Origin: Caldilineaceae bacterium
Lineage (GTDB): Bacteria; Chloroflexota; Anaerolineae; Caldilineales; Caldilineaceae
Assembly: GCA_019637645.1 (NCBI GenBank)
Contig: JAHBVH010000023.1
Coordinates: 1-64,000 of the forward strand
Direction: 5' to 3'
DNA: 64,000 nucleotides
Each line of letters starts with the position of its first letter. The first letter of the stretch is position 1. The notes under the pieces are model-generated. The model was not told the DNA's origin. It saw only the letters and a program-made list of their open reading frames with translations, and did no database searches. Position numbers and translations under genes: made by a program. This document shows, one piece after another, positions 1 through 64,000 of the stretch.

Positions 1-423
1 AAAGCTGACCCCATGCAAGGCTTCATACTCGGCGTCGGCGGCGGTGGCCAAGCCCGCGGTGGTATCTTTGCCCACAGTGTCGGTCATCTTTTCCACCCCA
101 CCGACCAATACAACCTCGTGAAAGCCGCTGGCAACGGCCATCATCCCAATGCGCAGAGCCGCACTGCCGCTGCCACAAGCGGCCTCGATCTTGGCGGCTT
201 CAATGCCGGTGAGGCCACAATAATCGGCGACCAACGTGGCTAGATGTTCTTGGTCGAGCAGACTGCCGCTTAACATATTCCCCAAATATAGGGCATCCAC
301 CGTTTCAACATTAGCATCGGCCATGGCCGCGGCAACGGCATCGGCGGCAATCTCGCGCGCCGACCGATTCCATAGCTCGCCAACGGGCGATTGACCAATC
401 CCAATAATGGAAACACTCCGCAT
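1..423 (-). CDS. Thiolase-family acyl-CoA acetyltransferase, 3' end cut by the window edge
   Basis: The first 141 residues of a thiolase are present and the rest lies beyond position 1. The N-terminus (MRSVSIIGIGQSPVGEL) is typical of the archaeal/SCP2-type thiolases, and the nucleophilic cysteine is at about residue 83 in EAACGSGSAAL, followed by the conserved VLVGGVEKMT stretch. Such enzymes condense or cleave acyl-CoA thioesters in the cytoplasm; many of this subgroup lie beside a DUF35 acyl-CoA-binding partner, which here would be off the edge. The ATG at 421-423 is preceded by AAGGAGAG at good spacing, so the start is well supported. The exact substrate cannot be told from this fragment. 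Confidence 0.88.
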   Translation of the reverse strand, partial: MRSVSIIGIGQSPVGELWNRSAREIAADAVAAAMADANVETVDALYLGNMLSGSLLDQEHLATLVADYCGLTGIEAAKIEAACGSGSAALRIGMMAVASGFHEVVLVGGVEKMTDTVGKDTTAGLATAADAEYEALHGVSF

Positions 424-617
424 AAACTCTCCTTCATTCTGATACCTACCAACCGGATGGCACCACACCCTGCGTTGTTCTTGGGTTGTGCTTGTATTGT
501 ATAGGGGAACAACCGTGCCAACCACCACCTGAGTGTGCTGTACTCATCCTGGCTGCGATCCGCGCTACGGCGGAAACGCGTGCTACGCTGGTCGCGCTCC
601 ATCCGAACGACCACATT

Positions 618-2066
618 TTACTTCAAAATATAATACGTGGCCCGTTTACTCCCGATGCGGATCAATAAATTTTTTTCGACCAAATCGGCCAGGTCGCGGC
701 GAATGGTCTCGGCGCTCACCTCGGGCCACAAGGTTTGATACTCGCTATTGGTTATTCGTGAATGCTGCTTGAGATAGTCGATTGCCCGTTCTTGCCGTTC
801 GTTCAGATAGCCAAGCTGCCATGCGGGGGGGGTAGGCGTGCCTGGCGCGTCGTTGTTGGCGTCGTTGTTGGCGTCGTTGTTGGCGTCGTTAGTGGCGTCA
901 ATGGCCGAATAGAGAATGACACGGAAGCCCGCGGTGGTCTCTTCAAAGAGCGGCTCGGGGAGGCCCGCGGCGGCCATGGTCGCGATCATGCGGTCGATGC
1001 CATAGCCCAGCCGCTCGATGTAGCCTAGATCGCTGAGCACGGCAACAATCGCCTCGTTGCGGCTGTAACGCTCATCTTTGAGATTTTCCAGGGTGACATG
1101 GCCGGGCAGGCGGCCTGGGCTGTAGATCTCCATGCGGTCGCTAAAGAGCAGCAAGCGAATCCCTTCACCACGGATGCTGTAATCGCGATGAGCGATGGCG
1201 TTGACAATTGCCTCGCGGACAACCGGCAAAGGATAGGGGCTCACCTCTTCTCGCTGCATGCCGCGGATGCGCATGCCGCGCGATAGATTGCTGACGACAA
1301 AGGCTTCGGCCATGCGCACCTGCTCGGCCAAGGTGCCCCCAATATCTTGGCGGACAAACTCGTCGCTCATGGTCGGCCCGGCGTAACGGACACAGATCAG
1401 TTCGGCGTTGCGTAGAAAGCGCTGGGGTTCACGCCCAAAGAGCAGCACCCCCGCGACGGTAGGCACCCGTTCGCGGCTAGGGTGGTTGGTCAGGCAACCA
1501 CGCGCCGCCAAGATGGCAACCGCTTCTTCATCGGGTGCCACCGCAATGCGATTGAGATAACGCTCCACCTGTTGCGGGTCTAGATCGGCTAGGGTGGCGG
1601 TCTCCACGGCTTGGCTTTCATAGCCAGCATCATTCCGTTCCAAGAGCAATCGCCGCAATTCAGCCGTGCTCAGGGGCCGATTCTGCCCAGCTGTGCGGGT
1701 GAGGTAGCGTCCACCTACGTTATACAAATGGGGCAGCCCCGGCGGCACCTGCACCACCACCACTTCACCGGCGCTACTGACGGCGCACTGGGGTGTTGGC
1801 AAAATCAGCGGCGGATCGGTGAGGAGGCCCGCCTCGACCACGGCTTCGCGCAAGCTGTCGATGGCTAGCTCTTTTTGGGGCACCCCTTTGTGGGTGACAC
1901 CCAAGAAGAGAATCCCGCCATTGGTATTAGCCATGGCGGCCAAGGTTTCCGCGATCGCGGCATGTTTGGCCGCGGCGGGCAAAAAAGCCACTTGGTTATT
2001 CTGACCGCCCGTCAAATAGGCTGTCACTTCTTCTTCGGGCAGTGCGGCAAACCGTCTTCGAATCAT
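618..2066 (-). CDS. AlbA_2 (schlafen-type) ATP-binding regulator with C-terminal HTH
   Basis: This 482-aa protein matches the COG2865 type of predicted transcriptional regulator. Residues ~10-130 hold the AlbA_2 domain ([15 protein letters not shown]). The middle carries a GHKL-like RecG_C region ([15 protein letters not shown], later [17 protein letters not shown]). A low-complexity N-D-A-N linker lies near residue 395, and a winged-helix segment near residues 430-482 ends in [16 protein letters not shown], a DeoR-like recognition helix. Such proteins are thought to bind nucleic acid and regulate transcription; some are linked to defence or stress. It is probably cotranscribed with the lipoprotein gene, which ends 5 bp upstream of its ATG. 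The ribosome-binding site is weak (AGGGGG). The function is inferred from family only. Confidence 0.85.
849..896. repeat. 12-bp in-frame tandem repeat (4 copies) in the AlbA_2 gene
   Basis: Four copies of GTCGTTGTTGGC lie head to tail; the fourth has one changed base. On the coding strand they encode a repeated N-D-A-N linker between the ATP-binding part and the C-terminal HTH. The 12-bp unit keeps frame, so copy number could change linker length without breaking the gene. Confidence 0.95.
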
Positions 2067-2071
2067 CCTGT

Positions 2072-3316
2072 TTAGCCCCCTAACTGTTCATGACAATTTA
2101 CTACACTATGCTCGTTGGGAGCAGGAATTGTTTCTACATTTGTAATGAAAAGCTGATCCGGTGTGGGTGGTTGAAAGCCAGCCGGTTGGTGGCGTAGTTG
2201 GAAGAAGAGCGCGCTTTGCTTGGCCGTGGCGTCAGCAGAGACAAGGGTTAGCAAGGCACAGACGCCGATGGTATCGGGCGGGAGCGCGGCAAAAGGGGGC
2301 TCGGTCGTCGTCAAGGTCGCATAGCTGGCTAGATCATCCACGCGCAGAATCTGTTGGGCTTGGATCTGTTGCTGGAGCCAGCCAAGACCTTCACCTTCGC
2401 GGCCCATGGTGGCGTTGGCGTCCAATAGAGTTGCCTTGCCTTCCAATAAGTACGCTAAGACAACCCCTTCGGGATAAAAGGGATGCGGTGGCGTGCGGTC
2501 ACAAAAGGTTAAGCCCAGATCGCTCTTTTGATAGTGAACCGGTGGCGCACCAGTGGTATCCGTCAAGGTGTATTGAAAGCGGCGACAGAGCAAGTTCCGA
2601 TCATGCACGGGATGGACGGCGATAAGCTGTTGGATCGGCTGTGGCGTGCGCTGCCATTGTGACCAGCCAAAGGCACTATACAACGCGGATTCAAAGCCAC
2701 CCGGTGCATAGAGTTGGGTGACGCCGTAGCCCTCCGCCCGATTTTGCCACCAGACAAAGGTGAGGTACGTATCAACCTTGCCCGCGCCCGCCAGAAAGAG
2801 GAGCGTATCCGCCGCTGTGTTCGTCGCGTCGGTTAGGCTGCGGTAGCTGACCGGATAGGCTTGGACCCCTTCGCCTTGGCCGGGGGCCGCGATAAACCCT
2901 TGGCCGGTGTTCCGTCGATAGCTAGGCAGAATGGCATAGGGGACGAGCGCGGTGGTTGGCTTGTCCGGGCTGACCTGTTCGCTGGTCAGCGTGCCAGTGA
3001 GTACTTGGGCGTCGTAGATCACCGCGCCAACGGGGCCATTCGGCAAGACACGCCTTGTCGAAAGCCAGCCGCCGCTGCTACCAGCGCTCAGGGCGTCATA
3101 GACGAAAAAGAGCAAATACTCGGTGGCCTCATCGCCATCAATATTCACTTCTTGCACGGCGCGCAACGCGGTCCAGGCATTGGGCAAGGCATCATCCAGG
3201 GGAAGCGCCGCGCTCTCCGTCGATTGGACGCGGGCGCACTGGACCAACAAGAGTGGCAGACAAGAGAGCAGCAGGCGCAGCCAGCGCTGAAAGGAGCTAG
3301 GAAAGAGAGCTTGCAT
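2072..3316 (-). CDS. Predicted lipoprotein of unknown function
   Basis: A secreted lipoprotein is predicted. The ATG at 3314-3316 gives an N-terminus with a basic stretch (FQRWLR), a leucine-rich core and a lipobox ending LLVQC, so the mature protein would start at that cysteine near residue 27. A longer reading frame starts at a GTG at 3376, but it would put 20 unlikely residues before the signal peptide. The mature part has the [14 protein letters not shown] segment seen in several uncharacterised Chloroflexota lipoproteins and no catalytic motif I recognise. The gene is divergent from yvcK and lies 5 bp upstream of the AlbA_2 regulator, so those two may share a transcript. No strong ribosome-binding site was found for either start. 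Confidence 0.7.
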
Positions 3317-3519
3317 CTGAACGCCAATGACTTGCGACACTTGAGAACTCGGCTTACAATGCACAAATAAATGCACGGGTAAAGGTTACAACGAAAGTTA
3401 TTGGATGATTGTACCGTAGAGTGGCGGCTAAGTAAAAGCATCGCTTTCCTAGGGGGTATTCGGCGGTGGGGTTTGCATTGCCGAACCACATGCGTGGGGT
3501 GGAATGGGAGTGTATAGAT

Positions 3520-4563
3520 ATGTCCGAAGCTGGAGCAAACCGTGGTGAGCCAAGCCTGCGCGCCACACAACCGACGGGCTTGCACATTGTCGCCATCGGC
3601 GGCGGCACAGGGATGCCCCAACTCTTGCGTGGCTTGCGCGCCTACACCGATAATATTACCGCGATTGTCACGGTCGCCGACGATGGGGGCAGCAGTGGTC
3701 GGCTGCGTCAGCAGATGGGTGTTTTGCCGCCCGGCGATTTTCGCAATAATATTGCCGCCCTCAGCGACGCGGAAGATCTGATGACCCGCCTGCTCCAATA
3801 TCGCTTTGCCAAACATGATGCCAGCGGCGCGTCGAATGAATTGGCTGGCCATAGTTTCGGCAACTTATTGATCGCGACCATGGCGGCGGTGACCGGCAGT
3901 TTTGAGAAAGGGCTTGCCGAATGCAGCCGGGTGCTGGCCGTGCGTGGCCGTGTCTTGCCGAGCACGTTAGACCATATTACCCTCTGTGCCGAGATCGCCC
4001 ACACCCAAGCTGATGGCAGTGAAAGCTGGACCCTGGTCGAAGGGGAGAGCGTGCTGCCCGAAACGGGTGGACGCATTCAGCGGGTCTTTCTTAAGCCAGA
4101 CCAACCCCATGCCTACCCGGAAGTGATCCGCTGGATTTTGCGTGCCGATCTCATTGTGGCGGGGCCAGGGAGCTTCTTTACGAGTGTGATCCCCAACTTG
4201 TTGGTGCCTGCCATTCGCGATGCGATTTGTGCCACGGCGGTGCCGCGCATCTATCTTTGCAATGTCGCGACGCAGCCCGGCGAAACCGATGGTTATACGG
4301 TGTCGGATCATATGCGCCATCTGCGCTACCATGCGGGCGATGCCTTCACCACGGTGCTGGCTAATGACAACTATGACCCGGCCCATCCGCCCTATCAGAT
4401 TGGGGAATGGGTGACCTTGCCCGCGGCGGATGAGGTGCTCAACTATCGTCTTTTTACTGGTGACGTCGTCGATGCGGCACGCCCATGGCATCACCATCCC
4501 CAAAAATTGGCGGCTCGGCTCATGGCGGTCTATGCCGAGTTAACGGGCGCGAGCTTGCCCTGA
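3520..4563 (+). CDS. yvcK: YvcK-family gluconeogenesis/cell-shape factor (CofD-like)
   Basis: The 347-aa protein has the CofD/YvcK fold signature: [16 protein letters not shown] near residues 24-40, [13 protein letters not shown] near 51-63 and [12 protein letters not shown] near 70-81, followed by [20 protein letters not shown] and [20 protein letters not shown]. YvcK binds UDP-sugars and is needed for growth on gluconeogenic carbon and for proper wall synthesis in Bacillus. The ATG at 3520 was chosen over GTG 3466 and ATG 3490 because GGGAG lies upstream at workable spacing and because the conserved domain begins soon after it. In many Gram-positives yvcK sits with rapZ and whiA; neither is beside it here. 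It lies upstream of the glycolytic operon but is separated by 538 bp, so cotranscription is unlikely. Confidence 0.92.
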
Positions 4564-4790
4564 GTTTGGTTGCTCCAGTTGCGGGCAAGGTTCATCGCGC
4601 GGGCCGATTGGCCGAATACTCTCCTACCTTTCTTTCCTTGTGGGCCGCTTTGTTCACTTTGTCCAATCACTTTGTCTAAAAACGAGCGCACAGAAGCTTC
4701 CATACATGTCATTTAACGTGGCTTATGGTAAAATAAAGCGGAACAAGCATCTATGATAGCTGTTTGGTTCAAAAAATTTACGCTTACATC

Positions 4791-4838
4791 TGTTGAGAAA
4801 CGTGTTGAGAAACGTGTTGAGAAACGTGTTGAGAAACG
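4791..4838. repeat. 12-bp tandem repeat, four perfect copies
   Basis: TGTTGAGAAACG is repeated four times without a mismatch. Reading frames crossing it give only repeat peptides (RNVLRNVL on one strand, RFSTRFST on the other), so it is treated as non-coding. It lies 264 bp before the gap start codon and 8 bp before a perfect 15-bp inverted repeat. Confidence 0.97.
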
Positions 4839-4846
4839 TAATCGTT

Positions 4847-4890
4847 CAAAGCTGTAAAAGTCGCGCCCTTGGGCAACTTTTACAGCTTTG
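4847..4890 (+). promoter_or_regulatory. Perfect 15-bp stem-loop upstream of gap
   Basis: CAAAGCTGTAAAAGT (4847-4861) pairs perfectly with ACTTTTACAGCTTTG (4876-4890). The 14-nt loop itself contains GCCC/GGGC that could pair. No T-tract follows, so it is not a standard terminator. It could be an operator or a leader-RNA structure for the glycolytic operon. Confidence 0.75.
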
Positions 4891-5101
4891 TTCACAAGCT
4901 GCTCCCATGCCTCATGTCCGCCTGTCAACCGTGGCACCCGTTAATCGTGGCAATCGACAGCTTCCTTCTTGTAAGTAAGTATTATCCGTCTTTTGTTCAA
5001 GCAATTTAGGTTGTTTTTTGTTGGTGTAGGTGGTTTTCGTAGACGTTTTCAAACAGGGTCAGCGGTCACAGAATAAAATTTTTTGCAGTAAAGGAGATAT
5101 C

Positions 5102-6118
5102 ATGGCTACAAAAATCGCAATCAACGGTTTTGGTCGCATTGGCCGCCAAGTTACCAAGGCACTTTTTGAAAAGTACCGCGGCAAATTTGATCTCGTTGCC
5201 GTTAACGATTTGAGTGATGTCAAGACAAATGCTCACCTCTTTAAGTATGATAGCAACTATGGCGTCTACAAAGGTGAGGTCACTGTCGATAGCGGTGACA
5301 TTATGATTGATGGCGATCGCGTCAAGGTCTGTAGCGAACGGGATCCCAGCAAATTGCCGTGGGGTGACCTCGGGGTAGACATTGTCATCGAAAGTACCGG
5401 GCTTTTCACTGCCCGCGAAAAAGCGGCACTCCACCTAAGCGCTGGCGCGAAAAAGGTCATCATCAGCGCCCCAGCCAAGGGGGAAGATATCACCATCTGT
5501 ATGGGGGTAAACCAAGAAAAATATGACCCCGCCAAGCACCAGGTCATCTCTAATGCCAGCTGTACCACCAACGGGTTGGCCCCAGTGGCGAAAGTTTTGT
5601 ATGAACGCTTTGGCATTGAAAAGGGCATTTTGACCACGGTCCACGCCTATACCAATTCGCAACGGCTGCTGGATCTGGCCACGCCCGATCTGCGTGATGC
5701 CCGTGCCGCGGCCATGAACATTGTGCCCTCGGCCACAGGTGCGGCCCGCGCCGTTGGGTTGGTTATCCCTGAATTGCAAGGGAAATTCTCGGGCATGGCC
5801 TTCCGGGTGCCAACGCCCACCGTCTCGGTCGTCGATTTCACTGCTCTGCTCAGCCGCGATGTGACGGTCCAAGAGATCAACGCGGCGATGAAAGAATATG
5901 CCGACGGGCCGATGAAGGGCATTCTGGCCTATACCGAAGAACCGCTGGTTTCTATGGACTTAAAAGGCAACACCCATTCCTCCATCTTCAGCGCCCTCGA
6001 CACCCTCGTCATTGGTGGCAACCTGATCAAGGCCGTCTCTTGGTATGACAACGAGTGGGGCTATAGCGTCCGTGTAACCGACCTCGCCAATTTCATTGCC
6101 GAAAAAGGCATTGCGTAA
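5102..6118 (+). CDS. gap: Glyceraldehyde-3-phosphate dehydrogenase, type I, NAD-type
   Basis: This 338-aa enzyme oxidises glyceraldehyde-3-phosphate to 1,3-bisphosphoglycerate. The Rossmann motif NGFGRIGRQ is at residues 8-16. Asp36 in VNDL favours NAD over NADP. The catalytic cysteine is Cys154 in SNASCTTN, and the C-terminal WYDNEWGYS is conserved. The ATG at 5102 was preferred over an in-frame upstream start at 5030 because AAAGGAGATATC lies just before it and the protein then starts as MATKIAING. It is the first gene of a glycolytic run with pgk (83-bp gap) and tpiA. Confidence 0.98.
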
Positions 6119-6201
6119 GTTTGCCTCAACGCGTGCGGAGGATGAGCTAGTGCTTGTCCATCCGCTTTTTCCAAGGCCAATGAACGAAACGGAGGCCGCT
6201 G

Positions 6202-7380
6202 ATGAACAAAAAGAGCATCAAAGATATTGAGTGGCAAGGTAAACGCGCGCTGGTGCGCGTAGATTTCAACGTACCCTTGAGTGGTGGTCATATTAGCGAT
6301 GATACCCGCATTCAGGCTGCCCTACCAACGATCCAATATCTATTGACCCACGGGGCAGCCGTGATTTTGATGAGCCATTTGGGGCGTCCCAAAGGCGGCC
6401 CCGACCCGAAATATAGCATGAAGGTGACGGCGGAGCATCTCGCAACGCTGATCGACGCGCCGGTGACCTTTGTCGAAGCAACCACCGGCGCGGTGGCCGA
6501 AGCCGCGGTCGCGCAGTTGCAGCCGGGGCAAGTTGCGGTGCTAGAAAACACCCGCTTTGACAAACGCGAAGAGAAAAATGACGCCAGCATGGCCCAAGAG
6601 CTAGCCAAGCTGGGCGATATTTTTGTCAACGACGCGTTTGGCAGTGCCCACCGCGCGCATGCGAGCACCGCTGGTGTGGCCGATTATCTGCCCGCCGTGG
6701 CTGGCTTCCTCATGGAAAAAGAACTGGAATACTTGGGTAGCGCTTTGGATCAACCCAAGCGCCCCTTTGTCGCCATTATGGGTGGGGCCAAGATCAGTGA
6801 CAAGATTGCCGTCATTGAAGCGCTCCTCCAGAAGGTCGATGCGATCTTGATCGGTGGCGGGATGGCCAATACCTTTCTCGTTGCAGCTGGGTATGGCATG
6901 GGCAAAAGTTTGGTCGAAGCCGAGGTGCTCGATACCGCCGCGGATCTCATGCGCAAAGGCGCTGGCATCATTCAACTGCCGGTTGACCTGCGGGTGGCGG
7001 CCACCTTTGCGGCTGATGCCGAAAACCAAGTGGTGAGTATTGAAGATGTGCCCGCCGATTGGATGGCATTGGACATCGGTCCCGCCACGATTGCACACTA
7101 TGCTAACCACCTTTCGGGCGCGCAGACGGTGATCTGGAATGGTCCCATGGGCGTCTTTGAATTTCCTGTCTTTGCCCAAGGCACGGTGGCGATTGCCGAG
7201 ATTTTGGGCGATCTTAAAGAGGCCGTAACGATCATCGGTGGTGGGGATAGTGCTGCCGCCGTGGCCCAAGCTGGGCTGGAAGACAAAATGTCGCACGTCA
7301 GTACGGGCGGCGGCGCCAGCCTCGAATTCCTCGAAGGCAAGACGTTGCCCGGTGTGGCGGCGCTGGCCGATAAAACCTAA
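6202..7380 (+). CDS. pgk: Phosphoglycerate kinase
   Basis: The 392-aa protein transfers phosphate from 1,3-bisphosphoglycerate to ADP, the step after GAPDH. Clear signatures are RVDFNVPL near residues 19-26, MSHLGRPKG near 56-64, [16 protein letters not shown] near 143-158, the MGGAKISDK hinge and the nucleotide-binding [13 protein letters not shown], with [14 protein letters not shown] near the C-terminus. Length is normal for the family. AACGGAGG precedes the ATG. It follows gap directly and is followed by a short hairpin and a 126-aa gene of unknown function. Confidence 0.98.
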
Positions 7381-7393
7381 TATAAAGCAGAAT

Positions 7394-7414
7394 GGGTGTA
7401 GCCCTGCTACACCC
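7394..7414 (+). terminator. Stem-loop after pgk, partial terminator or attenuator
   Basis: GGGTGTAG (7394-7401) pairs with CTACACCC (7407-7414) around a 5-nt loop, and GTTTGTTG follows. The T-run is short, so it may only reduce read-through from gap-pgk into the downstream tpiA part of the cluster, or stabilise the 3' end of the upstream message. Confidence 0.6.
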
Positions 7415-7446
7415 GTTTGTTGCTGCTTAACCGCCTATATAACTCT

Positions 7447-7827
7447 ATGAATATCTTCAAACGCATTGCCAACTTTTTTCTAGGTGGGGGTGGAGCGAAT
7501 GGTAGCAATCGCTATTTTCCCATCTATGTCCTCAGTCGTCGTTGTCGTGAGCCGCTCACGGGGCAGGTAGATCTGCTGAATGAGTTGAGTCTCGACGAAA
7601 ACGATGAGAATACCTTCTATACGCGTAAGGTCTTGCACACCACGGGACGCACCCGTTGTTTCGATCAGGTCGAAGTACTGATCTGGTTTAGCAAAGATAA
7701 GCGTCTGCTCCGCCAGGAAGTTTGGGGCGGCGAATGGCTCGATGCCGAAGCGTATGAACGGGCCGAGGTCGAGTTCCAGGCGCGCTTGGAGGCGGCAGAG
7801 GCAGCCAAGGATGAAACTGCTGAATAG
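7447..7827 (+). CDS. 126-aa protein of unknown function between pgk and tpiA
   Basis: A short cytoplasmic protein is predicted: no signal peptide, a basic amphipathic N-terminus (MNIFKRIANFFLGGGG), a middle of beta-type sequence with two conserved-looking cysteines (SRRCREPL, RTRCFDQVEV), and an acidic alanine/glutamate-rich C-terminus. The ATG at 7447 fits the domain best, although no good Shine-Dalgarno sequence precedes it; an alternative start at 7417 would overlap the hairpin after pgk. I do not recognise the family. Its place between pgk and tpiA suggests a link to central carbon metabolism, but this is inference from context only. Confidence 0.7.
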   Translation: MNIFKRIANFFLGGGGANGSNRYFPIYVLSRRCREPLTGQVDLLNELSLDENDENTFYTRKVLHTTGRTRCFDQVEVLIWFSKDKRLLRQEVWGGEWLDAEAYERAEVEFQARLEAAEAAKDETAE

Positions 7828-7851
7828 CATGCAAAAAGAGGAGAAACTTCC

Positions 7852-8616
7852 ATGCGCAGACCGATGATGGCCGGCAACTGGAAAATGAATAAGACGACTA
7901 GCGAAGCGATTGCATTAGCGCATACCATAGTCGAGACGGTGCGCGGCGTTGCTAATGTTGATTGTGTGATCTGCCCGCCCTTTGTGGCGTTGTCTGGGGT
8001 GGGAGTGGCGCTTCAAGGTTCGCCGGTCGCGTTGGGCGCGCAGAATATTCACTGGGCCGCCAGTGGCGCGTATACGGGCGAAATCAGCGCACCGATGTTA
8101 CATGACCTCGCAACCTATGTCATTATCGGCCACAGCGAGCGCCGCCAATATTTTGGGGAGACCGATGAAACGGTCAATAAGAAGACCCATGCCGCGTTGC
8201 AACATGGCCTTACGCCCATTGTTTGTGTCGGTGAATCGTTAACACAGAACCAGGCCGGGGAAACCCAAGCCGTGGTCAGCCTGCAAGTTGAGGCGGCTTT
8301 ACAGGCCCTTAGCGCCGAGCAAGTCGCCGCGCTCATCATCGCCTACGAACCGATCTGGGCGATTGGCACGGGTCTGGCCGCCACGGCAGAACAGGCTGGC
8401 ACGATCTGCGGTCTCGTGCGCAAGATTGTGGATGCCTTGTATGGTCAGGCCGTGGCCGACCAAGTGCGCATTCTCTATGGCGGCAGCACCAATGAGAAGA
8501 ATATTGGCGAGATCATGCAGCAGGCCGACATCGACGGCGCCCTCATCGGTGGCGCTTCGCTGAAAGCCGAGAGCTACAGCGCCATGGTGCACACCACCAG
8601 CGAACTCTATCAATAG
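7852..8616 (+). CDS. tpiA: Triose-phosphate isomerase
   Basis: The 254-aa enzyme interconverts glyceraldehyde-3-phosphate and dihydroxyacetone phosphate. Lys11 in AGNWKMNK, His94 in IIGHSERR and Glu166 in [11 protein letters not shown] are the expected catalytic residues, and the phosphate-binding [11 protein letters not shown] and [10 protein letters not shown] segments follow. A purine-rich AAAGAGGAGAAA precedes the ATG. It lies 24 bp after the 126-aa gene and 18 bp before the CBM9-like gene, so these are probably one transcript. Confidence 0.98.
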
Positions 8617-8634
8617 CGCGAGAGGAGTCTGTGC

Positions 8635-9294
8635 ATGACGACCTTACCACGCCTGCTCATCCCGCGTGTGGCGGCCAACTGGGCGGCTGGCGCTGATCCC
8701 TTTGCTTGGGCATGGGAGCAGGCTGTGACCTTGCCGCCCATGGTGCTGGCCGATGGCTCTGGTCCAGCGCAACAACAGACAACAATTCGGGTCTGTTATA
8801 ACGAGCAGGATCTCTTTATCCGTTTTGATTGTGCCGATACCGACATTTGGGGCACTTACAGCGAGCGCGATGCGGCGATCTACGATGAAGAAGTCGTCGA
8901 GGTCTTTCTGGCACCAGGCACAGAAACGCCGGTCGATTACTATGAGTTTGAAGTCAGCCCCAATGGGGTCTTGCTGGAAGTGTTGGCCCACAATCCTACC
9001 GGTGAACGGGGGGATATTCGGCTGGATTTCAGTTGGGACTGTGCCGGTCTGCGTTGGGGCGCGCAGCGGGAAGATGCCCAAAACCAGTGGCGTGCCTTCT
9101 ATGCCATGCCGTGGGCATCGGTGGGGGCCTCAGTGGGGGTCTCCGGCTCGTTGCCGCCTGTCTGGCGCATCAACTTCTATCGGATTGAACGACCCCGTAC
9201 CGCCGAACCAGAATTTAGCTGCTGGTCGCCCACTATGAGTAACCCCGCCAACTTTCATCGCCCTGCATACTTCGGCTATCTGGCCTTAGGCTAA
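8635..9294 (+). CDS. CBM9/DOMON-like carbohydrate-binding fold protein, no signal peptide
   Basis: The 219-aa sequence looks like the carbohydrate-binding domain 9 family: a beta-sandwich pattern with IRVCYNEQDLFIRFDCAD, the EEVVEVFLAPG strand typical of these domains, YEFEVSPNGVLLEV and a C-terminal WRINFYRIERP. It spans the whole domain and nothing else. There is no export signal, which is unusual for a binding module normally attached to secreted glycosidases, so it probably acts in the cytoplasm or is a non-catalytic relative. GAGAGGAG precedes the ATG. It is the last gene of the tpiA transcript and is followed by a strong terminator. Confidence 0.78.
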   Translation: MTTLPRLLIPRVAANWAAGADPFAWAWEQAVTLPPMVLADGSGPAQQQTTIRVCYNEQDLFIRFDCADTDIWGTYSERDAAIYDEEVVEVFLAPGTETPVDYYEFEVSPNGVLLEVLAHNPTGERGDIRLDFSWDCAGLRWGAQREDAQNQWRAFYAMPWASVGASVGVSGSLPPVWRINFYRIERPRTAEPEFSCWSPTMSNPANFHRPAYFGYLALG

Positions 9295-9310
9295 CTACGC
9301 CGGGCGCGCA

Positions 9311-9348
9311 CACCTGGCCGGTTCTGAGAAACCGGTCAGGTGTTTTTT
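9311..9348 (+). terminator. Intrinsic terminator at the end of the glycolytic operon
   Basis: CACCTGGCCGGTT (9311-9323) pairs with AACCGGTCAGGTG (9330-9342), one pair being a G-U wobble, followed directly by six T residues. The stem belongs to the window's CCGGTTT/CTGACAGG palindrome family and is also placed to stop the convergent oxidoreductase gene. Confidence 0.88.
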
Positions 9349-9356
9349 ATTGGCGC

Positions 9357-10382
9357 TTAGCGCAGATGTCCCAGACGCATTGCCTTGGCTTGGGCTGTCA
9401 AGGCTAATTCAGAGGCGCGGAAGCAGTGTTCTTGCGACATTGCCGTCTCCGTCCGGTTGAGAATATCGTTGATCAACTGGCGGCCATAGGGCAATTCTTG
9501 ATCCTTGCAATCAATGTATTCGGTCTTCTCTTTGTTGACCAAGAATAGATGATCCGTGCCGGGCCGTCCTGCAATATCGATATATTTGCGCAGCTCGATA
9601 TAGCCGTCCGTACCCATGATGACAATGCGACCATCGCCCCATGTCGCGAGGCCATCGGGCGTAAACCAATCCACCCGCACATAGCCGGTGCTATGCTTAC
9701 CACGCACCACGACATCGCCAAAATCCTCAAATTCAGGATACTCAGGATGGGCATAGTTCGCCACTTGCGCATGAACGACTTCGACCTCGGTTTCGCCCGT
9801 GTAAAAGAGATATTGTTCAAATTGGTGGGAGGCAATATCGCAGATAATGCCGCCGTATTTGTCCTGTTTGAAGAACCACCAGGGGCGTTGCTGGAGCCGT
9901 GGCCGGTGCGGCCCCAAGCCAATGGTCTGGATCACTTGACCAATCGCGCCGCTTTGCACTAATGCTGCGGCCTTGACCGAAGCCCGCGTTTCTAAACGTT
10001 CGCTGTAGTCGATGGAATAGATGCGCCCTGTCTCCTGTTGGACACGCCGCACCTCGGCCAGTTGGTCTAGCGTCGTAAACCCAGGTTTATCACTCATATA
10101 GTCTTTGCCGTGGCGCATGACATCCATGCCCAGCGCGGCCCGTTCGCTGGGGATCGCCGCGCTGATCACCAGCTGTAACGACGCATCTTCGAGGATCGCC
10201 CGCTTGTCGGTGACCTGTTGGGCCTGGGGATAATCTTTTTGATAGAGCGCGGCGAGATCAGCCTCTTCGGCATAAAACGAGACCAATTCGGCCCCGGCTC
10301 GCAACAGGAGGTTAGTTTGCCCATAAATATGAAAATGGTTGAGACCAATGGCGGCAAAGCGAATCTTGGGTTGGGTTGTCAT
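9357..10382 (-). CDS. Gfo/Idh/MocA-family NAD(P)-dependent oxidoreductase
   Basis: The 341-aa protein has an N-terminal Rossmann fold starting RFAAIGLNHFHIYG, where the usual GxGxxG is replaced by GLNHFH, a form I recall in a subgroup of the family. The usual EKP motif is read as DKP in YMSDKPGFTT near residue 97. The C-terminal alpha/beta domain includes GGIICDIASHQFEQYL, with the likely catalytic histidine. Members oxidise or reduce sugars, inositols and sugar acids. AGGAG lies upstream of the ATG. It is read leftward after the uronate-dehydrogenase-like SDR (29-bp gap), and the pair probably forms a small sugar catabolic operon. The substrate is unknown. Confidence 0.9.
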   Translation of the reverse strand: MTTQPKIRFAAIGLNHFHIYGQTNLLLRAGAELVSFYAEEADLAALYQKDYPQAQQVTDKRAILEDASLQLVISAAIPSERAALGMDVMRHGKDYMSDKPGFTTLDQLAEVRRVQQETGRIYSIDYSERLETRASVKAAALVQSGAIGQVIQTIGLGPHRPRLQQRPWWFFKQDKYGGIICDIASHQFEQYLFYTGETEVEVVHAQVANYAHPEYPEFEDFGDVVVRGKHSTGYVRVDWFTPDGLATWGDGRIVIMGTDGYIELRKYIDIAGRPGTDHLFLVNKEKTEYIDCKDQELPYGRQLINDILNRTETAMSQEHCFRASELALTAQAKAMRLGHLR

Positions 10383-10411
10383 CGGTAGTTGCTCCTAATT
10401 GAAAAGGCGTT

Positions 10412-11206
10412 TTAGCTTCTATGGTTGCCACGTTCCCACTCTTGATACCAGCGCTCGCGATTGTGAATGCCCGTCTGGAAGAGTTCAAAGGCGTCATCTT
10501 GGGGTTGATAGTTGACCAAGCGCCGTGCCGACGAGATGTCCATCCGTTTGAACCGGTTGTCGGAAACCGCTTGAAAGACCGCGTAGGGCAAATCGGGCGT
10601 TTCCAAACACTGGACAATCAGATGCGTCAGATCGCGCGGGCTGACGTAGGCGCTCAAGGTACGGCCATCGATATCCTCGGGATGTTCGGCATAGTTGCGA
10701 TTGCCACCATAGGCCCCGACGCGAATGGCAATACAGGGCAGTCCTTCGGCATAGGCAAAATAGTGGCACATGGCTTCGCCAAAGACCTTGGCCGCGGCGT
10801 AGAGATTCATGGGCTTGGGGGGCATGTCGGGGTGTACTTGCGTGTCGAGGGGATAGCCTTCGATGGCCTGGATACTGCTGGCAAAGATGACCCGCTGGCA
10901 GCCTTGGTCTTTGGCTGCACGCAGAATATTATAAGCGGCTTTGATATTGTTATCGAGCAGCGAACCATAAAAATCGGCACTAGGGGAAGGGTCGGCGGCG
11001 AGATGTACCACAAAGTCCATACCTTGGCAGACCGCTTGACAGGCGGCTAAATCTGCGAGATCGGTTGCGACAACTTCATGGGGGCCAGGGTCGGCCAGGT
11101 GGACGCCGGGGCGATCGACCAGCCGAAACGCGTACTGGTGCGCCGTGAGTTGGCGAAACGCGGTGCCAATCCGTCCCGCCGCGCCGGTGAGGAGAAGACG
11201 CTTCAT
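10412..11206 (-). CDS. NAD-dependent epimerase/dehydratase, uronate-dehydrogenase-like
   Basis: This 264-aa extended SDR begins MKRLLLTGAAGRIG (nucleotide-binding TGxxGxxG), with HLAADPSPSADFY near residues 68-80 and the catalytic set Ser111 (FASSIQAI), Tyr136 and Lys140 in LYAAAKVFGE. The short length and the HLAAxPSP and YAAxKxFGE segments resemble uronate dehydrogenases, which oxidise galacturonate or glucuronate to the aldarolactone; other nucleotide-sugar epimerases cannot be excluded. The ATG at 11206 was chosen because the family motif begins there and AGGAACAG precedes it; the frame is open 150 bp further upstream. It is upstream of, and probably cotranscribed with, the Gfo/Idh gene. 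Confidence 0.85.
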   Translation of the reverse strand: MKRLLLTGAAGRIGTAFRQLTAHQYAFRLVDRPGVHLADPGPHEVVATDLADLAACQAVCQGMDFVVHLAADPSPSADFYGSLLDNNIKAAYNILRAAKDQGCQRVIFASSIQAIEGYPLDTQVHPDMPPKPMNLYAAAKVFGEAMCHYFAYAEGLPCIAIRVGAYGGNRNYAEHPEDIDGRTLSAYVSPRDLTHLIVQCLETPDLPYAVFQAVSDNRFKRMDISSARRLVNYQPQDDAFELFQTGIHNRERWYQEWERGNHRS

Positions 11207-11370
11207 GACTGTTCCTGTTCTAGTAATGGATAACGGGTAGTCAACTGCGTGTTTATTATAGCGGGTGGACTGGTGGAGGACAAACTTTCTGCCGGAGGGA
11301 TGGTCGGCGCGAGAGGTGAAACGTCTTCCAGGCAAGGGCCGGGAAGCGCTGTCCACGCGTTAGTGGGCAT

Positions 11371-11409
11371 GCCAGAGCTGACAGGTTTTCTAAACCTGTC
11401 AGCTCTGGC
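11371..11409. repeat. Perfect 18-bp palindrome, 3-nt loop (CTGACAGGTTT family)
   Basis: GCCAGAGCTGACAGGTTT (11371-11388) and its exact reverse complement (11392-11409) flank TCT. It begins 32 bp after the stop codon of the leftward metacaspase gene, so it can act as a hairpin terminator for it. It shares the CTGACAGGTTT core with at least five other intergenic palindromes in the window. Confidence 0.95.
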
Positions 11410-11441
11410 CGTACTCACCAACGGTGTAGCGTCGATCCGTT

Positions 11442-13193
11442 CTAGGTGTTGATATATTGACCAAAGATCTGGCGATTGACAGTTAGGTTTGCGGGCCGGA
11501 AGTAGGAAGCGTGCGCACAGGCGAGATTATACCAGCCTAGGCCATTCAGACTACGCTGGCAGCCGGTAGGCTCAAGTTCTAGTTTTTCAACATCGACGGC
11601 AAATCTGTCGGCCAGTGTGCCGCCAACCAGATCGCCTTGGGCATCGATATTGATCCACCGATCGACTAGCGCGGGGCGTTGCCCATCGCGATTGGCCGTC
11701 CGGAGTGAGCCCCGCACTGGTGGAATCGAGAGCGCGCTCCCTACGGTGAAGAGGTTGGCAACCCGCCCAGCAAGTCCAACTGTAGCTTCCAATTCGCGTA
11801 ACCCTTCATAGGCCACCACGGTCCCCCAACTGTGGGCAATGATGTGGAGTTCGGCCCCCGTTGCCAACAAAGGCGCGACAACGCTGGTAAACCGGTCGAT
11901 AATCTGTTGGCGTACCCGTTGGTTGATCATATAGACCAGAAAGTCATCCAACGAAAAGTCGCCGCCGCGCGTGGTCTCTAGCCCGCGCCCTCCCGCCCCC
12001 CGCGTGACCGCCGAACGACCAACTGGCGCGGCCTGCTGGCGGTGGCGATCTTCGAGCACATCCTCAATGCGGAGCCGGAGGAGTTCGGCGGCTTGGGCTT
12101 CATCATCCGCGGTGGCACCGATAGAGCGGCTGTTGACCAGATTACTCCACAAGACCTCATGGCGCGTTTTGTTTAAGATCGATTCGCCAAAGCGGCTCGT
12201 ATGCTCTTTGAGGGCTTTCCACCAGGCATCAGAATAGCCAGCGACGTGGGTGTTAATGCCATGGACACAGACGAGGTGGCTGTTGACCGCGGTGCGCGTA
12301 CGCGGCGCTGGCGTTACGTTGAGCGTTTCTAACAACTTGAGGTACGCTTCGATTAATAGCCGTTGGTTATCATCGGAAAGGTTATTGTCTGGGGGTGGTT
12401 CTGGGATGGGGGGCAGGGTTGGGCGCGGCTCACCGACCGACGGGGTTGGGAGTGGTTCGCCAACAAAGGCTCGCTCGTTGCGAAAACTGTCGCTGACCAT
12501 GCCATATTCGTTATACTGTGGCGCTTGGCCCGAGTCAACCGTAGCGACAATCGCGTCGTATAAGTTCCGATAGGTGCCGACAAAAGCCCCGCCATTCCAC
12601 GCATTGGTCAAGGCGATGGTAAAGGCCCCGCCCTCTTTGTACCCAGAGGAGGTAAAGCCATCGCGGCAACCACCCATATGAATCAATTCCGCCAGCATGA
12701 TCGCGCGGGTATTCGCGCTGAGTGGCTGGATTGGGGTCGGGGTAAAGACGCTGCGAATGCCGCGGTAGTTGGTGCCGGAATTGCAACTATCGCTCAACAT
12801 GAGAATGCGCACGCCGCGCTGAAACTTTAGCCAGATGGTATTGAGCTCATCGTCGGTAATCTCCCCATCATAAGCCAAGAGTGTCTCGTCGTGACCATCG
12901 TCCTCATCTTTGTCGGGGTCGGGCTGTTGCCCCCCATGACCAGCGTAGTAAAAGACCAAACGGTCGCCGGAAAGCAGTACTTCTGCGGCTTCTTCGAGCG
13001 CAGTCAAAATCGCAGCCTTGGTGGCCGCCGCGGTTGTCAGGCGCTGGATCGTATAGCCAAGCGGCGTTAGGATCTTTTCGACATTTTCTACATCTAATTC
13101 ACAGCCTTCACAGCCATTCACCCCGTCCCAGCCACCGTAGGCCGCGGGGGATACTTGGCAGAGACCAACGAGAAGTGCCTTGCGAATACTCAT
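11442..13193 (-). CDS. Metacaspase (C14) fused to an alpha/beta-hydrolase domain
   Basis: A 583-aa two-enzyme fusion. Residues ~1-245 are a caspase-type domain: catalytic His86 in FYYAGHGGQ, an acidic pocket segment DGHDETLLAYDGEITDDEL at ~99-117, and catalytic Cys137 in LMLSDSCNSG. A proline-rich linker (~248-270) leads to an alpha/beta-hydrolase-like part from ~303: LVCVHGINTHVAGYSDAWW supplies an oxyanion-type HG, the nucleophile elbow is AHSWGTVVAYEG with Ser455, and Asp521 and His561 are plausible triad partners. There is no signal peptide or membrane segment, so it is cytoplasmic. AAAGGAGCAACC precedes the ATG. It stands alone, flanked by palindromes, with no obvious partner. Prokaryotic metacaspases cleave after basic residues and some act in stress death or defence; the lipase or esterase half suggests a second effector. 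The role is not known. Confidence 0.88.
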   Translation of the reverse strand: MSIRKALLVGLCQVSPAAYGGWDGVNGCEGCELDVENVEKILTPLGYTIQRLTTAAATKAAILTALEEAAEVLLSGDRLVFYYAGHGGQQPDPDKDEDDGHDETLLAYDGEITDDELNTIWLKFQRGVRILMLSDSCNSGTNYRGIRSVFTPTPIQPLSANTRAIMLAELIHMGGCRDGFTSSGYKEGGAFTIALTNAWNGGAFVGTYRNLYDAIVATVDSGQAPQYNEYGMVSDSFRNERAFVGEPLPTPSVGEPRPTLPPIPEPPPDNNLSDDNQRLLIEAYLKLLETLNVTPAPRTRTAVNSHLVCVHGINTHVAGYSDAWWKALKEHTSRFGESILNKTRHEVLWSNLVNSRSIGATADDEAQAAELLRLRIEDVLEDRHRQQAAPVGRSAVTRGAGGRGLETTRGGDFSLDDFLVYMINQRVRQQIIDRFTSVVAPLLATGAELHIIAHSWGTVVAYEGLRELEATVGLAGRVANLFTVGSALSIPPVRGSLRTANRDGQRPALVDRWINIDAQGDLVGGTLADRFAVDVEKLELEPTGCQRSLNGLGWYNLACAHASYFRPANLTVNRQIFGQYINT

Positions 13194-13361
13194 TGCGGTT
13201 GCTCCTTTGCGCGAAAAGGTGATTTTGGCGCCGGTGTAAATGGCAGCATGGATGCACGCAACCCTACGTACGTCCTATGAATCAATAAACGCTATCGAGT
13301 ACAAATTTAGCGTACTTTCTTGTCATTTTCCCTGGCGCTTTTTGAAAATAGGACGCGGATA

Positions 13362-13406
13362 GACGCGGATGCACGCAGCTACAACAAAGCTGCGTGCATC
13401 CGCGTC
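13362..13406. repeat. Perfect 19-bp palindrome, 7-nt loop (GACGCGGAT family)
   Basis: GACGCGGATGCACGCAGCT (13362-13380) and its exact reverse complement (13388-13406) flank ACAACAA. It lies 31 bp beyond the stop of the leftward SH3 lipoprotein gene and may terminate it. The GACGCGGAT end recurs in hairpins at 29018-29094 and 40479-40501 and, as ACCGCGTCCG, at 35498-35530. Confidence 0.95.
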
Positions 13407-13437
13407 CCGAAAATTGTCTCGTTTGTCGTGAGCGGAC

Positions 13438-14616
13438 CTATTTTACCTTTTGAAAGGTAATCTCATAGGAGAAGTGAACCGCTTGAATGGGCCACTGGCA
13501 CTTGACATCAAGGGTCGGACAAACCGCGTATTCATAGTCCAAGCCACCGAGCTTGCCCACAATATCGGGTAAGTAGGGGAAAGCCAACCCCATTTGGTTG
13601 GAGGTTTGGCTGGTAACTGGCCCTGAGCCATCGGCGATGACCCGGAACTTAAAGGGTTCGTAGTACATGGTGATCTCTGCCTTACCCGGCCCTTTGTCGC
13701 CTGTCACAATTTGGCCTTTTTCACCCACGAGGTTTTCAATCACCGCACCATCGACCCCATTGCCATTCTGATCCAAGACGGTGAGAAAGATGTGGTGTTG
13801 TGCCCGGCTATCGCGGATGCCGCCATTGTTTTCATTGAGTCCCAAGACTTTGAAATGGACAATCTGATATTGGGCGTCGGGGTTAAAATCACCGGCGCTG
13901 GGGTCGGATGAGGCTGGCGGTGGTGCGGCTGGGGCTGGGGTTGCTTCCGCCACTGCGGTTGTGGGGGCTGTCGCCACTGCGGTTGTGGGGGCTGTCGCCA
14001 CTGCGGTTGTGGGGGCTGGTGCGGGCGATGGCGGATTCGCCACGATAGCGACAGCTTCCCCCTTTTCTATGGTGGCTAACTCGCCATAGACCCACCCCGA
14101 TTGGCTGTTGACACAACAGATCTGCCACCAGTCACCTTGGGCATTGCGGGCCAACAGCGGAAAGCTCGCCCCTTGGGCGACCGCACCGATCAAATCAAAG
14201 GTGGTTGCTGGCCCGCTGCGGACATTGACCGCCGCGCCGCTGATCGTCAAGCGGGGTTCACTAGCCGGGGGGGGCGTGTCCGTTGGGGCTAGGCTCTGCG
14301 TGGCAGGAGCGCTCAACGTGGCGGTCTCTGTCAGCGGGGCTGGGGTGGGGGCCAAGGGGGCAACGGCTGTCGTTGGCGTCTCGGTGGGAAGAGCGGCAGG
14401 GAGGGCCGTGGGGGCTTGTGCCATCCCGGCTGGCGTAGCTGTAAAGGTGGGCACTAGTGCGTAGGCGCGGGTGGGGGTGGCAGTCGGTGCTGTGGCCGGG
14501 CCAAAGATCGCACAGCCACTCACGCCCAACATCAACAGGGTGGTGAAGAGCAAGATCGTGCCCTGGAAATGACGGAACATTGCTTGATCGAGAGTAAAGC
14601 GTGATTGGGTATCCAT
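13438..14616 (-). CDS. SH3b-domain lipoprotein
   Basis: The ATG at 14616 gives a 392-aa lipoprotein: a short N-region, the hydrophobic core ILLFTTLLMLGV and a lipobox ending LGVSGC. A long threonine/alanine/proline-rich spacer follows. A bacterial SH3 domain starts near AAVNVRSGPATTFDLIG and ends GWVYGELATIEKG. A second spacer contains a three-copy 24-bp repeat (TAVATAPT). A C-terminal beta-rich domain follows (YQIVHFKVLGLNENNGG to YEITFQKVK), which I recognise as common in Chloroflexota exoproteins but cannot name. It probably binds the cell envelope or extracellular polymer. An ATG at 14580 is an alternative start; neither has a strong ribosome-binding site. The upstream open frame to 14748 runs through a repeat element and is unlikely to be translated. 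Confidence 0.82.
   Translation of the reverse strand: MDTQSRFTLDQAMFRHFQGTILLFTTLLMLGVSGCAIFGPATAPTATPTRAYALVPTFTATPAGMAQAPTALPAALPTETPTTAVAPLAPTPAPLTETATLSAPATQSLAPTDTPPPASEPRLTISGAAVNVRSGPATTFDLIGAVAQGASFPLLARNAQGDWWQICCVNSQSGWVYGELATIEKGEAVAIVANPPSPAPAPTTAVATAPTTAVATAPTTAVAEATPAPAAPPPASSDPSAGDFNPDAQYQIVHFKVLGLNENNGGIRDSRAQHHIFLTVLDQNGNGVDGAVIENLVGEKGQIVTGDKGPGKAEITMYYEPFKFRVIADGSGPVTSQTSNQMGLAFPYLPDIVGKLGGLDYEYAVCPTLDVKCQWPIQAVHFSYEITFQKVK
13949..14017. repeat. 24-bp in-frame tandem repeat in the SH3 lipoprotein spacer
   Basis: GCCACTGCGGTTGTGGGGGC followed by TGTC is repeated almost three times, encoding T-A-V-A-T-A-P-T units in the spacer between the SH3 domain and the C-terminal domain. 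Confidence 0.93.
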
Positions 14617-14638
14617 AAGCCTAGCATTCTGTTCTAGA

Positions 14639-14722
14639 TAGGGAGTACGCACGTTGCTCAGGCTTGACAGGTTTGCAAAACCTGCCGAGCCTCTGTGGTA
14701 AGGAGCAACCGCGTAACGCCTA
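14639..14722. repeat. 84-bp MITE-like element with imperfect inverted ends
   Basis: The core GGCTTGACAGGTTT / AAACCTGCCGAGCC (14661-14691) is an imperfect palindrome. Outside it, AGGGAGTACGC...TTGCTC on the left mirrors GAGCAACC-GCGTAACGCC on the right, and TA lies at both borders (14639-14640 and 14721-14722). It lies upstream of the SH3 lipoprotein gene. It is the most diverged of the complete copies. Confidence 0.75.
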
Positions 14723-14947
14723 ACAGATCGGGTTAACCGCTTGTTCATTACGGCTGATTGTAACAGTTTTTCGGTTGCGTCGCCATTTTCCTGGTTAGCT
14801 GCTGGATCGGGAATTCCCAGGTGCCGATGCTATAACGAAGCTCGCGATTGCCCTGTCTGCCTTTTCTGCTTGCTAGACAAGGGGTGGAGGCACATGTTAC
14901 AATGCCGCGGCTAGCCAATCGAGAATGATTGTTTGTCAACCACGTTC

Positions 14948-14976
14948 ACAAGACAAGTAATTGACAAGACAAGTAA
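14948..14976. repeat. Short direct repeat before the aldo/keto reductase gene
   Basis: ACAAGACAAGTAA occurs at 14948-14960 and again at 14964-14976. It lies within 20 bp of the ribosome-binding site of the aldo/keto reductase gene and could be an operator half-site pair, but nothing else supports that. Confidence 0.6.
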
Positions 14977-14992
14977 AGGGGAGGGAAAGCCA

Positions 14993-15913
14993 ATGTACTA
15001 CCGCCAACTTGGCCGTCATGATGCCAAGGTTTCTGAAATTAGCCTAGGGTGCAACCGGCTTGGCGAAGCCCACAGCCCCGATACCCATTGGATTGCGTTG
15101 GTACAACAGGCAGTTGATCTAGGCATTACCCTATTTGATACCGCTGAATCCTATGGCTGGGGCCGGAGTGAGGAGATCCTCGGCCAAGCGCTTGGCAACC
15201 GCAGTGATGTGTTGATCGCCAGTAAGGTGAGTCGTGTCCGCGAGAATAATGCCAAGGATTTCACTGCAGCGCGTATCATTGCTCAAGCCGAGGCGACTCT
15301 ACAGCGGCTGCAACGCGAGACCATTGATATCTATCAACTCCACAGCCCAAGTGTCGCTGATCTCCAGGAATTTGATTGGCCCGAAGCCATGGCAACGCTC
15401 AAAGCCCAGGGCAAGATTCGCTTTGCTGGGGTCTCGATCAACGATGTCGCCAGTGGGCAGTGGCTGATTGAAAATGGGCTGGCCGAAGTGTTACAAGTGG
15501 ATTATAGCATGGTGCAGCCTGCCGATGGTGAGGCGCTTTTCCCCCTGGCGGAAGAGTATGGGGTGGGCATTTTGGTGCGAATGCCGATGGCGCGAGGGAT
15601 TCTAACCGGCAAATTTCAGCCAGGGGAGACGGTGAGCAAAGACTTTCGCGCCAGCCTGCTTGGCAATAAAGTCGAGGGTTTTATTGATCAAGCCGCCGCC
15701 TTTGCCCGGATCATGCCCGATGACGGCCTCACCTTAGGCCAATTCGCGCTGCGCTATGCCATCACGCCAAAGGCTGTATCGGCGGCTATTCCTGGTGCGC
15801 GTAATCTAGAGCAGCTAACCCAAAATGTCGCCGCGTCGAATGGCGTTGGCCTGTCGGACGAGGAATTGACCAAGGTGGCAATTGTCCAAGCGCGCTGGCA
15901 GCGCAAAGCGTAA
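14993..15913 (+). CDS. Aldo/keto reductase
   Basis: This 306-aa TIM-barrel NAD(P)H-dependent reductase has the catalytic set Asp49 and Tyr54 in LFDTAESYGWG, Lys78 in IASKVS and the histidine of IYQLHSP near residue 112, and the C-terminal cofactor loop ITPKAVSAAIPGARN. Members reduce aldehydes, ketones and sugars in the cytoplasm. The ATG at 14993 follows AAAGGGGAGGGAAA and starts the usual MYYRQLGRHDAKVSEISLG; an in-frame start at 14933 lacks support. The M55 peptidase gene follows 35 bp later on the same strand. The substrate cannot be named. Confidence 0.93.
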   Translation: MYYRQLGRHDAKVSEISLGCNRLGEAHSPDTHWIALVQQAVDLGITLFDTAESYGWGRSEEILGQALGNRSDVLIASKVSRVRENNAKDFTAARIIAQAEATLQRLQRETIDIYQLHSPSVADLQEFDWPEAMATLKAQGKIRFAGVSINDVASGQWLIENGLAEVLQVDYSMVQPADGEALFPLAEEYGVGILVRMPMARGILTGKFQPGETVSKDFRASLLGNKVEGFIDQAAAFARIMPDDGLTLGQFALRYAITPKAVSAAIPGARNLEQLTQNVAASNGVGLSDEELTKVAIVQARWQRKA

Positions 15914-15948
15914 GTGAAATCCAAAAATTTTAGAGGGGATAAACTTGT

Positions 15949-16743
15949 ATGCGTAGTGTCTTTATGATGACGGACATTGAAGGGGTGGCGGGGGTTGTCT
16001 CGTTTACGGACCAAGCGTTTGCCGATGGCCGTTATTATGATCTGGCGAAACGATTACTAACGGCCGAAGTCAATGCCGCGGTGGATGGATTGCTGGCGGT
16101 GGGGATCGAAGACATTTTGGTCTGCGATGGTCATGGCGCGGGCGGCATCTGGTTTGAAGATCTACACCCACAGGCCAAATTATTACATGGCCGTCCGATC
16201 ACCCTCGCCCAATTGGTGGCCCCGCTGCCGGGCTATGATGCCATTGTCATTATTGGGCAACATGCCATGGCCGGGGTGGCGACCAGCAATCAAAACCATA
16301 CCCAATCGAGCCAAACGCTTGACTACATTAAACTCAATGGTCAACCGATTGGGGAAATTGCCCAATTTACCCTTTATGCGGGTGCTTATGGGATTCCACT
16401 GATCTATCTAAGTGGTGAGTTAGATGCTTGTAAAGAGGCCGAAGCGCTGGTGCCGAATATTGTCACAACCAGTGTGAAGGAGGGGCTAGGGCGGGGAGCT
16501 GCCATCTCATTGGCGGCCACGGCAGCCCGTGATCTCATTCGCCAAGATATTCAGCGTGCTGTGGAATTGCATCGTGCCAATCCGATTCCCCCCTTGGTGT
16601 GGCCAGCCCCTTATGTGCTGGAAAAGCGCTTCTTCCACACCGACAAAGCCGACCAAGCCGCGATGATGCCAGGTACCCTCCGTGTCGATAGCCAAACCGT
16701 GCGCTATGCGGGGGATGAAATTCGTTCCGTGGTCTATCGGTAG
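15949..16743 (+). CDS. M55-family D-aminopeptidase (DppA-like)
   Basis: The 264-aa protein has the M55 zinc-site pattern: Asp9 and Glu11 in MTDIEGVAG, His62 in VCDGHGAGG and the histidine of IIGQHAMAG near residue 105. These enzymes release D-amino acids, for example D-alanine, from peptides and form cytoplasmic ring-shaped decamers. GAGGGGATAAA precedes the ATG. The gene follows the aldo/keto reductase with a 35-bp gap and may be cotranscribed. No dpp transporter genes lie beside it. Confidence 0.9.
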   Translation: MRSVFMMTDIEGVAGVVSFTDQAFADGRYYDLAKRLLTAEVNAAVDGLLAVGIEDILVCDGHGAGGIWFEDLHPQAKLLHGRPITLAQLVAPLPGYDAIVIIGQHAMAGVATSNQNHTQSSQTLDYIKLNGQPIGEIAQFTLYAGAYGIPLIYLSGELDACKEAEALVPNIVTTSVKEGLGRGAAISLAATAARDLIRQDIQRAVELHRANPIPPLVWPAPYVLEKRFFHTDKADQAAMMPGTLRVDSQTVRYAGDEIRSVVYR

Positions 16744-16836
16744 CGGTGGGGCGTGAAACGGGATGCGTGAAACGTAGTAAACATCTTTCCAGGTTTGGCA
16801 CGTCTCTTGCGTTTCGTCTCACGCGCCAACGGTCGC

Positions 16837-17079
16837 TTAACCCGTAAAAAGGAGGTCTAAGAAGTTCCCCAGGTTATCTTTCCCCTCTAACACCCGCAGG
16901 TTATAGACTTCTGTATACCCACAGTTGTGGCAAGAGGCATAAGCATAGCGGTAGGGTTGATACTCGAGCAACCGGGAAAAGCCAGTTCCGGACATGGCTA
17001 GTTTTTCCACATGCGCGCCGTGGCTGTGACATTTGGCACAGACAAAGGCATGCGCTAATTGGGCAGTAGCATTCGACAC
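16837..17079 (-). CDS. Small zinc-ribbon nucleic-acid-binding-type protein
   Basis: An 80-aa protein with two cysteine pairs forming a zinc ribbon: CAKC and CHNC, the latter in ASCHNCGYTEVYN, plus a C-terminal NLGNFLDLLFTG. This matches the pfam09855-type family predicted to bind nucleic acid. The GTG at 17077-17079 was chosen because AAGGAG lies 9 bp upstream. An ATG at 17100 is in frame but has no ribosome-binding site and abuts a repeat element; it would add seven residues (MKKEKLT), and that stretch itself holds the Shine-Dalgarno sequence. The function is unknown. Confidence 0.8.
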   Translation of the reverse strand: MSNATAQLAHAFVCAKCHSHGAHVEKLAMSGTGFSRLLEYQPYRYAYASCHNCGYTEVYNLRVLEGKDNLGNFLDLLFTG

Positions 17080-17101
17080 GGTGAGCTTCTCCTTCTTCAT
17101 T

Positions 17102-17185
17102 AGAAGTTACGCAGTTGGCTCTGTGGTTTCCACAACCGCCAACGCAAGACGCTGTCAGGTCTGTTCTAGGTGCGTAACTCCTTCT
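17102..17185. repeat. 84-bp MITE-like element with GTTACGCA / TGCGTAAC ends, variant interior
   Basis: AGAAGTTACGCA (17102-17113) is mirrored by TGCGTAACTCCTTCT (17171-17185). The interior is a hairpin module GTTGGC...GTGGTTTCCAC...GCCAAC (17114-17143) followed by ACGCTGTCAGGTCT, a half copy of the CTGACAGGT palindrome. The same ~50-bp module recurs in inverted orientation at 52581-52630. TA is present only at the left border. The element lies immediately upstream of the zinc-ribbon gene and probably forms part of its leader. Confidence 0.85.
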
Positions 17186-17279
17186 GCATAAGCTACGTTG
17201 TTGAAAGAGAGTCTACCACTAGCGTGCACTGGCTGCCTGGCAGGTACCTGACTTCCGAACACCACCTAGCTGACAGGCG

Positions 17280-18104
17280 CTAGGCCGTATAATCTTCCGA
17301 ATCTTCGGGTTCAATCACCTCAAAACCAGCTGCCCGCAGGGCCTCGGCGCGACGGCTATGGATCGCGCCTGCAACCAAGAGAAACCGCGCCGGGGTAATG
17401 CCTGTTTCGTCAATGTAGAGTTGGCGCTTGCGCTGGAGCCGCTCTAGAATGTTGGGCCCCACACTTGCGCTCAGCTCAATCAGAATATGTTCCCCATGAA
17501 TGATCACGCAATCAAACTGTTCGCCCCGAATGTGCCGCTCTTGAATCTGCGCACCAAATGATTTTTCGAGCAATTCGCGCATGGTCTGGCGAAAAACCTT
17601 TTCATTACGAATACCCCATCGTGCGCCCAAACGATCAATGGCTCGGTGCACTTGGTCGAAGCCCGTTCGCATCTCGGTTTCCAGCTTATCGAGTCGTTGG
17701 TCAACCCCTTCAAAGCGCTGGTCAACCTGCCCAAAGCGCTGGTCAACCTGCTCAAAGCGCTGATCAATCTGCTCAAAGCGCTGATCAATCTGCTCAAAGC
17801 GCTGATCAATCTGCTCAAAGCGCTGGTCAACCTGCTCAAAGCGCTGGTCAACCTGCTCAAAGTGCTGGTCAACCTGCTTAAAGTGCTGGTCAACTAGGCG
17901 AAATTGTTGTTGCGTTTCACGTCGGTGCTCTTGTAACTCATCCAACATGCGTGCAAACTCATCGCGTCTTGGAAATTTTTCGGCCAACATGCCTTCGATC
18001 AAGGTCGCGAACTGCGGATCGCGCGCCAATACTTGTGGCAGACGCTTTAAAATATAGGCTTCAATCTCCTCTAACATTTCGGGGGTTAACATATTCTCTT
18101 CCAT
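17280..18104 (-). CDS. Coiled-coil protein with PD-(D/E)XK nuclease-like C-terminus (DUF3782-like)
   Basis: A 274-aa protein of the type common in cyanobacteria and Chloroflexota. The N-terminal ~65 residues are helical (LPQVLARDPQFATLIEGM). Residues ~75-140 form a long coiled coil of about ten near-identical heptads, QRFEQVD or QRFEQID. The C-terminal ~110 residues have the nuclease-fold pattern RNEKVFRQTMRELLEKSF, then QFDCVIIHGEHILIELSAS. In that last motif the lysine expected after the acidic residue is serine (IELS), so cleavage activity is doubtful. The function is unknown. The ATG at 18104 has only a weak ribosome-binding site. Confidence 0.82.
   Translation of the reverse strand: MEENMLTPEMLEEIEAYILKRLPQVLARDPQFATLIEGMLAEKFPRRDEFARMLDELQEHRRETQQQFRLVDQHFKQVDQHFEQVDQRFEQVDQRFEQIDQRFEQIDQRFEQIDQRFEQVDQRFGQVDQRFEGVDQRLDKLETEMRTGFDQVHRAIDRLGARWGIRNEKVFRQTMRELLEKSFGAQIQERHIRGEQFDCVIIHGEHILIELSASVGPNILERLQRKRQLYIDETGITPARFLLVAGAIHSRRAEALRAAGFEVIEPEDSEDYTA
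17698..17895. repeat. 21-bp in-frame tandem repeat coding for coiled-coil heptads
   Basis: About nine copies of a 21-bp unit (GGTCAACCTGCTCAAAGCGC plus T, with GATCAATCTG variants) encode one heptad each. The GATCAATCTG subgroup is three consecutive copies, showing local duplication. Open frames on the opposite strand here are shadows of the repeat. Confidence 0.95.
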
Positions 18105-18203
18105 AGTCTTTCTTATTCGACAATCAGCATTTCACGCTTTGGTCGCTGGCCCCGATTATAGCAAAAAATAAGCTACTCAACAATATCCCTGGTGCTCTTC
18201 CGG

Positions 18204-18632
18204 TTAGCTCTTGCGATCCAAGACGGCGACCGTCAGCCGTGAGACACAGATGAGCCGCTCTTGCTCGTCATGGATCTGGGTTTGCCAGATCTGGGTAGAG
18301 CCCCCAATATGGATAGGCCGGACGGTGCCAAAGACAAAGCCAGTCCGTGCCGCGCGCACATGGTTGGCATTAATTTCCAACCCAACGCACAGCTTAACTT
18401 GGCTATCGACACAAAGCATGGCCGCGACACTGCCTAAGGTTTCAGCTAGGACCACCGATGCGCCACCGTGTAACAGGCCAAAGGGCTGTACGGTACGCCG
18501 GTCAACGGGCATCTTGGCGGTGAGAAAATCCGCGCCAATCGTAGTAAATTCAATGGCTAGATGCCCGATGAGGGTCTCTTTGGCAAGGGCATTGAGCGCG
18601 TCCAAGGTTGGTTCTGCAAACCAGAGCGACAT
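18204..18632 (-). CDS. menI: 1,4-dihydroxy-2-naphthoyl-CoA thioesterase (hotdog, YdiI-like)
   Basis: The 142-aa hotdog-fold protein closely resembles E. coli YdiI/MenI: FGLLHGGASVVLAETLGS with His55 and catalytic Glu64, then LCVGLEINANHVRAAR and the C-terminal SRLTVAVLD. It would release 1,4-dihydroxy-2-naphthoate from its CoA ester, the step between MenB and prenylation by MenA. The ATG at 18630-18632 follows AGGAAGAAG and lies 10 bp after the menH stop codon. It is the last gene of the men operon, which strongly supports this assignment over a general PaaI-type thioesterase. Confidence 0.9.
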   Translation of the reverse strand: MSLWFAEPTLDALNALAKETLIGHLAIEFTTIGADFLTAKMPVDRRTVQPFGLLHGGASVVLAETLGSVAAMLCVDSQVKLCVGLEINANHVRAARTGFVFGTVRPIHIGGSTQIWQTQIHDEQERLICVSRLTVAVLDRKS

Positions 18633-18642
18633 AAGCTTCTTC

Positions 18643-19518
18643 CTATATTCGATACGGGTAAGATGTTGCCACCGCGTCGGTGCGGGCGGTGGCGTGTAAA
18701 AAGCGCAAAACTTGTGCTTGAAAAGCCTGGGGTTGCTCCAGGTGAAGGGTATGACCGGCCTCTGGCACAATGGCAACCGTAGCATGGGGGAGCCGTTGCG
18801 CCATTTGGGTAGCAATGGCCTTGAACTTGAGATCGAGCGCACCGGCGAGGAGCAGCGTTGGCATGGGTGCCGTGGCGAGTTGTGACCAAAGGGATGGTTG
18901 GACACCCGTGCCCATCCCGCGCAGACTGTTGGCGAGCCCCTGGGGCTGGTTGCACAGCCGTTGGTCATGCAGGCGCTGTTGGATGGTCACCGGCAGGGCG
19001 CGCTGTGTGGCAAAGAGGGGCAGCGCTTCCCACCGCTCGACAAAAGCCGCCATCCCCTGTGTTTCAATGGCGGTGGCTAATGCTTCATCGCCGCGGATGC
19101 GTTCCTGCTGGGCAACAGGGTCGGCAAGCCCCGGCGAGGCACTTTCCAAGATCAAGCTGCGGATGCGCTCAGGATAGGTCAGGGCCAGATAGAGCGCCAG
19201 CCGCCCTCCCATAGAATAGCCCAAAAGATGGATTGGACCGGGGGCAACGAGGGTGAGGATCGCCATCAGATCGTCGGCGCTGGCGGCCATGCTGTAGCGG
19301 GCTGGCTCAGCGGGCGCGTCGGTTTGGCCATGCCCCAGTAGGTCGATGGCAATGGTTCGATACGCCGTAGCGAAGAGCGGCAGATGATCGGCCCAGCTTT
19401 CGCTACTTCCCGTAAAGCCATGTAACAGGACCAGTGTGGACGCCGCTTGCCCGCTGGTTGGGGGGGCGTCTCTGTTCGTATAGAAATACTTGACCCCATT
19501 AACCGTAATTGTTGGCAT
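18643..19518 (-). CDS. menH: 2-succinyl-6-hydroxy-2,4-cyclohexadiene-1-carboxylate synthase
   Basis: The 291-aa alpha/beta hydrolase has the MenH pattern: LLHGFTGSSESW near residues 31-42, the nucleophile Ser102 in LLGYSMGGRLALY, Asp229 in AGALDLKF and His256 in PEAGHTLHLEQP. MenH removes pyruvate from the MenD product to give SHCHC. Its ATG overlaps the menE stop codon by one base (TAATG), a sign of translational coupling. The C-terminal ~15 residues after the fold extend beyond the usual family length. Confidence 0.94.
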   Translation of the reverse strand: MPTITVNGVKYFYTNRDAPPTSGQAASTLVLLHGFTGSSESWADHLPLFATAYRTIAIDLLGHGQTDAPAEPARYSMAASADDLMAILTLVAPGPIHLLGYSMGGRLALYLALTYPERIRSLILESASPGLADPVAQQERIRGDEALATAIETQGMAAFVERWEALPLFATQRALPVTIQQRLHDQRLCNQPQGLANSLRGMGTGVQPSLWSQLATAPMPTLLLAGALDLKFKAIATQMAQRLPHATVAIVPEAGHTLHLEQPQAFQAQVLRFLHATARTDAVATSYPYRI

Positions 19519-21023
19519 TATCTACCTTCTGCTAGCATCGGCTGCTGGGCCTGAAGATCCGCGAGTTGCGCCACGACGGCGCGCCGTTCCACCTTGCCCG
19601 AGGCGGTCTGCGGCAGGGCCTCGGTAAAGGCGATCAGCCGCGGCTGTTTGTAACCAGCCAAGCGCTGCCGACTAAATGCGCTTAACTCGACTACCGTCAC
19701 TTGGGCTTGGGGGAAGCAGACCACCAAAGCGGCCACCCGTTGCCCCCATTCTGCATCGGGCAGGCCCACGACACAAACATCCGCTACCGCGGGATGTTGG
19801 CGCAAGACTGCTTCTACTTCCGCCGGGTATACATTTTCCCCGCCACTGATGATCAGATCGCTGCGCCGTTGCACCAGCCAGAGATCGCCTTCTTCATCGA
19901 GGAAACCAATATCGCCGGTAAACAGTTCCCCATGGCGGAGCGTCTTGGCCGTCGCGACAGGGTTCTGGTAATAGCCACTCATCACCGTCGGCCCACTCAC
20001 CACGACTTCGCCTCTTTCACCCGGTGGCAACGAAGCGCCCGTTTCATCGGCGATCCGCACAGTGGTGAACATGAGTGGGTGACCCACGCTCCCTGGCTTG
20101 CGCAGTGCATCGGGCGGCGCAAGGGTCGCGACTTGCGAGGCGGCTTCCGTCAGGCCATAGGTGGTGGTGACGGGCGCGCCGCTTGCCGCGCTAGCCGCTA
20201 ACAACTCCGGCGTAGCCGCGGCACCCCCCAGCAGAATATGGCGCAAGGTGGCTGGCCAAGGTTGATCCTGGCGTTGGGCCAACAACCGCGTGAGCATGGT
20301 CGGCACCAACGAGGTGAGGGTGATGGCGTCTGCTTCCAGGCTGGCATTGAACGCTTCCAACGCAAAGCGTTCATGGAGCACAATCGCCGTGCCATAGAGA
20401 CAGGAACGGAAGACAACCGCTAGCCCGCCCACATGGTAGAGGGGCAGACAACTCAACCAACGATCTTGGGGCAACAACCCGAGCCGATAAGCCGACGCAT
20501 TCGCGCCCCAAAAATGATTGGCAAAGGTCAGCACCGCGCCTTTGGGCTGGCCTGTCGTCCCCGAGGTAAAGACAATGGCTTGGGGTGCATCCAAGCGAAA
20601 CTGCGTTTGGCATCCACTGGTGTGTCGCTCGCCCGCCCACTGCAAGGCCGCCTCATCGACCGTCTTGCTAACGCGCTCTGTGGCGAGTTGCGCGGCAACG
20701 TTGGCTGTCGCCGCGCCATAGATGAGCAGGCGACAGTGGCTTTGGGTCACCTGCCACCCTAGCTCAGCGACGGTCAACCGCGTATTCAATGGCACCAATA
20801 CAAGCCCTAACCGCGCCAAGGCATGGATCAAGCCAACATAGGCCAGCCCATTGGGTAACAGCACCGCCACCTGCTCTCCTGGTCGGACCCCAGCGTGGAG
20901 TAGACCGGCGCAGTACTTCTCCACCAGTTGACCCAACTCACCATAGCTCCACTGCTGTTCACCAATGATCAGTGCTATTTTCCGCGGCGTCGCCTGCACC
21001 CGCGCCCCAAGCCAATCTTGCAT
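19518..21023 (-). CDS. menE: o-Succinylbenzoate-CoA ligase
   Basis: The 501-aa acyl-adenylating enzyme activates o-succinylbenzoate as its CoA thioester. It has the P-loop VFTSGTTGQPKGAVL near residues 151-165, the YGLTEAASQVATL motif, GDIGFLDEEGDLWLVQRRSD and the hinge ISGGENVYPAEVEAVL, with the catalytic lysine in QTASGKVERR close to the C-terminus. ACGGAG precedes the ATG. It follows menB by 114 bp of repeat-rich spacer and couples to menH. Operon position supports MenE over other acyl-CoA ligases. Confidence 0.95.
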   Translation of the reverse strand: MQDWLGARVQATPRKIALIIGEQQWSYGELGQLVEKYCAGLLHAGVRPGEQVAVLLPNGLAYVGLIHALARLGLVLVPLNTRLTVAELGWQVTQSHCRLLIYGAATANVAAQLATERVSKTVDEAALQWAGERHTSGCQTQFRLDAPQAIVFTSGTTGQPKGAVLTFANHFWGANASAYRLGLLPQDRWLSCLPLYHVGGLAVVFRSCLYGTAIVLHERFALEAFNASLEADAITLTSLVPTMLTRLLAQRQDQPWPATLRHILLGGAAATPELLAASAASGAPVTTTYGLTEAASQVATLAPPDALRKPGSVGHPLMFTTVRIADETGASLPPGERGEVVVSGPTVMSGYYQNPVATAKTLRHGELFTGDIGFLDEEGDLWLVQRRSDLIISGGENVYPAEVEAVLRQHPAVADVCVVGLPDAEWGQRVAALVVCFPQAQVTVVELSAFSRQRLAGYKQPRLIAFTEALPQTASGKVERRAVVAQLADLQAQQPMLAEGR

Positions 21024-21036
21024 CGAATACTCCGTT

Positions 21037-21130
21037 CATGGGAGAGAAGGCAGAAGGCAGAATCTGACCTATGTCATTGGTCATTGGTCATTGGTCATTT
21101 GACCTCTGTCCACTGACCTCTGTCCACTGA
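21037..21130. repeat. Composite simple repeat between menB and menE
   Basis: The spacer holds AGAAGGCAGAATCTGACCT, three copies of the 7-mer TTGGTCA (21077-21097 region) and two and a half copies of a 14-mer CCTCTGTCCACTGA. The CAGAATCTGACCT segment is shared with the repeat at 60064-60157. It lies within the leftward men operon, in the leader of menE. Confidence 0.85.
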
Positions 21131-21137
21131 CCTCTGC

Positions 21138-21986
21138 TCACGGTCGCCAGGGGTAGCGCCGGAAGTCGGGTTGGCGTTTTTCGACAAAGGCGTTGCGCCC
21201 TTCCGAGCCTTCTTCGGTCATGTAGAAGAGCATGGTGGCGTCACCTGCCAAGGATTGTAAGCCCAGTTGGCCGTCACAGTCGGCATTGAGACCGGCTTTG
21301 AGGAAGCGAATGGCAATCGGGCTTTTCGCCAAAATTTCCTGTGCCCAAAGCACCCCTTCGGCTTCTAATTCGTCAACGGGTACTACTTTGTTGACCAGCC
21401 CCATGTCGAGTGCCTCTTGGGCATTGTATTGGCGGCAGAGATACCAAATTTCGCGGGCCTTTTTCTGGCCTACAATGCGCGCTAAGTAGTTCGAGCCTAG
21501 CCCCGCGTCGAAGCTGCCGACAATCGGGCCGGTTTGCCCAAAGACGGCATTGTGGGCTGCAATCGTCAGATCACAGATGACGTGGAGGACATGGCCGCCG
21601 CCAATGGCATAACCGGCCACCAGCGCGATCACCGGTTTGGGGATGGTGCGGATAATGCGCTGTAATTCCAACACATTGAGGCGCGCCATTCCTTTGTCGT
21701 CGATATAACCGGCATGGCCGCGCACCTTTTGGTCGCCACCAGCGCAGAACGAATAGACGCCATCTTTGGGCGAGGGGCCATTGCCGGTCAGCAGCACGAC
21801 GCCAATGTCATCATCCATCCAGACATCGCGGAAGGCTTCGATCATCTGGTCGATGGTTTGGGGCCGAAAGGCGTTGCGCACTTCGGGGCGGTTAAAGGCA
21901 ATGCGTGCCATGCCGTCGGCTTTGTGATAGGTAATGTCCGAATATTCTTTGACCTGTTGCCAGGCAATCTCTGTAGTTTCAGTCAT
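21138..21986 (-). CDS. menB: 1,4-dihydroxy-2-naphthoyl-CoA synthase
   Basis: The 282-aa crotonase-family enzyme closes the second ring of the naphthoquinone. It has [12 protein letters not shown] near residues 31-42, [12 protein letters not shown] near 89-100, the oxyanion segment [18 protein letters not shown] and [17 protein letters not shown], followed by [19 protein letters not shown]. Glycine in QTGP is the pattern of the bicarbonate-dependent MenB type. AAAGGA precedes the ATG. The gene lies 124 bp downstream of menD, enough room for its own promoter. Confidence 0.96.
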
Positions 21987-22110
21987 GGTTGGTCCTTTTT
22001 CTAGATGAGTGTTATTTCTGGACGAGTGTGAATGATATACTTCGTGATCGCGTGACGCTAACCATCGAAAAAAGGGAACCGTTCACGCTCCTGCAAGCTT
22101 TATCAATGTC

Positions 22111-23874
22111 TTAGCGCGGCCTTTGGCTGGTCTGTAACAGTTGCTGCGTCAGGGCTTGCTGTTGGTCATAGTCGGCTGCGCCATCGGTCTGAACTTCCAG
22201 CAGGGTTGGCGTCTGGCCGTCGAGGCTTTGTTGCAAGGCTGCCCGGAAAGTTTCTGGATCGCTGGCCCGCAAATGATGCAGCCCATAGAGTTGGGCCACA
22301 TGGCTAAAATCGAGATCGTGCGGTGTGAGAAAAAAAGGCGTAAATTCTGGCTCAAACTTGGCAATGGGCAGGCGACGAAAGATGCTGCCGCCGTTGTTGT
22401 TGAGCAACACAATGGTGACATTGGTCAGGCCCTGTTGCTTGATCGCCAGCAGCCCATTCATGTCATGATAAAACGCAACATCGCCGGTGAGTAAGACCAG
22501 TGGCGCGTTGCTTGTCGCCGCAATGCCCAACGCGGTCGAGGTGACCCCGTCAATGCCGCTGGCTCCCCGATTGCCATAGACCGTTAGCGCCCTGGCCGTG
22601 GGCGTACCCAATTGATCCAAATGCCGCACTGGTAGGCTGTTGCCAATCATCAGCCTAGCCCCGGCTGGCAGCGCCGCCACCACCGCCGCGACCACCGCAC
22701 CGTCGAAGAAATGTTCCTGACAATAGGCATGGCTCACCTGCTGGCAAGTTGCTTCTGTGCCTTGAATGGCCTCTGCCCAAGCCGACAAGGGGCGCGGCGC
22801 AAGCTCTGCCGTCACCTGTGCGCAGACGGTTGCCGGATCGGCCTGTAAGAAATAGGTGACTAGATGGCTATCATCGGCCCAAACGCCATTCTCGCGAATG
22901 TGGATCAAGTGGGCTGGGTCGCTATTACTGAGATAGCTATTGATCCATTTTCCGGTTGGCACGGCACCAAAGCGGATGACCACATCGGGCCGCTCCCACG
23001 GTGCCTGGCCGCCTTGCAAGTAGCTCTCATAGCCGCCCAAGACCAAGCCACTGGTCACGGCTGGGCCAAAGCGTATACCAGAGAGCGGATCAGCGATCAG
23101 CGGGTAGCCACTCGCCTGGGCGAACGCGGCAACTTGCGCTGGGAACGCGCCACCAGGGCAGCCTGGGCCACAGACAATCAGCCCGCGCTCGGATTGGTTG
23201 ATGATGGTCGCCAGTGCCGCCACTTGTTGGGGCATTGGTGCCACCACGCCGCGTTCAATCCGCACCGTTGGCTGCACCAAGATCGGGGCGGCGGGCAGTG
23301 GTGGTGTGGCCGGTTCCAGCGGTTGGCGAAAGGGAAAATTGAGATGCACCGGTCCTTTGACCACGCCATCGGCCATCCCATAGGCGCGGCTAGCCAAGGT
23401 TTTGAGCGCGCGGATCGTCAAGGCCGGTGCGTTGGCCTGGGGAACGGACAAGTCAAAGGACCAAAGCACATGATCGCCATACATTTTGACTTGGTCAATG
23501 GTCTGGTTGGCACCACTATAACGCACCTCATGAGGGCGATCCGCGGTTAGGATCAAGAGCGGCACCTGGGATTGGTACGCCTCAATGATCGCCGCATGGA
23601 ACTCAGCCGCAGCCGTACCCGAGGTGCAGACCAGCGCAACGGGACGGTTGGTGGCTAAGGCCAGGCCAAGGGCAAAAAAGGCGGCGCTGCGTTCGTCCAA
23701 GAGCAGATAACTTTTGATCGCGGGCTGGCGGGCAAAGGCCAGGGTTAGGGGCGTGGAGCGCGACCCCGGCGCAATACAAACCGCAGGCAGGCCACAAGCG
23801 GCCAACTCACTGACAAAGAGATCCGCCCATTGCAGATTGGGATTGACAGAAGTGGTCATAAATGGTTCACTCAT
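22111..23874 (-). CDS. menD: 2-succinyl-5-enolpyruvyl-6-hydroxy-3-cyclohexene-1-carboxylate synthase
   Basis: The 587-aa thiamine-diphosphate enzyme joins 2-oxoglutarate to isochorismate. The N-terminus has CIAPGSRSTPLTLA and LLDERSAAFFALGLA, and the C-terminal cofactor domain has GNRGASGIDGVTSTALG and LTGDVAFYHDMNGLL with VLLNNNGGSIF. The length is typical. It starts 15 bp after the menF stop codon. ATG 23874 is used; ATG 23859 is an alternative and neither has a clear ribosome-binding site, which fits coupling to menF. Confidence 0.96.
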   Translation of the reverse strand: MSEPFMTTSVNPNLQWADLFVSELAACGLPAVCIAPGSRSTPLTLAFARQPAIKSYLLLDERSAAFFALGLALATNRPVALVCTSGTAAAEFHAAIIEAYQSQVPLLILTADRPHEVRYSGANQTIDQVKMYGDHVLWSFDLSVPQANAPALTIRALKTLASRAYGMADGVVKGPVHLNFPFRQPLEPATPPLPAAPILVQPTVRIERGVVAPMPQQVAALATIINQSERGLIVCGPGCPGGAFPAQVAAFAQASGYPLIADPLSGIRFGPAVTSGLVLGGYESYLQGGQAPWERPDVVIRFGAVPTGKWINSYLSNSDPAHLIHIRENGVWADDSHLVTYFLQADPATVCAQVTAELAPRPLSAWAEAIQGTEATCQQVSHAYCQEHFFDGAVVAAVVAALPAGARLMIGNSLPVRHLDQLGTPTARALTVYGNRGASGIDGVTSTALGIAATSNAPLVLLTGDVAFYHDMNGLLAIKQQGLTNVTIVLLNNNGGSIFRRLPIAKFEPEFTPFFLTPHDLDFSHVAQLYGLHHLRASDPETFRAALQQSLDGQTPTLLEVQTDGAADYDQQQALTQQLLQTSQRPR

Positions 23875-23889
23875 TCTACAGGATGCCCA

Positions 23890-25290
23890 TTATATAATGC
23901 CCAACGCTTCTTGAATTGGGCGAAATTTCCAGCCAGTCTCTTCCCATTCTTTCTGGGGTTCCGACTCGGCCACAATGCCAGCGCCTGCATAGAGCCAAGC
24001 GCGTTGCCGTTGCGCCACCGCCGAGCGAATGGCGACGCCAAAGGTGCCATCTAAGTTGTGATCGATCCAGCCGACTGGCGCGGCATACCACCCCCGTGGC
24101 ACGGTTTCGGCGGCGCTGATAAAGGCAAGGGCTCCTTCACGCGGGGAACCACCCAACGCCGGCGTGGGGTGCAAGATTTCCACCAAGGATAAGACACCTG
24201 CTTCTTGACCCAGCGTCCCTTGAATCGGTGTATAGAGATGCTGGATATTGCTGAGTTGGTAGAGCATCGGGCGATCAGGAATCATCAACTCATCCACCAG
24301 CGGCTCCAGGCGTTGCCGGACCGCGGCCACGACCAACGCGTGTTCGTGCCGGTCTTTGCTGGATGCCAAGAGCGCTTGGCCTAGGCGTTCATCCTCGGCA
24401 GGCGTAGCCCCCCGTTGAATCGAACCCGCCAATCCCATGGTCGTAAAGTGGCGACCATGGGTGGCAATGAGCAACTCGGGCGTCGCCCCGAAAAAGGCAT
24501 GATGGGGCTGCGGCTCAAAGAGAAAGGTATAACACTCGGCATAACGCCGCTGCAAATAAGCTAACGCACCCTCGAGATCGACGAGATCGGGCAACTGCAC
24601 TTCGCAAACCCGCGCCAACACCACTTTTTGCAGCGTACCTCGCTGAAACGCCGCCTGTGCTTGGCCGATCATCGCGGCCCACGTCGGGTAGGGCATGGGA
24701 TAGGTTACCGTAGCGACATGGGCGGCGATGGCTGGGCGCGGCCCCTGCGCTGAGCGGGATTGGTGCTGGTGAAAGTCCAGCAACGTGTGATAACACTGTT
24801 GGAGCGCCTCACGGAGTTGTGGCTCGTTGGCCTCTGGATTTTCCTCCGGGGCCAGCAGCGCATTGATCGTCAGCCAACAGGCTTCGTCATGCTGCACGAG
24901 TTGATAATGGGGCAAAATGAAATGGGCAGGGTTAAAGCCCACCCAGGCCAGATCCGGGACAAAGTCCTCGCGGAAGGCAAAGCCGCCAAAGAGCCGCGGC
25001 GCGGCCAAGGGCTCGTCGCTGTGAAAGGTCACTGCGTGGGCAAAGAGCTCGCGGGCCTGCCGTTCAATGCCTTGGATGCGTGTCTCGCCCCAAGCCATGA
25101 GATCGGCGGCGATGCCCATGCCCGCAAAGGTGACACCGGTGCGCCCATCCTGCCAGTAGAAACGAGGGCGGCCTTGGGCATAGTGTAAAAAGGTGGCGGG
25201 GTCGATGCCCGGCGCGGGTTGACTATAGCTGACCAGCCGCCCTTGATTTTCTACCTGATATTCAATGAGTGGCCGCGGTCCCGTTGTCAT
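23890..25290 (-). CDS. menF: Isochorismate synthase
   Basis: The 466-aa chorismate-binding enzyme converts chorismate to isochorismate, the first committed step. It shows the family signatures LQKVVLARVCEVQ, FLFEPQPHHAFFGATPELLI, LAGSIQRGATPAEDE, LYQLSNIQHLYTPI, HPTPALGGSPREGAL and RGWYAAPVGWID. The ATG at 25290 (GAGGTGGAG upstream) is preferred over an ATG at 25308, which lacks a ribosome-binding site. The start lies 29 bp inside the 3' end of the TetR gene, so the two are translationally linked. Dedication to menaquinone rather than a siderophore follows from the operon. Confidence 0.95.
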   Translation of the reverse strand: MTTGPRPLIEYQVENQGRLVSYSQPAPGIDPATFLHYAQGRPRFYWQDGRTGVTFAGMGIAADLMAWGETRIQGIERQARELFAHAVTFHSDEPLAAPRLFGGFAFREDFVPDLAWVGFNPAHFILPHYQLVQHDEACWLTINALLAPEENPEANEPQLREALQQCYHTLLDFHQHQSRSAQGPRPAIAAHVATVTYPMPYPTWAAMIGQAQAAFQRGTLQKVVLARVCEVQLPDLVDLEGALAYLQRRYAECYTFLFEPQPHHAFFGATPELLIATHGRHFTTMGLAGSIQRGATPAEDERLGQALLASSKDRHEHALVVAAVRQRLEPLVDELMIPDRPMLYQLSNIQHLYTPIQGTLGQEAGVLSLVEILHPTPALGGSPREGALAFISAAETVPRGWYAAPVGWIDHNLDGTFGVAIRSAVAQRQRAWLYAGAGIVAESEPQKEWEETGWKFRPIQEALGII

Positions 25291-25936
25291 CGGCTCCACC
25301 TCGTGCATTCATGGCTACATTGTTTTCCACCCCATACCCCACACTTTGCAACAACAGGGGGACCAGCCCTTGCACAATGCGCTCGGAAGAAGGCTCGCCG
25401 GTGTAGACCCAGCGAATGACCAAGCTGTAAATGGCACCCATCCAGGCATGGGCCACCACCTCTGTATCAATCGGCGCAATCTCGCCCACTTCGACCGCTT
25501 CGGCCAGATAGGTGGCAATCAAGCTGGCAAAGCGATCATTCACGGCCAGCCGTTTCTGCTCAAAAGCGTTGCCCAGCCCCGATGCCTGGACCAAAAGTAC
25601 CTTGGCTTGACGGCGATAGCGCCCAAAGGTGGCTAAACAAGCTTCCAACGCGGCCTGCACTTTGGCCATGCCCCGCTCATGTTCCCGGATCGCCTCGGTG
25701 ATCCGCCGTTCGAGGAGGTTGGCAAATTGGTCAATTAAGGCCAGGAAAAGCTGCTCTTTGTTGGGAAAATAAAAATAGATCGAGCCCTTGGAAGTCTGCG
25801 ACTCGGAGACAATCTCATCCATGCGCGTGTCGTGGTAGCCTTTCCGCGCAAAGACATTGAGCGCCGCGTCCAAAATCCGACCAATGGTGCCCTCGCCTTG
25901 GGGGGGGAGCGATTTGCTCTCTTTCACGGCTGTCAT
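25262..25936 (-). CDS. TetR-family regulator heading the menaquinone operon
   Basis: The 224-aa protein begins with a TetR HTH: IGRILDAALNVFARKGYHDTR, then MDEIVSESQTSKGSIYFYFPNKEQLF near residues 35-65. The C-terminal ligand domain is helical and has no named family. The ATG at 25936 follows GGAGGGAAC at good spacing; the frame is open 108 bp further, but that part crosses the operator. It overlaps the start of menF, so it is very likely cotranscribed with the men genes. A 20-bp palindrome 36 bp upstream is the probable operator, suggesting autoregulation. The inducer is unknown. Confidence 0.92.
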   Translation of the reverse strand: MTAVKESKSLPPQGEGTIGRILDAALNVFARKGYHDTRMDEIVSESQTSKGSIYFYFPNKEQLFLALIDQFANLLERRITEAIREHERGMAKVQAALEACLATFGRYRRQAKVLLVQASGLGNAFEQKRLAVNDRFASLIATYLAEAVEVGEIAPIDTEVVAHAWMGAIYSLVIRWVYTGEPSSERIVQGLVPLLLQSVGYGVENNVAMNARGGADDNGTAATH

Positions 25937-25971
25937 GGGCCTACGTTCCCTCCGTCGCCATTCACAATTGC

Positions 25972-25991
25972 TAGACCGACCAGTCAGTCTA
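25972..25991 (-). promoter_or_regulatory. Palindromic TetR-type operator upstream of tetR-menF
   Basis: TAGACCGACCAGTCAGTCTA is an 18-of-20 palindrome of the GACCGAC/GTCAGTC kind bound by many TetR regulators. It lies between the tetR start codon and an AT-rich stretch (TTTTTTATCACACGATTAG on the coding strand), where the promoter is expected. Confidence 0.8.
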
Positions 25992-26101
25992 ATCGTGTGA
26001 TAAAAAAATAGAAACTCACAGCTATTAGCATACCACAAGTACAACGATTCTCTGTAGTTCTCTTCCCTTTGGCATAGGGCAAACGCGAGCCCTCGACAAG
26101 C

Positions 26102-26120
26102 AGCAGGGTTTAGCCCTGCT
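26102..26120 (+). terminator. Short GC hairpin between tetR and the GH2 gene
   Basis: AGCAGGG (26102-26108) pairs with CCCTGCT (26114-26120) around TTTAG, with TTTCTGG following. It lies in the divergent spacer, so it cannot end either neighbouring gene as annotated; it may be a leader hairpin or a repeat relic. The AGCCCTGCT half recurs in the hairpin after pgk. Confidence 0.5.
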
Positions 26121-26142
26121 TTCTGGTTATTCGGCGCATGAA

Positions 26143-26163
26143 TTTACCTCTACATAAGGTAAA
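26143..26163 (+). promoter_or_regulatory. Dyad TTTACCT-N7-AGGTAAA upstream of the GH2 gene
   Basis: A perfect 7-bp inverted repeat separated by 7 bp lies 133 bp before the GH2 start codon, followed by AATAGTTATGAT, which could hold a -10 box. It is a candidate operator for the glycosidase gene. Confidence 0.5.
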
Positions 26164-26295
26164 ATAGTTATGATCCATGATTCCATCAGCCTGGGGTGTG
26201 ATGGCTTGATTGGGCGCGGTCGGCTCCCCGCCTGCTACCGTTATCCTACGCGTTCAACCGATCACACCCGAGCTTATCCAACAAGCGAGTAACCT

Positions 26296-29004
26296 ATGTC
26301 ACAAATTTTTCGCGCCGAGCATCCCGATCCCCGTTTCCAGCGGGCGGCTTGGCAAACGCTCAACGGCCCTTGGCATTTTACCTTCGATCCTGGTCTAATC
26401 GGCGAACAGGAACATTGGTATCTGCGTAACAGCCGCCAGCATGTCCACGCCTTTATTGGCCGCCACCAGACGGAAAACAAACCCCTTACCATCAACGTCC
26501 CCTTCCCCTGGGAGAGTCCGCTCTCTGGGGTTGCCCGGCCCGACTACAAGGGCGCAGGGTGGTATGAGCGGGAGTTTACCGTGCCCACCGAATGGCAAGG
26601 ATTAATCCCCTTTCTCAACTTTGGCGCAGTAGACTGGCAGGCGCGGGTCTGGATCAACGGGCGTTTGGTCGCCGAGAATGAAAATGGCTATCTGCCCTTT
26701 TCGATTGATCTCAGCGCACACGTCCAACCGGGCGAAAGCGCCGTTGTCACCGTGCGCGCCTATGATATTGCCGAGGCGACGACGCTGGTGGGCAAGCAGG
26801 TGCCCCGTTGGTATACACACTCCAGCGGCATCTGGCAAAGTGTTTGGCTCGAAGGGCGTGCCCCCAGCCATATTACGGCCATTCGGATTGAACCAGAGGT
26901 CGCCCAACAAACCGCTACCATCAAGCTTACCACCAAAATTGATCAAGCGGGTCTCTACACGGTGCGTGTCCGTTCCCACCGCCAAGCGTTTCCCACGCGG
27001 GAAATCCAACGGGAGCTACGCAGTGGTGAACAGCCCATTCATTTCACGCTGCCCGTGTCCAATCCACAGTTGTGGTCGCCCGAATCGCCCTATCTCTATG
27101 ACATTGATGTGGAACTCGCGCCCGCGTCTGGCGGTGTGAAAGATACGGTTGCCACCTACTTTGGCATGCGTACCGTGGCGCGTGGCTGCTGGCATGGCAA
27201 TAGCTATGAATATATCCTGCTCAATGGCGAACCGGTCTATCTACGTGGCGCGCTCGATCAAGCCTTTCATCCGGCTAGTCTCCATGCTTATCCTACCGAT
27301 GATGTGATTCGCGGTGATATTCAGCTTGCCAAAGATCTCGGTCTTAACATGCTCCGTTGCCACATCAAGCTCAATGATCCGCGTTACTACTACTGGGCCG
27401 ACAAGCTGGGCTTGCTCGTCATGTATGACTTTCCCAGCCCCGATCTTGATACGCCCGCCATGCGACGTACTTTTGAACAGACGCTGCCGCGTGCGCTGGC
27501 GCGCGACTTTAATTCCCCGTCGATCTTTGCCTGGGTGGTCTTCAACGAAACCTGGGGCCTCACCAACCATGACACCGCCGATAGCCATCGCTGGGTGCGC
27601 AAACAGCTACACACCATGCAAAAGCTCGACCCCACGCGCCTGGTCGAGGACAACTCGCCTTGTCATTATAACCATGTGGAGAGTGACATCAACTCGTGGC
27701 ATTTCTACATCAATGACTACCAGCGAGTGCGCCACCATGTGCAGCGGGTGGTCGATGAAACCTATCCCGGCTCTAGTTTTAACTATGTGGGCAAGAACCA
27801 GGCGGGTGACAACTTTGTTCAGACCACCGCACCCCTAATGAACAGCGAATATGGTGGGATCGCGGCGCGCAGTGGTGATCAGGACATTGCGTGGTGTTTC
27901 AAATATCAGACGACCGAGCTACGTCGTCATGCCAAAATCTGTGGGTATGTTTACACCGAGTTGGACGATATTGAGTGGGAGCACAATGGCTTTGTCAACT
28001 ATGACCGCAGCCCCAAAGAGTTTGGCTACGACTTCTTTGTCGAAGGCATGACGGTGGCCGATCTCAACGGGGCGGATTTTGTGGGGCTGGACGCGCCACC
28101 GTGCCAGAGCTTGCCCGCGGGCAGTGAATTTGCCGCACCGCTCTTTGTCAGCCACTGGGGTAGCCCCCTGGGGGCAAGCCAAGTCCGTTGGCAGCTCGAC
28201 TTTACCAATCAGCTGGGGGAACGCACAACGGTGCGCACCGGCACAGTGAACACCACGCCCACCCGCTTTACGGTCACCGAGCTGGGCCTACTGCGCTGCA
28301 CCTTGCCCGCGGAAAGTGGCTTGGCGACCCTGGCCCTCTGGCTGGTCGATGAGCAGGGGACTGTACGAAGTCGCAACTATGTGAATGTTGAGGTACGCAG
28401 TACTACCCCTGTGGACGCCGTTGCAACGCTGGCCAGTGGCTGGGCCCTGCGCTTTGCGCCCGGGCTCTTTGCCCAAAGCTCTTGGCCCCAACCTTTTGTC
28501 GCGCCGGATGGTGGCAAGTTCTCGGCGGCGGGGCGTGGGTGGGTAGAATATACCGTCGCGCTGCCCGCAGCGGTCGATACCACGACGCTGCGCCAGTTAC
28601 GGCTGCGCTTTGAAGCGGGGGCACGCACGAGCGGGCTGCGTATTGATTGGCCCGAACGTACCTATGGCTTTAACTATCCCCAAACCGAGGCCGAACGCAA
28701 GATCCCCAGCGACGTGACCATCGCCATCAACGACGTGGTGATCGGCCAAGTGCAACTGCCCGATGACCCCGCCGATGCCCGTGGCGTCTTGAGTCACCAC
28801 CATGGGGTTGATCCCGGCTCCTATGGCTTTTTGACCGAAGTCGTGAGCGATGGGGCAACGTTACAACAGGCGTTGGCGGGGCAGAAAAGCTTGCGGATTC
28901 GCTTTACCGTGGGCGAAGCGGGTGGCTACCCTGGCGGCTTCTCGCTCTATGGCGCGCGACTGGGCAGCTATCCGATAGAGCCAACCGTGTTCCTGGTGAA
29001 GTAG
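26296..29004 (+). CDS. Glycoside hydrolase family 2 enzyme (beta-galactosidase/glucuronidase-like)
   Basis: The 902-aa enzyme has the three N-terminal GH2 domains: a sugar-binding beta-sandwich (LNGPWHFTFDP, VPFPWESPLSG, GWYEREFTVP, INGRLVAENENGYLPF), an Ig-like domain and a TIM barrel. The acid/base is Glu418 in VVFNETWGL and the nucleophile Glu555 in VYTELDDIEWE. About 300 further residues form C-terminal beta-rich domains without catalytic motifs. There is no signal peptide, so it acts inside the cell on imported oligosaccharides. The precise sugar (galactoside, glucuronide, mannoside) cannot be set from sequence alone. The ATG at 26296 starts MSQIFRAEHPDPRFQR; the ribosome-binding site is weak (AAGCGAG). 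Confidence 0.9.
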   Translation: MSQIFRAEHPDPRFQRAAWQTLNGPWHFTFDPGLIGEQEHWYLRNSRQHVHAFIGRHQTENKPLTINVPFPWESPLSGVARPDYKGAGWYEREFTVPTEWQGLIPFLNFGAVDWQARVWINGRLVAENENGYLPFSIDLSAHVQPGESAVVTVRAYDIAEATTLVGKQVPRWYTHSSGIWQSVWLEGRAPSHITAIRIEPEVAQQTATIKLTTKIDQAGLYTVRVRSHRQAFPTREIQRELRSGEQPIHFTLPVSNPQLWSPESPYLYDIDVELAPASGGVKDTVATYFGMRTVARGCWHGNSYEYILLNGEPVYLRGALDQAFHPASLHAYPTDDVIRGDIQLAKDLGLNMLRCHIKLNDPRYYYWADKLGLLVMYDFPSPDLDTPAMRRTFEQTLPRALARDFNSPSIFAWVVFNETWGLTNHDTADSHRWVRKQLHTMQKLDPTRLVEDNSPCHYNHVESDINSWHFYINDYQRVRHHVQRVVDETYPGSSFNYVGKNQAGDNFVQTTAPLMNSEYGGIAARSGDQDIAWCFKYQTTELRRHAKICGYVYTELDDIEWEHNGFVNYDRSPKEFGYDFFVEGMTVADLNGADFVGLDAPPCQSLPAGSEFAAPLFVSHWGSPLGASQVRWQLDFTNQLGERTTVRTGTVNTTPTRFTVTELGLLRCTLPAESGLATLALWLVDEQGTVRSRNYVNVEVRSTTPVDAVATLASGWALRFAPGLFAQSSWPQPFVAPDGGKFSAAGRGWVEYTVALPAAVDTTTLRQLRLRFEAGARTSGLRIDWPERTYGFNYPQTEAERKIPSDVTIAINDVVIGQVQLPDDPADARGVLSHHHGVDPGSYGFLTEVVSDGATLQQALAGQKSLRIRFTVGEAGGYPGGFSLYGARLGSYPIEPTVFLVK

Positions 29005-29017
29005 ATACAACGCTGCG

Positions 29018-29094
29018 AAAAGGGGACGCTGATTTACGCGGATAAAGAAAAATCCGCGTTCCCCTGCGTAAATCCGCGTCCCCTTTTTCCCTGA
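29018..29094. repeat. Long imperfect hairpin (GACGCGGAT/CCGCGTC family)
   Basis: AAAAGGGGACGC-GATTTACGCGGAT pairs with ATCCGCG...TGCGTAAATC-GCGTCCCCTTTTT around an A-rich loop. It starts 14 bp after the GH2 stop codon and ends in a T-run, so it can act as that gene's terminator. It is the longest member of this family. Confidence 0.88.
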
Positions 29095-29200
29095 TGATCA
29101 GTGGTCCTCTGTTCTGCGATAGAGGCTACTGATTTTCCGTACAAACCAGCGTTCAATAGGCTGCACGCGGCATGCGCGGACTCCAGGTCAAGGTATCAAC

Positions 29201-29881
29201 TTGGCAAGGGTGGTTCATAGAGAGAGTAACATTTTGCGAAAAGGTTATTGGAGTGGGCTTGGTCTAGCCAGCGCGTTGATGGTAGTTTTGTTTGTAGGTG
29301 CAACCTGGCTTTGGCCCTGGTGGGTGGAGCAGCGCTATCAAGCGTCCATTGTGCCAGCTGCTACGGCGCCGACGGAACGAGTGGCAATTGTCTTTGGCGC
29401 ACGGGTTTATAATAATGGTCGCCTGAGCGGCATGTTGCGTGATCGGGTTGATACGGCGATAGAGCTCTATAAAACCGGCAAAGTACAAAAATTGCTGGTC
29501 ACGGGGGATAATCAGTTCGCGGATTATGATGAACCGGGGGCCATGATGGCCTATGCGATTGCCCAAGGCGTGCCTGCGGCGGATATTCAGCCGGACTATG
29601 GCGGGCGGCGTACTTATGATAGCTGTTATCGGGCCAAAGCGATCTTTCAGGTCTCGTCGGCCATTTTGGTGACCCAGCGCTTTCATCTGCCCCGTGCCTT
29701 ATTTTTGTGTGAGCAACTGGGTGTCGAAGCGGTGGGGGTTGCGGCTGACCGCCATCCCTATGATCCGCGGTCGATTGCCTTCTCCGAAACGCGTGAAATT
29801 CCCGCGTTGGCCGTTGCCCTCTTTGATGTGATTCGGCGCGCGCCACCGCCGGTTCTTGGTGAGCCGATCCCTTTCTATTGA
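29201..29881 (+). CDS. YdcF/SanA-family (DUF218) membrane-anchored protein
   Basis: The protein has one N-terminal membrane helix ([19 protein letters not shown]) and a DUF218 domain outside: [45 protein letters not shown] and [20 protein letters not shown]. SanA-type proteins act in envelope barrier function and ElyC-type relatives in wall or common-antigen metabolism, with the enzymatic activity not defined. The start is uncertain: TTG at 29201, GTG at 29210, or TTG at 29234 which has AGAGAGAG 8 bp upstream. The last gives a shorter N-terminus that still keeps the membrane helix. Confidence 0.88.
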
Positions 29882-29914
29882 AGCGAACAATTCTGGGATA
29901 TTACATGGGGGATA

Positions 29915-30460
29915 TTACAGCGGCGTTGGGCCTAAAAACGCTTGCCAAGCCGCGACCAGGCGTGCACCAAAGGCGAGCCAAAGCAGAAGCGCGCCGCCCA
30001 GCAAGGCGACGCCGCCAGCGATTTGAAAGCTCGCCAGCCCCCAAATGGCTGACCAGGTGTGGAGCCGAGGGGCTAGTTCGCGTTGGGGATCATAGAGCAC
30101 AGGCAAACGCTGACCGACATAATACTTATGGGGATAGCTGGCATGTTTACGGCCAAAGGTGATGGTGGGGCCGGTGCTATAGCGACGCCGACTTTCGGCG
30201 TAGCCCACCTCGGAAAGAAAGGTAATGGCTTGCCCTGCCCGGGTATAGAACTGAATCTCAGGGTAATAGGCCGTATGCACCAACTTGCGGCCCGTCGTCG
30301 AGGGCGTCCGCTCGCGCTGTACTGCTTGAACGACGCCGTCTGCGCTTAACAAACGTGGCCGTACCCGCAACATGATCAACAAGTCGCGCAGACCCAGCCC
30401 CAGGACTCCCAAGCCCCCCAACAAAAAGATCATCAACATGCCACTAACGACAAAAGCCAT
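29915..30460 (-). CDS. DUF3592 membrane protein
   Basis: The 181-aa protein has a hydrophobic helix at each end (MLMIFLLGGLGVLGLGL near the N-terminus; IAGGVALLGGALLLWLAF near the C-terminus) and between them the DUF3592 pattern: ADGVVQAVQRE, YYPEIQFYTRAGQAITF and the YYVGQRLPVLYDPQ box. Its role is unknown; such proteins are small membrane proteins with an extracytoplasmic beta domain. The ATG at 30460 follows GAGGAG at good spacing and was chosen over an ATG five codons upstream. It converges on the YdcF/SanA gene with 33 bp between them. Confidence 0.88.
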   Translation of the reverse strand: MAFVVSGMLMIFLLGGLGVLGLGLRDLLIMLRVRPRLLSADGVVQAVQRERTPSTTGRKLVHTAYYPEIQFYTRAGQAITFLSEVGYAESRRRYSTGPTITFGRKHASYPHKYYVGQRLPVLYDPQRELAPRLHTWSAIWGLASFQIAGGVALLGGALLLWLAFGARLVAAWQAFLGPTPL

Positions 30461-30492
30461 CGGTCTACTCCTCAATTTTATCTAGGGTGCCC

Positions 30493-30519
30493 CAGCCCCA
30501 GGCTGAAGCCCTGGGGCTG
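30493..30519. repeat. 10-bp hairpin with GGCTGAAGCC loop motif
   Basis: CAGCCCCAGG (30493-30502) pairs with CCTGGGGCTG (30510-30519). The loop region reads GGCTGAAGCC, the reverse complement of the GGCTTCAGCC found in the hairpin at 47570-47593, so the two belong to one small family. It lies upstream of the DUF3592 gene. Confidence 0.75.
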
Positions 30520-30598
30520 ATAGCGGAAGCCCCGCTTCAGTGCCGGGCGGGCTTTCCCACATTCCATTCTCAACGTTCGTCAAAGCCTGTTCGCTCGC

Positions 30599-30640
30599 GT
30601 GAACCGTGATTCGGGGCCGGTGTCATGAATCACGGTTCAC
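30599..30640. terminator. Perfect 14-bp stem-loop after the large secreted-protein gene
   Basis: GTGAACCGTGATTC (30599-30612) pairs exactly with GAATCACGGTTCAC (30627-30640) around a 14-nt GC-rich loop. Its right arm ends 5 bp beyond the stop of the leftward 1581-aa gene, the right place for a 3'-end hairpin, although no T-run follows on that strand. Confidence 0.7.
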
Positions 30641-30645
30641 GTTCC

Positions 30646-33600
30646 CTATCGCGTGACGAGAGGTAAGAAGAGCTGCTGATTAAACGAGGGAGCTTCTCCA
30701 GCAATCACGATTGGTTGTTTGGCCTTTAGCGCGGCGTGGGTTTGGCCGTTCTCCACGGTCAGCAACTCGGCCAGGATGAGCGCCGTGCCGGTTTGGCTGC
30801 CGCGCGTAAAGGTTGCACTGAGTTGCCCATTAGCATCGGTTGTCCCCGTGATCACTTCATTGCCGTTGAGGCTGCCCAGTGTACCATCGCCAGAGACCGC
30901 GAGGCGCACGGTTTCATTTGCCAACGGGTCGCCCCATTGGTCACGCGCGAGGGCGGTGATCGTGGCGCTGTTCGCCCCGGCGGGCAGGGTTGTGTGCGTC
31001 GTCGTCAGGACCAGGTTATCGACCATGGGTGCTTGAATTTGCACGGTTGTGGTCGCCACCAAGTTGCCCACCATCACGGTGATCAGCGCGCTGCCGACAC
31101 TGCTCCCCGCGGTGAAGACGGGATCGACGCGCCCCTTCTGCGTCAACGCGGTGGCGGGGGTAATGGTGCCAAGCGTACTCGTTAGCTTGACCTCAACGCC
31201 ATCGGCCACACTCACATTCTGGTCATCATAGACAAAGATGCTCAGTGTGGTGGTATCGACTCCGGTGGGGCGCAGGTAGCTGGAAAGGCTCTTGTTGTTG
31301 ATCACCAGATAGGCTGGCGCGCGGTAACGGGTGACCAAGGCACTGGTGCTGGCGCTGATGGTTCCGGCTTCCCGTTCGATAAAGGTGACAAAGACTTCCC
31401 CACTGGCACCGCTGGGCAGGTTATTGGATGGGCCTGCTGCCATGCGTACCTCCAGGGGCCGGGTGACGGTTTGGCCGGCGGCGATACACAAGCCAAAGTT
31501 CAGCTCGTTTTGCGGCATGTGACAGTCAAAGGCCCAACCGCTGGGAACTTGGGTGGAACGGGTGTAGCAATGGTCCACGGTGTCGTTGTTCTTGATGCTA
31601 AAGACCAAGGATGTAATTCCACCATAGTTGACGCCATTGCCTAACGCGGTTACCTCGAGCGGTTGGAAGGTAAAGGGGGTTGGCTCGTTGCGGATAAAGC
31701 TTTCCCCATCTACTGTGCCTTGCACCCAGAGATAGGCCATCCCCGCGCCGGGTGGGGCAAAATCTTCCGAACCAAAGCGACCATCGCCGGGTTTACCGTC
31801 GTTGTGGGCCCCGTCATCAAAGAAGCGGAAGGGGTTGCCAAAGGCGACGCCATTGGGCTTGGTGAACCAAGCGGTGAGGACATTGCCTGCCACCGCTTTT
31901 TCCAGCGTGAGATCAAAGCTTTGGGGGCCGGTGGAACGGCTGCGCTCGGCCTTGCTTTCGGCGGTGATGCTGCTGGCCCCAATCGTGCTAAAGCTAAAGG
32001 TGCCAGCCCCGCTGCCGCCAGCGCTGACTGTGGCGCGCCAGATTCCTTTGCGCCCGTTGACCTTGACCTGAACATATTGCACCAGCCCCAGGTTGAGACA
32101 GAGGACGTTGGCGCTCTCCGCACAAGTGACTTGGCTATTGTCGGGCGTCTGGATCAACAGCGGGTCAAAGCTGCCACTGTAGCCAGTGAGCAAGAAACCG
32201 ATACTCGATACCAACCCATCGACCGCCGCGGTGTAGACCTTACTTGGTTGGGCCGGGGCCGGGGTAAATTTATAGCCCATAGTATTGCTCGCCGCTGTGT
32301 TGTCGTTGTGGCTGACTTGGACCGCGGCTGTCCCGGTGCTGTTTTCCAGGCCAATCGTCGCCACGCCCGCTTCACCGCTGAGGATGCTCTTATATTGATA
32401 GCGGATCTCGCCGGTGGTGGCGTTCAGCAGAATTTGGTAGGCCCGTTGATCACCGGCTGGCGCGCCCGTGCCGTTGGTTTCCAGGGCAAACCAATCGCCC
32501 GCCTGCCGACTAAAGACATTCACCTGGGCGATGTTGGGCGTGCTGGGCGCGTCCGGTGCATTGGCCGCGGCCACTACCGCGGGTGGGTTGTTCCAAAAGA
32601 GTTCATCCCACAGAATGTATAGGGCGTTGTTCGGGAGGGCCGCGGCGGGTAGCGGTGTATTGTTGATTTGGGCGGCCTGCGCGGTGGGGCCAAAGGTCAA
32701 ATAGCCATGGCGCGTGACATGGGCCATCGTCTGGGCGGTGCCATAGAAAGTAAAGGGGGCGGGCAGCGACAAGCTCACTTGTGGGCTGGGGATGCCTTGG
32801 TTGACGCCCCCAGCGGCCACACTGGTATCAATCCACTGGTATTCCCAGGAGGTCAGTTTGTCATAGAGATAGGTGGGTTGGTCGCTGACATAATCGCTCC
32901 AGCGGCCTGCCCCGGCGCTATGGCTCAACTGAGCGCGCAAGATCGCGGCGGCGTCATTGACTTGTGCGGGCGCGACATAGAGGAATTGACCACCACTGCC
33001 AATCGCCGTTAATAGATAGGGCACGATGCCCCCTTGTTGCGCCGCGTTGGCGGCCAAGCCCAGGGCATTTTTGGCCGCGCCACTGACATTGGTTGGCGCA
33101 GGGGGCAACGAGTTACAGCCGCCCAACAGCGCCACCGAGCCCTTGATCCGCTGCTTGTTGAGCAACTGAACGAGCGTCTCCACACTGACACTTTGGAGCG
33201 CGTCGCCATCGGTAAAGAGCCAAGCATTGCCGCGCTGCTTGGGGCCAATCGCTTGGGAAAGGGCGCGCAAGGATTCGACGGGACAGGTGCCGTCGGCGGC
33301 GGCGCTGGTTGTCATGGCGCTGATCGCGGGGGTGACAAATTCGGGATAGAATTTACCCGCCAGCAGGGTTTGGTTGCTGTTCTGGGTATTGTTAAAGGAA
33401 TAGAGGCTAAACTCGACCCCTTTGGGCGTTGTGGCAATATCATTGACCTGTTCCGTGAGCACACTCTTGACCGCGTTGAGTTTGGCCCCGGCCATGCTCT
33501 GGCTCAGATCATTGACCATGATCAGGTGCCGCCACCATTGGTAGTCCTGGGCGTTGTTGGCGGTGTGGGCTGTAAAGAGCGTATATTCGCTCTGTTCGCT

Positions 33601-35391
33601 GGCCGCGTCGGCGCTGACCACGGTAAATGGATTGGCCACCCCCGTATTCTGGGCAATGACCGCTGCTGTGGCCGCGTCGGCTGGCTTGTCCAAGGCTTGC
33701 CAAGCCCGAAAATATTCATTGACCGAACATTCTTCATCACCCCATTGGCTATTGAATTCGTCATCGGTGTAGACTTCCTGCACCATCGCCGGACCATGGG
33801 CCACCCGATCTTGTCCATCGTTGGCGCTATCGTTCAGATCCCAGAAAAGCGCGGCAATCCCAATTTCATTAAAGCGTGAAGCTAAGGTTGGGTTGTTAGT
33901 ATCCCAATTTTCCAGATCAGCAATGGCACCTGATGCGTTGGGGACCGCCCAATCTAAATACCAGTCACCATTCGGCGCGCCAGTGGAATTGCGCACGGCG
34001 CTCTGGAAATAATTGGCAAAGCCCTCACTCCAAGAAAATTCTTCGTCGGCCAGGATCTGGGTAAAGCTATGCGCGCCACCTAGCGATTCATCACAGGAGT
34101 AATTATCCTCGATCATGTGTCCATACTCGTGGATAATCGCCGAATCGTCCCAGGTGTCATCATCCGCAGTCAGCGCGGAGACGGTGATCTCTTCTTGAGC
34201 ACCGTCATAAAAGGTGGTGAGGGCGGGGTCGGATTCAACATAGCCCGGCTCCCAGTGGACTTCGGCGGTAATGTCCATTTCGGTATCGCCACCGCTGGCC
34301 CCGCCCCGCAGCCGCCAGAAGTTCCAGGCGTCGTAGATGGCATCGGCAATGTTGAAAGGCCCACTCTGGTCGCTATCCAGGCTCACACTCAGATCATAGC
34401 TACCGCCATTATCCACGTTGAGAATGCCGGAGTTGTACTCATACATTTCATCGATCCACGAGCTGTCTTCCACATAGACGACCTCAAAGTCGTCCCAATC
34501 TTCCTTGCCCGGCGCATAGATGGACGTATAGAGGATCAGGTACAGCTCCAAGCTGGTGTCGCCGATCCCGTCGTCGTCACAAAACGAAAAAGAATAGTTA
34601 CCATTGGCATCGGTGATCCCTTCGTCAATCGAATCGTCAAAGATGGGGTCCGATTCCATCAACTCAATGTGGGCAAAGCGCACCGGAACTGTGCTATTCG
34701 TGTAGCCGGTGGTCGTTGCGCTGCGTTCCAGCCGCGTCACTTGGCCGGAGATGGTATAACAAGGGTCATCGCCATTGCTTTGCGCGGCACTCACCGCCGG
34801 GTCTAGTTGACGGGCCGAGGTGGTCATGGTCGAGCGCATGGGATTGCGCACAGTTGGATCGACCCGCGTCATCGTCGATGTCCCATCGGCCGCGACGACA
34901 AAGAAGAGCACATCCGCGGCCCCATAGCCAAGGCCCGCCGTCGGCTGAATTTGGGCGGCGACGGTCACTTGGTAGATGCCAGCCGTGGGAAAGCGCACTT
35001 GGCGGCTCTGCTGCACGGGCTGCTGGGCGGTGACCGCGGCCAAGGTTGTCTCTGCCGCGCCGCCCAGCAATTCACCACCCTTGTCCAACTGCCAGACAAG
35101 TTTCATGGTCGGCGTCGCCGTGTGGGATGTGACGCTAAGCAGTAAATTGACGGTTTCTCCTGGCCCTGGCGCCCGGTCGGCACTCAGGGTAATTTCGACT
35201 GGTGAATGACTTTTGCCATCCGGACCGATCACGACATCGTCATGGGCATAGGCGCTGCGGGCCGAAACGAGTGCGGCCGCGAGCGCCACCAGAAACAGCG
35301 GCAGAAAAAGAACAAGTCGCCCCTGCCAAGGGCGTGCGGATCTATCGATGCTTTTACTTTGCGGATTCTGAAAGATGTGCTGAATCTTCAT
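30646..35391 (-). CDS. Large secreted metalloprotease-like protein with VWA and Ig-like domains
   Basis: A 1581-aa exported protein. A signal peptide ends near ARSAYA (~residue 50). The first ~400 residues are beta-rich with an acidic transthyretin-like part. A zinc site follows: His421, Glu422 and His425 in IIHEYGHMIED, with the third ligand probably the glutamate of FSWSEGFANYF, a gluzincin arrangement. From ~620 a von Willebrand A-like domain has an intact metal site (NDLSQS) but lies in an unusual context. Choice-of-anchor-like beta domains follow, and a bacterial Ig-like domain (LARDQWGDPLANETVRL) near 1490. The C-terminus is FLPLVTR. The ATG at 35391 has GAGGAAG upstream. It probably works on or outside the cell surface. 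Alternatively the peptidase part could be a binding relic, but all ligands look intact. Confidence 0.85.
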   Translation of the reverse strand: MKIQHIFQNPQSKSIDRSARPWQGRLVLFLPLFLVALAAALVSARSAYAHDDVVIGPDGKSHSPVEITLSADRAPGPGETVNLLLSVTSHTATPTMKLVWQLDKGGELLGGAAETTLAAVTAQQPVQQSRQVRFPTAGIYQVTVAAQIQPTAGLGYGAADVLFFVVAADGTSTMTRVDPTVRNPMRSTMTTSARQLDPAVSAAQSNGDDPCYTISGQVTRLERSATTTGYTNSTVPVRFAHIELMESDPIFDDSIDEGITDANGNYSFSFCDDDGIGDTSLELYLILYTSIYAPGKEDWDDFEVVYVEDSSWIDEMYEYNSGILNVDNGGSYDLSVSLDSDQSGPFNIADAIYDAWNFWRLRGGASGGDTEMDITAEVHWEPGYVESDPALTTFYDGAQEEITVSALTADDDTWDDSAIIHEYGHMIEDNYSCDESLGGAHSFTQILADEEFSWSEGFANYFQSAVRNSTGAPNGDWYLDWAVPNASGAIADLENWDTNNPTLASRFNEIGIAALFWDLNDSANDGQDRVAHGPAMVQEVYTDDEFNSQWGDEECSVNEYFRAWQALDKPADAATAAVIAQNTGVANPFTVVSADAASEQSEYTLFTAHTANNAQDYQWWRHLIMVNDLSQSMAGAKLNAVKSVLTEQVNDIATTPKGVEFSLYSFNNTQNSNQTLLAGKFYPEFVTPAISAMTTSAAADGTCPVESLRALSQAIGPKQRGNAWLFTDGDALQSVSVETLVQLLNKQRIKGSVALLGGCNSLPPAPTNVSGAAKNALGLAANAAQQGGIVPYLLTAIGSGGQFLYVAPAQVNDAAAILRAQLSHSAGAGRWSDYVSDQPTYLYDKLTSWEYQWIDTSVAAGGVNQGIPSPQVSLSLPAPFTFYGTAQTMAHVTRHGYLTFGPTAQAAQINNTPLPAAALPNNALYILWDELFWNNPPAVVAAANAPDAPSTPNIAQVNVFSRQAGDWFALETNGTGAPAGDQRAYQILLNATTGEIRYQYKSILSGEAGVATIGLENSTGTAAVQVSHNDNTAASNTMGYKFTPAPAQPSKVYTAAVDGLVSSIGFLLTGYSGSFDPLLIQTPDNSQVTCAESANVLCLNLGLVQYVQVKVNGRKGIWRATVSAGGSGAGTFSFSTIGASSITAESKAERSRSTGPQSFDLTLEKAVAGNVLTAWFTKPNGVAFGNPFRFFDDGAHNDGKPGDGRFGSEDFAPPGAGMAYLWVQGTVDGESFIRNEPTPFTFQPLEVTALGNGVNYGGITSLVFSIKNNDTVDHCYTRSTQVPSGWAFDCHMPQNELNFGLCIAAGQTVTRPLEVRMAAGPSNNLPSGASGEVFVTFIEREAGTISASTSALVTRYRAPAYLVINNKSLSSYLRPTGVDTTTLSIFVYDDQNVSVADGVEVKLTSTLGTITPATALTQKGRVDPVFTAGSSVGSALITVMVGNLVATTTVQIQAPMVDNLVLTTTHTTLPAGANSATITALARDQWGDPLANETVRLAVSGDGTLGSLNGNEVITGTTDANGQLSATFTRGSQTGTALILAELLTVENGQTHAALKAKQPIVIAGEAPSFNQQLFLPLVTR

Positions 35392-35708
35392 CAACTTCCT
35401 CTTTTTGCTTATCCAATGGGTGCTTGTCCAAGCCGATGCTGGTCGGCTTGGCTGCGTAACTTACCGCTGGCGTAAGCATAGTGCGCCCGCGTCCGAACCG
35501 CGTCCGAACCGTAGACGGGGCGGACGCGGTAGGTGCTACCCCTGGACACTAACCACAAGGTTGACCTACCTGGTTCCTATGTTATCTTGGCGATTACGAC
35601 CAGAGACCGGACCGGTTTCCAAACCGGTCCGGTTTTGTCCAAGTGCGTAACTTCTATACGTATTGAAAACGATCGGATCATCTATCCAATTGATGATGAG
35701 TGGGTGCA
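35392..35708. other. 317-bp spacer with three palindrome relics
   Basis: No gene is seen. It holds CCAAGCCGA / TCGGCTTGG (35428-35451) followed by CTGCGTAAC, then ACCGCGTCCG / CGGACGCGGT (35498-35530), then the CCGGTTT-family element listed next. It also contains the promoter of the large secreted-protein gene and the 3' end of the BTAD regulator transcript. Confidence 0.8.
35590..35657. repeat. MITE-like element copy with perfect CCGGACCGGTTT palindrome
   Basis: CCGGACCGGTTT (35607-35618) pairs perfectly with AAACCGGTCCGG (35621-35632) across CC. The right border is intact (TGCGTAACTTCTAT, 35644-35657) and the left one is decayed (GATTACGACC). It lies 52 bp downstream of the BTAD regulator's stop codon. 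Confidence 0.8.
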
Positions 35709-38700
35709 TCAGGGGCAGTGACTGAGGGCTAGGTTGATTGCCTGTTCATAGCTCAGGGCGCTACCGGCTGCCCATTCAGCAGCAAAGGGTTGCGCTCCTA
35801 ACTGTTTGCGTAGCGTCTGGCGGCTCTGTTCATATTCCGCTGCGTCAACGGGTGGCACGGGCGCGCCGATGAGCTGACGCAGGGCCTGGGCTGCTCCATA
35901 TAACCGCGCGGCCAGCGTAGGGATAGCGACACAATTCGCCTTCCCCTCTAGCGCTAGGGCCGCGCCCAATTTATCGACCATCTCTTGATAGAGGGTGAGG
36001 CTGGCGCAAAAATGGGTGGTAGCGCTCTGTTGATCCCCTTGCGCTAGGGCGAGGCGGCCTAGGTTACACAAGGCTAGCGCGATGTGGTGGCGATCCCCCC
36101 GCTGTTGCCACAGGCGTAGACCCTCTTGCAAGTAGACCATGGCTAAGCCATAGTCACCGTGGTGTAAGGCGATCAAGCCTAGGCCGTTGCTGCTAAAGGC
36201 AATGCCTTCCGTTTCATTGGCTTGTTGAAAGATCGCAAGGCTTTCCTCAAAAAGTGCCGTCGCTTCATCAAATTCATTATTCGCATAGTATACCCAAGCT
36301 TGCATACTGATATTGTCACCCACTTCGCTCGGAATGGCGCGTGCCTGTGCCAAGAGCGCGCTTTCCTGCAATAAGGTCTGTGCCTGGGCATAGTTGCCCT
36401 GAAAACAAGCGACCCAGGCTTGACTTTGGAGCGCACCGATGATGCCTTCTTGGTTATTGCGCTCGCGTTGAATCTTGAGACTTTCCTGGAGCAGGGCCAT
36501 GGCCTCGGCATAATCGCCACGCCGCCAGGCCAAATTGCCCAGGCGAATCAAGGAGTAGGAGACACCGGCCTTATCACCCAAAGTGCGGAAGAGTTCCAAA
36601 CTGTCGTGGGTGAGCTGTGCCGCGCGGGGGTAATCGCCCCGCAACCGGGCCAGATAGCCCAACGCGCCCAGGGCTACGGAGATGCCCCAGCGGTCACCAC
36701 ATTGGCGAAAAAGGCGCAGCGCTTCTTCCCAATGGGCCGCGGCCGCGTCGATCCGATCCCGGCTTAGGGCAATCCAGCCCAGGCTAAAGAAGACAAGGCC
36801 AATGCCCCACGGGTCGTTGAGTTCTTTGAAGATCGTTAGACTAGCCTGTAAATGGGCCTCGGCATGGGCCAGATCGGTGACATTGGCGCTAATGGTCACC
36901 AGCCCGCGCAAGGCATACGCCTCGCCCCAGCGATTGCCCACTTGGCGACAGAGTTCAAGGCTTTCGGCATAGAGCGGGATCTCGCTGCCATCGGCGTCGG
37001 CCAGCCAACCCGCGCCGGCCAAAGCACCAGCCTTGGCACGGGCCAAGGTGTTGGGCAGTGGCTGGGGCGTCTGGTCGAGTAGCTCATGCAGCCATTCGCG
37101 GCCTTCTTGCCAGTAGCCGCGTAAATACCAGAAGCGGGCGAGGCTACCGGCAAGGCGCAGTCCTGCTTCTAGGACGGCGCTCCCCGTGGCCCATTGGAGT
37201 GCCGCCCGTAGATTATCATGCTCTAGATCGAGCCGCGGGAGCCAGGCCAATTGGGCCGCCGTGCGCAGCTTGGGTTCCGCTTCTTCGGCCAACCGCAAGA
37301 AGAAACAGAGGTGACGAATGCGAATAATCTCGGCTTCGCCCGCTTCTAACAACTTTTCCCGCGCGTATTGGCGGATCGTTTCCAGCAAATAGTAGCGCGC
37401 CGCGCCTGCTTGATCTTCGACCACCACCAGCGATTTCTCGACCAGATGGGTCAGCAATTCCAAGATCTCTTCCTGCTTGAGTTTGGGCTGCTGGCTCTGG
37501 AGCTGGGCGAGCTTGTCGTCTGGCAGGCTAACAGTAACCATGCTGGCGTCCGTATCAGCACAGACTGCCTCGGCTGCTTCCAATGTCCAACCACCCAGAA
37601 AGACCGCCAAGCGACGCAGGAGAACCCGCTCTGGTTCACTGAGCAGATCCCAACTCCAATCGATCATCGCGCGCAAGGTCTGCTGGCGGGGCAAGGCCGT
37701 GCGACTGCCACCGGTCAAGAGCCGGAAGCGATCATCGAGCCGCTCGGCGATCTGCTCTGGTGACATGGCGCGTACCCGCGCCGCGGCTAGCTCAATAGCA
37801 AGCGGGACACCGTCCAACTGTTGACAAATTTGGGTCACGGCTGCCGCGTTCGTCTCATTCAGCGTGAAGCTTGGCTTGACGGTCACCGTGCGGTCCACAA
37901 AGAGGCGGATCGCTTCACATTGAGCCAGGTCGGGGAGGGGCAGGGATTGGCGGAAATCGGGCAATTGGAGTGACGGCACACGCAAGACGCGCTCGCCCAT
38001 CATGCCTAATGTTTCGCGGCTGGTGACCATAATCTTCAGATGGGGACAGGCGCGCAAGAGCGTTTCGACCAACTGCGCGCAAGGTTCGATCAGATGTTCG
38101 CAGTTATCGAAGATGAGTAGCATGGTTTTGTTGCGCAAATAGCTGGTCAGGGCGCGGGTGAGGGGATAGTTGGGCTCCTCGCGCACCCCCAGCAGCGCCG
38201 CAACGGTCTGGGGGATCAGCGTTGGGTTGGCTAACATCGCCAGTTCCACCAGCCAAATGCCGTCGGGGAAGGCGTCTAGTAGTTGGGTGGCTGCTTGGAG
38301 CGCTAACCGCGTTTTGCCCGTGCCACCGGGGCCAGTTAAGGTAAGCAGATGCACCGCTTCGCCATTGTGTTGCCCGGTCGGTTGCACCAGGAGTCGCCGG
38401 ATCTCGGCAATCTCTTTTTCGCGGCCAATAAAGCTGGTCAATTGTACTGGCAAGTTGTGGTGCGGCTGTTCTGGCGGCTCTACTACAGTGCGTGGCGCTG
38501 GCCCGGGGCTCTTTTCGCCATTGCGTAATTGCTCATAGAGCATACGCGTTTGGGCTGATGGCTCCACGCCGAGATCGCGTTCGAGGGCATCGACACAGCG
38601 GCGGTAGACATCAGCCACACTGGCAATATCCCCTAACCCTGCGTGGGCTAACATCAGTGCCCGATACGCTGGCTCTGGCGTATAGCCTAGCGCAATCCAA

Positions 38701-39218
38701 CGTTCACCCCACTGGAGCACATCGGGCCAGCGTTGGGCAGCCACCAAGCGTTCTAGTAGCAGATTTAATTTGCGCTCAAACTGGGCCTGGAGGCGATCCC
38801 GCTCGAGGAGCACCCATTCATCGTAAAAGCCGGGTAATAATTCACCCGCATAGGCTGTGACCGCTTGCGTTAGCGCTTCGATGGTAAGGTTTTCTGTAAC
38901 CGGGTGGGCGATCTGCTCGGCATCCAGATGATAGGCCGTATCATGGTTAAAGCCAATCGTGATTTCGTCAACCAACAGCAGGTGATCGGCTTGGTCGCCC
39001 AAGGCGCGGCGGATCTGCCAAAGGGCTTGGCGTAGATTCCGCCTGGCATTGGCTTCGCTAGAATCAGGCCAGAGTAGCCCCGCCAACCGTTCCCGGCGAT
39101 GCGCAACCGGATTGAGGACAAGATAGGCCAGGAGCGACTGCGCCGGGCGGGCCGTCAACTCGACTGGAGTGCCGTCCAATTGCACGGCAAATTGACCAAG
39201 CAGGCGAACTTCCAACAT
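35709..39218 (-). CDS. BTAD/NB-ARC/TPR transcriptional regulator (AfsR/SARP-like)
   Basis: A 1169-aa regulator. Residues 1-95 form an OmpR-type winged helix (LLAYLVLNP, LWPDSSEANARRNLRQALWQIRRAL). Residues ~97-235 are the bacterial transcriptional activator domain (EHP-like VADVYRRCVDALERDLGVEPS). Residues ~255-600 are an NB-ARC ATPase with Walker A GPGGTGKT at 296-303 and Walker B LLIFDNCEH near 375. From ~690 to 1100 there are tandem TPR-like repeats (SLGWIALSRDRIDAAAAHWEEALRLF). Such STAND proteins act as signal-dependent activators. The ATG at 39218 was chosen because the winged helix starts there; 23 further upstream residues are open but unlikely. It is divergent from three small genes, its most likely targets or partners. 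Confidence 0.93.
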   Translation of the reverse strand: MLEVRLLGQFAVQLDGTPVELTARPAQSLLAYLVLNPVAHRRERLAGLLWPDSSEANARRNLRQALWQIRRALGDQADHLLLVDEITIGFNHDTAYHLDAEQIAHPVTENLTIEALTQAVTAYAGELLPGFYDEWVLLERDRLQAQFERKLNLLLERLVAAQRWPDVLQWGERWIALGYTPEPAYRALMLAHAGLGDIASVADVYRRCVDALERDLGVEPSAQTRMLYEQLRNGEKSPGPAPRTVVEPPEQPHHNLPVQLTSFIGREKEIAEIRRLLVQPTGQHNGEAVHLLTLTGPGGTGKTRLALQAATQLLDAFPDGIWLVELAMLANPTLIPQTVAALLGVREEPNYPLTRALTSYLRNKTMLLIFDNCEHLIEPCAQLVETLLRACPHLKIMVTSRETLGMMGERVLRVPSLQLPDFRQSLPLPDLAQCEAIRLFVDRTVTVKPSFTLNETNAAAVTQICQQLDGVPLAIELAAARVRAMSPEQIAERLDDRFRLLTGGSRTALPRQQTLRAMIDWSWDLLSEPERVLLRRLAVFLGGWTLEAAEAVCADTDASMVTVSLPDDKLAQLQSQQPKLKQEEILELLTHLVEKSLVVVEDQAGAARYYLLETIRQYAREKLLEAGEAEIIRIRHLCFFLRLAEEAEPKLRTAAQLAWLPRLDLEHDNLRAALQWATGSAVLEAGLRLAGSLARFWYLRGYWQEGREWLHELLDQTPQPLPNTLARAKAGALAGAGWLADADGSEIPLYAESLELCRQVGNRWGEAYALRGLVTISANVTDLAHAEAHLQASLTIFKELNDPWGIGLVFFSLGWIALSRDRIDAAAAHWEEALRLFRQCGDRWGISVALGALGYLARLRGDYPRAAQLTHDSLELFRTLGDKAGVSYSLIRLGNLAWRRGDYAEAMALLQESLKIQRERNNQEGIIGALQSQAWVACFQGNYAQAQTLLQESALLAQARAIPSEVGDNISMQAWVYYANNEFDEATALFEESLAIFQQANETEGIAFSSNGLGLIALHHGDYGLAMVYLQEGLRLWQQRGDRHHIALALCNLGRLALAQGDQQSATTHFCASLTLYQEMVDKLGAALALEGKANCVAIPTLAARLYGAAQALRQLIGAPVPPVDAAEYEQSRQTLRKQLGAQPFAAEWAAGSALSYEQAINLALSHCP

Positions 39219-39413
39219 AAGTGACACCCAAAGAGATAGGCTAGTAACGCTGCGATATACGTTGCTATAGACACGGAATGACAGCAAGGTTGTAGACTGG
39301 ACGAATACCTGTTCGCAGGGTCATTCACTTGATGTAAAACGTACACGTCATCGATAAATTGTAGCCCAGATCCAGGAGTATCCCCAAAAAGGGGGGCAAA
39401 AAGGAGGGTTTCT

Positions 39414-39695
39414 ATGCCGACTCAGCTTTCACTTGTGCCTACCGCGTTGGCGTCCAGTCCGCGTCACTGTGGCTCACAGCTTACGCAACGTATTTTGCTC
39501 TATCCGAATGAGCTTTATCGAGTGCCGTCCTCCTATCGGCAAGTCCGTACGGCACAAGGCGTGGCGCACATTTCCCATCATGGTCGCGACTTTGTGGTTC
39601 ACCCTGGGGAATGGCTATGTTTGGAGCGGAGCACGGATGTCGCATTGGTCTCACCCTTGCGCAGCGAAGCCGTCGTTTTAGAGCTGTTTACCTAG
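39414..39695 (+). CDS. 93-aa protein, possible DUF2917-like beta domain
   Basis: A strong AAAAAGGAGGG lies before the ATG, so this is a real gene. The 93-aa product has a polar N-terminus and, from about residue 33, a small all-beta pattern (YRVPSSYRQVRTAQGVAHIS, FVVHPGEWLCLERSTDVALV, AVVLELF) that resembles DUF2917 proteins; I am not certain of that family. No signal peptide or membrane segment is seen. It is the first of three small genes transcribed away from the BTAD/NB-ARC/TPR regulator, so it may be regulated by it. Confidence 0.75.
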   Translation: MPTQLSLVPTALASSPRHCGSQLTQRILLYPNELYRVPSSYRQVRTAQGVAHISHHGRDFVVHPGEWLCLERSTDVALVSPLRSEAVVLELFT

Positions 39696-39886
39696 CGTTG
39701 TGCGGCCACTTTCCAGCGATTGAAAAAGCGCGTTGGAACAGATGTTTCAATAGACACACCGATAGACAACCAATGACGCAGTCGCAGGTACAATGATGGC
39801 GTCAGTTGATGACGCTTGGTCACCCAACAAAAAGCCATGTGTAGATGGGGATCAAAAAGCGAAAGCAGTCAAGAAGGAGCAGAATG

Positions 39887-40117
39887 ATGTATACAATGGA
39901 TGTCGATACCCTAACCACCTTGCAACGCGAGCGCTACCAAGAATTCCAACGCCAGGCAGAACTGTTGCGCCTTGTTCGCCAGCAGCAGAGCAACCAGGCT
40001 GTGGAACCTGTTGGCAACGTGACCACGCCGCAGCAACCGGTTCAGGTCAATGTATTGACGGCGTTGCAACAACTGTTGCGCAGCGCTTTGCAGACCCACA
40101 TTCGGGCCGTACGGTAA
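39887..40117 (+). CDS. 76-aa helical protein of unknown function
   Basis: AAGGAG lies 7 bp before this ATG and 4 bp before another ATG at 39884, either of which may be used. The product is mostly helical and charged: TLQRERYQEFQRQAELLRLV in the N-terminal half, a glutamine/proline spacer, and LTALQQLLRSALQTHIRAV at the C-terminus. There is no export signal. I do not recognise it. It is the middle gene of a three-gene set; the spacing (191 bp before, 55 bp after) suggests one transcript with the next gene. Confidence 0.65.
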   Translation: MYTMDVDTLTTLQRERYQEFQRQAELLRLVRQQQSNQAVEPVGNVTTPQQPVQVNVLTALQQLLRSALQTHIRAVR

Positions 40118-40132
40118 TTAACTCAACGGTCT

Positions 40133-40149
40133 TTCTGGTTTAACCAGAA
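40133..40149 (+). promoter_or_regulatory. Perfect 17-bp palindrome between two small genes
   Basis: TTCTGGTT-T-AACCAGAA lies 24 bp before the third small gene. It may be an operator or an RNA hairpin that sets the expression ratio of the two small genes. Confidence 0.55.
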
Positions 40150-40172
40150 GTATTTCAAAAAGTGAGAACATC

Positions 40173-40394
40173 ATGTTTGTACAACTACAGTACGAAGAAT
40201 TAGCCCGCCTGAAACACCAGGAACTGTTAGCCAAAGCAGCTTGGACCCATCAATTTGCTCGCAGTCAACCATTCCGGACCACACGCCTAGCGCTGGTCAT
40301 CCAATGGCTTGCTGAGCAAGGGCGCAGGTGGTCGAGCCTGCGACGACCTGTCGTCGTCGAGGGTGTCGCCGCCTCGCGACAACAAGCTTGCTAG
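40173..40394 (+). CDS. 73-aa basic protein of unknown function
   Basis: The ATG follows AAAAGTGAGAACATC, a weak but usable ribosome-binding site. The protein is basic and helical: ELARLKHQELLAKAAW, then TTRLALVIQWLAEQGRRWSSLRR. No family is recognised, and there is no membrane segment or export signal. The gene ends 26 bp before a very strong terminator, which supports a real transcript ending here. Confidence 0.6.
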   Translation: MFVQLQYEELARLKHQELLAKAAWTHQFARSQPFRTTRLALVIQWLAEQGRRWSSLRRPVVVEGVAASRQQAC

Positions 40395-40420
40395 GTGGCA
40401 CTATGAAAACTGAATATCAA

Positions 40421-40450
40421 CAAAAGACGGCGCCGGAGCGCCGTCTTTTG
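40421..40450 (+). terminator. Strong intrinsic terminator after the three small genes
   Basis: CAAAAGACGGCG (40421-40432) pairs perfectly with CGCCGTCTTTTG (40439-40450) around CCGGAG, and TTTTC follows. It closes the rightward small-gene transcript. Confidence 0.92.
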
Positions 40451-40478
40451 TTTTCTGGAGGACTTTGCAAGGAAATCG

Positions 40479-40501
40479 GACGCGGATTTTTTATCCGCGT
40501 C
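40479..40501. repeat. GACGCGGAT-T5-ATCCGCGTC hairpin
   Basis: A 9-bp perfect stem with a five-T loop, a short member of the GACGCGGAT family. It is followed by CCGCGTGCACCCGCGTCCCC, a further half repeat. It lies beyond the stop of the leftward P450 gene, so it may end that transcript. Confidence 0.85.
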
Positions 40502-40542
40502 TAACCGCGTGCACCCGCGTCCCCCTATCCTGTGGCATCGGT

Positions 40543-41913
40543 TCAGCGCGTTTGTACCTGCATGGGGAGGCCGCCTTTGGGGCGTAGCGTAAAGAGCTGT
40601 TGCGCACGGACCTGGTACCCTGGCTTGAGCTGGAGGTGAAAGCGTTGGAGGACAGTCAGCAAGATCAGACGCGCTTCCAGCATGGCAAAGCTGTTGCCAA
40701 TACAGATGCGCGGGCCACCGCCAAAGGGCAGATAGGCAGATTTGGGCAGAGCTGCCTCATTGGCTGGCGTAAAGCGTTCCGGATCAAAGCGCTCGGGGTC
40801 GGGATAGAGCGCCGGATCACGGTGCATGACATAGGTGGAGATCGCGACGGTGCTGCCTTTGGGGATGGTGTAACCGTTTAACTCAACATCGTGCAGGGGC
40901 TGTCGCGTAACGCCACCGGCGGGGGGATAGAGACGCATGGCCTCTTTGATCACCTGTTCGCTATAGGGCAACTGGGCCAGATCGCGCAGGGTAGGCGCTT
41001 TCCCTTGTAGAGCGGCCACTTCTTGGCGGAGCTGGGCCTCCACGTCGGAGTGTTCGGCGACTAGATAGAAGGCCCAAGCCAGGGCATTGGCGGTGGTCTC
41101 ATGGCCAGCCACAAAGAGGGTGATCACTTCATCGCGCAAGCGTTGTTCGGGCATGGGCTGTCCCTCTTCGTCGCGGGCGGCCAACAACATGGACAGTAAG
41201 TCGCCCGTGTCCGTGCCATGGTGACGATGGTCGGCAATGATCTGGTCGATGATCGTAAAGAGCTCTTGAATGGCCGCCGCTTCCCGCCGTTGGTTATGTT
41301 GAAACAGCCGTCCCCAAAGGGGGTTGTAGTTGTTGACCCGGTCGTTGGCCCCTGCCAGAATGGTGGTCATGAGGTCGCCAATGTGATCGGCTTGGGCGCG
41401 AACATCCACATTAAAGAGCGTTTTGTTGACAATGCCCAAGGTCAATTTGGTCATCTCATGGGCAATATCCAGTGTGGCCCCTGGTTGCCAGCTCGCCAAC
41501 AGATCGAGCGTCTGCGCGACCATGGTTGTGCCATAGGCTTCGATCCGTTGGTGATGAAACGCGGGCTGGGCGAGCTTGCGTTGCCGCCGCCAGTCGTCCC
41601 CTTCGTTTAAGAAAAGCCCTTGGGCCGCAAAAGGCCCCACCGCGGCTCGCACCAGCTCTGCCTTGTGAAACTCTTTGGCCCGCTCGACCAAGATCGTATG
41701 CGCCAACTTGGGATCACTCACCACATAGATGGGTTGCTGACCTACCCAGATGGCATAGAAATTGCCAAATTGGCGCGCCCCCTGGAGCATATAGCTCAAC
41801 GAATCGAAATCGACCCGCCAAGGGAGCAGATTGGTTATCCAGCGTGACCAGCCCGGAATCTGCGGGCCTGGCAATCGCTTCGGGTGCGCCGGTGCAAGAG
41901 CAGCATGGCTCAT
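40543..41913 (-). CDS. Cytochrome P450
   Basis: The 456-aa monooxygenase has the I-helix oxygen-activating motif AGHETTANALAWAF, the K-helix KEAMRLYPP (ExxR) and the heme loop FGGGPRICIG with Cys404 as the iron ligand. There is no N-terminal membrane anchor, as usual for bacterial P450s. The sequence resembles the CYP102/CYP4-like bacterial group with a fatty-acid or terpenoid type of substrate, but the substrate is not known. The ATG at 41913 has TAAGGAAC upstream and gives MSHAALAPAHPKRLPGP; an ATG eight codons earlier has no such site. No ferredoxin or reductase gene lies beside it. Confidence 0.94.
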   Translation of the reverse strand: MSHAALAPAHPKRLPGPQIPGWSRWITNLLPWRVDFDSLSYMLQGARQFGNFYAIWVGQQPIYVVSDPKLAHTILVERAKEFHKAELVRAAVGPFAAQGLFLNEGDDWRRQRKLAQPAFHHQRIEAYGTTMVAQTLDLLASWQPGATLDIAHEMTKLTLGIVNKTLFNVDVRAQADHIGDLMTTILAGANDRVNNYNPLWGRLFQHNQRREAAAIQELFTIIDQIIADHRHHGTDTGDLLSMLLAARDEEGQPMPEQRLRDEVITLFVAGHETTANALAWAFYLVAEHSDVEAQLRQEVAALQGKAPTLRDLAQLPYSEQVIKEAMRLYPPAGGVTRQPLHDVELNGYTIPKGSTVAISTYVMHRDPALYPDPERFDPERFTPANEAALPKSAYLPFGGGPRICIGNSFAMLEARLILLTVLQRFHLQLKPGYQVRAQQLFTLRPKGGLPMQVQTR

Positions 41914-42134
41914 GGTTTGTTCCTTACCGTTTAGCATTGGTTCTACCCCTGCTAGCCATCTCTTGCTGCCCCTATGAGAAGCGTCAGAAGCGGAGCAGGT
42001 TTGGATTTACCTGAGAATATACAGAAGTATATAGCGGTGCCGCGAGAATTGTCATTCACCGAAAGGAGAATGATAGAGAGGCATAGGGTAGGTCGTCTAC
42101 CCAGGACGGTTTGAAAAGGGGAGAGGTGCAGTCC

Positions 42135-42168
42135 ACACCTGACAGGTTTTCCAAAACCTGTCAGGTGT
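42135..42168. repeat. Perfect 16-bp palindrome, 2-nt loop (CTGACAGGTTT family)
   Basis: ACACCTGACAGGTTTT (42135-42150) and its exact reverse complement (42153-42168) flank CC. It starts 22 bp after the stop of the leftward beta-lactamase-fold gene and could terminate it. No GTTACGC ends are visible here. Confidence 0.95.
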
Positions 42169-42189
42169 ATAGGGTACGTTTTTACAGGT

Positions 42190-44586
42190 CTAACGCTGCG
42201 TAAAGGTATACGCCACCACGCCAGTCCCCATAACAACCGTTGGCTTGCCTTCCTCATCCTGTTGGAAGTTCAAGAGAAGGCCAGGCAAGGGGGGATCCGC
42301 AAACATATAGCCTGCGAGTTCATCGGCGTCATTCTTTTTGGGGGCGTCATTCTTTTTGGGCAAGAGATCGCTGCCAAATTCGCCAAAGTCGGCATGCAGG
42401 CGATCATTGGTCAGCGTCAGGGTCATGTTGCCCACCGCTGCGTTGACATAGTCACCCAAATAGGGCTCAACCGCGGCGGGGTCTAGCGCAATCGCCAACT
42501 GCTCGGCTAATTGGCTGTTCGCCGTTTCGATCTGTTGGCGCACAAAAGCCAAAGTGGTGGCAAGGGTAGACTCTTGTTCAAAGACCAATTCTAACAACCG
42601 TTGGCTGACTGCCGTGCTAAAGAGATTGGTCGCTTGGGCATTGGTCAACACGATGATCCCCAAGTTGGCCTGCGGCAGGAACTTAAATTCAGCGGTAAAG
42701 CCCATCGTATTGCCACCGTGGTCGATCATCGGTTGGCCCTTGTAGTCACCGATTAACCAGCCAAGACCATAGCTGACCTTGTCGGCCACTTCAATCTGTG
42801 GCTCACGCACCTCGTCGAGGTTGGCTGCTGAGACAATCCGTGTGCCTTCGGCTGTGACTCCATGGTTGAGCTGCATGATCATATACTTGCTCATGTCTTC
42901 CAAGGTGGACCAGTGGGCACCAGCTGGGGCGACCGGCAGCAAGACCTTTTCTAGATCGAGCGGTAGCGGCACATAGGTGCTCTGGTAGTTGTAGCCATGG
43001 GGGGTGGCGAAGTTCCCATCAGCCTGGACTTGGTCAAAGGAGATGGTGGTGCGCGTCATCGCCAGCGGATCTAAGACGTGGCTTTGCAGGACCGCGGCAT
43101 AGTTGTCGAAGAGCTGCTCCTGCTGGCCTGTGGCCGCCACCGCGGCCACGTAGCCGCCGGTCGCCACCATTTGGTTGCTATATTGGAAGGCTTCCCCAAA
43201 GTCGGTGAAAAACTCAAAGTCGCGCAGGGAGGCCACGGTGGCTTCGGCGCTAAGTTCATTGGCATTGAAAATAAACTCAAAATCCCGCCGCGGTACGCCG
43301 GTACAGGCACAGACCAAGTTACGCATGGTAATGGTTTGGCTCAACGCGGGATCTTTCACGGCAAAGGCGGGATAGATGTCGATGGCTGGCGTATCCCAGG
43401 TCATCTTCCCTTCATCCACTAGTGTTGCCATCATGAGCGTGGTCAAGCTCTTGCCCGTTGAGCCGATCATCATATAGGTCTCAGGCGTTAGCGGATCGCC
43501 CTGCTCGTTACGGGTGCCAAAAGTATTGCTGTAGACAACGGCCCCATCCTGTACAATCGCCACTGCTGCCCCCGGAATCTGGAACTGGGGCATCCACTCG
43601 GCAATAAAGGCTTCTAACTCGGCGGTCATTGCATCATCCACCGGCAGCGGCGTTGCGGTACTGAGATCACTTTTTTCCAGGGCCAGGATATCGAGCCCAC
43701 TCTGGATAATGTTGATTTGCGCGGCGCGGCGCTCAACGGTGACCAGATCGCCGTCAAACAGCAATAGGTAGGCAATACCTTGGTGCAAAGAAGCCGCGGC
43801 TTGGACAATCCGTTCTGGTGCGGTGTCATAGGTGATCATCAAGTTCTTTTCAAGCCCGCTCGTTGCTGGTGGTTCAAGCGTGTCGCGTGCCGTCAAGGCG
43901 AAGTTGGGATCAACGCTTGCCCAGCCAGCCGCGATCGCCGCGGCCAAATCGCCTTCTGCGGACGCCAGGGTCAATAGATAGACTTGAAGCTTTTGCTCGG
44001 GATCTTGCAAGAGTACAAAGCCATCGCCCGCCGTTGCCGTCCAGTTGGTGGGAATCGGGACGGTAAAGAGCCCTTGTGGGTCTTGATAGCGTTCATCAGT
44101 TGCAGTTGTGGCTGGTTGAGAGACAGGCGAATCTGCTGCAACGGGAGTCAATGCAAAGGTCCCTTCATAGCCAGCCTGGGCAAAGCTGCCGCTGATGTTG
44201 CCATCGGCGCTGATCGCACCAGTAAAGGTGCCCTGTTGTGCGCCTTCTAACATCTGAAAGGCGATTTGTGGTGGGTCAACTACAATGCCATGGAGGGGAA
44301 TCCCCGCGGCCCCCTGTTCAGGAATGTCGATCGTGCCCTGGTAGCCTTCGGCGCTGGCCTGGAGTTGCACGTTGATGGTCAAGGTTAAGCCCGCGATGGC
44401 AAGCTGACCACTGTAGCTTGCCGGCAATGCCCTTGCCAGCAACGCACTCGCTGCTGGGGTCGTGCTGGCCGCCGGGATGGTCGCGGCGGGTGGGGCTTGA
44501 ATCGGTTGGCAAGCAACTTGCAACCCTAGGGCCAGGAAACAGATCCAGGCAAAAAGTCGCCGCTTGATTGGTTTGACAACTGGCAT
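42190..44586 (-). CDS. Lipoprotein with beta-lactamase-fold serine hydrolase domain
   Basis: The 798-aa protein has a signal peptide and lipobox (LGLQVAC), so it is anchored outside the membrane. Residues ~40-325 are non-catalytic beta-rich domains (LTINVQLQASAEGYQGTIDI). The serine hydrolase domain starts near 330: nucleophile Ser376 and Lys379 in MIGSTGKSLTT, then YSNQMVATGGY and the DHGGNTMGF box. Such proteins include D-amino acid peptidases and esterases rather than true beta-lactamases. A short PKKNDAPKKNDADE linker comes from an 18-bp duplication at 42327-42360. The ATG at 44586 has AAAGGAGGG upstream and was preferred over one ten codons earlier. Confidence 0.88.
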   Translation of the reverse strand: MPVVKPIKRRLFAWICFLALGLQVACQPIQAPPAATIPAASTTPAASALLARALPASYSGQLAIAGLTLTINVQLQASAEGYQGTIDIPEQGAAGIPLHGIVVDPPQIAFQMLEGAQQGTFTGAISADGNISGSFAQAGYEGTFALTPVAADSPVSQPATTATDERYQDPQGLFTVPIPTNWTATAGDGFVLLQDPEQKLQVYLLTLASAEGDLAAAIAAGWASVDPNFALTARDTLEPPATSGLEKNLMITYDTAPERIVQAAASLHQGIAYLLLFDGDLVTVERRAAQINIIQSGLDILALEKSDLSTATPLPVDDAMTAELEAFIAEWMPQFQIPGAAVAIVQDGAVVYSNTFGTRNEQGDPLTPETYMMIGSTGKSLTTLMMATLVDEGKMTWDTPAIDIYPAFAVKDPALSQTITMRNLVCACTGVPRRDFEFIFNANELSAEATVASLRDFEFFTDFGEAFQYSNQMVATGGYVAAVAATGQQEQLFDNYAAVLQSHVLDPLAMTRTTISFDQVQADGNFATPHGYNYQSTYVPLPLDLEKVLLPVAPAGAHWSTLEDMSKYMIMQLNHGVTAEGTRIVSAANLDEVREPQIEVADKVSYGLGWLIGDYKGQPMIDHGGNTMGFTAEFKFLPQANLGIIVLTNAQATNLFSTAVSQRLLELVFEQESTLATTLAFVRQQIETANSQLAEQLAIALDPAAVEPYLGDYVNAAVGNMTLTLTNDRLHADFGEFGSDLLPKKNDAPKKNDADELAGYMFADPPLPGLLLNFQQDEEGKPTVVMGTGVVAYTFTQR

Positions 44587-44991
44587 GATGCCCTCCTTTT
44601 GTGTGTTGTGGGCCATGATCGGCAGTCCATAGCCTAGCCGAAAGCTGGCTTCTGGCTATAGGACTTGTTATTGCGGGTGGTGCCAAATAGAGATAGATCT
44701 CCTACTTTCCTCACTACTCTATACGCAGCGGGCGTTGGTCGGTTGCAGGAAGGGGACGCTTGCCGTGGTTTTGTGCTAGGTTTTTCTTCTCTGAAGACAT
44801 GTTGGCCCAGTGTACCCATTTTGCACAATGGCGCGAAGTCACTTTATGGCGCTATTGCAAATTGCTACTGCGCATGATTTCCTTCATAATAATGCGACCG
44901 ATTCTGGAAAACAGGGTTCGCACACACGCAAAGGGGCGGGCCGTCCTCACGAATGGTCAGAAGGCCAACGGTCAGAAGGCGAATGGGACAG

Positions 44992-45690
44992 ATGGCGACG
45001 AAACGGATTGTACCGGGACTCTATGGGATTTCGCTTGGGAATGTAAATGCGTTTCTGCTAGAAGGCGAGGAATTAACGCTCATTGATACGGGCTTTCCTG
45101 GCAGCGAGGGGAAAATCTTGCAGGCCGTGGTGGCCCTTGGCAAACAGCCCACCGACCTGCGGCACATTGTCATTACACATTGTCACCCTGATCATGCAGG
45201 CAGCTTGGCGGCGCTACAACAAGCGACGGGCGCAGCTGTCTATGCCCATCCGCTGGATGCCCCGGCGATCCGTACCGGCGCGGTGATTCACCCGCCAGTC
45301 CCCGCCCCCTATCCGGTGCAACGGTTGCTCTATTGGCTATTGATCCGCAATACGTCACCAACCTATGCCGCGGCCCCGGTTACGCATGAGATTCATGACG
45401 GCGACGAACTGCCTGGGACGGGTGGGCTCAAGGTTGTTCACGCACCAGGCCATAGCGCTGGTCAGGTCGCCCTCTATTGGCCGCAACACAGGGGTGTTCT
45501 CTTGGCCGCGGACGCGTGCAGCAATCTGCCCTTCTTGGACTATAGCATCGTCTATGACGATTTTGCCCAAGGCCAACGCACCCTAGCCGCGTTGGCAAAG
45601 CTTGATTTTGCCGTCGCCTGCTTTGGTCACGGAGAAGCGATTCAAGCCAACGCTGCTCAGCGCTTTCGGAAAAAGTGGGGTGCGGCTTAG
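44992..45690 (+). CDS. Metallo-beta-lactamase-fold hydrolase
   Basis: The 232-aa protein has the binuclear zinc motif THCHPDHAG (His63, His65, Asp67, His68), GLYGISLGNVNAFLLEG at the N-terminus, and the later ligands in HAPGHSAGQ and AADACSN. These enzymes hydrolyse esters, thioesters such as S-lactoylglutathione, or other substrates. The ATG at 44992 was chosen; ATG 44983 is possible because an AGAAGG lies just before it. It is divergent from the lipoprotein gene at 44586 and its 3' end overlaps the convergent DUF2277 gene by 4 bp. Confidence 0.88.
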   Translation: MATKRIVPGLYGISLGNVNAFLLEGEELTLIDTGFPGSEGKILQAVVALGKQPTDLRHIVITHCHPDHAGSLAALQQATGAAVYAHPLDAPAIRTGAVIHPPVPAPYPVQRLLYWLLIRNTSPTYAAAPVTHEIHDGDELPGTGGLKVVHAPGHSAGQVALYWPQHRGVLLAADACSNLPFLDYSIVYDDFAQGQRTLAALAKLDFAVACFGHGEAIQANAAQRFRKKWGAA

Positions 45691-45986
45691 CTGGTTGGGC
45701 TGGCCTGTGCGCCATCACGCGGGCCAAAGCGCTTGACCGAACGCAGCTTGGCTTTGGTGGCTTCGACCTCCCGATCGCGCGCAGGGGCTTGGGTGACCAA
45801 TGCCTCTAACAATTGCCGCGTTGCCTCTGCAATGTCGGCCACTGCCTGATCAAACGCGGCTTGGTTGGTTTGGGAGGGTTTGGTCGTCCCACTCACCTTG
45901 CGCACATATTGCAACGCCGCGCTAGTAATTTCATCTTCGGTAGCTGGCGGCGCAAAATTAAACAGCGGTTTGATATTGCGACACAT
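45687..45986 (-). CDS. DUF2277 protein
   Basis: The 99-aa sequence matches DUF2277 end to end: MCRNIKPLFNFAPPATEDEI at the start, AALQYVRKVSGTTKPSQ, then EATRQLLEALVTQAPARDRE and KAKLRSVKRFG. The family is short, cytoplasmic and of unknown function, common in soil bacteria and Chloroflexota. GAGGAGAG lies before the ATG. The stop codon lies inside the 3' end of the convergent hydrolase gene (4-bp overlap). Confidence 0.92.
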   Translation of the reverse strand: MCRNIKPLFNFAPPATEDEITSAALQYVRKVSGTTKPSQTNQAAFDQAVADIAEATRQLLEALVTQAPARDREVEATKAKLRSVKRFGPRDGAQASPTS

Positions 45987-46483
45987 AATGGGCTAGCTCT
46001 CCTCACACAATTACGCTCGATTTTGGCTTTCCGTAGCCAATCAATTGAATATTTTTAATGGTCGGCTTGGGGCCACTACTCATTAATAATTTTTAATTTT
46101 CAATTGATTATTAATTATTATAGAAGTTACGCACTTGGACCAGACCTGACAGGTTTTGAAAAACCTGTCAGGTCTCTAGTTGCCCAGCTAATTGCGTAAC
46201 TCCTATATTAGCAAGCCGATTATACCATACTTTCGGCGACGGTTGGGCTTTGGCAGAGCCTAATGCTCTGGGAACAACGCCACCCAATTGACTTGGCTGA
46301 ACAGGAGGGCTTTCGGTATACTGCTTGATACGATTGTGCCGCGGTTGAGCCTTGTCCCCACTTCTTCTTGGACAAGTCACAGCCGTGTAACACAAACCAA
46401 CCCGCTGTAAAGATCGCCTTTCCCTAAAGTGCTTCCCAATGATAGAGGCATCTTTGCAGGTAATGATCCATGAGGAAAAAGCT
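45987..46483. other. 497-bp spacer with AT-rich tract and MITE-like element
   Basis: The left part (46040-46120) is AT-rich (TTAATTTTCAATTGATTATTAATTATTA) with a self-complementary CAATTGA centre repeated at 46042 and 46101; it probably contains promoters for DUF2277. The MITE-like copy at 46120-46206 follows. The rest carries the leader of the Gfo/Idh gene and no credible small gene. Confidence 0.75.
46120..46206. repeat. 87-bp MITE-like element, best preserved copy
   Basis: ATAGAAGTTACGCA (46120-46133) is mirrored by TGCGTAACTCCTAT (46193-46206) with 13 of 14 bases matching. The core AGACCTGACAGGTTTT (46142-46157) is the exact complement of 46160-46175, a 16-bp perfect stem. TA lies at both borders. 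It lies in the spacer upstream of the Gfo/Idh gene, within AT-rich DNA. Confidence 0.93.
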
Positions 46484-47566
46484 ATGCCCTACAAAGTGAT
46501 CCTGGTTGGCACCGGCGGCCAGGGGCGCGCTTGGTGCCAAAATTTCTTGCCGCCCAATATCCAAGACGGTCTCGTTGAAGTCGTCGCCGCGGTCGATGTC
46601 AACCCGGCAGCACTCAAGAACGCCCAGGAGTACCTTGGGCTCGCCCCTGCCCAATGCTACACCGAACTACAACCCGCCTTTGCCGAAAATCCGGCAGACT
46701 TTGCCGTGATCGTCACACCGCCAGCCTATCACGAGGCGGTGGTCGATATCGCCCTGGCCCATGATCTGCACATTCTTTCGGAAAAACCGATTGCCGATAC
46801 GCTCGAAGGTTCGGTGCGCATTGCCGAAAAGGTGAAACGCGCGGGCAAGAAGATGGGCGTCACCATGAGCCATCGCTTCGACCAAGATAAGACGACCTTG
46901 CGCCAGGAGCTACGTTCGGGGCGGAATGGGGCAATCGACTATTTAATCTGTCGCTTTACCTGCAATATGCGCAATTTTGGTGATTGGGGCGCGCATTTCC
47001 GCCACACGATGAAGGACGCGCTCATGATCGAAGGCGCGGTACACCACCTGGACATTTTGGCCGATCTGGCTGGCGCGCCCTGCGATACGCTCTATGCCCA
47101 AACGTGGAACCCCGCTTGGGGCGAATATGGCGGTGATTCACAGGGCTTGGTGACCATGCACTTTGAAAATGGCGTACGGGCCGTTTATGAGGGGGCCAAG
47201 ACCAATGCCGTTGGCCTCAATGGTTGGGCACAGGAGTATGTGCGGGTTGAGTGTGAAAAGGCCACCCTGATCATGGATCGGCGGCGTGTCGAGCGCCATC
47301 CCTACGAAGGCGGGCGGATCTACAAACGGGAAGGCGAAGGGATCGAACTGCCTTTGCTCGAGCAGGCCAAATGGCGCAATAGCTGGTTAGTCGAGCAATT
47401 TGTGCAGTGGCTAGATGGCGGCCCCGCCATGGAAACCCATATCGAAGCCAACTTGCAGTCGGTCGCCCTGATCTTTGCAGCCATCCAAAGCAGCCAGACC
47501 GGTCAACCCGTCAACGTGCAGGAACTGCTCGCCGCCACCCGTCGGCAAGTCGCGGCCGCGGGCTAA
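46484..47566 (+). CDS. Gfo/Idh/MocA-family oxidoreductase
   Basis: The 360-aa protein has a canonical Rossmann fold (VILVGTGGQGRAWCQNF), the catalytic EKP motif in HILSEKPIADT and the likely catalytic histidine in EGAVHHLDILADLAG near residue 185. Such enzymes interconvert sugars and sugar acids in the cytoplasm using NAD(P). TGAGGAAAAAGC precedes the ATG at 46484, which is favoured over an upstream in-frame start at 46439. It differs from the oxidoreductase at 9357 in having the standard glycine motif. It stands alone, ending at a palindrome cluster, so its pathway is unknown. Confidence 0.9.
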   Translation: MPYKVILVGTGGQGRAWCQNFLPPNIQDGLVEVVAAVDVNPAALKNAQEYLGLAPAQCYTELQPAFAENPADFAVIVTPPAYHEAVVDIALAHDLHILSEKPIADTLEGSVRIAEKVKRAGKKMGVTMSHRFDQDKTTLRQELRSGRNGAIDYLICRFTCNMRNFGDWGAHFRHTMKDALMIEGAVHHLDILADLAGAPCDTLYAQTWNPAWGEYGGDSQGLVTMHFENGVRAVYEGAKTNAVGLNGWAQEYVRVECEKATLIMDRRRVERHPYEGGRIYKREGEGIELPLLEQAKWRNSWLVEQFVQWLDGGPAMETHIEANLQSVALIFAAIQSSQTGQPVNVQELLAATRRQVAAAG

Positions 47567-47569
47567 AGC

Positions 47570-47593
47570 GCCACAGGGCTTCAGCCTGTGGCA
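47570..47593. repeat. GCCACAGG / CCTGTGGC hairpin with GGCTTCAGCC loop
   Basis: An 8-bp perfect stem whose loop region reads GGCTTCAGCC, the reverse complement of the motif at 30501-30510. It starts 4 bp after the Gfo/Idh stop codon. Confidence 0.8.
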
Positions 47594-47620
47594 ACCATTT
47601 TATACGGTTAACCGCGCCGC

Positions 47621-47669
47621 TAAAACAAAACCGGTCAGGTTTTCAAAACCTGACCGGTTTTGTTTTAGG
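47621..47669. terminator. Perfect 24-bp palindrome, likely bidirectional terminator
   Basis: The left arm 47621-47644 and right arm 47646-47669 match at all 24 positions with a single-base centre. The middle is CCGGTCAGGTTTT/AAAACCTGACCGG and the ends are CTAAAAC/GTTTTAG, giving T-rich 3' ends on both strands. It lies between two convergent genes (Gfo/Idh and E2) and can stop both. It belongs to the CTGACAGG/CCGGTTT family. Confidence 0.93.
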
Positions 47670-47684
47670 TAAGCCCCATGGCTG

Positions 47685-49109
47685 CTAGGTTGCCAGCCAC
47701 AAAAGTGGCGTTTCTACAAACTGACGGATCGTGTCTAGGAAGCGGGCGGCGGGCGCACCATCGACCACGCGGTGGTCAAAGGTGAGGCTCAGCGCCACCA
47801 TCTGGCGAGGGACAATCTGATCCCCCACCACGGCGGGCTTTTTGATAATCCGGCCAATGCCCAAAATGGCGCATTGGGGTGGGTTGATAATGGGGGTGAA
47901 GGCATCGATGTTGTACATGCCCAGGTTGCTGATCGTAAAGGTGCCACCTTGTAGTTCGTCGGCACTGAGTTTGCGGCTCTGGGCCTTTTCGATCAACTGT
48001 TTGCTTTGCGTGGCTAACTGCCGTAGCCCTTGCGCCTGGACATTGCGTAGCACCGGCACCAGCAAGCCTTCCGGCGTGTCGACGGCCAGCCCAATGTGGA
48101 CTTGGTTGCTCAGGATAATTTCATCCTCTTGCCAGCGGGCGTTGAGGAAGCGATGCTCTTCCAACGCCGTGGCGGTGAGCTTGGCAAAGAGATCGTTGTA
48201 GGACGGGACGGGGTAGTTCCGGGCGCCAAAGGCGGCTTTCAACTGCTCCCGCAGCGCGACCAACGCCGTGGCATCCACCTCGGTGGTCAAGGTGACCGAC
48301 GCGGTGGTGTGGAGGCTTTCGCTCATGCGCTGGGCAATCAACCGGCGCACCTTGGTGACGGGCACAACCTCGCCTGTGGTCGGTTGAGCTGGTGGCGCGG
48401 CGGCGCGGGCGGCGATCGCGGCTTCGACATCGGCACGTTCAATGCGACGCGAGCCTTCGGTAACTGGCAGTTGCGCGGCCAACTCGGCTAGATCGATGCG
48501 TGCTTCTTGGGCCATGCGCATAGCAACCGGCGTGGCGCGGATCTTCTCTTCGCTTTTGTTCGTCGCCGCGGCCTGCTGTTGGGCGAGTTCCGCCGCGGCG
48601 CGAATATCACGCTCGACGATGCGCCCACGGCCAGCGGTGCCGCGGCCACTGCCCGTGAGGCCACGCCAATCGACGCCCAATTCGGTTGCCACGCGGCGTG
48701 CGCGGGGCGAGATTGCGACGTGGGCCATTGCGTTCTGGGTGTTTTCCGCGTTTACATTTTGTGCGGCCCGCGCAACGGGGGGCGCGGCTGGGGCTGGCGC
48801 GGCTGGCTCAGCGGTGGCCGCTGCCGGTTGACTTGCTGGCTGCCCAGCAAAGGGATCGGCTTCGCCGGCGCGAGTGGTATACGCAAGGATGGTGCCGACG
48901 GTAATGACATCGCCCGGCTTGACGGGATTGGGGGGCAGGCGCAAGATGCCGTCGTCAAAGGCTTCGATCTCTTGCGTTGCTTTGTCACCTTCCACGGTAA
49001 AGAGAAAATCCCCGGCTTTGATCGTGTCGCCATCTTGCTTGAGCCACTCGCCAAAGGTACCCTCTTCCATTGTCCAGCCCAACCGCGGCATGCGGATTTC
49101 AGTTGCCAT
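47685..49109 (-). CDS. Dihydrolipoamide acyltransferase (E2) of a 2-oxoacid dehydrogenase complex
   Basis: The 474-aa E2 has an N-terminal lipoyl domain with Lys43 in EGDKATQEIE, an Ala/Pro linker, then two candidate peripheral-subunit-binding segments (~132-172 ISPRARRVATELGVD...GRIVERDI, and ~191-232 ATPVAMRMAQEARID...RIERADV). The C-terminal catalytic domain ends with His446 and Asp450 in DHRVVDGAPAARF. It transfers the acyl group from the E1 reaction to CoA. It is third in the leftward E1alpha-E1beta-E2 order, 5 bp after E1beta. Pyruvate, acetoin or branched-chain 2-oxoacids are all possible substrates; the close gene order without E3 resembles acetoin or pyruvate systems. Confidence 0.93.
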   Translation of the reverse strand: MATEIRMPRLGWTMEEGTFGEWLKQDGDTIKAGDFLFTVEGDKATQEIEAFDDGILRLPPNPVKPGDVITVGTILAYTTRAGEADPFAGQPASQPAAATAEPAAPAPAAPPVARAAQNVNAENTQNAMAHVAISPRARRVATELGVDWRGLTGSGRGTAGRGRIVERDIRAAAELAQQQAAATNKSEEKIRATPVAMRMAQEARIDLAELAAQLPVTEGSRRIERADVEAAIAARAAAPPAQPTTGEVVPVTKVRRLIAQRMSESLHTTASVTLTTEVDATALVALREQLKAAFGARNYPVPSYNDLFAKLTATALEEHRFLNARWQEDEIILSNQVHIGLAVDTPEGLLVPVLRNVQAQGLRQLATQSKQLIEKAQSRKLSADELQGGTFTISNLGMYNIDAFTPIINPPQCAILGIGRIIKKPAVVGDQIVPRQMVALSLTFDHRVVDGAPAARFLDTIRQFVETPLLWLAT

Positions 49110-49114
49110 AAGAT

Positions 49115-50092
49115 TTACTCCGCTAAGAGATCGCGAATTGCTTGCTCGATAGTGTCGGTCGTTGGCACAAGGGCGTTCTCCAGCGTGGGGCTATAGGGAA
49201 CGGGCGTATGCACGCCGTTGAGCCGTTGGATGGGGGCGTCGAGATCATCAAAGCCTTGGGCCATGACTTGGGCTGCAATCTCGGCCCCGGCCCCACAAGG
49301 TTGGAAATTTTCATCAACAATGAGCAGCCGTCCCGTCTTGTGAACCGAGGTCAGAATCGTGTCCATATCCAGCGGGGCCAGCGTGCGCGGGTCGATCACC
49401 TCGATCGAGTGCCCTTCCTTGGCTAGCCGTTCACTGGCCGCGAGTGTCTTATCCACCATGGAGCTAATGGCAACGACCGTGGCATCTTGTCCCTCCCGTG
49501 CAACGCGGGCTTGACCAAAGGGAATCGTATAGTCTTCGGTTGGTACGCGCCCTTTGTTAAAGATGATCGACTTGTGTTCGAGGAAGAGAACCGGATCATC
49601 GGCGCGGAGCGCTGTGGCAAAGAGCCCCTTGGCGTCATAGGCGTTGGAAGGAATCGCCACGCGGAAGCCAGGAATGTGCATAAAGAAGGGGTAGTAGCTG
49701 CCCGAATGGTGGGTTGCGGCTGAGTGACCAATCCCAATACAGCCGCGCAGCAAGAGGGGCATCTTCAGGCGGCCACTGCTCATATATTGCATTTTGGAGA
49801 CTTGGTTGATCAACTCACCCATGGCATCGAGGATAAAGTCGATAAACATAAAGTCGATCACCGGGCGGGTGCCGGTCATGGCCGCGCCGGTGGCCAGCCC
49901 CACAAAGCCGCGTTCACAGATGGGGGTATCGCACAGGCGTTCGGGGCCGAATCGTTCATATAATCCCATGGTCGTAGCAAAGTTACCGCCGCGCTTGCCA
50001 ATCCCCTCGCCCATAATAAAGATGGTGGGATCCTGCTCCATGGCCGTGGTCAATGCTTCCCGGGTTGCTTCCATAAAGGTAATTTCACGCAT
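49115..50092 (-). CDS. 2-Oxoacid dehydrogenase E1 component, beta subunit
   Basis: The 325-aa transketolase-like subunit starts MREITFMEATREALTTAM and contains IFIMGEGIGKRGGNF, the subunit-contact VIDFMFIDFILDAMGELINQ and the C-terminal EVIDPRTLAPLDMDTI and LLIVDENFQPCGAGAEIAA. Together with E1alpha it decarboxylates a 2-oxoacid and acylates the E2 lipoyl group. The ATG at 50092 overlaps the last 8 bp of E1alpha and has GCGAGGT upstream, so translation is coupled; a longer open frame to 50158 runs inside E1alpha. It pairs with the adjacent E1alpha by position. Confidence 0.94.
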   Translation of the reverse strand: MREITFMEATREALTTAMEQDPTIFIMGEGIGKRGGNFATTMGLYERFGPERLCDTPICERGFVGLATGAAMTGTRPVIDFMFIDFILDAMGELINQVSKMQYMSSGRLKMPLLLRGCIGIGHSAATHHSGSYYPFFMHIPGFRVAIPSNAYDAKGLFATALRADDPVLFLEHKSIIFNKGRVPTEDYTIPFGQARVAREGQDATVVAISSMVDKTLAASERLAKEGHSIEVIDPRTLAPLDMDTILTSVHKTGRLLIVDENFQPCGAGAEIAAQVMAQGFDDLDAPIQRLNGVHTPVPYSPTLENALVPTTDTIEQAIRDLLAE

Positions 50093-51077
50093 GAGAAACC
50101 TCGCTAAAAATGTGATCACTGGCTGTTGCGGCTTCGGGCCAGGGGCTGTTCTTGGCAAACTCGGCCGCGTCTTCGATCAAGGCTTGGGTATCGGCTTCGA
50201 TCTCTTCAAAGTCTTCTGCTGGCAGGCCGTTGCTCAGCAACTGTTGCTTGTAGGTCGTGATCGGATCGCGCTCCTTCCAGGCTTCCACTTCGGCTTGGGT
50301 GCGATAACCAACATCGCGCATGCCTTCCGCATGGGAACGTGTTCGATAGGTCTTGCATTCAATCAAGGTCGGTCCCCCGCCACTCCGGGCACGGCGGACG
50401 GCTTCCCCGGCGGCTTCGTAGACAGCCAGCACATCATTGCCATCGACAATCACGCTCGGAATGCCATAGGCCACCCCCCGGTTGCCAACGTCGGGGTTGC
50501 CCGCCGAATAGGAAATCGGTACTTCGGTGGCGTAGAGATTATTTTCGCAGATAAAGAGTACGGGCAGCTGCCAAATGGCGGCCATGTTCAACCCTTCGTG
50601 GAAAGCGCCGTTGTTCGACGCCCCATCGCCAAAGAAGGCCACCCCAACATTGTCCTTTTTGAGCAGCTTGAAGGAGTAGCCTGCCCCGGTGGCCTGTAGA
50701 ATACACGGGCCGACAATGCCGCTGGTACCCATCATGCCGACTTCGGGCGCAAAGAGGTGCATACTGCCCCCGCGGCCTTGGGAAATGCCGGTGGAACGGC
50801 CTAATAGCTCGGCAATCAGGGCGCGGGGATGTACGCCCTTCGCCAGGGCATGCCCATGACCACGGTGGGTGCTGAAGACGGCGTCTTCGGGCCGGAGATG
50901 GGCGCTAACGCCGACGGCGACGGCCTCTTCCCCAACATAGGTGTGGCAGGCCCCATGGATCAACCCGCTGGCATGGATGCGCGCCAGCTGCTCTTCGCAC
51001 CAGCGAATGACGAGCATATTGCGATAGAGCGCTAACAATTGCTCTTTACTAAGATCGGTTTGCGCGTTATCATTCAT
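50085..51077 (-). CDS. 2-Oxoacid dehydrogenase E1 component, alpha subunit
   Basis: The 330-aa subunit binds thiamine diphosphate: GDGASNNGAFHEG near residues 169-181 followed by LFICENNLYA, the GDG...NN motif. It also has STHRGHGHALAKGV and RSHAEGMRDVGYR, the usual phosphorylation-loop region. It is the first gene of the operon and has GGAG upstream of its ATG. The three-gene set lacks a dihydrolipoamide dehydrogenase, which must be supplied from elsewhere. Length and motifs fit the pyruvate/acetoin type better than the branched-chain type, but this is not certain. Confidence 0.94.
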   Translation of the reverse strand: MNDNAQTDLSKEQLLALYRNMLVIRWCEEQLARIHASGLIHGACHTYVGEEAVAVGVSAHLRPEDAVFSTHRGHGHALAKGVHPRALIAELLGRSTGISQGRGGSMHLFAPEVGMMGTSGIVGPCILQATGAGYSFKLLKKDNVGVAFFGDGASNNGAFHEGLNMAAIWQLPVLFICENNLYATEVPISYSAGNPDVGNRGVAYGIPSVIVDGNDVLAVYEAAGEAVRRARSGGGPTLIECKTYRTRSHAEGMRDVGYRTQAEVEAWKERDPITTYKQQLLSNGLPAEDFEEIEADTQALIEDAAEFAKNSPWPEAATASDHIFSEVSHA

Positions 51078-51107
51078 GTAAGTCTATTCTCCGTATTCGA
51101 TTTGGTT

Positions 51108-51192
51108 TAGCAGTTACGCCCTTGGGCCAGCTCTGACCGGTTTGGAAAACCGGTCAGAGCTCTGGTCACACCAACCACCTGCGTAACGCCTA
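51108..51192. repeat. 85-bp MITE-like element in a divergent promoter region
   Basis: TAGCAGTTACGC (51108-51119) mirrors GCGTAACGCCTA (51181-51192), with TA at both borders. The core AGCTCTGACCGGTTT (51129-51143) pairs perfectly with 51147-51161, so this copy uses the CCGGTTT variant. It fills most of the 160-bp spacer between the E1alpha and C69 peptidase starts, so promoters must lie inside or at its edges. Confidence 0.92.
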
Positions 51193-51237
51193 TGGTTATC
51201 GATCTTAACAATTCCTACAGTGGATAAGGAGTTACCC

Positions 51238-52560
51238 ATGCAACCGCAAAGTTGTGACACCATGGTCGCGCTGGGCAATAGCACCGTGAGCGGCCAGACT
51301 ATTTTTGCCAAAAACAGTGATCGTCCGGCGGATGAGTGCCAACCTTTGGTGCTGCACGACCGCCAATCCCATGCGCCTGGCGCAGTAACCCACTGCCAAT
51401 TTGTGACGATTCCCCAAGTCGCTACCACCTATCGCCACATTGGTTCTCGTCCCTATTGGTGTTGGGGCTATGAGCATGGCGTTAACGAACATCAAGTTGT
51501 CATTGGCAATGAAGCACTCCATTCCAAATTGCCCGAAGCGAACGAGGCCAAGTTGGTCGGCATGGAAATCCTGCGCCTGGGCCTCGAACGGGCGCGCACC
51601 GCTGCCGAAGCAGTTACGATCATGACGACGCTGATCACGCAGTATGGTCAGGGGAAATTTGCCAATAACGCGGGTGTCCGTACCTATGATAATGGCTATA
51701 TCGTGGCCGATCCGCGGGAAGCGTATGTGATCGAGACGGCGGGCCATGATTGGGTTGTGAAACAGGTCACGACTGCCTTGGGCATTAGCAACGTCTACTC
51801 GGTCGAGACCGATTGGCAACAAAGTTCACCCAGCGCCACCGACCATGCCATTGCGCAAGGGTGGTGGCCAACCGACGGCAGTCGGCTGAACTTTGCCGAC
51901 GCCTATACGGTGTCGAGCCGGAGCGAGGGCAGTGGGGCCATGCGCCGCGCCCGCTCGTGTGCCGTCCTTCGCTTGCGCACGGGGAACATTGATGCGCGCA
52001 CCATGATGGCCATTCTGGGTGATCATTCGGACGGCCTGGCCCCCCAAGAAGATTGGCAAACGGCCGTCCGCTCTAGCACGGGGATCTGTCGCCATCCTGA
52101 GCCCACCGGCGAAGGTGGCTGTACCGCGGCTAGTTTGGTGGCCGAACTCTGTGCCGATGACGCGCGCCTGCCCATCTACTGGTGTAGCCTCTATTCGCCC
52201 TGCCTGACTCTTTTTCTTCCTCTCTTTATCGAAGGTGACCTGCCTCCGGTGCTGACCGTGGGCGACGGCACCCCCAGTGATGACAGCCCATGGTGGCTTT
52301 TCCATGCGGTTAACCGCTTGGTCCTCCAAGGGACACCCGCCGCCGCGGACTTGGTGCGTGCCCGTTGGCAGCCTCTGCAAGCAGAATTGTTTGCCAGCGC
52401 CTATCCCGTGGCCCAGCACGCCAGTCAACTCCGCCAAGCGGGGCGTGTGCAAGAAGCGGCGGCCTACCTCAGCCAGTACATGGCCGCCAACGCCGCCCGC
52501 ATGGTTGCCACTGTCCGGGGGTTAAAGGCCGAACTCGCCCAGCAAGCCGTGTTGGCGTAG
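51238..52560 (+). CDS. C69-family (secernin-like) peptidase
   Basis: The 440-aa protein is of the Ntn-hydrolase C69/secernin type. It begins MQPQSCDTMVALGNST, and Cys6 would become the N-terminal nucleophile after removal of a five-residue propeptide. It continues with IFAKNSDRPADECQP and VNEHQVVIGNEAL, then GYIVADPREAYVIET and VYSVETDW. Such enzymes cleave dipeptides or amide bonds and are usually cytoplasmic. AAGGAG precedes the ATG at 51238. The natural substrate is unknown. Confidence 0.9.
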   Translation: MQPQSCDTMVALGNSTVSGQTIFAKNSDRPADECQPLVLHDRQSHAPGAVTHCQFVTIPQVATTYRHIGSRPYWCWGYEHGVNEHQVVIGNEALHSKLPEANEAKLVGMEILRLGLERARTAAEAVTIMTTLITQYGQGKFANNAGVRTYDNGYIVADPREAYVIETAGHDWVVKQVTTALGISNVYSVETDWQQSSPSATDHAIAQGWWPTDGSRLNFADAYTVSSRSEGSGAMRRARSCAVLRLRTGNIDARTMMAILGDHSDGLAPQEDWQTAVRSSTGICRHPEPTGEGGCTAASLVAELCADDARLPIYWCSLYSPCLTLFLPLFIEGDLPPVLTVGDGTPSDDSPWWLFHAVNRLVLQGTPAAADLVRARWQPLQAELFASAYPVAQHASQLRQAGRVQEAAAYLSQYMAANAARMVATVRGLKAELAQQAVLA

Positions 52561-52580
52561 ACTTACTACGTGTTTCGGTT

Positions 52581-52662
52581 AGACCTGACAGCGTTTTTTG
52601 TTGGCGGTTGTGGGAACCACAGAGCCAACCAGATGACAAAGTTTGGAAAACCTGTCAGGTCT
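52581..52662. repeat. Palindrome arms split by an inserted hairpin module
   Basis: AGACCTGACAG (52581-52591) and CTGTCAGGTCT (52652-52662) are the two arms of the CTGACAGGT palindrome, but about 60 bp separate them. The insert contains GTTGGCGGTTGTGGGAACCAC followed by AGAGCCAAC. Positions 52581-52630 are nearly identical, in reverse complement, to 17114-17163. It lies between convergent genes. Confidence 0.88.
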
Positions 52663-52733
52663 AGTCTAGGGCGACGAGCCTGCCCAGTGTAATCTGCCTG
52701 TGGCTCACGGCCTATGACAAGGCCATGAATCCG

Positions 52734-53804
52734 CTAGACGAGTGCTTCAAAGGCGGCGATCTCATCGGCACCGTCGAGGACGCCGATTTCCAGGTGGAAT
52801 TCACGGACTTCGCCGGGCTGAATGTATTGCAGATAGCCGTGTTTCCGATTCCACGCACGGCCTAACATGCTGACATTGCCCGGCTCAACCCCCGTGACAT
52901 AGGTGCCGCGGATGAAGTGTTGCCACTGATTGACTAAGGGAATCTCGCTGATCGGGAATTTCCAGTAGAGTCCCAAGCCCAATTTATCATTAATCAACCC
53001 TACCCGGACATTGCCTTCGGCATCGGCAATGGGACGATGCACAAAAACGCTGTCGGTAAAGCTCGGCTGTGGACCTTGGGCCACCGTGTAGACATCGGGG
53101 CCCACTTCTTGGTCGGCCTGCCACTCGGTGGTCTTGGCACTGTTGATGACAAAGCGCGTACCCGCATCCAGCACCGGGAAGCCGGGGTTGCAGTGGTAGA
53201 CAAACATGAGCGGTGAGCGGTCTATGCTCAGATTTTCGATTCGATCATAGATGTGGAACGACTTTTCGCCAAGGACAGTGGAGATCTCGCGGGTTAATTC
53301 CAGGTTGGTCTTAAAGACCTCGGCCTCGCGGATCTTTCCTCGCACACGCACGACATAATCTTCTCCTTCCCAGTTGCTGTCGGCTACCACATTTTTGGCA
53401 GGCAGGAACGAGAGCCGTCCGTGCAGACCCAGCTCTTGGTTCTCTTCCTCGGGGTCAACTTCGGGGTGGCCGGTAAAGGTCATCCCACAGCTGAGGACAA
53501 GCCCCCCATAGAAGCCACGCATCCAACCATTGCCCTGGGGTTCATAGAAGGCTGGGCCAACATCGCCCGTGCTGCCGCGGAAACAGAGCGACATCCCTTT
53601 GTAGTGAGCCGAAGCCACATCAAGGGCACGCCCAGGGAGGATCGAGAAACCGAGCCCCGAGGCGTTGAAGACTTCGATCAAGTCGGAGCCGCGTTCAATG
53701 CCTTCGGTGAGGGCCGCCTTGCGCGCATTCGCCACTTGTGTCATATCGCCAACGCGATCGAGTAGTTCGCGTTTGGTGTAGTGCTGTCCAAATAGGGTAG
53801 GCAT
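52734..53804 (-). CDS. Aldose 1-epimerase-like protein (DUF4432)
   Basis: The 356-aa protein has the DUF4432 galactose-mutarotase-like fold: VFNASGLGFSILPGRALDVA near residues 49-67, FYGGLVLSCGMTFTG, GLHGRLSFLPA, REISTVLGEKSFHIYDRIEN and FVYHCNPGFPVLD. Members are thought to interconvert or bind sugar anomers. The ATG at 53804 follows GAGAGGAT, better than an ATG seven codons upstream. It is third in the leftward order dehydratase, 2-hydroxyacid dehydrogenase, epimerase, although 243 bp separate it from the dehydrogenase. A role in uptake or channelling of a sugar or sugar acid fits. Confidence 0.86.
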   Translation of the reverse strand: MPTLFGQHYTKRELLDRVGDMTQVANARKAALTEGIERGSDLIEVFNASGLGFSILPGRALDVASAHYKGMSLCFRGSTGDVGPAFYEPQGNGWMRGFYGGLVLSCGMTFTGHPEVDPEEENQELGLHGRLSFLPAKNVVADSNWEGEDYVVRVRGKIREAEVFKTNLELTREISTVLGEKSFHIYDRIENLSIDRSPLMFVYHCNPGFPVLDAGTRFVINSAKTTEWQADQEVGPDVYTVAQGPQPSFTDSVFVHRPIADAEGNVRVGLINDKLGLGLYWKFPISEIPLVNQWQHFIRGTYVTGVEPGNVSMLGRAWNRKHGYLQYIQPGEVREFHLEIGVLDGADEIAAFEALV

Positions 53805-54047
53805 AAGATCCTCTCTTGTGTGCATTCCTGGGTATTGCCATGGCAGTGACGGTTTATTAGAATCTGATGTTACGCTGCCAACTGATTGGCAAGAGCGTGA
53901 AAATCGGTTGCTACCAGGTCAAACGAAGGCCCTGGGTACAGGCTTCCACGCTTACACGCGATGCCAATGCTCTTTCTCGGCCTCAGATAACCCGGTAAAG
54001 AGCTATTTTACCAGGAGTCCTTTGAAAATCAACTTGCCTATTTCCAG

Positions 54048-55010
54048 CTAGAGCCGGTTGGCGGGGGCGCGTGGGGGCTGCCCTTGCAACACGCGTACGA
54101 CTTCTTCAGCAGCCCGGGTCCGCATCTCAATTTTAGCTTCTTCCGAATACCAAGCGCTATGGGGCGTCACGAGAATCCGCTCTTCGTGCAACAGGGGGTG
54201 ATCGGCGATGGGCGGCTCGACGGTCAAGACATCTAGTGCGGCGCCAGCCAACTGGCCGTTGCGTACGGCCCGCACGAGCGCGTCTTCGTCAATCAAGGGG
54301 CCGCGCGCCGCGTTGATCAGATAGGCGGTTGGCTTGACCATTGACAAAAAGTGGTCGTTGACCAGATGACGGGTGCTCTCCAACAGCGGGGTGTGTAATG
54401 AGATGTAGTCTGCTTCGCGCGCCAAGGTCGCTAGATCGACCACGCGTACGCCCAAGCGGTCGGCCGCGGCTTGATCCAAAACGGGGTCAAAGACAATCAC
54501 CTTGAGGCCCAAGCCGAGCCCTTTGCTGGCGGTTGCCTGACCAATCCGCCCAAAACCGACGACGCCCAAGGTTTGGTCGCGCAAGCGATGGACCGGCCCC
54601 GAACGCATGGGGTCCCACTGGCCGTTGCGCGTGGATTGGACAAGCGGCGTAAGACCGCGTGCTTGGGCGAGCAGCAAGGCAATCGCATGGGTGGAGACTT
54701 CATCAATCGAGTAGTCGGGCACATAGGCCACCCAAATCCCCCTGGCCGTAGCCGTCGGAATATCGATCGTATCCAGCCCGGTGCCAGCTCGGCTGATGAC
54801 ACGGCACTTCGCCATGCTCTCGATAATGGGTGTCGTGACACGCTCCAACGTCACCATCAAGGCATCCGCTTCTTGGACAGCAGCGAGCGCCTCTGGTTCA
54901 GTCAAGTTGCCCGTATGGATAATTTCGGCATCCAGTTGGCGCAAGACGGATCGTTCAACGGCGAGATCATCGCCAAACGAGGTATGCGCAATCACGACGG
55001 TCGGTTTCAT
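54048..55010 (-). CDS. D-isomer-specific 2-hydroxyacid dehydrogenase
   Basis: The 320-aa NAD-dependent enzyme has the N-terminal substrate domain with RAGTGLDTIDI near residues 74-84, the nucleotide-binding GVVGFGRIGQAT near 148-159 and the catalytic Arg in INAARGPLIDEDAL, with His in LVTPHSAWYSEEA near residue 282. It reduces or oxidises 2-hydroxy/2-oxo acids, possibly phosphoglycerate- or gluconate-like. AAGGAG precedes the ATG. It follows the enolase-superfamily gene with a 62-bp gap and is probably cotranscribed. A second, distinct family member sits at 62057 on the opposite strand. Confidence 0.93.
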   Translation of the reverse strand: MKPTVVIAHTSFGDDLAVERSVLRQLDAEIIHTGNLTEPEALAAVQEADALMVTLERVTTPIIESMAKCRVISRAGTGLDTIDIPTATARGIWVAYVPDYSIDEVSTHAIALLLAQARGLTPLVQSTRNGQWDPMRSGPVHRLRDQTLGVVGFGRIGQATASKGLGLGLKVIVFDPVLDQAAADRLGVRVVDLATLAREADYISLHTPLLESTRHLVNDHFLSMVKPTAYLINAARGPLIDEDALVRAVRNGQLAGAALDVLTVEPPIADHPLLHEERILVTPHSAWYSEEAKIEMRTRAAEEVVRVLQGQPPRAPANRL

Positions 55011-55072
55011 GAACGGAATCTCCTTATTCCTTGCCTGGCCTGGCGTTGGGGCCAGTCATCTTGATAATCAAA

Positions 55073-56347
55073 TTAATACTGTTCTATATCTTGCTCGGTA
55101 GTGACCCGGATGCGGGCATCTGGCCGCGCTAGCAAGGCTGGGCGCAGGGCAATGCCAAGACCGGGTTGCGCGTCGAGGCTGAGGTAGCCATCTGCAATCG
55201 CAATTGGGCGAGTAACAACATCGTTATACCAACCACCGTCGGCCCAATACGCGCGGACACTCTCCATGATCATGGCATTGGGTAGATGGAGCATGAGGTG
55301 GGCCGACGCCCACAACGCAACGGGGCCAACCGTGTCGTGCAAGGTGACGGGAAGGTAGTAGCTATCGGCCCAGGCACAGATCTTACGGATTTCGGTAATA
55401 CCGCCACCCCAGGCGACATCGGGCATGATGATGTCGGCTGCGGGGCGTTCGATCAGCGGACGAAAGCCATAGCGGGTAAAGACGCGCTCGCTTTGGCAGA
55501 GGGGGACCGTGGTGGCCGCCTTGAGCCGGACGTACGCTTCGGGGTTGTCGGGGGGCATGATCTCCTCTAGCCAGAGAATGTCATACGGTTCTAGGGCGCG
55601 GGCAATGCGGGTGGCCGTCGGTAGATCCCAACGGGCATGGCCTTCAATGGCAATCGCCATCTTGTCGCCAACGGCTTGGCGGATCGACGCCACAATTTGC
55701 AACCCTTGGCGAAGGTCCTCGTTGCTGATCGAATGGGCAACGCGCCCGGCCGCGGTTTCTCCACCCCAGATCCGCACTTTGCCGCGCGGATTGGCTGGCC
55801 CGGCCAATGTGACGCCAAATTGATCAAAGGGCCAGATCTTCATGGCCTTGATGCCTTGGCGCAGGAGGCTTTCGGCCAAGGCCCCGGCTTGCCCCTCCAG
55901 CCAGGCAAAATCGGGGTAGTTGCCGTAACCAACACAAGTGTTGTAAACTGGAATGCGCTCGCGATTTCTGCCACCCAACAACTGATAAATGGGCTGTCCC
56001 GTGGCTTGCCCAAGTAGATCCCACAGGGCAATATCAATGGCTGAGAGGGCGCGCATTTCTGCGCCGGCAAAGCCACAGAAGTTCACAAGGGCAAAGAGAT
56101 TGGCCCAGTGGTTTTCAATCTCGGTGGCCGCGCGGCCAAGCAGCAGCGGGGCATAGACATCGTGGATGATGGCGCTGATGGCTGCGGGAATATAATAGGT
56201 TTCGCCCAAGCCCACCAGGCCGGTGTCCGTATGGATGCGTACCCATAAGTTGTTCGGAAGCGCTTGCCGGGCCAAGCCCATCTGTTGCTGCCATTGCCGT
56301 TTGGGCATTGCTTCAAACCAAATCGTTTCCAGCTTGGTAATTTTCAT
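55073..56347 (-). CDS. Enolase-superfamily sugar-acid dehydratase (mandelate racemase-like)
   Basis: The 424-aa protein has the N-terminal capping domain (VRIHTDTGLVGLGETYYIP) and the barrel residues of the mandelate racemase group: Lys in AMKIWPFDQFG, the acidic ligand in IAIEGHARWDL, Glu in LWLEEIMPPDN, Asp in IMPDVAWGGGITE and the C-terminal HDTVGPV. This subgroup dehydrates sugar acids such as galactonate, glucarate or fuconate. Start: ATG 56347 begins MKITKLETIWFEAMP; an open frame to 56404 has no support, and the ribosome-binding site is weak. It is the first gene of the leftward sugar-acid operon. Confidence 0.9.
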   Translation of the reverse strand: MKITKLETIWFEAMPKRQWQQQMGLARQALPNNLWVRIHTDTGLVGLGETYYIPAAISAIIHDVYAPLLLGRAATEIENHWANLFALVNFCGFAGAEMRALSAIDIALWDLLGQATGQPIYQLLGGRNRERIPVYNTCVGYGNYPDFAWLEGQAGALAESLLRQGIKAMKIWPFDQFGVTLAGPANPRGKVRIWGGETAAGRVAHSISNEDLRQGLQIVASIRQAVGDKMAIAIEGHARWDLPTATRIARALEPYDILWLEEIMPPDNPEAYVRLKAATTVPLCQSERVFTRYGFRPLIERPAADIIMPDVAWGGGITEIRKICAWADSYYLPVTLHDTVGPVALWASAHLMLHLPNAMIMESVRAYWADGGWYNDVVTRPIAIADGYLSLDAQPGLGIALRPALLARPDARIRVTTEQDIEQY

Positions 56348-57238
56348 GATGAGTTGCTTACCACAGTGTTGATTAAGGTTTTTGATAGGACCGCCCGCGC
56401 CCAACGGACACCGAAAGGCACCGGGCTAGCGAACAACGCCGGCGAAAGCCCGCTTGAGCGGGCGGTGCGCACAACCATGGTAAAGACCTGAATTAACAAT
56501 GTATTTACTACATGATCAAGTAAGTTTTTGGGCATTCATTGTCTTGAATAGGCTCTAAGCAAACCAAACGCAAGGTGTGCTATGATGGCGCACACCTGCG
56601 CTAGGCCGAGCACTCAAGTTGCCGCATGCGAACGCTGTCAATGCTCGGCAAATCATCCATCAATTAACGGAGACAGGGAGATAATGGCTTTGGCATCCAA
56701 CCTGAAAATCGGCTGTGTCTCCTAACCGGCTGCCCAACTGGGCAGGATTGGCACAGGGAGGGTCAGGATGGACATTTAGTATATTGTATACCAAGATTTG
56801 ACAACATGTCAATCTTTCATTTATGATAACACCGTGCCAATCTGGCCGCATCAGAATTTGTCCCACCATTCTTAAAGTAAATCAAAGTAGCAACTTTAAC
56901 CTAGGTAAGCAACGTCAAAGCCGGTCCACAACCATGGGCGCAGATTGGTGATTACTAATCTTGCCATGCGCTGCATCTTTGTTGGGCAACTGCTTTTTGC
57001 CGTGGCGTTGTTTTGCTTTGGGCAAGTATTGGGCATACTGTAGGGTAAGCTTCCCATTTTAATCCTGGTAACGCGTTCGGTTGCGCTCACGGCGACACTA
57101 GTACGGTTGATCGGATTGGCCGATAGCGGCCAACCATGGCTCGTCGCGGTTGCCTAGACCCGCTTGAAGCGTTACTTGCGTTTTACCCTGTTGTGGATCG
57201 GAAGACGTTCACGCAAGTTTAGGAAGGAACCAATCGCT
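56348..57238. other. 891-bp divergent control region between two sugar-acid operons
   Basis: No credible gene is seen. The centre (56779-56827) holds overlapping divergent promoters and two palindromes. CTGCCCA-AC-TGGGCAG (56730-56745) is a perfect inverted repeat lying about 33 bp after the expected leftward start site. Leaders of roughly 400 bp would result on both sides. Confidence 0.75.
56779..56827. promoter_or_regulatory. Overlapping divergent promoters with two operators
   Basis: Rightward: TTGACA (56798-56803), 18-bp spacer, TATGAT (56822-56827). Leftward: TTGACA (complement of 56807-56812), 16-bp spacer, TATACA (complement of 56785-56790). The two -35 boxes are the arms of one palindrome, TTGACA-ACA-TGTCAA (56798-56812). 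A second dyad, GTATA-TTG-TATAC (56779-56791), covers the leftward -10 box and looks like a GntR-type operator. One regulator could switch both operons. No regulator gene is adjacent. Confidence 0.78.
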
Positions 57239-58558
57239 ATGATGACCCCAAAATCGCAACTGAGTCGTCGCAACTTTTTAAAGGCGGCCGCCGTGACAGG
57301 CGTCGGCACCGCTTTGGCTGCCTGCGCGGTGCCTGGCGCAGCGCCCAGCGGTGCTAGCGCGCCTGCTGTCAATACCGGTGCTCGGCAGACAGTCCGTTAT
57401 CTCTCGTGGTGGTTCGAGGAAGGCAACCGGGGGGCCACCTGGAAAGCCTTTATCAAGGAGTTTAACGAGTCGCAGAGTGATATTGAGGTGGTCGCCGAGA
57501 ATATTCCTTTCGACGCCTACACCACCAAGACCATTGTCGGGGCTCAATCCGGCCAGTTGGACGGTGATATTGTGATGGCGACGCCTGAACTCGCACCCCG
57601 CTTGATCAAAGCCGATCTCCTGCTGCCGCTGGACGATGTGCTAACCCGCAACAATATTACCGATCTCAGCTCGGCCCACGATGCGCTGCGCAAAGATGGT
57701 CATCTCTATGGGCTCGATATGGTGACGGTGGCCTTTGGTATTCTCTATAACCAAGCCCGGTATGATGAAGCAGGTGTTACCCCAGCGTCCACCCCAGAGG
57801 AATGGATCGAGGTCAGTCGTGCCTTGACCGACCGCGACAATCAGAAATATGGCATGTGGGCCAATCATTTGGTCAACGAAGCATCGGACTTTTGGTTCCA
57901 ACTCGAAGAGTGGTGTATGCCCTATGATGGTGTGTGGGCCGAAGGCCGCACCCCGCTTCTCACCTCGGAGCCGATCATCAAGGGGCTCAAGCTCTTCAAA
58001 GATATGTATGATGTGGCCTTCCCACAAGGGGCTGATGGGGCAACCGGCCAACGTCTCTTTGGCACGGGTGCAACGGCGCAAGGCTTGTTCGTATCCGCCG
58101 CGGTCGGTGGTCTGAAGCCGCTCTTCCCTGATCTCTATCCCCAACTGCGCAGCGCGCCGATTCCCTGGGAGAGCAACAAATCCATTGCCCGTATCCATCC
58201 GATGATGATCAACAAAGATTCGGCGGTTAAGGATGCTGCTTTGGAATTTGTCACCTATATGTACAAGCCAGATAATTATCGCCGGATGGTGGAAGGCTGC
58301 GAAGATGTGATCTTTGCCCAACCCTCGGCGGCACGCCAAGAATATCTGGATAACCTTCCCTGGCTGAAGCCCGGCTATGATGGTGTCACCTATGTGACCC
58401 CGTTTGATGTGGTGGGTGACTTTGTCTATAACTTCCAAGAACTGGGGCAGATTGTCATTACCAATTTTGCCAATGTGCTCAACGCTGGGAAGACGGTGGA
58501 AGAAGCCATGGAAGCCGCGCAAAAAGAAGCCGAAGCGCTGGCGGAACGGATTGAGTAA
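57239..58558 (+). CDS. Sugar ABC transporter substrate-binding lipoprotein, Tat-exported (first of two)
   Basis: The 439-aa protein has a twin-arginine signal, SRRNFLKAAAVTGVGTAL, ending in the lipobox LAAC, so it is folded inside the cell and then lipid-anchored outside. The mature part is a type-1 family (UgpB/MalE-like) binding protein: YLSWWFEEGNRGATWKAF, then ILYNQARYDEAGVTPASTPEEW and YVTPFDVVGDFVYNFQELG. The ATG at 57239 follows AGGAAGGAACC; an upstream in-frame start at 57164 is unlikely. It heads the rightward transport operon. The ligand cannot be told, but neighbours point to a sugar or sugar acid. Confidence 0.92.
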   Translation: MMTPKSQLSRRNFLKAAAVTGVGTALAACAVPGAAPSGASAPAVNTGARQTVRYLSWWFEEGNRGATWKAFIKEFNESQSDIEVVAENIPFDAYTTKTIVGAQSGQLDGDIVMATPELAPRLIKADLLLPLDDVLTRNNITDLSSAHDALRKDGHLYGLDMVTVAFGILYNQARYDEAGVTPASTPEEWIEVSRALTDRDNQKYGMWANHLVNEASDFWFQLEEWCMPYDGVWAEGRTPLLTSEPIIKGLKLFKDMYDVAFPQGADGATGQRLFGTGATAQGLFVSAAVGGLKPLFPDLYPQLRSAPIPWESNKSIARIHPMMINKDSAVKDAALEFVTYMYKPDNYRRMVEGCEDVIFAQPSAARQEYLDNLPWLKPGYDGVTYVTPFDVVGDFVYNFQELGQIVITNFANVLNAGKTVEEAMEAAQKEAEALAERIE

Positions 58559-58609
58559 GGATATCCCCAATAGAGCTTTTTGTGCCAAGGCAATGGCGTG
58601 GTTGACTCA

Positions 58610-58649
58610 GTAAAGAGCGTAGGGCTAACCTACGCTCGCTACTCTTTAC
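58610..58649 (+). promoter_or_regulatory. Intercistronic stem-loop between the two binding-protein genes
   Basis: GAGCGTAGG (58615-58623) pairs with CCTACGCTC (58629-58637) around GCTAA, with outer GTAAAGAG / CTCTTTAC at 58610 and 58642. No T-run follows immediately, so it more likely protects the upstream mRNA or reduces downstream expression than terminates. Confidence 0.75.
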
Positions 58650-58712
58650 GCACCGTGTTGCTGCTACTCCCCATCCCTCAATTGTGCCCTTTCGACAAAG
58701 GAGAACCTAGCT

Positions 58713-60056
58713 ATGACAACTGCACGCTCACAAACTGTTACGCGCCGTACATTTCTGCAAGGCGCTGGCCTGTTGACCATGGGCGCGGCCCTGGCCGCCT
58801 GTGCCCCTGCTGCGCCCACGACGGCCCCGGCTGGCGATACTGGCGCCGCACCGGCTGCTGAAGGCGCAACGATTAACTTCTTGGGTGGCCCTTGGTCCTT
58901 TCTCCCCGCGCTAGATACTGTCATTGACAACTTTGCTGCCCAATGGGGGGCCGAGAACAATGTCACCATCACCTTTGAGCGCGATGCGCAGGTCTTGCCC
59001 AAAATCCAAACTGCCATTGAAACCGGCGGCCCCGCCAATATTATTCAATACAGTTCCCCGCCCCAAATCTTTGCCAACGCCCTGGTCGATGTCACCGACA
59101 TTGCCACGGAGTTGGGCGAAGAAGGCGGTGGCTATTTGCCCAACGCGCCCTATCAAATGGGGACGGAAGATGGTAAGTGGTTGGGCGCGCCCCTCGGCCA
59201 GCACAACTGGTTTATCAACTACCGCCAAGATTGGCTGCAAGAAGAGGGCTATGAAACTTTCCCCGATACCTGGGAAGAAGCCCTGGTCGCCGGTGCAAAG
59301 CTCAAGGCCAAAGGCCGTCCCTTTGGCATGACCTTCTCCGACCAAGCCAGTGGTGATGGCAATGGCGTGCCGCGGCTAGTGCTGTGGGCCTTTGGTGGGA
59401 AAGAGTTTAACGAAGATGGCTCCCTCGCGCTCGACAGTGAAGAGACCCTGGCCGCGCTCGAATTTGCCATTCAACTGCACAATGAAGCGGGCGATCCCGG
59501 CGAAGTGGGCTATGACGATGGGGCCAACAACGCGGCTTTCCTGGCTGGCAAGATCTCCATGACCGCGAACGTCAACACCATCTATTTGCCTGCGCTGACC
59601 AACAACCCCGATATCGCGAACGGCATGAACCATGCGCTGCCGCCACAGGGCCCCGGTGGGCGCTTTGGCTATGGTCAGCTACCGTGGTGGGGCATCCTCA
59701 ACCACACCGAAGGCGCGAATCTGACCGCCACCACCGACTTTATGCGGGCTTTCCTCAAAATGGAGAACTTTGGGGCCTTCTACAAGGCTGGCCAGGGCTA
59801 CATTCTACCCTTGCTGCCCAACTATGAAAATGAACCGATCTGGCCTGAAGATCCCAAATTGGTGATCGCCAAAGATATGTTCAAGCTCGCCTTGCCTGCT
59901 GGCCACGCCCTGCCCCAACAGACCAAGCTCGCCGCGCTCATTCAGGATAAAATCTTGATTGGCAAGCTCTTCTCCCAAGCTTGCGCGACCAATGACGCCC
60001 GCGTCGCCCTCGATGGCGTGTTGAAAGATATCGAAGATCTGAAGCTACTGGCCTAG
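58713..60056 (+). CDS. Sugar ABC transporter substrate-binding lipoprotein, Tat-exported (second)
   Basis: The 447-aa protein again has a twin-arginine signal (TRRTFLQGAGLLTMGAAL) and a lipobox (LAAC), followed by a low-complexity Ala/Thr/Pro spacer. The mature domain is MalE-like: FLGGPWSFLPALDTVIDNFA, then QIFANALVDVTDIA, NWFINYRQDWLQEEGYETFP and AALEFAIQLHNEAG. AAAGGAG precedes the ATG. Sequence identity with the first binding protein looks low, so the two are not a recent duplication. It lies just upstream of the permease genes and is the more likely partner of them. Confidence 0.92.
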   Translation: MTTARSQTVTRRTFLQGAGLLTMGAALAACAPAAPTTAPAGDTGAAPAAEGATINFLGGPWSFLPALDTVIDNFAAQWGAENNVTITFERDAQVLPKIQTAIETGGPANIIQYSSPPQIFANALVDVTDIATELGEEGGGYLPNAPYQMGTEDGKWLGAPLGQHNWFINYRQDWLQEEGYETFPDTWEEALVAGAKLKAKGRPFGMTFSDQASGDGNGVPRLVLWAFGGKEFNEDGSLALDSEETLAALEFAIQLHNEAGDPGEVGYDDGANNAAFLAGKISMTANVNTIYLPALTNNPDIANGMNHALPPQGPGGRFGYGQLPWWGILNHTEGANLTATTDFMRAFLKMENFGAFYKAGQGYILPLLPNYENEPIWPEDPKLVIAKDMFKLALPAGHALPQQTKLAALIQDKILIGKLFSQACATNDARVALDGVLKDIEDLKLLA

Positions 60057-60063
60057 TTCTGTG

Positions 60064-60157
60064 GCAGAAGACAGAGGTCAGAAGAGAGAAGAGAGAAGAG
60101 AGAAGAGAGAAGAGAGAAGACAGAATCTGACCTCTGTCTTCTGACCTCTGACCTCTG
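60064..60157. repeat. AG-rich 7-bp tandem repeat flanked by inverted repeats
   Basis: GAAGAGA is repeated 5.7 times (60081-60120). On the left, GCAGAAGACAGAGGTCAGAAG is mirrored on the right by CTTCTGACCTCTGACCTCTGC-type sequence, so the whole unit can fold. It shares CAGAATCTGACCT with 21037-21130. It lies between the binding-protein gene and the first permease gene of one operon. Confidence 0.88.
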
Positions 60158-60173
60158 CCTAGGGGGGAAATTA

Positions 60174-61103
60174 ATGGCTGCAAAGACGCGCGCTCAGTCG
60201 CGCTCATGGGGCGCGACCATCAGCCGGTGGCTGCATAAGGATAGTGCACTGGGCTACCTGTTGCTGAGCCCAGGCTTTCTTTTTTTGACCATCATGATGG
60301 CCTATCCGTTTTTCTATGCGGTTTATCTGAGTTTTACGGATAAGCAGATCGGGGGGCCAGCCAATTTCACGGGGCTCGATAACTATGTCCGGCTGTTGGG
60401 GACGAATCTTTTTACCAAGACAGTGATCAACTCACTGGTCTACACGATCATCGCCTTGTTCTTCAAGTTTGCTGGTGGTTTGGCGTTGGCCGTTCTGCTG
60501 AACCGCCCCTTTATTGGTCAGCGCTTTGCGAAAGCGTTGATGTTGCTACCGTGGATTATGCCAACGGTCTTTAGCACGATGATCTGGTCGTGGATCTTTC
60601 ACCCGAGCTTTAGTATTGTCAACGAAGTGTTGGTCAACAAGCTGGGCCTACTGACCGAACCGATCCCCTTTCTGCGCGATGAGTGGTGGGCGATGGCCTC
60701 ATTGATCCTGGTCAATGTCTGGCGCGGGATTCCCTTCTTTGGGATCACCTTCTTGGCCGCTATTCAGTCGGTTTCCGTGGAGATTATCGAGGCGAGCAAA
60801 ATTGATGGCGCTTCGGCCTGGCGTTCGTTCTGGCAGATCACCTTCCCCATGATTCGGCCCGTGGTGATTATTGTGATGCTGATCTCGACCATTGGCACGC
60901 TGGGCGATTTTGACTTGCCCTTCTTGCTAACCCGTGGTGGGCCGAACGATGCCACCACGTTGTTTGCGTTAACGGCGTATACCTTGTCACTCTCCTCTGG
61001 CATGATCGGCCTGGGTGCCGCGGTGACGATGACGATGTTCCCGGCCCTGGTCTTATTGGTCATTGCCTCCTTGATCAGCGTGCGTCGGCAACAGCAGAAC
61101 TGA
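60174..61103 (+). CDS. CUT1 sugar ABC transporter permease, MalF/UgpA-like
   Basis: The 309-aa membrane protein has six predicted helices, starting with LLLSPGFLFLTIMMAYPFFYAVYLSF. The cytoplasmic EAA loop, the contact point for the ATPase, reads IIEASKIDGASAWRSFWQITFPMIRP near residues 204-229. It forms half of the translocation channel. AGGGGGGAAAT precedes the ATG. It is followed by its partner permease after 28 bp. Confidence 0.95.
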   Translation: MAAKTRAQSRSWGATISRWLHKDSALGYLLLSPGFLFLTIMMAYPFFYAVYLSFTDKQIGGPANFTGLDNYVRLLGTNLFTKTVINSLVYTIIALFFKFAGGLALAVLLNRPFIGQRFAKALMLLPWIMPTVFSTMIWSWIFHPSFSIVNEVLVNKLGLLTEPIPFLRDEWWAMASLILVNVWRGIPFFGITFLAAIQSVSVEIIEASKIDGASAWRSFWQITFPMIRPVVIIVMLISTIGTLGDFDLPFLLTRGGPNDATTLFALTAYTLSLSSGMIGLGAAVTMTMFPALVLLVIASLISVRRQQQN

Positions 61104-61131
61104 GGTACGATCAGATGAAGGGGGATTTACG

Positions 61132-61983
61132 ATGAAGCTGGCGCGCACGATGCACAGTCTCCGCGCATCGATAGGGTTCTACCTGCTCCTGGGCGTGGTG
61201 ATGGCGCTATTGCTCTTTCCATTTTATTGGGGTTTAATTACTTCGCTCAAATTCGAGGTAGAGATCTACGATTTTAGTGGCAATTTCCTCGTGCCGCGCA
61301 ATCCAAACCTAGCGAACTACCTGACGCTCTTTAGCGAGCCGGGCTATTTCCGCTGGTTCTGGAACACGATCCTCGTCTCTGCCGTCACGACGCTCTTCTC
61401 GGTGATCATTTCGGTGATGGCTGGTTTTGCCATTGCCCGTCTACGCTTCACCGGGGTCGCTGTGGCGGGAACCTTGGTCTTTATTACCTATCTGGCGCCC
61501 AAAGGCTTTCTCTTCGTGCCGCTCGCCCAGATCTTGAAAAATTGGGGATTGCTGGGTGGGTTGCCCGCCCTCATGCTCACCTACCCAACCAACCTGATCC
61601 CCTTTTGCACTTGGCTGCTCAGTGGCTATTTTGCCAATGTGCCCCATGAACCCGAAGAGTGCGCCATGGTCGATGGTACAAGCCGCTTGGGCGCGATTAT
61701 ACGGATCACTTTGCCCATGTCCTTGCCAGGGATTATTACCGCGGCGATCTTTTCATTTACGGCTTCCTGGAATGAGTTACTCTACTCGATCGTCTTTGTC
61801 AGTGGGGAACAGAACAAAATGTTGACCAACGGTGTGATCGGCGCGTTTACCGGCGGTGATTGGTTCTCCTGGGGGCCGCTCATGGCCGCGGCGACCGTTT
61901 CGTCGTTGCCGATCGCCTTTCTCTATCTACTCTTCACCGATCGCTTTGTCAGCGGTATTACCGCCGGCGCGACCAAGGGCTGA
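61132..61983 (+). CDS. CUT1 sugar ABC transporter permease, MalG/UgpE-like
   Basis: The 283-aa membrane protein has the MalG-type topology (LLLGVVMALLLFPFYWGLITSL at the start) and the EAA loop EPEECAMVDGTSRLGAIIRITLPMSLPGI near residues 178-206. With the MalF-like partner it forms the channel. GAAGGGGGA precedes the ATG. No ATPase gene follows within the window; a shared MsmX-type ATPase encoded elsewhere would complete the system. Confidence 0.95.
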   Translation: MKLARTMHSLRASIGFYLLLGVVMALLLFPFYWGLITSLKFEVEIYDFSGNFLVPRNPNLANYLTLFSEPGYFRWFWNTILVSAVTTLFSVIISVMAGFAIARLRFTGVAVAGTLVFITYLAPKGFLFVPLAQILKNWGLLGGLPALMLTYPTNLIPFCTWLLSGYFANVPHEPEECAMVDGTSRLGAIIRITLPMSLPGIITAAIFSFTASWNELLYSIVFVSGEQNKMLTNGVIGAFTGGDWFSWGPLMAAATVSSLPIAFLYLLFTDRFVSGITAGATKG

Positions 61984-62056
61984 TCCGTCTCAATCACCCC
62001 TTCACCCTGGTGCTGCGACCCGTAAGCCGCCCAATCACTAGTGGAGTGATGTCATC

Positions 62057-63094
62057 ATGTTTTCGGATTATAAGATTGTACGCCTAACCGCCCCCATCTT
62101 TCAGCCCAGCCCCAAAGAATTGGCGGCCTATGCCGCCCACGGTTTGCCCGTTACCGTGGTTGATGCCGAGGCGCCCGCTGAGATGATTCCCCTGATTCAC
62201 GACGCCGATGTCATCGCCCTGATCGGTACCAAATTGCCCACGGTGGCCGTCGAGGCATTGACCCAATGCCGGTTGATTGCACGGGCTGGCACCGGTACCG
62301 ATAAAATTGATGTGGCCCGGGCCACCGAGTTGGGCATTGTCGTGGCCAATACCCCCTATTTTTGTGTGGAAGAGCAAGCCGACCATGCCATGGCGATGAT
62401 CCTGAGCCTGGGGCGCAAATTGACCGTTGCGCAAAACGCCATGGCGGAAGGTGATGTCCCGCGCGCCCGCCGTGAATTGGGGACCAACCAGCGCATGAGC
62501 ACAACGACACTGGGCTTGGTGGGCTTTGGGCGCAGCGCCGTGCATACCGCCCGCCGCGCGCGTGGCTTTGGTATGCGGGTGTTGGCGACCCGTAGCAACA
62601 AAAATGCCCCGACCGCCGAAGCCGATGCCCTTGGCGTGATCATGACCGATTTAGCGACGGTGCTGCGCGAGGCGGACTATGTGTCGCTCCATCTGCCGTT
62701 AAATGCCGCCACCTATCACCTGATCGACGCCGCCGCGCTCGCCACGATGAAGCCAACGGCCTATTTGATCAACACCTCGCGCGGGGCGTTGGTCGATGAA
62801 CCGGCCCTCTATGAAGCGCTCCAAGCTGGGCGCTTGGCCGGTGCTGGGATCGATACCTATGAGCAGATCGACATCTTTGCCGAACAGCTCCCGCCTCGGC
62901 TCCATCCGCTCACCGGCCTGGAAAATGTCATTCTGACGCCCCATGTGGCCGCCGGTTCGGTACAAGCAGGGGAAGAGATCTATCTAACCGCAATCCAGAA
63001 TATTATCGATATTTTGCAGGGGACATGGCCGTTGGCCGAGAATCTTGTCAATCCAACGGTGGTGCCGCGCTTCCCCTTGCGCGCCCGAGCGTAA
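62057..63094 (+). CDS. D-isomer-specific 2-hydroxyacid dehydrogenase (second copy)
   Basis: The 345-aa enzyme has RAGTGTDKIDVA near residues 76-87, the Rossmann LGLVGFGRSAVHTARR near 153-168, the catalytic Arg in INTSRGALVDEPAL and His in LTPHVAAGSVQAG. In the Rossmann motif the usual GRIG is GRSA, so the third glycine is changed. GGAGTGATG precedes the ATG. It follows the permeases by 73 bp, and the substrate is probably the imported sugar acid or its product. It is distinct from the dehydrogenase at 54048. Confidence 0.9.
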   Translation: MFSDYKIVRLTAPIFQPSPKELAAYAAHGLPVTVVDAEAPAEMIPLIHDADVIALIGTKLPTVAVEALTQCRLIARAGTGTDKIDVARATELGIVVANTPYFCVEEQADHAMAMILSLGRKLTVAQNAMAEGDVPRARRELGTNQRMSTTTLGLVGFGRSAVHTARRARGFGMRVLATRSNKNAPTAEADALGVIMTDLATVLREADYVSLHLPLNAATYHLIDAAALATMKPTAYLINTSRGALVDEPALYEALQAGRLAGAGIDTYEQIDIFAEQLPPRLHPLTGLENVILTPHVAAGSVQAGEEIYLTAIQNIIDILQGTWPLAENLVNPTVVPRFPLRARA

Positions 63095-63174
63095 CCCGTC
63101 GCCCTCACGCGTCGATGTAGATGCATTCGCGGCAGCTTTGGTAACGGTTCGCAACGGTACCAAGTACCCTATCT

Positions 63175-63203
63175 ACCTGTCAGGTTTTCCAGACCTGACA
63201 GGT
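63175..63203. repeat. 11-bp perfect palindrome (ACCTGTCAGGT family)
   Basis: ACCTGTCAGGT (63175-63185) pairs with ACCTGACAGGT (63193-63203) around TTTCCAG. It lies between the dehydrogenase and the SDR genes, 80 bp after the former, and can act as a terminator. Here the arms are in the opposite order to the other copies, with the TTTTCC centre kept. Confidence 0.85.
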
Positions 63204-63275
63204 CTTATCCGATGGCGAAAAGCCTAACTTTACTACCTTCTTTTGGGCATTGACAAAGAGTGAAAGAGATTTTCA

Positions 63276-64000
63276 ATGAACATGTTTGATCTAACGGACC
63301 GCGTTGCCCTTGTTTCGGGGACTGCGAGTGGGATGGGCCAAGCCATGGCGACGGTCTTTGCGGAGGCCGGTGCCCATGTCGTATTGCTCGATCTCAATCA
63401 AGCGGGGAATGAGGCCACGGCCCATACCATCACCCAACTGGGGCGGCGGGCCATCCCCCTCACCTGCGATGTGTCGCGCTATGACGAGTGGGATCGGGTC
63501 TTTGCCGTGATCGATCAAGAATTTGGTCGGGTGGACATTTTGGGGAATGTCGCCGGGAACGGGATTCAGAAGGCGGCGGAAGAGATTACCATGACCGAAT
63601 TTACCGCTGTTTTTCAAAATTTGGTCTTTGGCCGCTACTATGCTACCCAACAAGCCGGTCGGCGCATGTTACGCCAGGGCAAGGGCAGCATTATGAGCAT
63701 TGGCTCGATTTCGGGGGTCAGCTCGCTGGCTCGTCAACAATCGACCTATGGCATGGCTATGGCCGCGGTGATCCACATGACCAAGGAGCTGAGCACCGAA
63801 TGGAGCGGTCGTGGTGTGCGGGTGAACGCGATTCTGCCCGCCCAAGTGGTCAACCCGAACAATGGTCTGGAAGCCCGCATGGAGCGTGAGCCCGTGTTGC
63901 GCAACACCTTTTTACATGGCATTCCGCGCGGTCGCTTTGGCCGTTCCGAGGATATTAAGGGGCTAGCCCTTTGGTTGGCTTCGGATGCGTCGTCGTGGAT
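63276..64000 (+). CDS. Short-chain dehydrogenase/reductase, 3' end cut; catalytic Lys replaced
   Basis: The first 241 residues are present and the frame runs off the window. The cofactor motif VSGTASGMGQA (residues 13-23), the NVAG segment at 91-94, Asn115 in FQNLVFG, Ser144 in SIGSISG and Tyr158 are in place. The lysine expected four residues after Tyr158 is Met162 (TYGMAMAAVIHMTK), which should greatly weaken or abolish standard SDR chemistry. AAAGAGA lies before the ATG at 63276; ATG 63282 is possible. It is probably part of the same sugar-acid operon, though a palindrome precedes it. Confidence 0.88.
   Translation, partial: MNMFDLTDRVALVSGTASGMGQAMATVFAEAGAHVVLLDLNQAGNEATAHTITQLGRRAIPLTCDVSRYDEWDRVFAVIDQEFGRVDILGNVAGNGIQKAAEEITMTEFTAVFQNLVFGRYYATQQAGRRMLRQGKGSIMSIGSISGVSSLARQQSTYGMAMAAVIHMTKELSTEWSGRGVRVNAILPAQVVNPNNGLEARMEREPVLRNTFLHGIPRGRFGRSEDIKGLALWLASDASSW

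Follow-up and report, generated by a model that had tools for sequence, protein, structure and literature searches.

A bacterial caspase homologue fused to a lipase-like alpha/beta-hydrolase suggests a built-in proteolytic switch

Introduction

Caspase homologues are common in bacteria, and natural substrates are known for few of them. Cleavage by orthocaspases is reported to occur after positively charged residues (PMC6426788). In VMAP systems, which are found in cyanobacteria, planctomycetes, Chloroflexi and other groups, the caspase domain was described by Kaur et al. (2020) as always accompanied by an adjoining alpha/beta-hydrolase gene (PMC7159879). A single sequence combining a metacaspase with a GDSL lipase and an amidase was reported from Chitinophaga pinensis by Asplund-Samuelsson in 2012 (PMC3501461). 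In the EACC1- and EACC2-caspase systems, the caspase is fused to a variable domain for which auto-proteolytic deployment has been proposed, and alpha/beta-hydrolases are named in the same papers as membrane-lipid effectors (PMC7159879, PMC8195603). In 2025, Canu and other gated nuclease-protease pairs were described, in which a trypsin or caspase partner cuts gating insertions and frees a hydrolytic effector (PMC12799240).

The gene considered here lies in a 64,000-nucleotide stretch of DNA from a Caldilineaceae bacterium (Chloroflexota), referred to as the window, and encodes a caspase homologue and an alpha/beta-hydrolase in one chain. A preliminary description had held that this pairing was undescribed as a system, a view that has to be given up since both neighbouring caspase and alpha/beta-hydrolase genes (PMC7159879) and a metacaspase with a GDSL lipase (PMC3501461) are in print. 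The present analysis, based on sequences and predicted structures, suggests a built-in switch by which the protease may unlock the lipase-like enzyme, possibly in cell death or defence.

Organisation of the fusion gene

The gene, its immediate flanks and the features of the encoded protein are located in the window as follows.

11442..13193, minus strand: caspase/alpha-beta-hydrolase fusion gene, 583 aa, with ATG at 13191-13193 (from the ORF list, the sequence and full-length homologues)
13202..13206, minus strand: Shine-Dalgarno-like AGGAG, read in the sequence
13362..13406, no strand assigned: perfect inverted repeat with 19-nt arms, 5' of the fusion gene
11371..11409, no strand assigned: perfect inverted repeat with 18-nt arms, 3' of the fusion gene
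12459..13193, minus strand: caspase (Peptidase_C14) domain, residues 1-245 (Pfam C14 at 20-228; fold match to 3bij and metacaspases)
12936..12938, minus strand: His86, catalytic dyad
12783..12785, minus strand: Cys137, catalytic dyad
12375..12458, minus strand: proline-rich linker, residues 246-273 (pLDDT below 50 at 255-271; 7-83 residues long in 87 homologues)
12324..12374, minus strand: helix 274-290 around an NQRLLIEAY-type motif, ahead of the hydrolase (helix in both models)
11445..12287, minus strand: alpha/beta-hydrolase domain, residues 303-583
11967..12128, minus strand: R356 to R409, proposed lid bounded by these two conserved Arg residues and comprising helix 363-388 and a disordered loop mostly at 392-411
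11829..11831, minus strand: Ser455, nucleophile (HSWG), in 96/96 homologues
11631..11633, minus strand: Asp521, probable acid, in 96/96
11511..11513, minus strand: His561, probable base, in 96/96

The caspase-hydrolase fusion is confirmed as real, and the order of domains is caspase (C14), variable linker and lipase-type alpha/beta-hydrolase. The preliminary description had also read the gene as standing alone, flanked by inverted repeats and preceded by a ribosome-binding site of its own, and as encoding two folded domains with their catalytic sets; both readings held, with a repeat on each side, an AGGAG ahead of the start codon, a conserved caspase dyad, an invariant Ser-Asp-His set and a hydrolase model of pLDDT 89. 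Upstream on the same strand lies a gene (13438-14748, minus strand) whose 436-aa product combines a long stretch rich in Pro, Thr and Ala with a single SH3_3 domain.

The caspase half scored 66.3 bits against the Peptidase_C14 profile, for which the curated Pfam cut-off is 21.4. Conservation was counted over an alignment of 96 proteins, none shorter than 560 aa, in which His86 and Cys137 were each kept in 95; the sole exception to the dyad, P0090, has the hydrolase and lacks the caspase. Asp or Glu at positions 92, 97, 102 and 103, candidates for an acidic pocket that would select basic P1 residues, was kept in 93-95 of the 96. The closest solved caspase domain is that of GSU0716 (PDB 3bij; Foldseek E 5e-21, 35% identity), a 285-aa protein without a hydrolase, whereas the window protein has both domains. 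The window protein received no specific name from NCBIfam, PADLOC or PHROGs, with PADLOC matching its generic caspase model only (26.7 bits).

The hydrolase half is predicted from its structure model to have a lipase-like alpha/beta-hydrolase fold. Its Ser-Asp-His set is also invariant in stand-alone and M4-fused members of the family (13-row alignment), and the NQRLLIEAY-type motif of the preceding helix is common to stand-alone and caspase-fused members. The Foldseek matches were modest (best E 9e-5, TM 0.38-0.47) and included, at 12-18% identity, the Nir2 DDHD domain, which gave the best match (E 9e-5, TM 0.38), LCAT and Bacillus LipA. The Nir2 DDHD domain binds phosphatidic acid and is no known lipase, and we know of no protease partner for any of these three proteins. 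A DDHD profile was absent from the three Pfam matches of the window protein, and the curated Pfam hydrolase models stayed below their cut-offs (Abhydrolase_6, 13.7 of 26.3 bits; DUF900, 11.8 of 20.5).

Distribution of the family and its protease partners

Among the candidates scored, 516 homologues of the window protein were found at E 0.001, the closest relatives with a named organism being Caldilineaceae MAGs. The sporadic distribution claimed earlier was upheld: at E 1e-10 the hydrolase was matched in 7/386 cyanobacterial, 6/400 Chloroflexota and 5/392 Planctomycetota genomes sampled, and several of these matches are distant relatives. The hydrolase was present in 8/217 genomes from the family of one Nostoc and in 0/82 genomes of the window's nearest order (that of G515, picked by PGK similarity), a set that holds no known positive. 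A scan of genome contigs yielded 28 hydrolase loci. No mobile-element home was found in plasmid and phage records: 12 plasmid records matched, with all matches confined to residues 3-253 and covering 37-43% of the query, and no phage record matched residues 285-583 at E 1e-5.

The hydrolase family is joined, as judged from domain and motif matches, to unrelated proteases, namely caspases in either order, M4 metallopeptidases and, in a distant branch, S8 subtilases. The pairing of caspase and hydrolase put forward in the preliminary description is real, the caspase being one of several protease partners. When the hydrolase of P0090 was used as query, M4 fusions were retrieved alongside caspase fusions, and the M4-fused members comprise P0125-P0127, P0129, L009 and L033 (Pfam). 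The order is reversed in L027, where the hydrolase precedes the caspase and a separate caspase gene lies upstream, and likewise in L046, where the caspase is C-terminal. The distant L034, L035 and L041 end in an S8 subtilase (assigned by Pfam for L034 and L041 and by motif for L035). A search started from L041 retrieved 962 proteins at E 1e-5; among the 120 matches listed, PF00082 was found on 119, HSxG was kept in 117 and all three subtilase motifs in 104. Where given, the source names of this hydrolase-S8 family (P0158-P0277) are mostly subtilisin or S8 family protease, and the organisms named include Proteobacteria, Bryobacteraceae and Blastocatellia. In P0090, a different N-terminal region precedes the hydrolase; its ATPase matches stay below threshold (BrxC_BrxD, 15.9 bits, cut-off 22.2), and it is possibly a further partner.

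Other members (L001-L003, L006, L013, L014) are stand-alone hydrolases. Protease genes were seen near several loci, including S8 genes near L001, L003, L004 and L053, an M4 gene near L006, an S41 gene at L014 with an M6 gene one gene further, and an S41 gene two genes away from L016; none of ten neighbours scanned across L005, L008, L010, L012, L013, L015 and L018 was a protease. An S8 gene lay within 3 kb in 4/13 genomes against 0.099 expected, an association tested after being seen, in genomes picked after their neighbours had been seen and with adjacent cases counted by eye from coordinates; near-identical Nostoc loci are not independent, and P was 1.5e-4 once two of them were counted as one. 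The neighbouring genes are mechanical ORFs, some of which are surely wrong.

Gene neighbourhoods

Ten neighbours of the fusion gene in the window were scanned with Pfam and comprise PGK, triosephosphate isomerase, a CBM9-like protein, GFO/IDH/MocA, an epimerase, the SH3_3 protein, an aldo-keto reductase, an M55 D-aminopeptidase, a PD-(D/E)XK-like protein and a TPP enzyme; neither a peroxidase nor a known defence gene was found among them. Haem peroxidase genes adjoin four members of the family elsewhere, with DyP-type peroxidases at L002 and L005, a divergent animal haem peroxidase at L020, and at L004 (3535-6423, plus strand) a 962-aa protein with catalase-like and animal haem peroxidase parts directly upstream of the caspase-hydrolase gene, downstream of which lies the S8 gene. 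We take the 962-aa protein to resemble the Nostoc linoleate dioxygenase/hydroperoxide lyase pair. An animal haem peroxidase lay within 3 kb in 2 of the same 13 genomes against 0.012 expected, again tested after being seen.

Several other neighbourhoods were noted. In a planctomycete genome (L053:1287-13001), a weakly scoring catalase-like gene (21.6 bits against a cut-off of 25), an S8 protease, a caspase-hydrolase fusion, a second, convergent caspase and a P450 occur together. Conflict-type neighbours were seen at L051, L011, L009 and L022. On one strand of a Nostocaceae genome (L051:709-8564), Trypco2, CHAT-SIR2_2, nSTAND1-WD40 and radical SAM genes accompany a stand-alone hydrolase. L011 has CHAT/LCAT/TPR-S and TIR-FGE neighbours, and an nSTAND1-WD40 protein whose N-terminus matches a caspase profile (31 bits) is encoded upstream of the M4 fusion at L009. 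On a Chloroflexi contig (L022:727-14789), a run of CHAT, caspase, GH18, amidase and hydrolase genes leads to genes of a contractile injection system, namely a tail sheath gene identified by Pfam and a tube-like gene recognised by eye; this link was seen at one locus.

Arginines R356 and R409

The segment from R356 to R409 lies ahead of the nucleophile Ser455. From 172 hydrolase sequences, 130 caspase-fused, 6 M4-fused and 11 stand-alone members were kept, and 25 were excluded because they were fragmentary, distant or atypical in their motifs. The two hydrolase columns that best discriminate 73 caspase-fused from 10 caspase-less sequences (non-redundant) are R356, with Arg in 95% vs 10%, and R409, with Arg in 93% vs 20%. 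Across the redundant set of 130 caspase-fused proteins, Arg was found at R356 in 117 (Lys in 3) and at R409 in 121 (Lys in 1); among 17 caspase-less rows, several of which are near-copies of each other and whose stand-alone hydrolases were hand-picked, it was found in 1 and 3, respectively. Ninety-six hydrolase columns were at least 85% conserved in 70 caspase-fused sequences. Three of these were lost in the Nostocales caspase-less lineage, five were lost in the planctomycete pair L013/L014, and the columns lost in both are exactly R356 and R409 (hypergeometric P 0.006), the Nostocales group being 10 of 15 rows and all 15 giving the arginines at 7% and 20%, within the threshold used.

R409 (0.93) stands isolated, as other columns at 386-415 reach at most 0.67, and the loop alignment around it is uncertain. 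The far caspase-fused relatives L020, L027 and L046 align with Arg at both positions. Exceptions occur on both sides: among caspase-less proteins, L002/P0106 keeps R409 and P0092 keeps both arginines, and 13/130 fused proteins at R356 and 9/130 at R409 have no aligned Arg, several having one within a few residues. The caspase label changes three times on the tree, and the tree-based sign test (median p 0.5) cannot reach significance because there are two or three independent changes only; the apparent link between arginines and caspase rests on these few independent losses.

Proposed mechanism and alternatives

The preference of orthocaspases for cutting after basic residues and the pattern at R356 and R409 together led to the proposal of a pro-lipase whose lid is opened by the caspase, and we infer that residues ~357-409 may be this lid. 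The resting hydrolase would be gated by the long helix and the disordered Gly/Arg-rich loop of this segment until a stress or invasion signal activates the caspase, which would then cut after R356, R409 or both, acting on its own chain or on an adjacent copy. The lid would thereby be opened or removed, and the freed hydrolase would cleave acyl-ester lipids, most likely those of membranes, with membrane damage and cell death as the outcome; where haem peroxidase genes adjoin, fatty acids might instead be released for oxylipin-type products. In two lineages without a fused caspase the arginines are missing, as would be expected if they serve the caspase; one of these lineages has M4 fusions and, as neighbours, S8 or M4 genes. 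The joining of unrelated proteases to this hydrolase family also favours the proposal, and nucleases freed by trypsin or caspase partners offer a precedent (PMC12799240). A one-chain, protease-activated pro-lipase whose lid is cut by the caspase at R356 and/or R409 is considered to have somewhat less than an even chance of being correct. The wider reading can be offered more tentatively: a lipase-type pro-enzyme with an arginine-marked lid may repeatedly have acquired the protease that activates it (a caspase on either side, M4 or S8) for cell death or defence, coupled in some lineages to haem oxygenases that would turn freed fatty acids into signals or poisons.

The conservation of both catalytic sets would also suit a constitutively active hydrolase to which the caspase is only tethered, the whole forming a two-warhead effector that, once expressed or assembled, degrades proteins and lipids together without lid cleavage. 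The stand-alone hydrolases presumably work without a tethered protease, and a metacaspase with lipase and amidase domains has been read as a 'highly destructive weapon' (PMC3501461); this explanation is nevertheless rather unlikely, as it accounts neither for the loss of R356 and R409 alongside a missing caspase nor for the range of protease partners. The preliminary description had suggested that self-cleavage in the proline-rich linker could release the hydrolase. In a model of this kind the caspase would cut the linker or itself, and a hydrolase that is active from the start would be set free from a tether that inhibits or localises it. The linker is indeed disordered (pLDDT block means 51 and 37 over 251-270), and a conserved basic residue at 144 (85 Arg and 2 Lys of 87) sits in a disordered loop past Cys137. 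Linker length and sequence vary widely, however, and region 244-273 contains Arg in only 43/87 homologues and Arg or Lys in 69/87; given this variable length and the missing conserved Arg, compared with the conservation of R356 and R409, the linker is not the best cleavage candidate, and its self-cleavage is weakened as the main idea and now appears improbable.

In two further explanations the hydrolase is given another role. If the lipase were gated by the protease mainly in order to feed fatty acids to adjoining haem dioxygenases or peroxidases in an oxylipin pathway, the peroxidase genes at L004, L020, L002 and L005, the weak catalase-like gene and P450 at L053 and the enrichment of animal haem peroxidases would be accommodated. 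Most of the loci examined showed no peroxidase, the scanned neighbours in the window include none, and such a dedicated pathway is quite improbable. The hydrolase might also be the regulator and the caspase the effector, with acyl removal or lipid binding controlling the protease, as the best match to the Nir2 DDHD domain could indicate; the full Ser-Asp-His set, invariant even in stand-alone and M4-fused members, argues against this, and it is regarded as highly improbable.

Under the preferred reading, in which the caspase would cut the lid, a bacterial caspase would have a likely substrate within its own chain, with R356 and R409 as the two candidate sites, and the M4-fused and most stand-alone relatives, which are without the arginines, provide natural negative controls. 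What a bacterial caspase cuts, and why, would thus become directly testable. If true, the proposal would extend protease-gated effectors from nucleases to lipases, with several proteases recruited to one effector fold, and would provide a bacterial one-chain counterpart of proteolytic zymogen activation.

Comparison with known systems

The window protein resembles the VMAP ternary conflict systems in having caspase and alpha/beta-hydrolase as a constant pair, a likeness by domain type. In VMAP systems, according to the source cited above, the pair is encoded by two genes and accompanied by VMAP, MoxR and vWA, whereas the window has one chain, and none of these three domains was found in the ten neighbours scanned. 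The Chitinophaga pinensis metacaspase likewise joins a caspase homologue and a lipase in one chain but differs in its GDSL lipase and extra amidase (PMC3501461). In the EACC1 and EACC2 systems, as in the window protein, the caspase is joined to another domain; the NCBIfam caspase_w_EACC1 model scored 19.3 bits against a cut-off of 140. Canu-type pairs share with the hydrolase family the recurrent recruitment of different proteases, but the Canu effector is a metallo-beta-lactamase-type nuclease encoded by a separate gene, whereas the effector of the window is a lipase-type serine hydrolase on the same chain (PMC12799240); the metallo-beta-lactamase pro-nuclease by which Canu is recognised has here an alpha/beta-hydrolase in its place.

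The words hydrolase, lipase and esterase are absent from the main text of a survey of 473 cyanobacterial orthocaspases (PMC8283722), and neither the fusion family, the hydrolase-S8 fusion nor an arginine-bracketed lid was named in the titles and abstract starts of the open-licence literature searched. The partnership itself is in print as neighbouring genes and, in a single case, as one metacaspase-lipase chain. The window protein, a C14 caspase homologue joined to an alpha/beta-hydrolase, may work like a gated effector, and the tested features of VMAP, EACC1 and Canu were not found for it.
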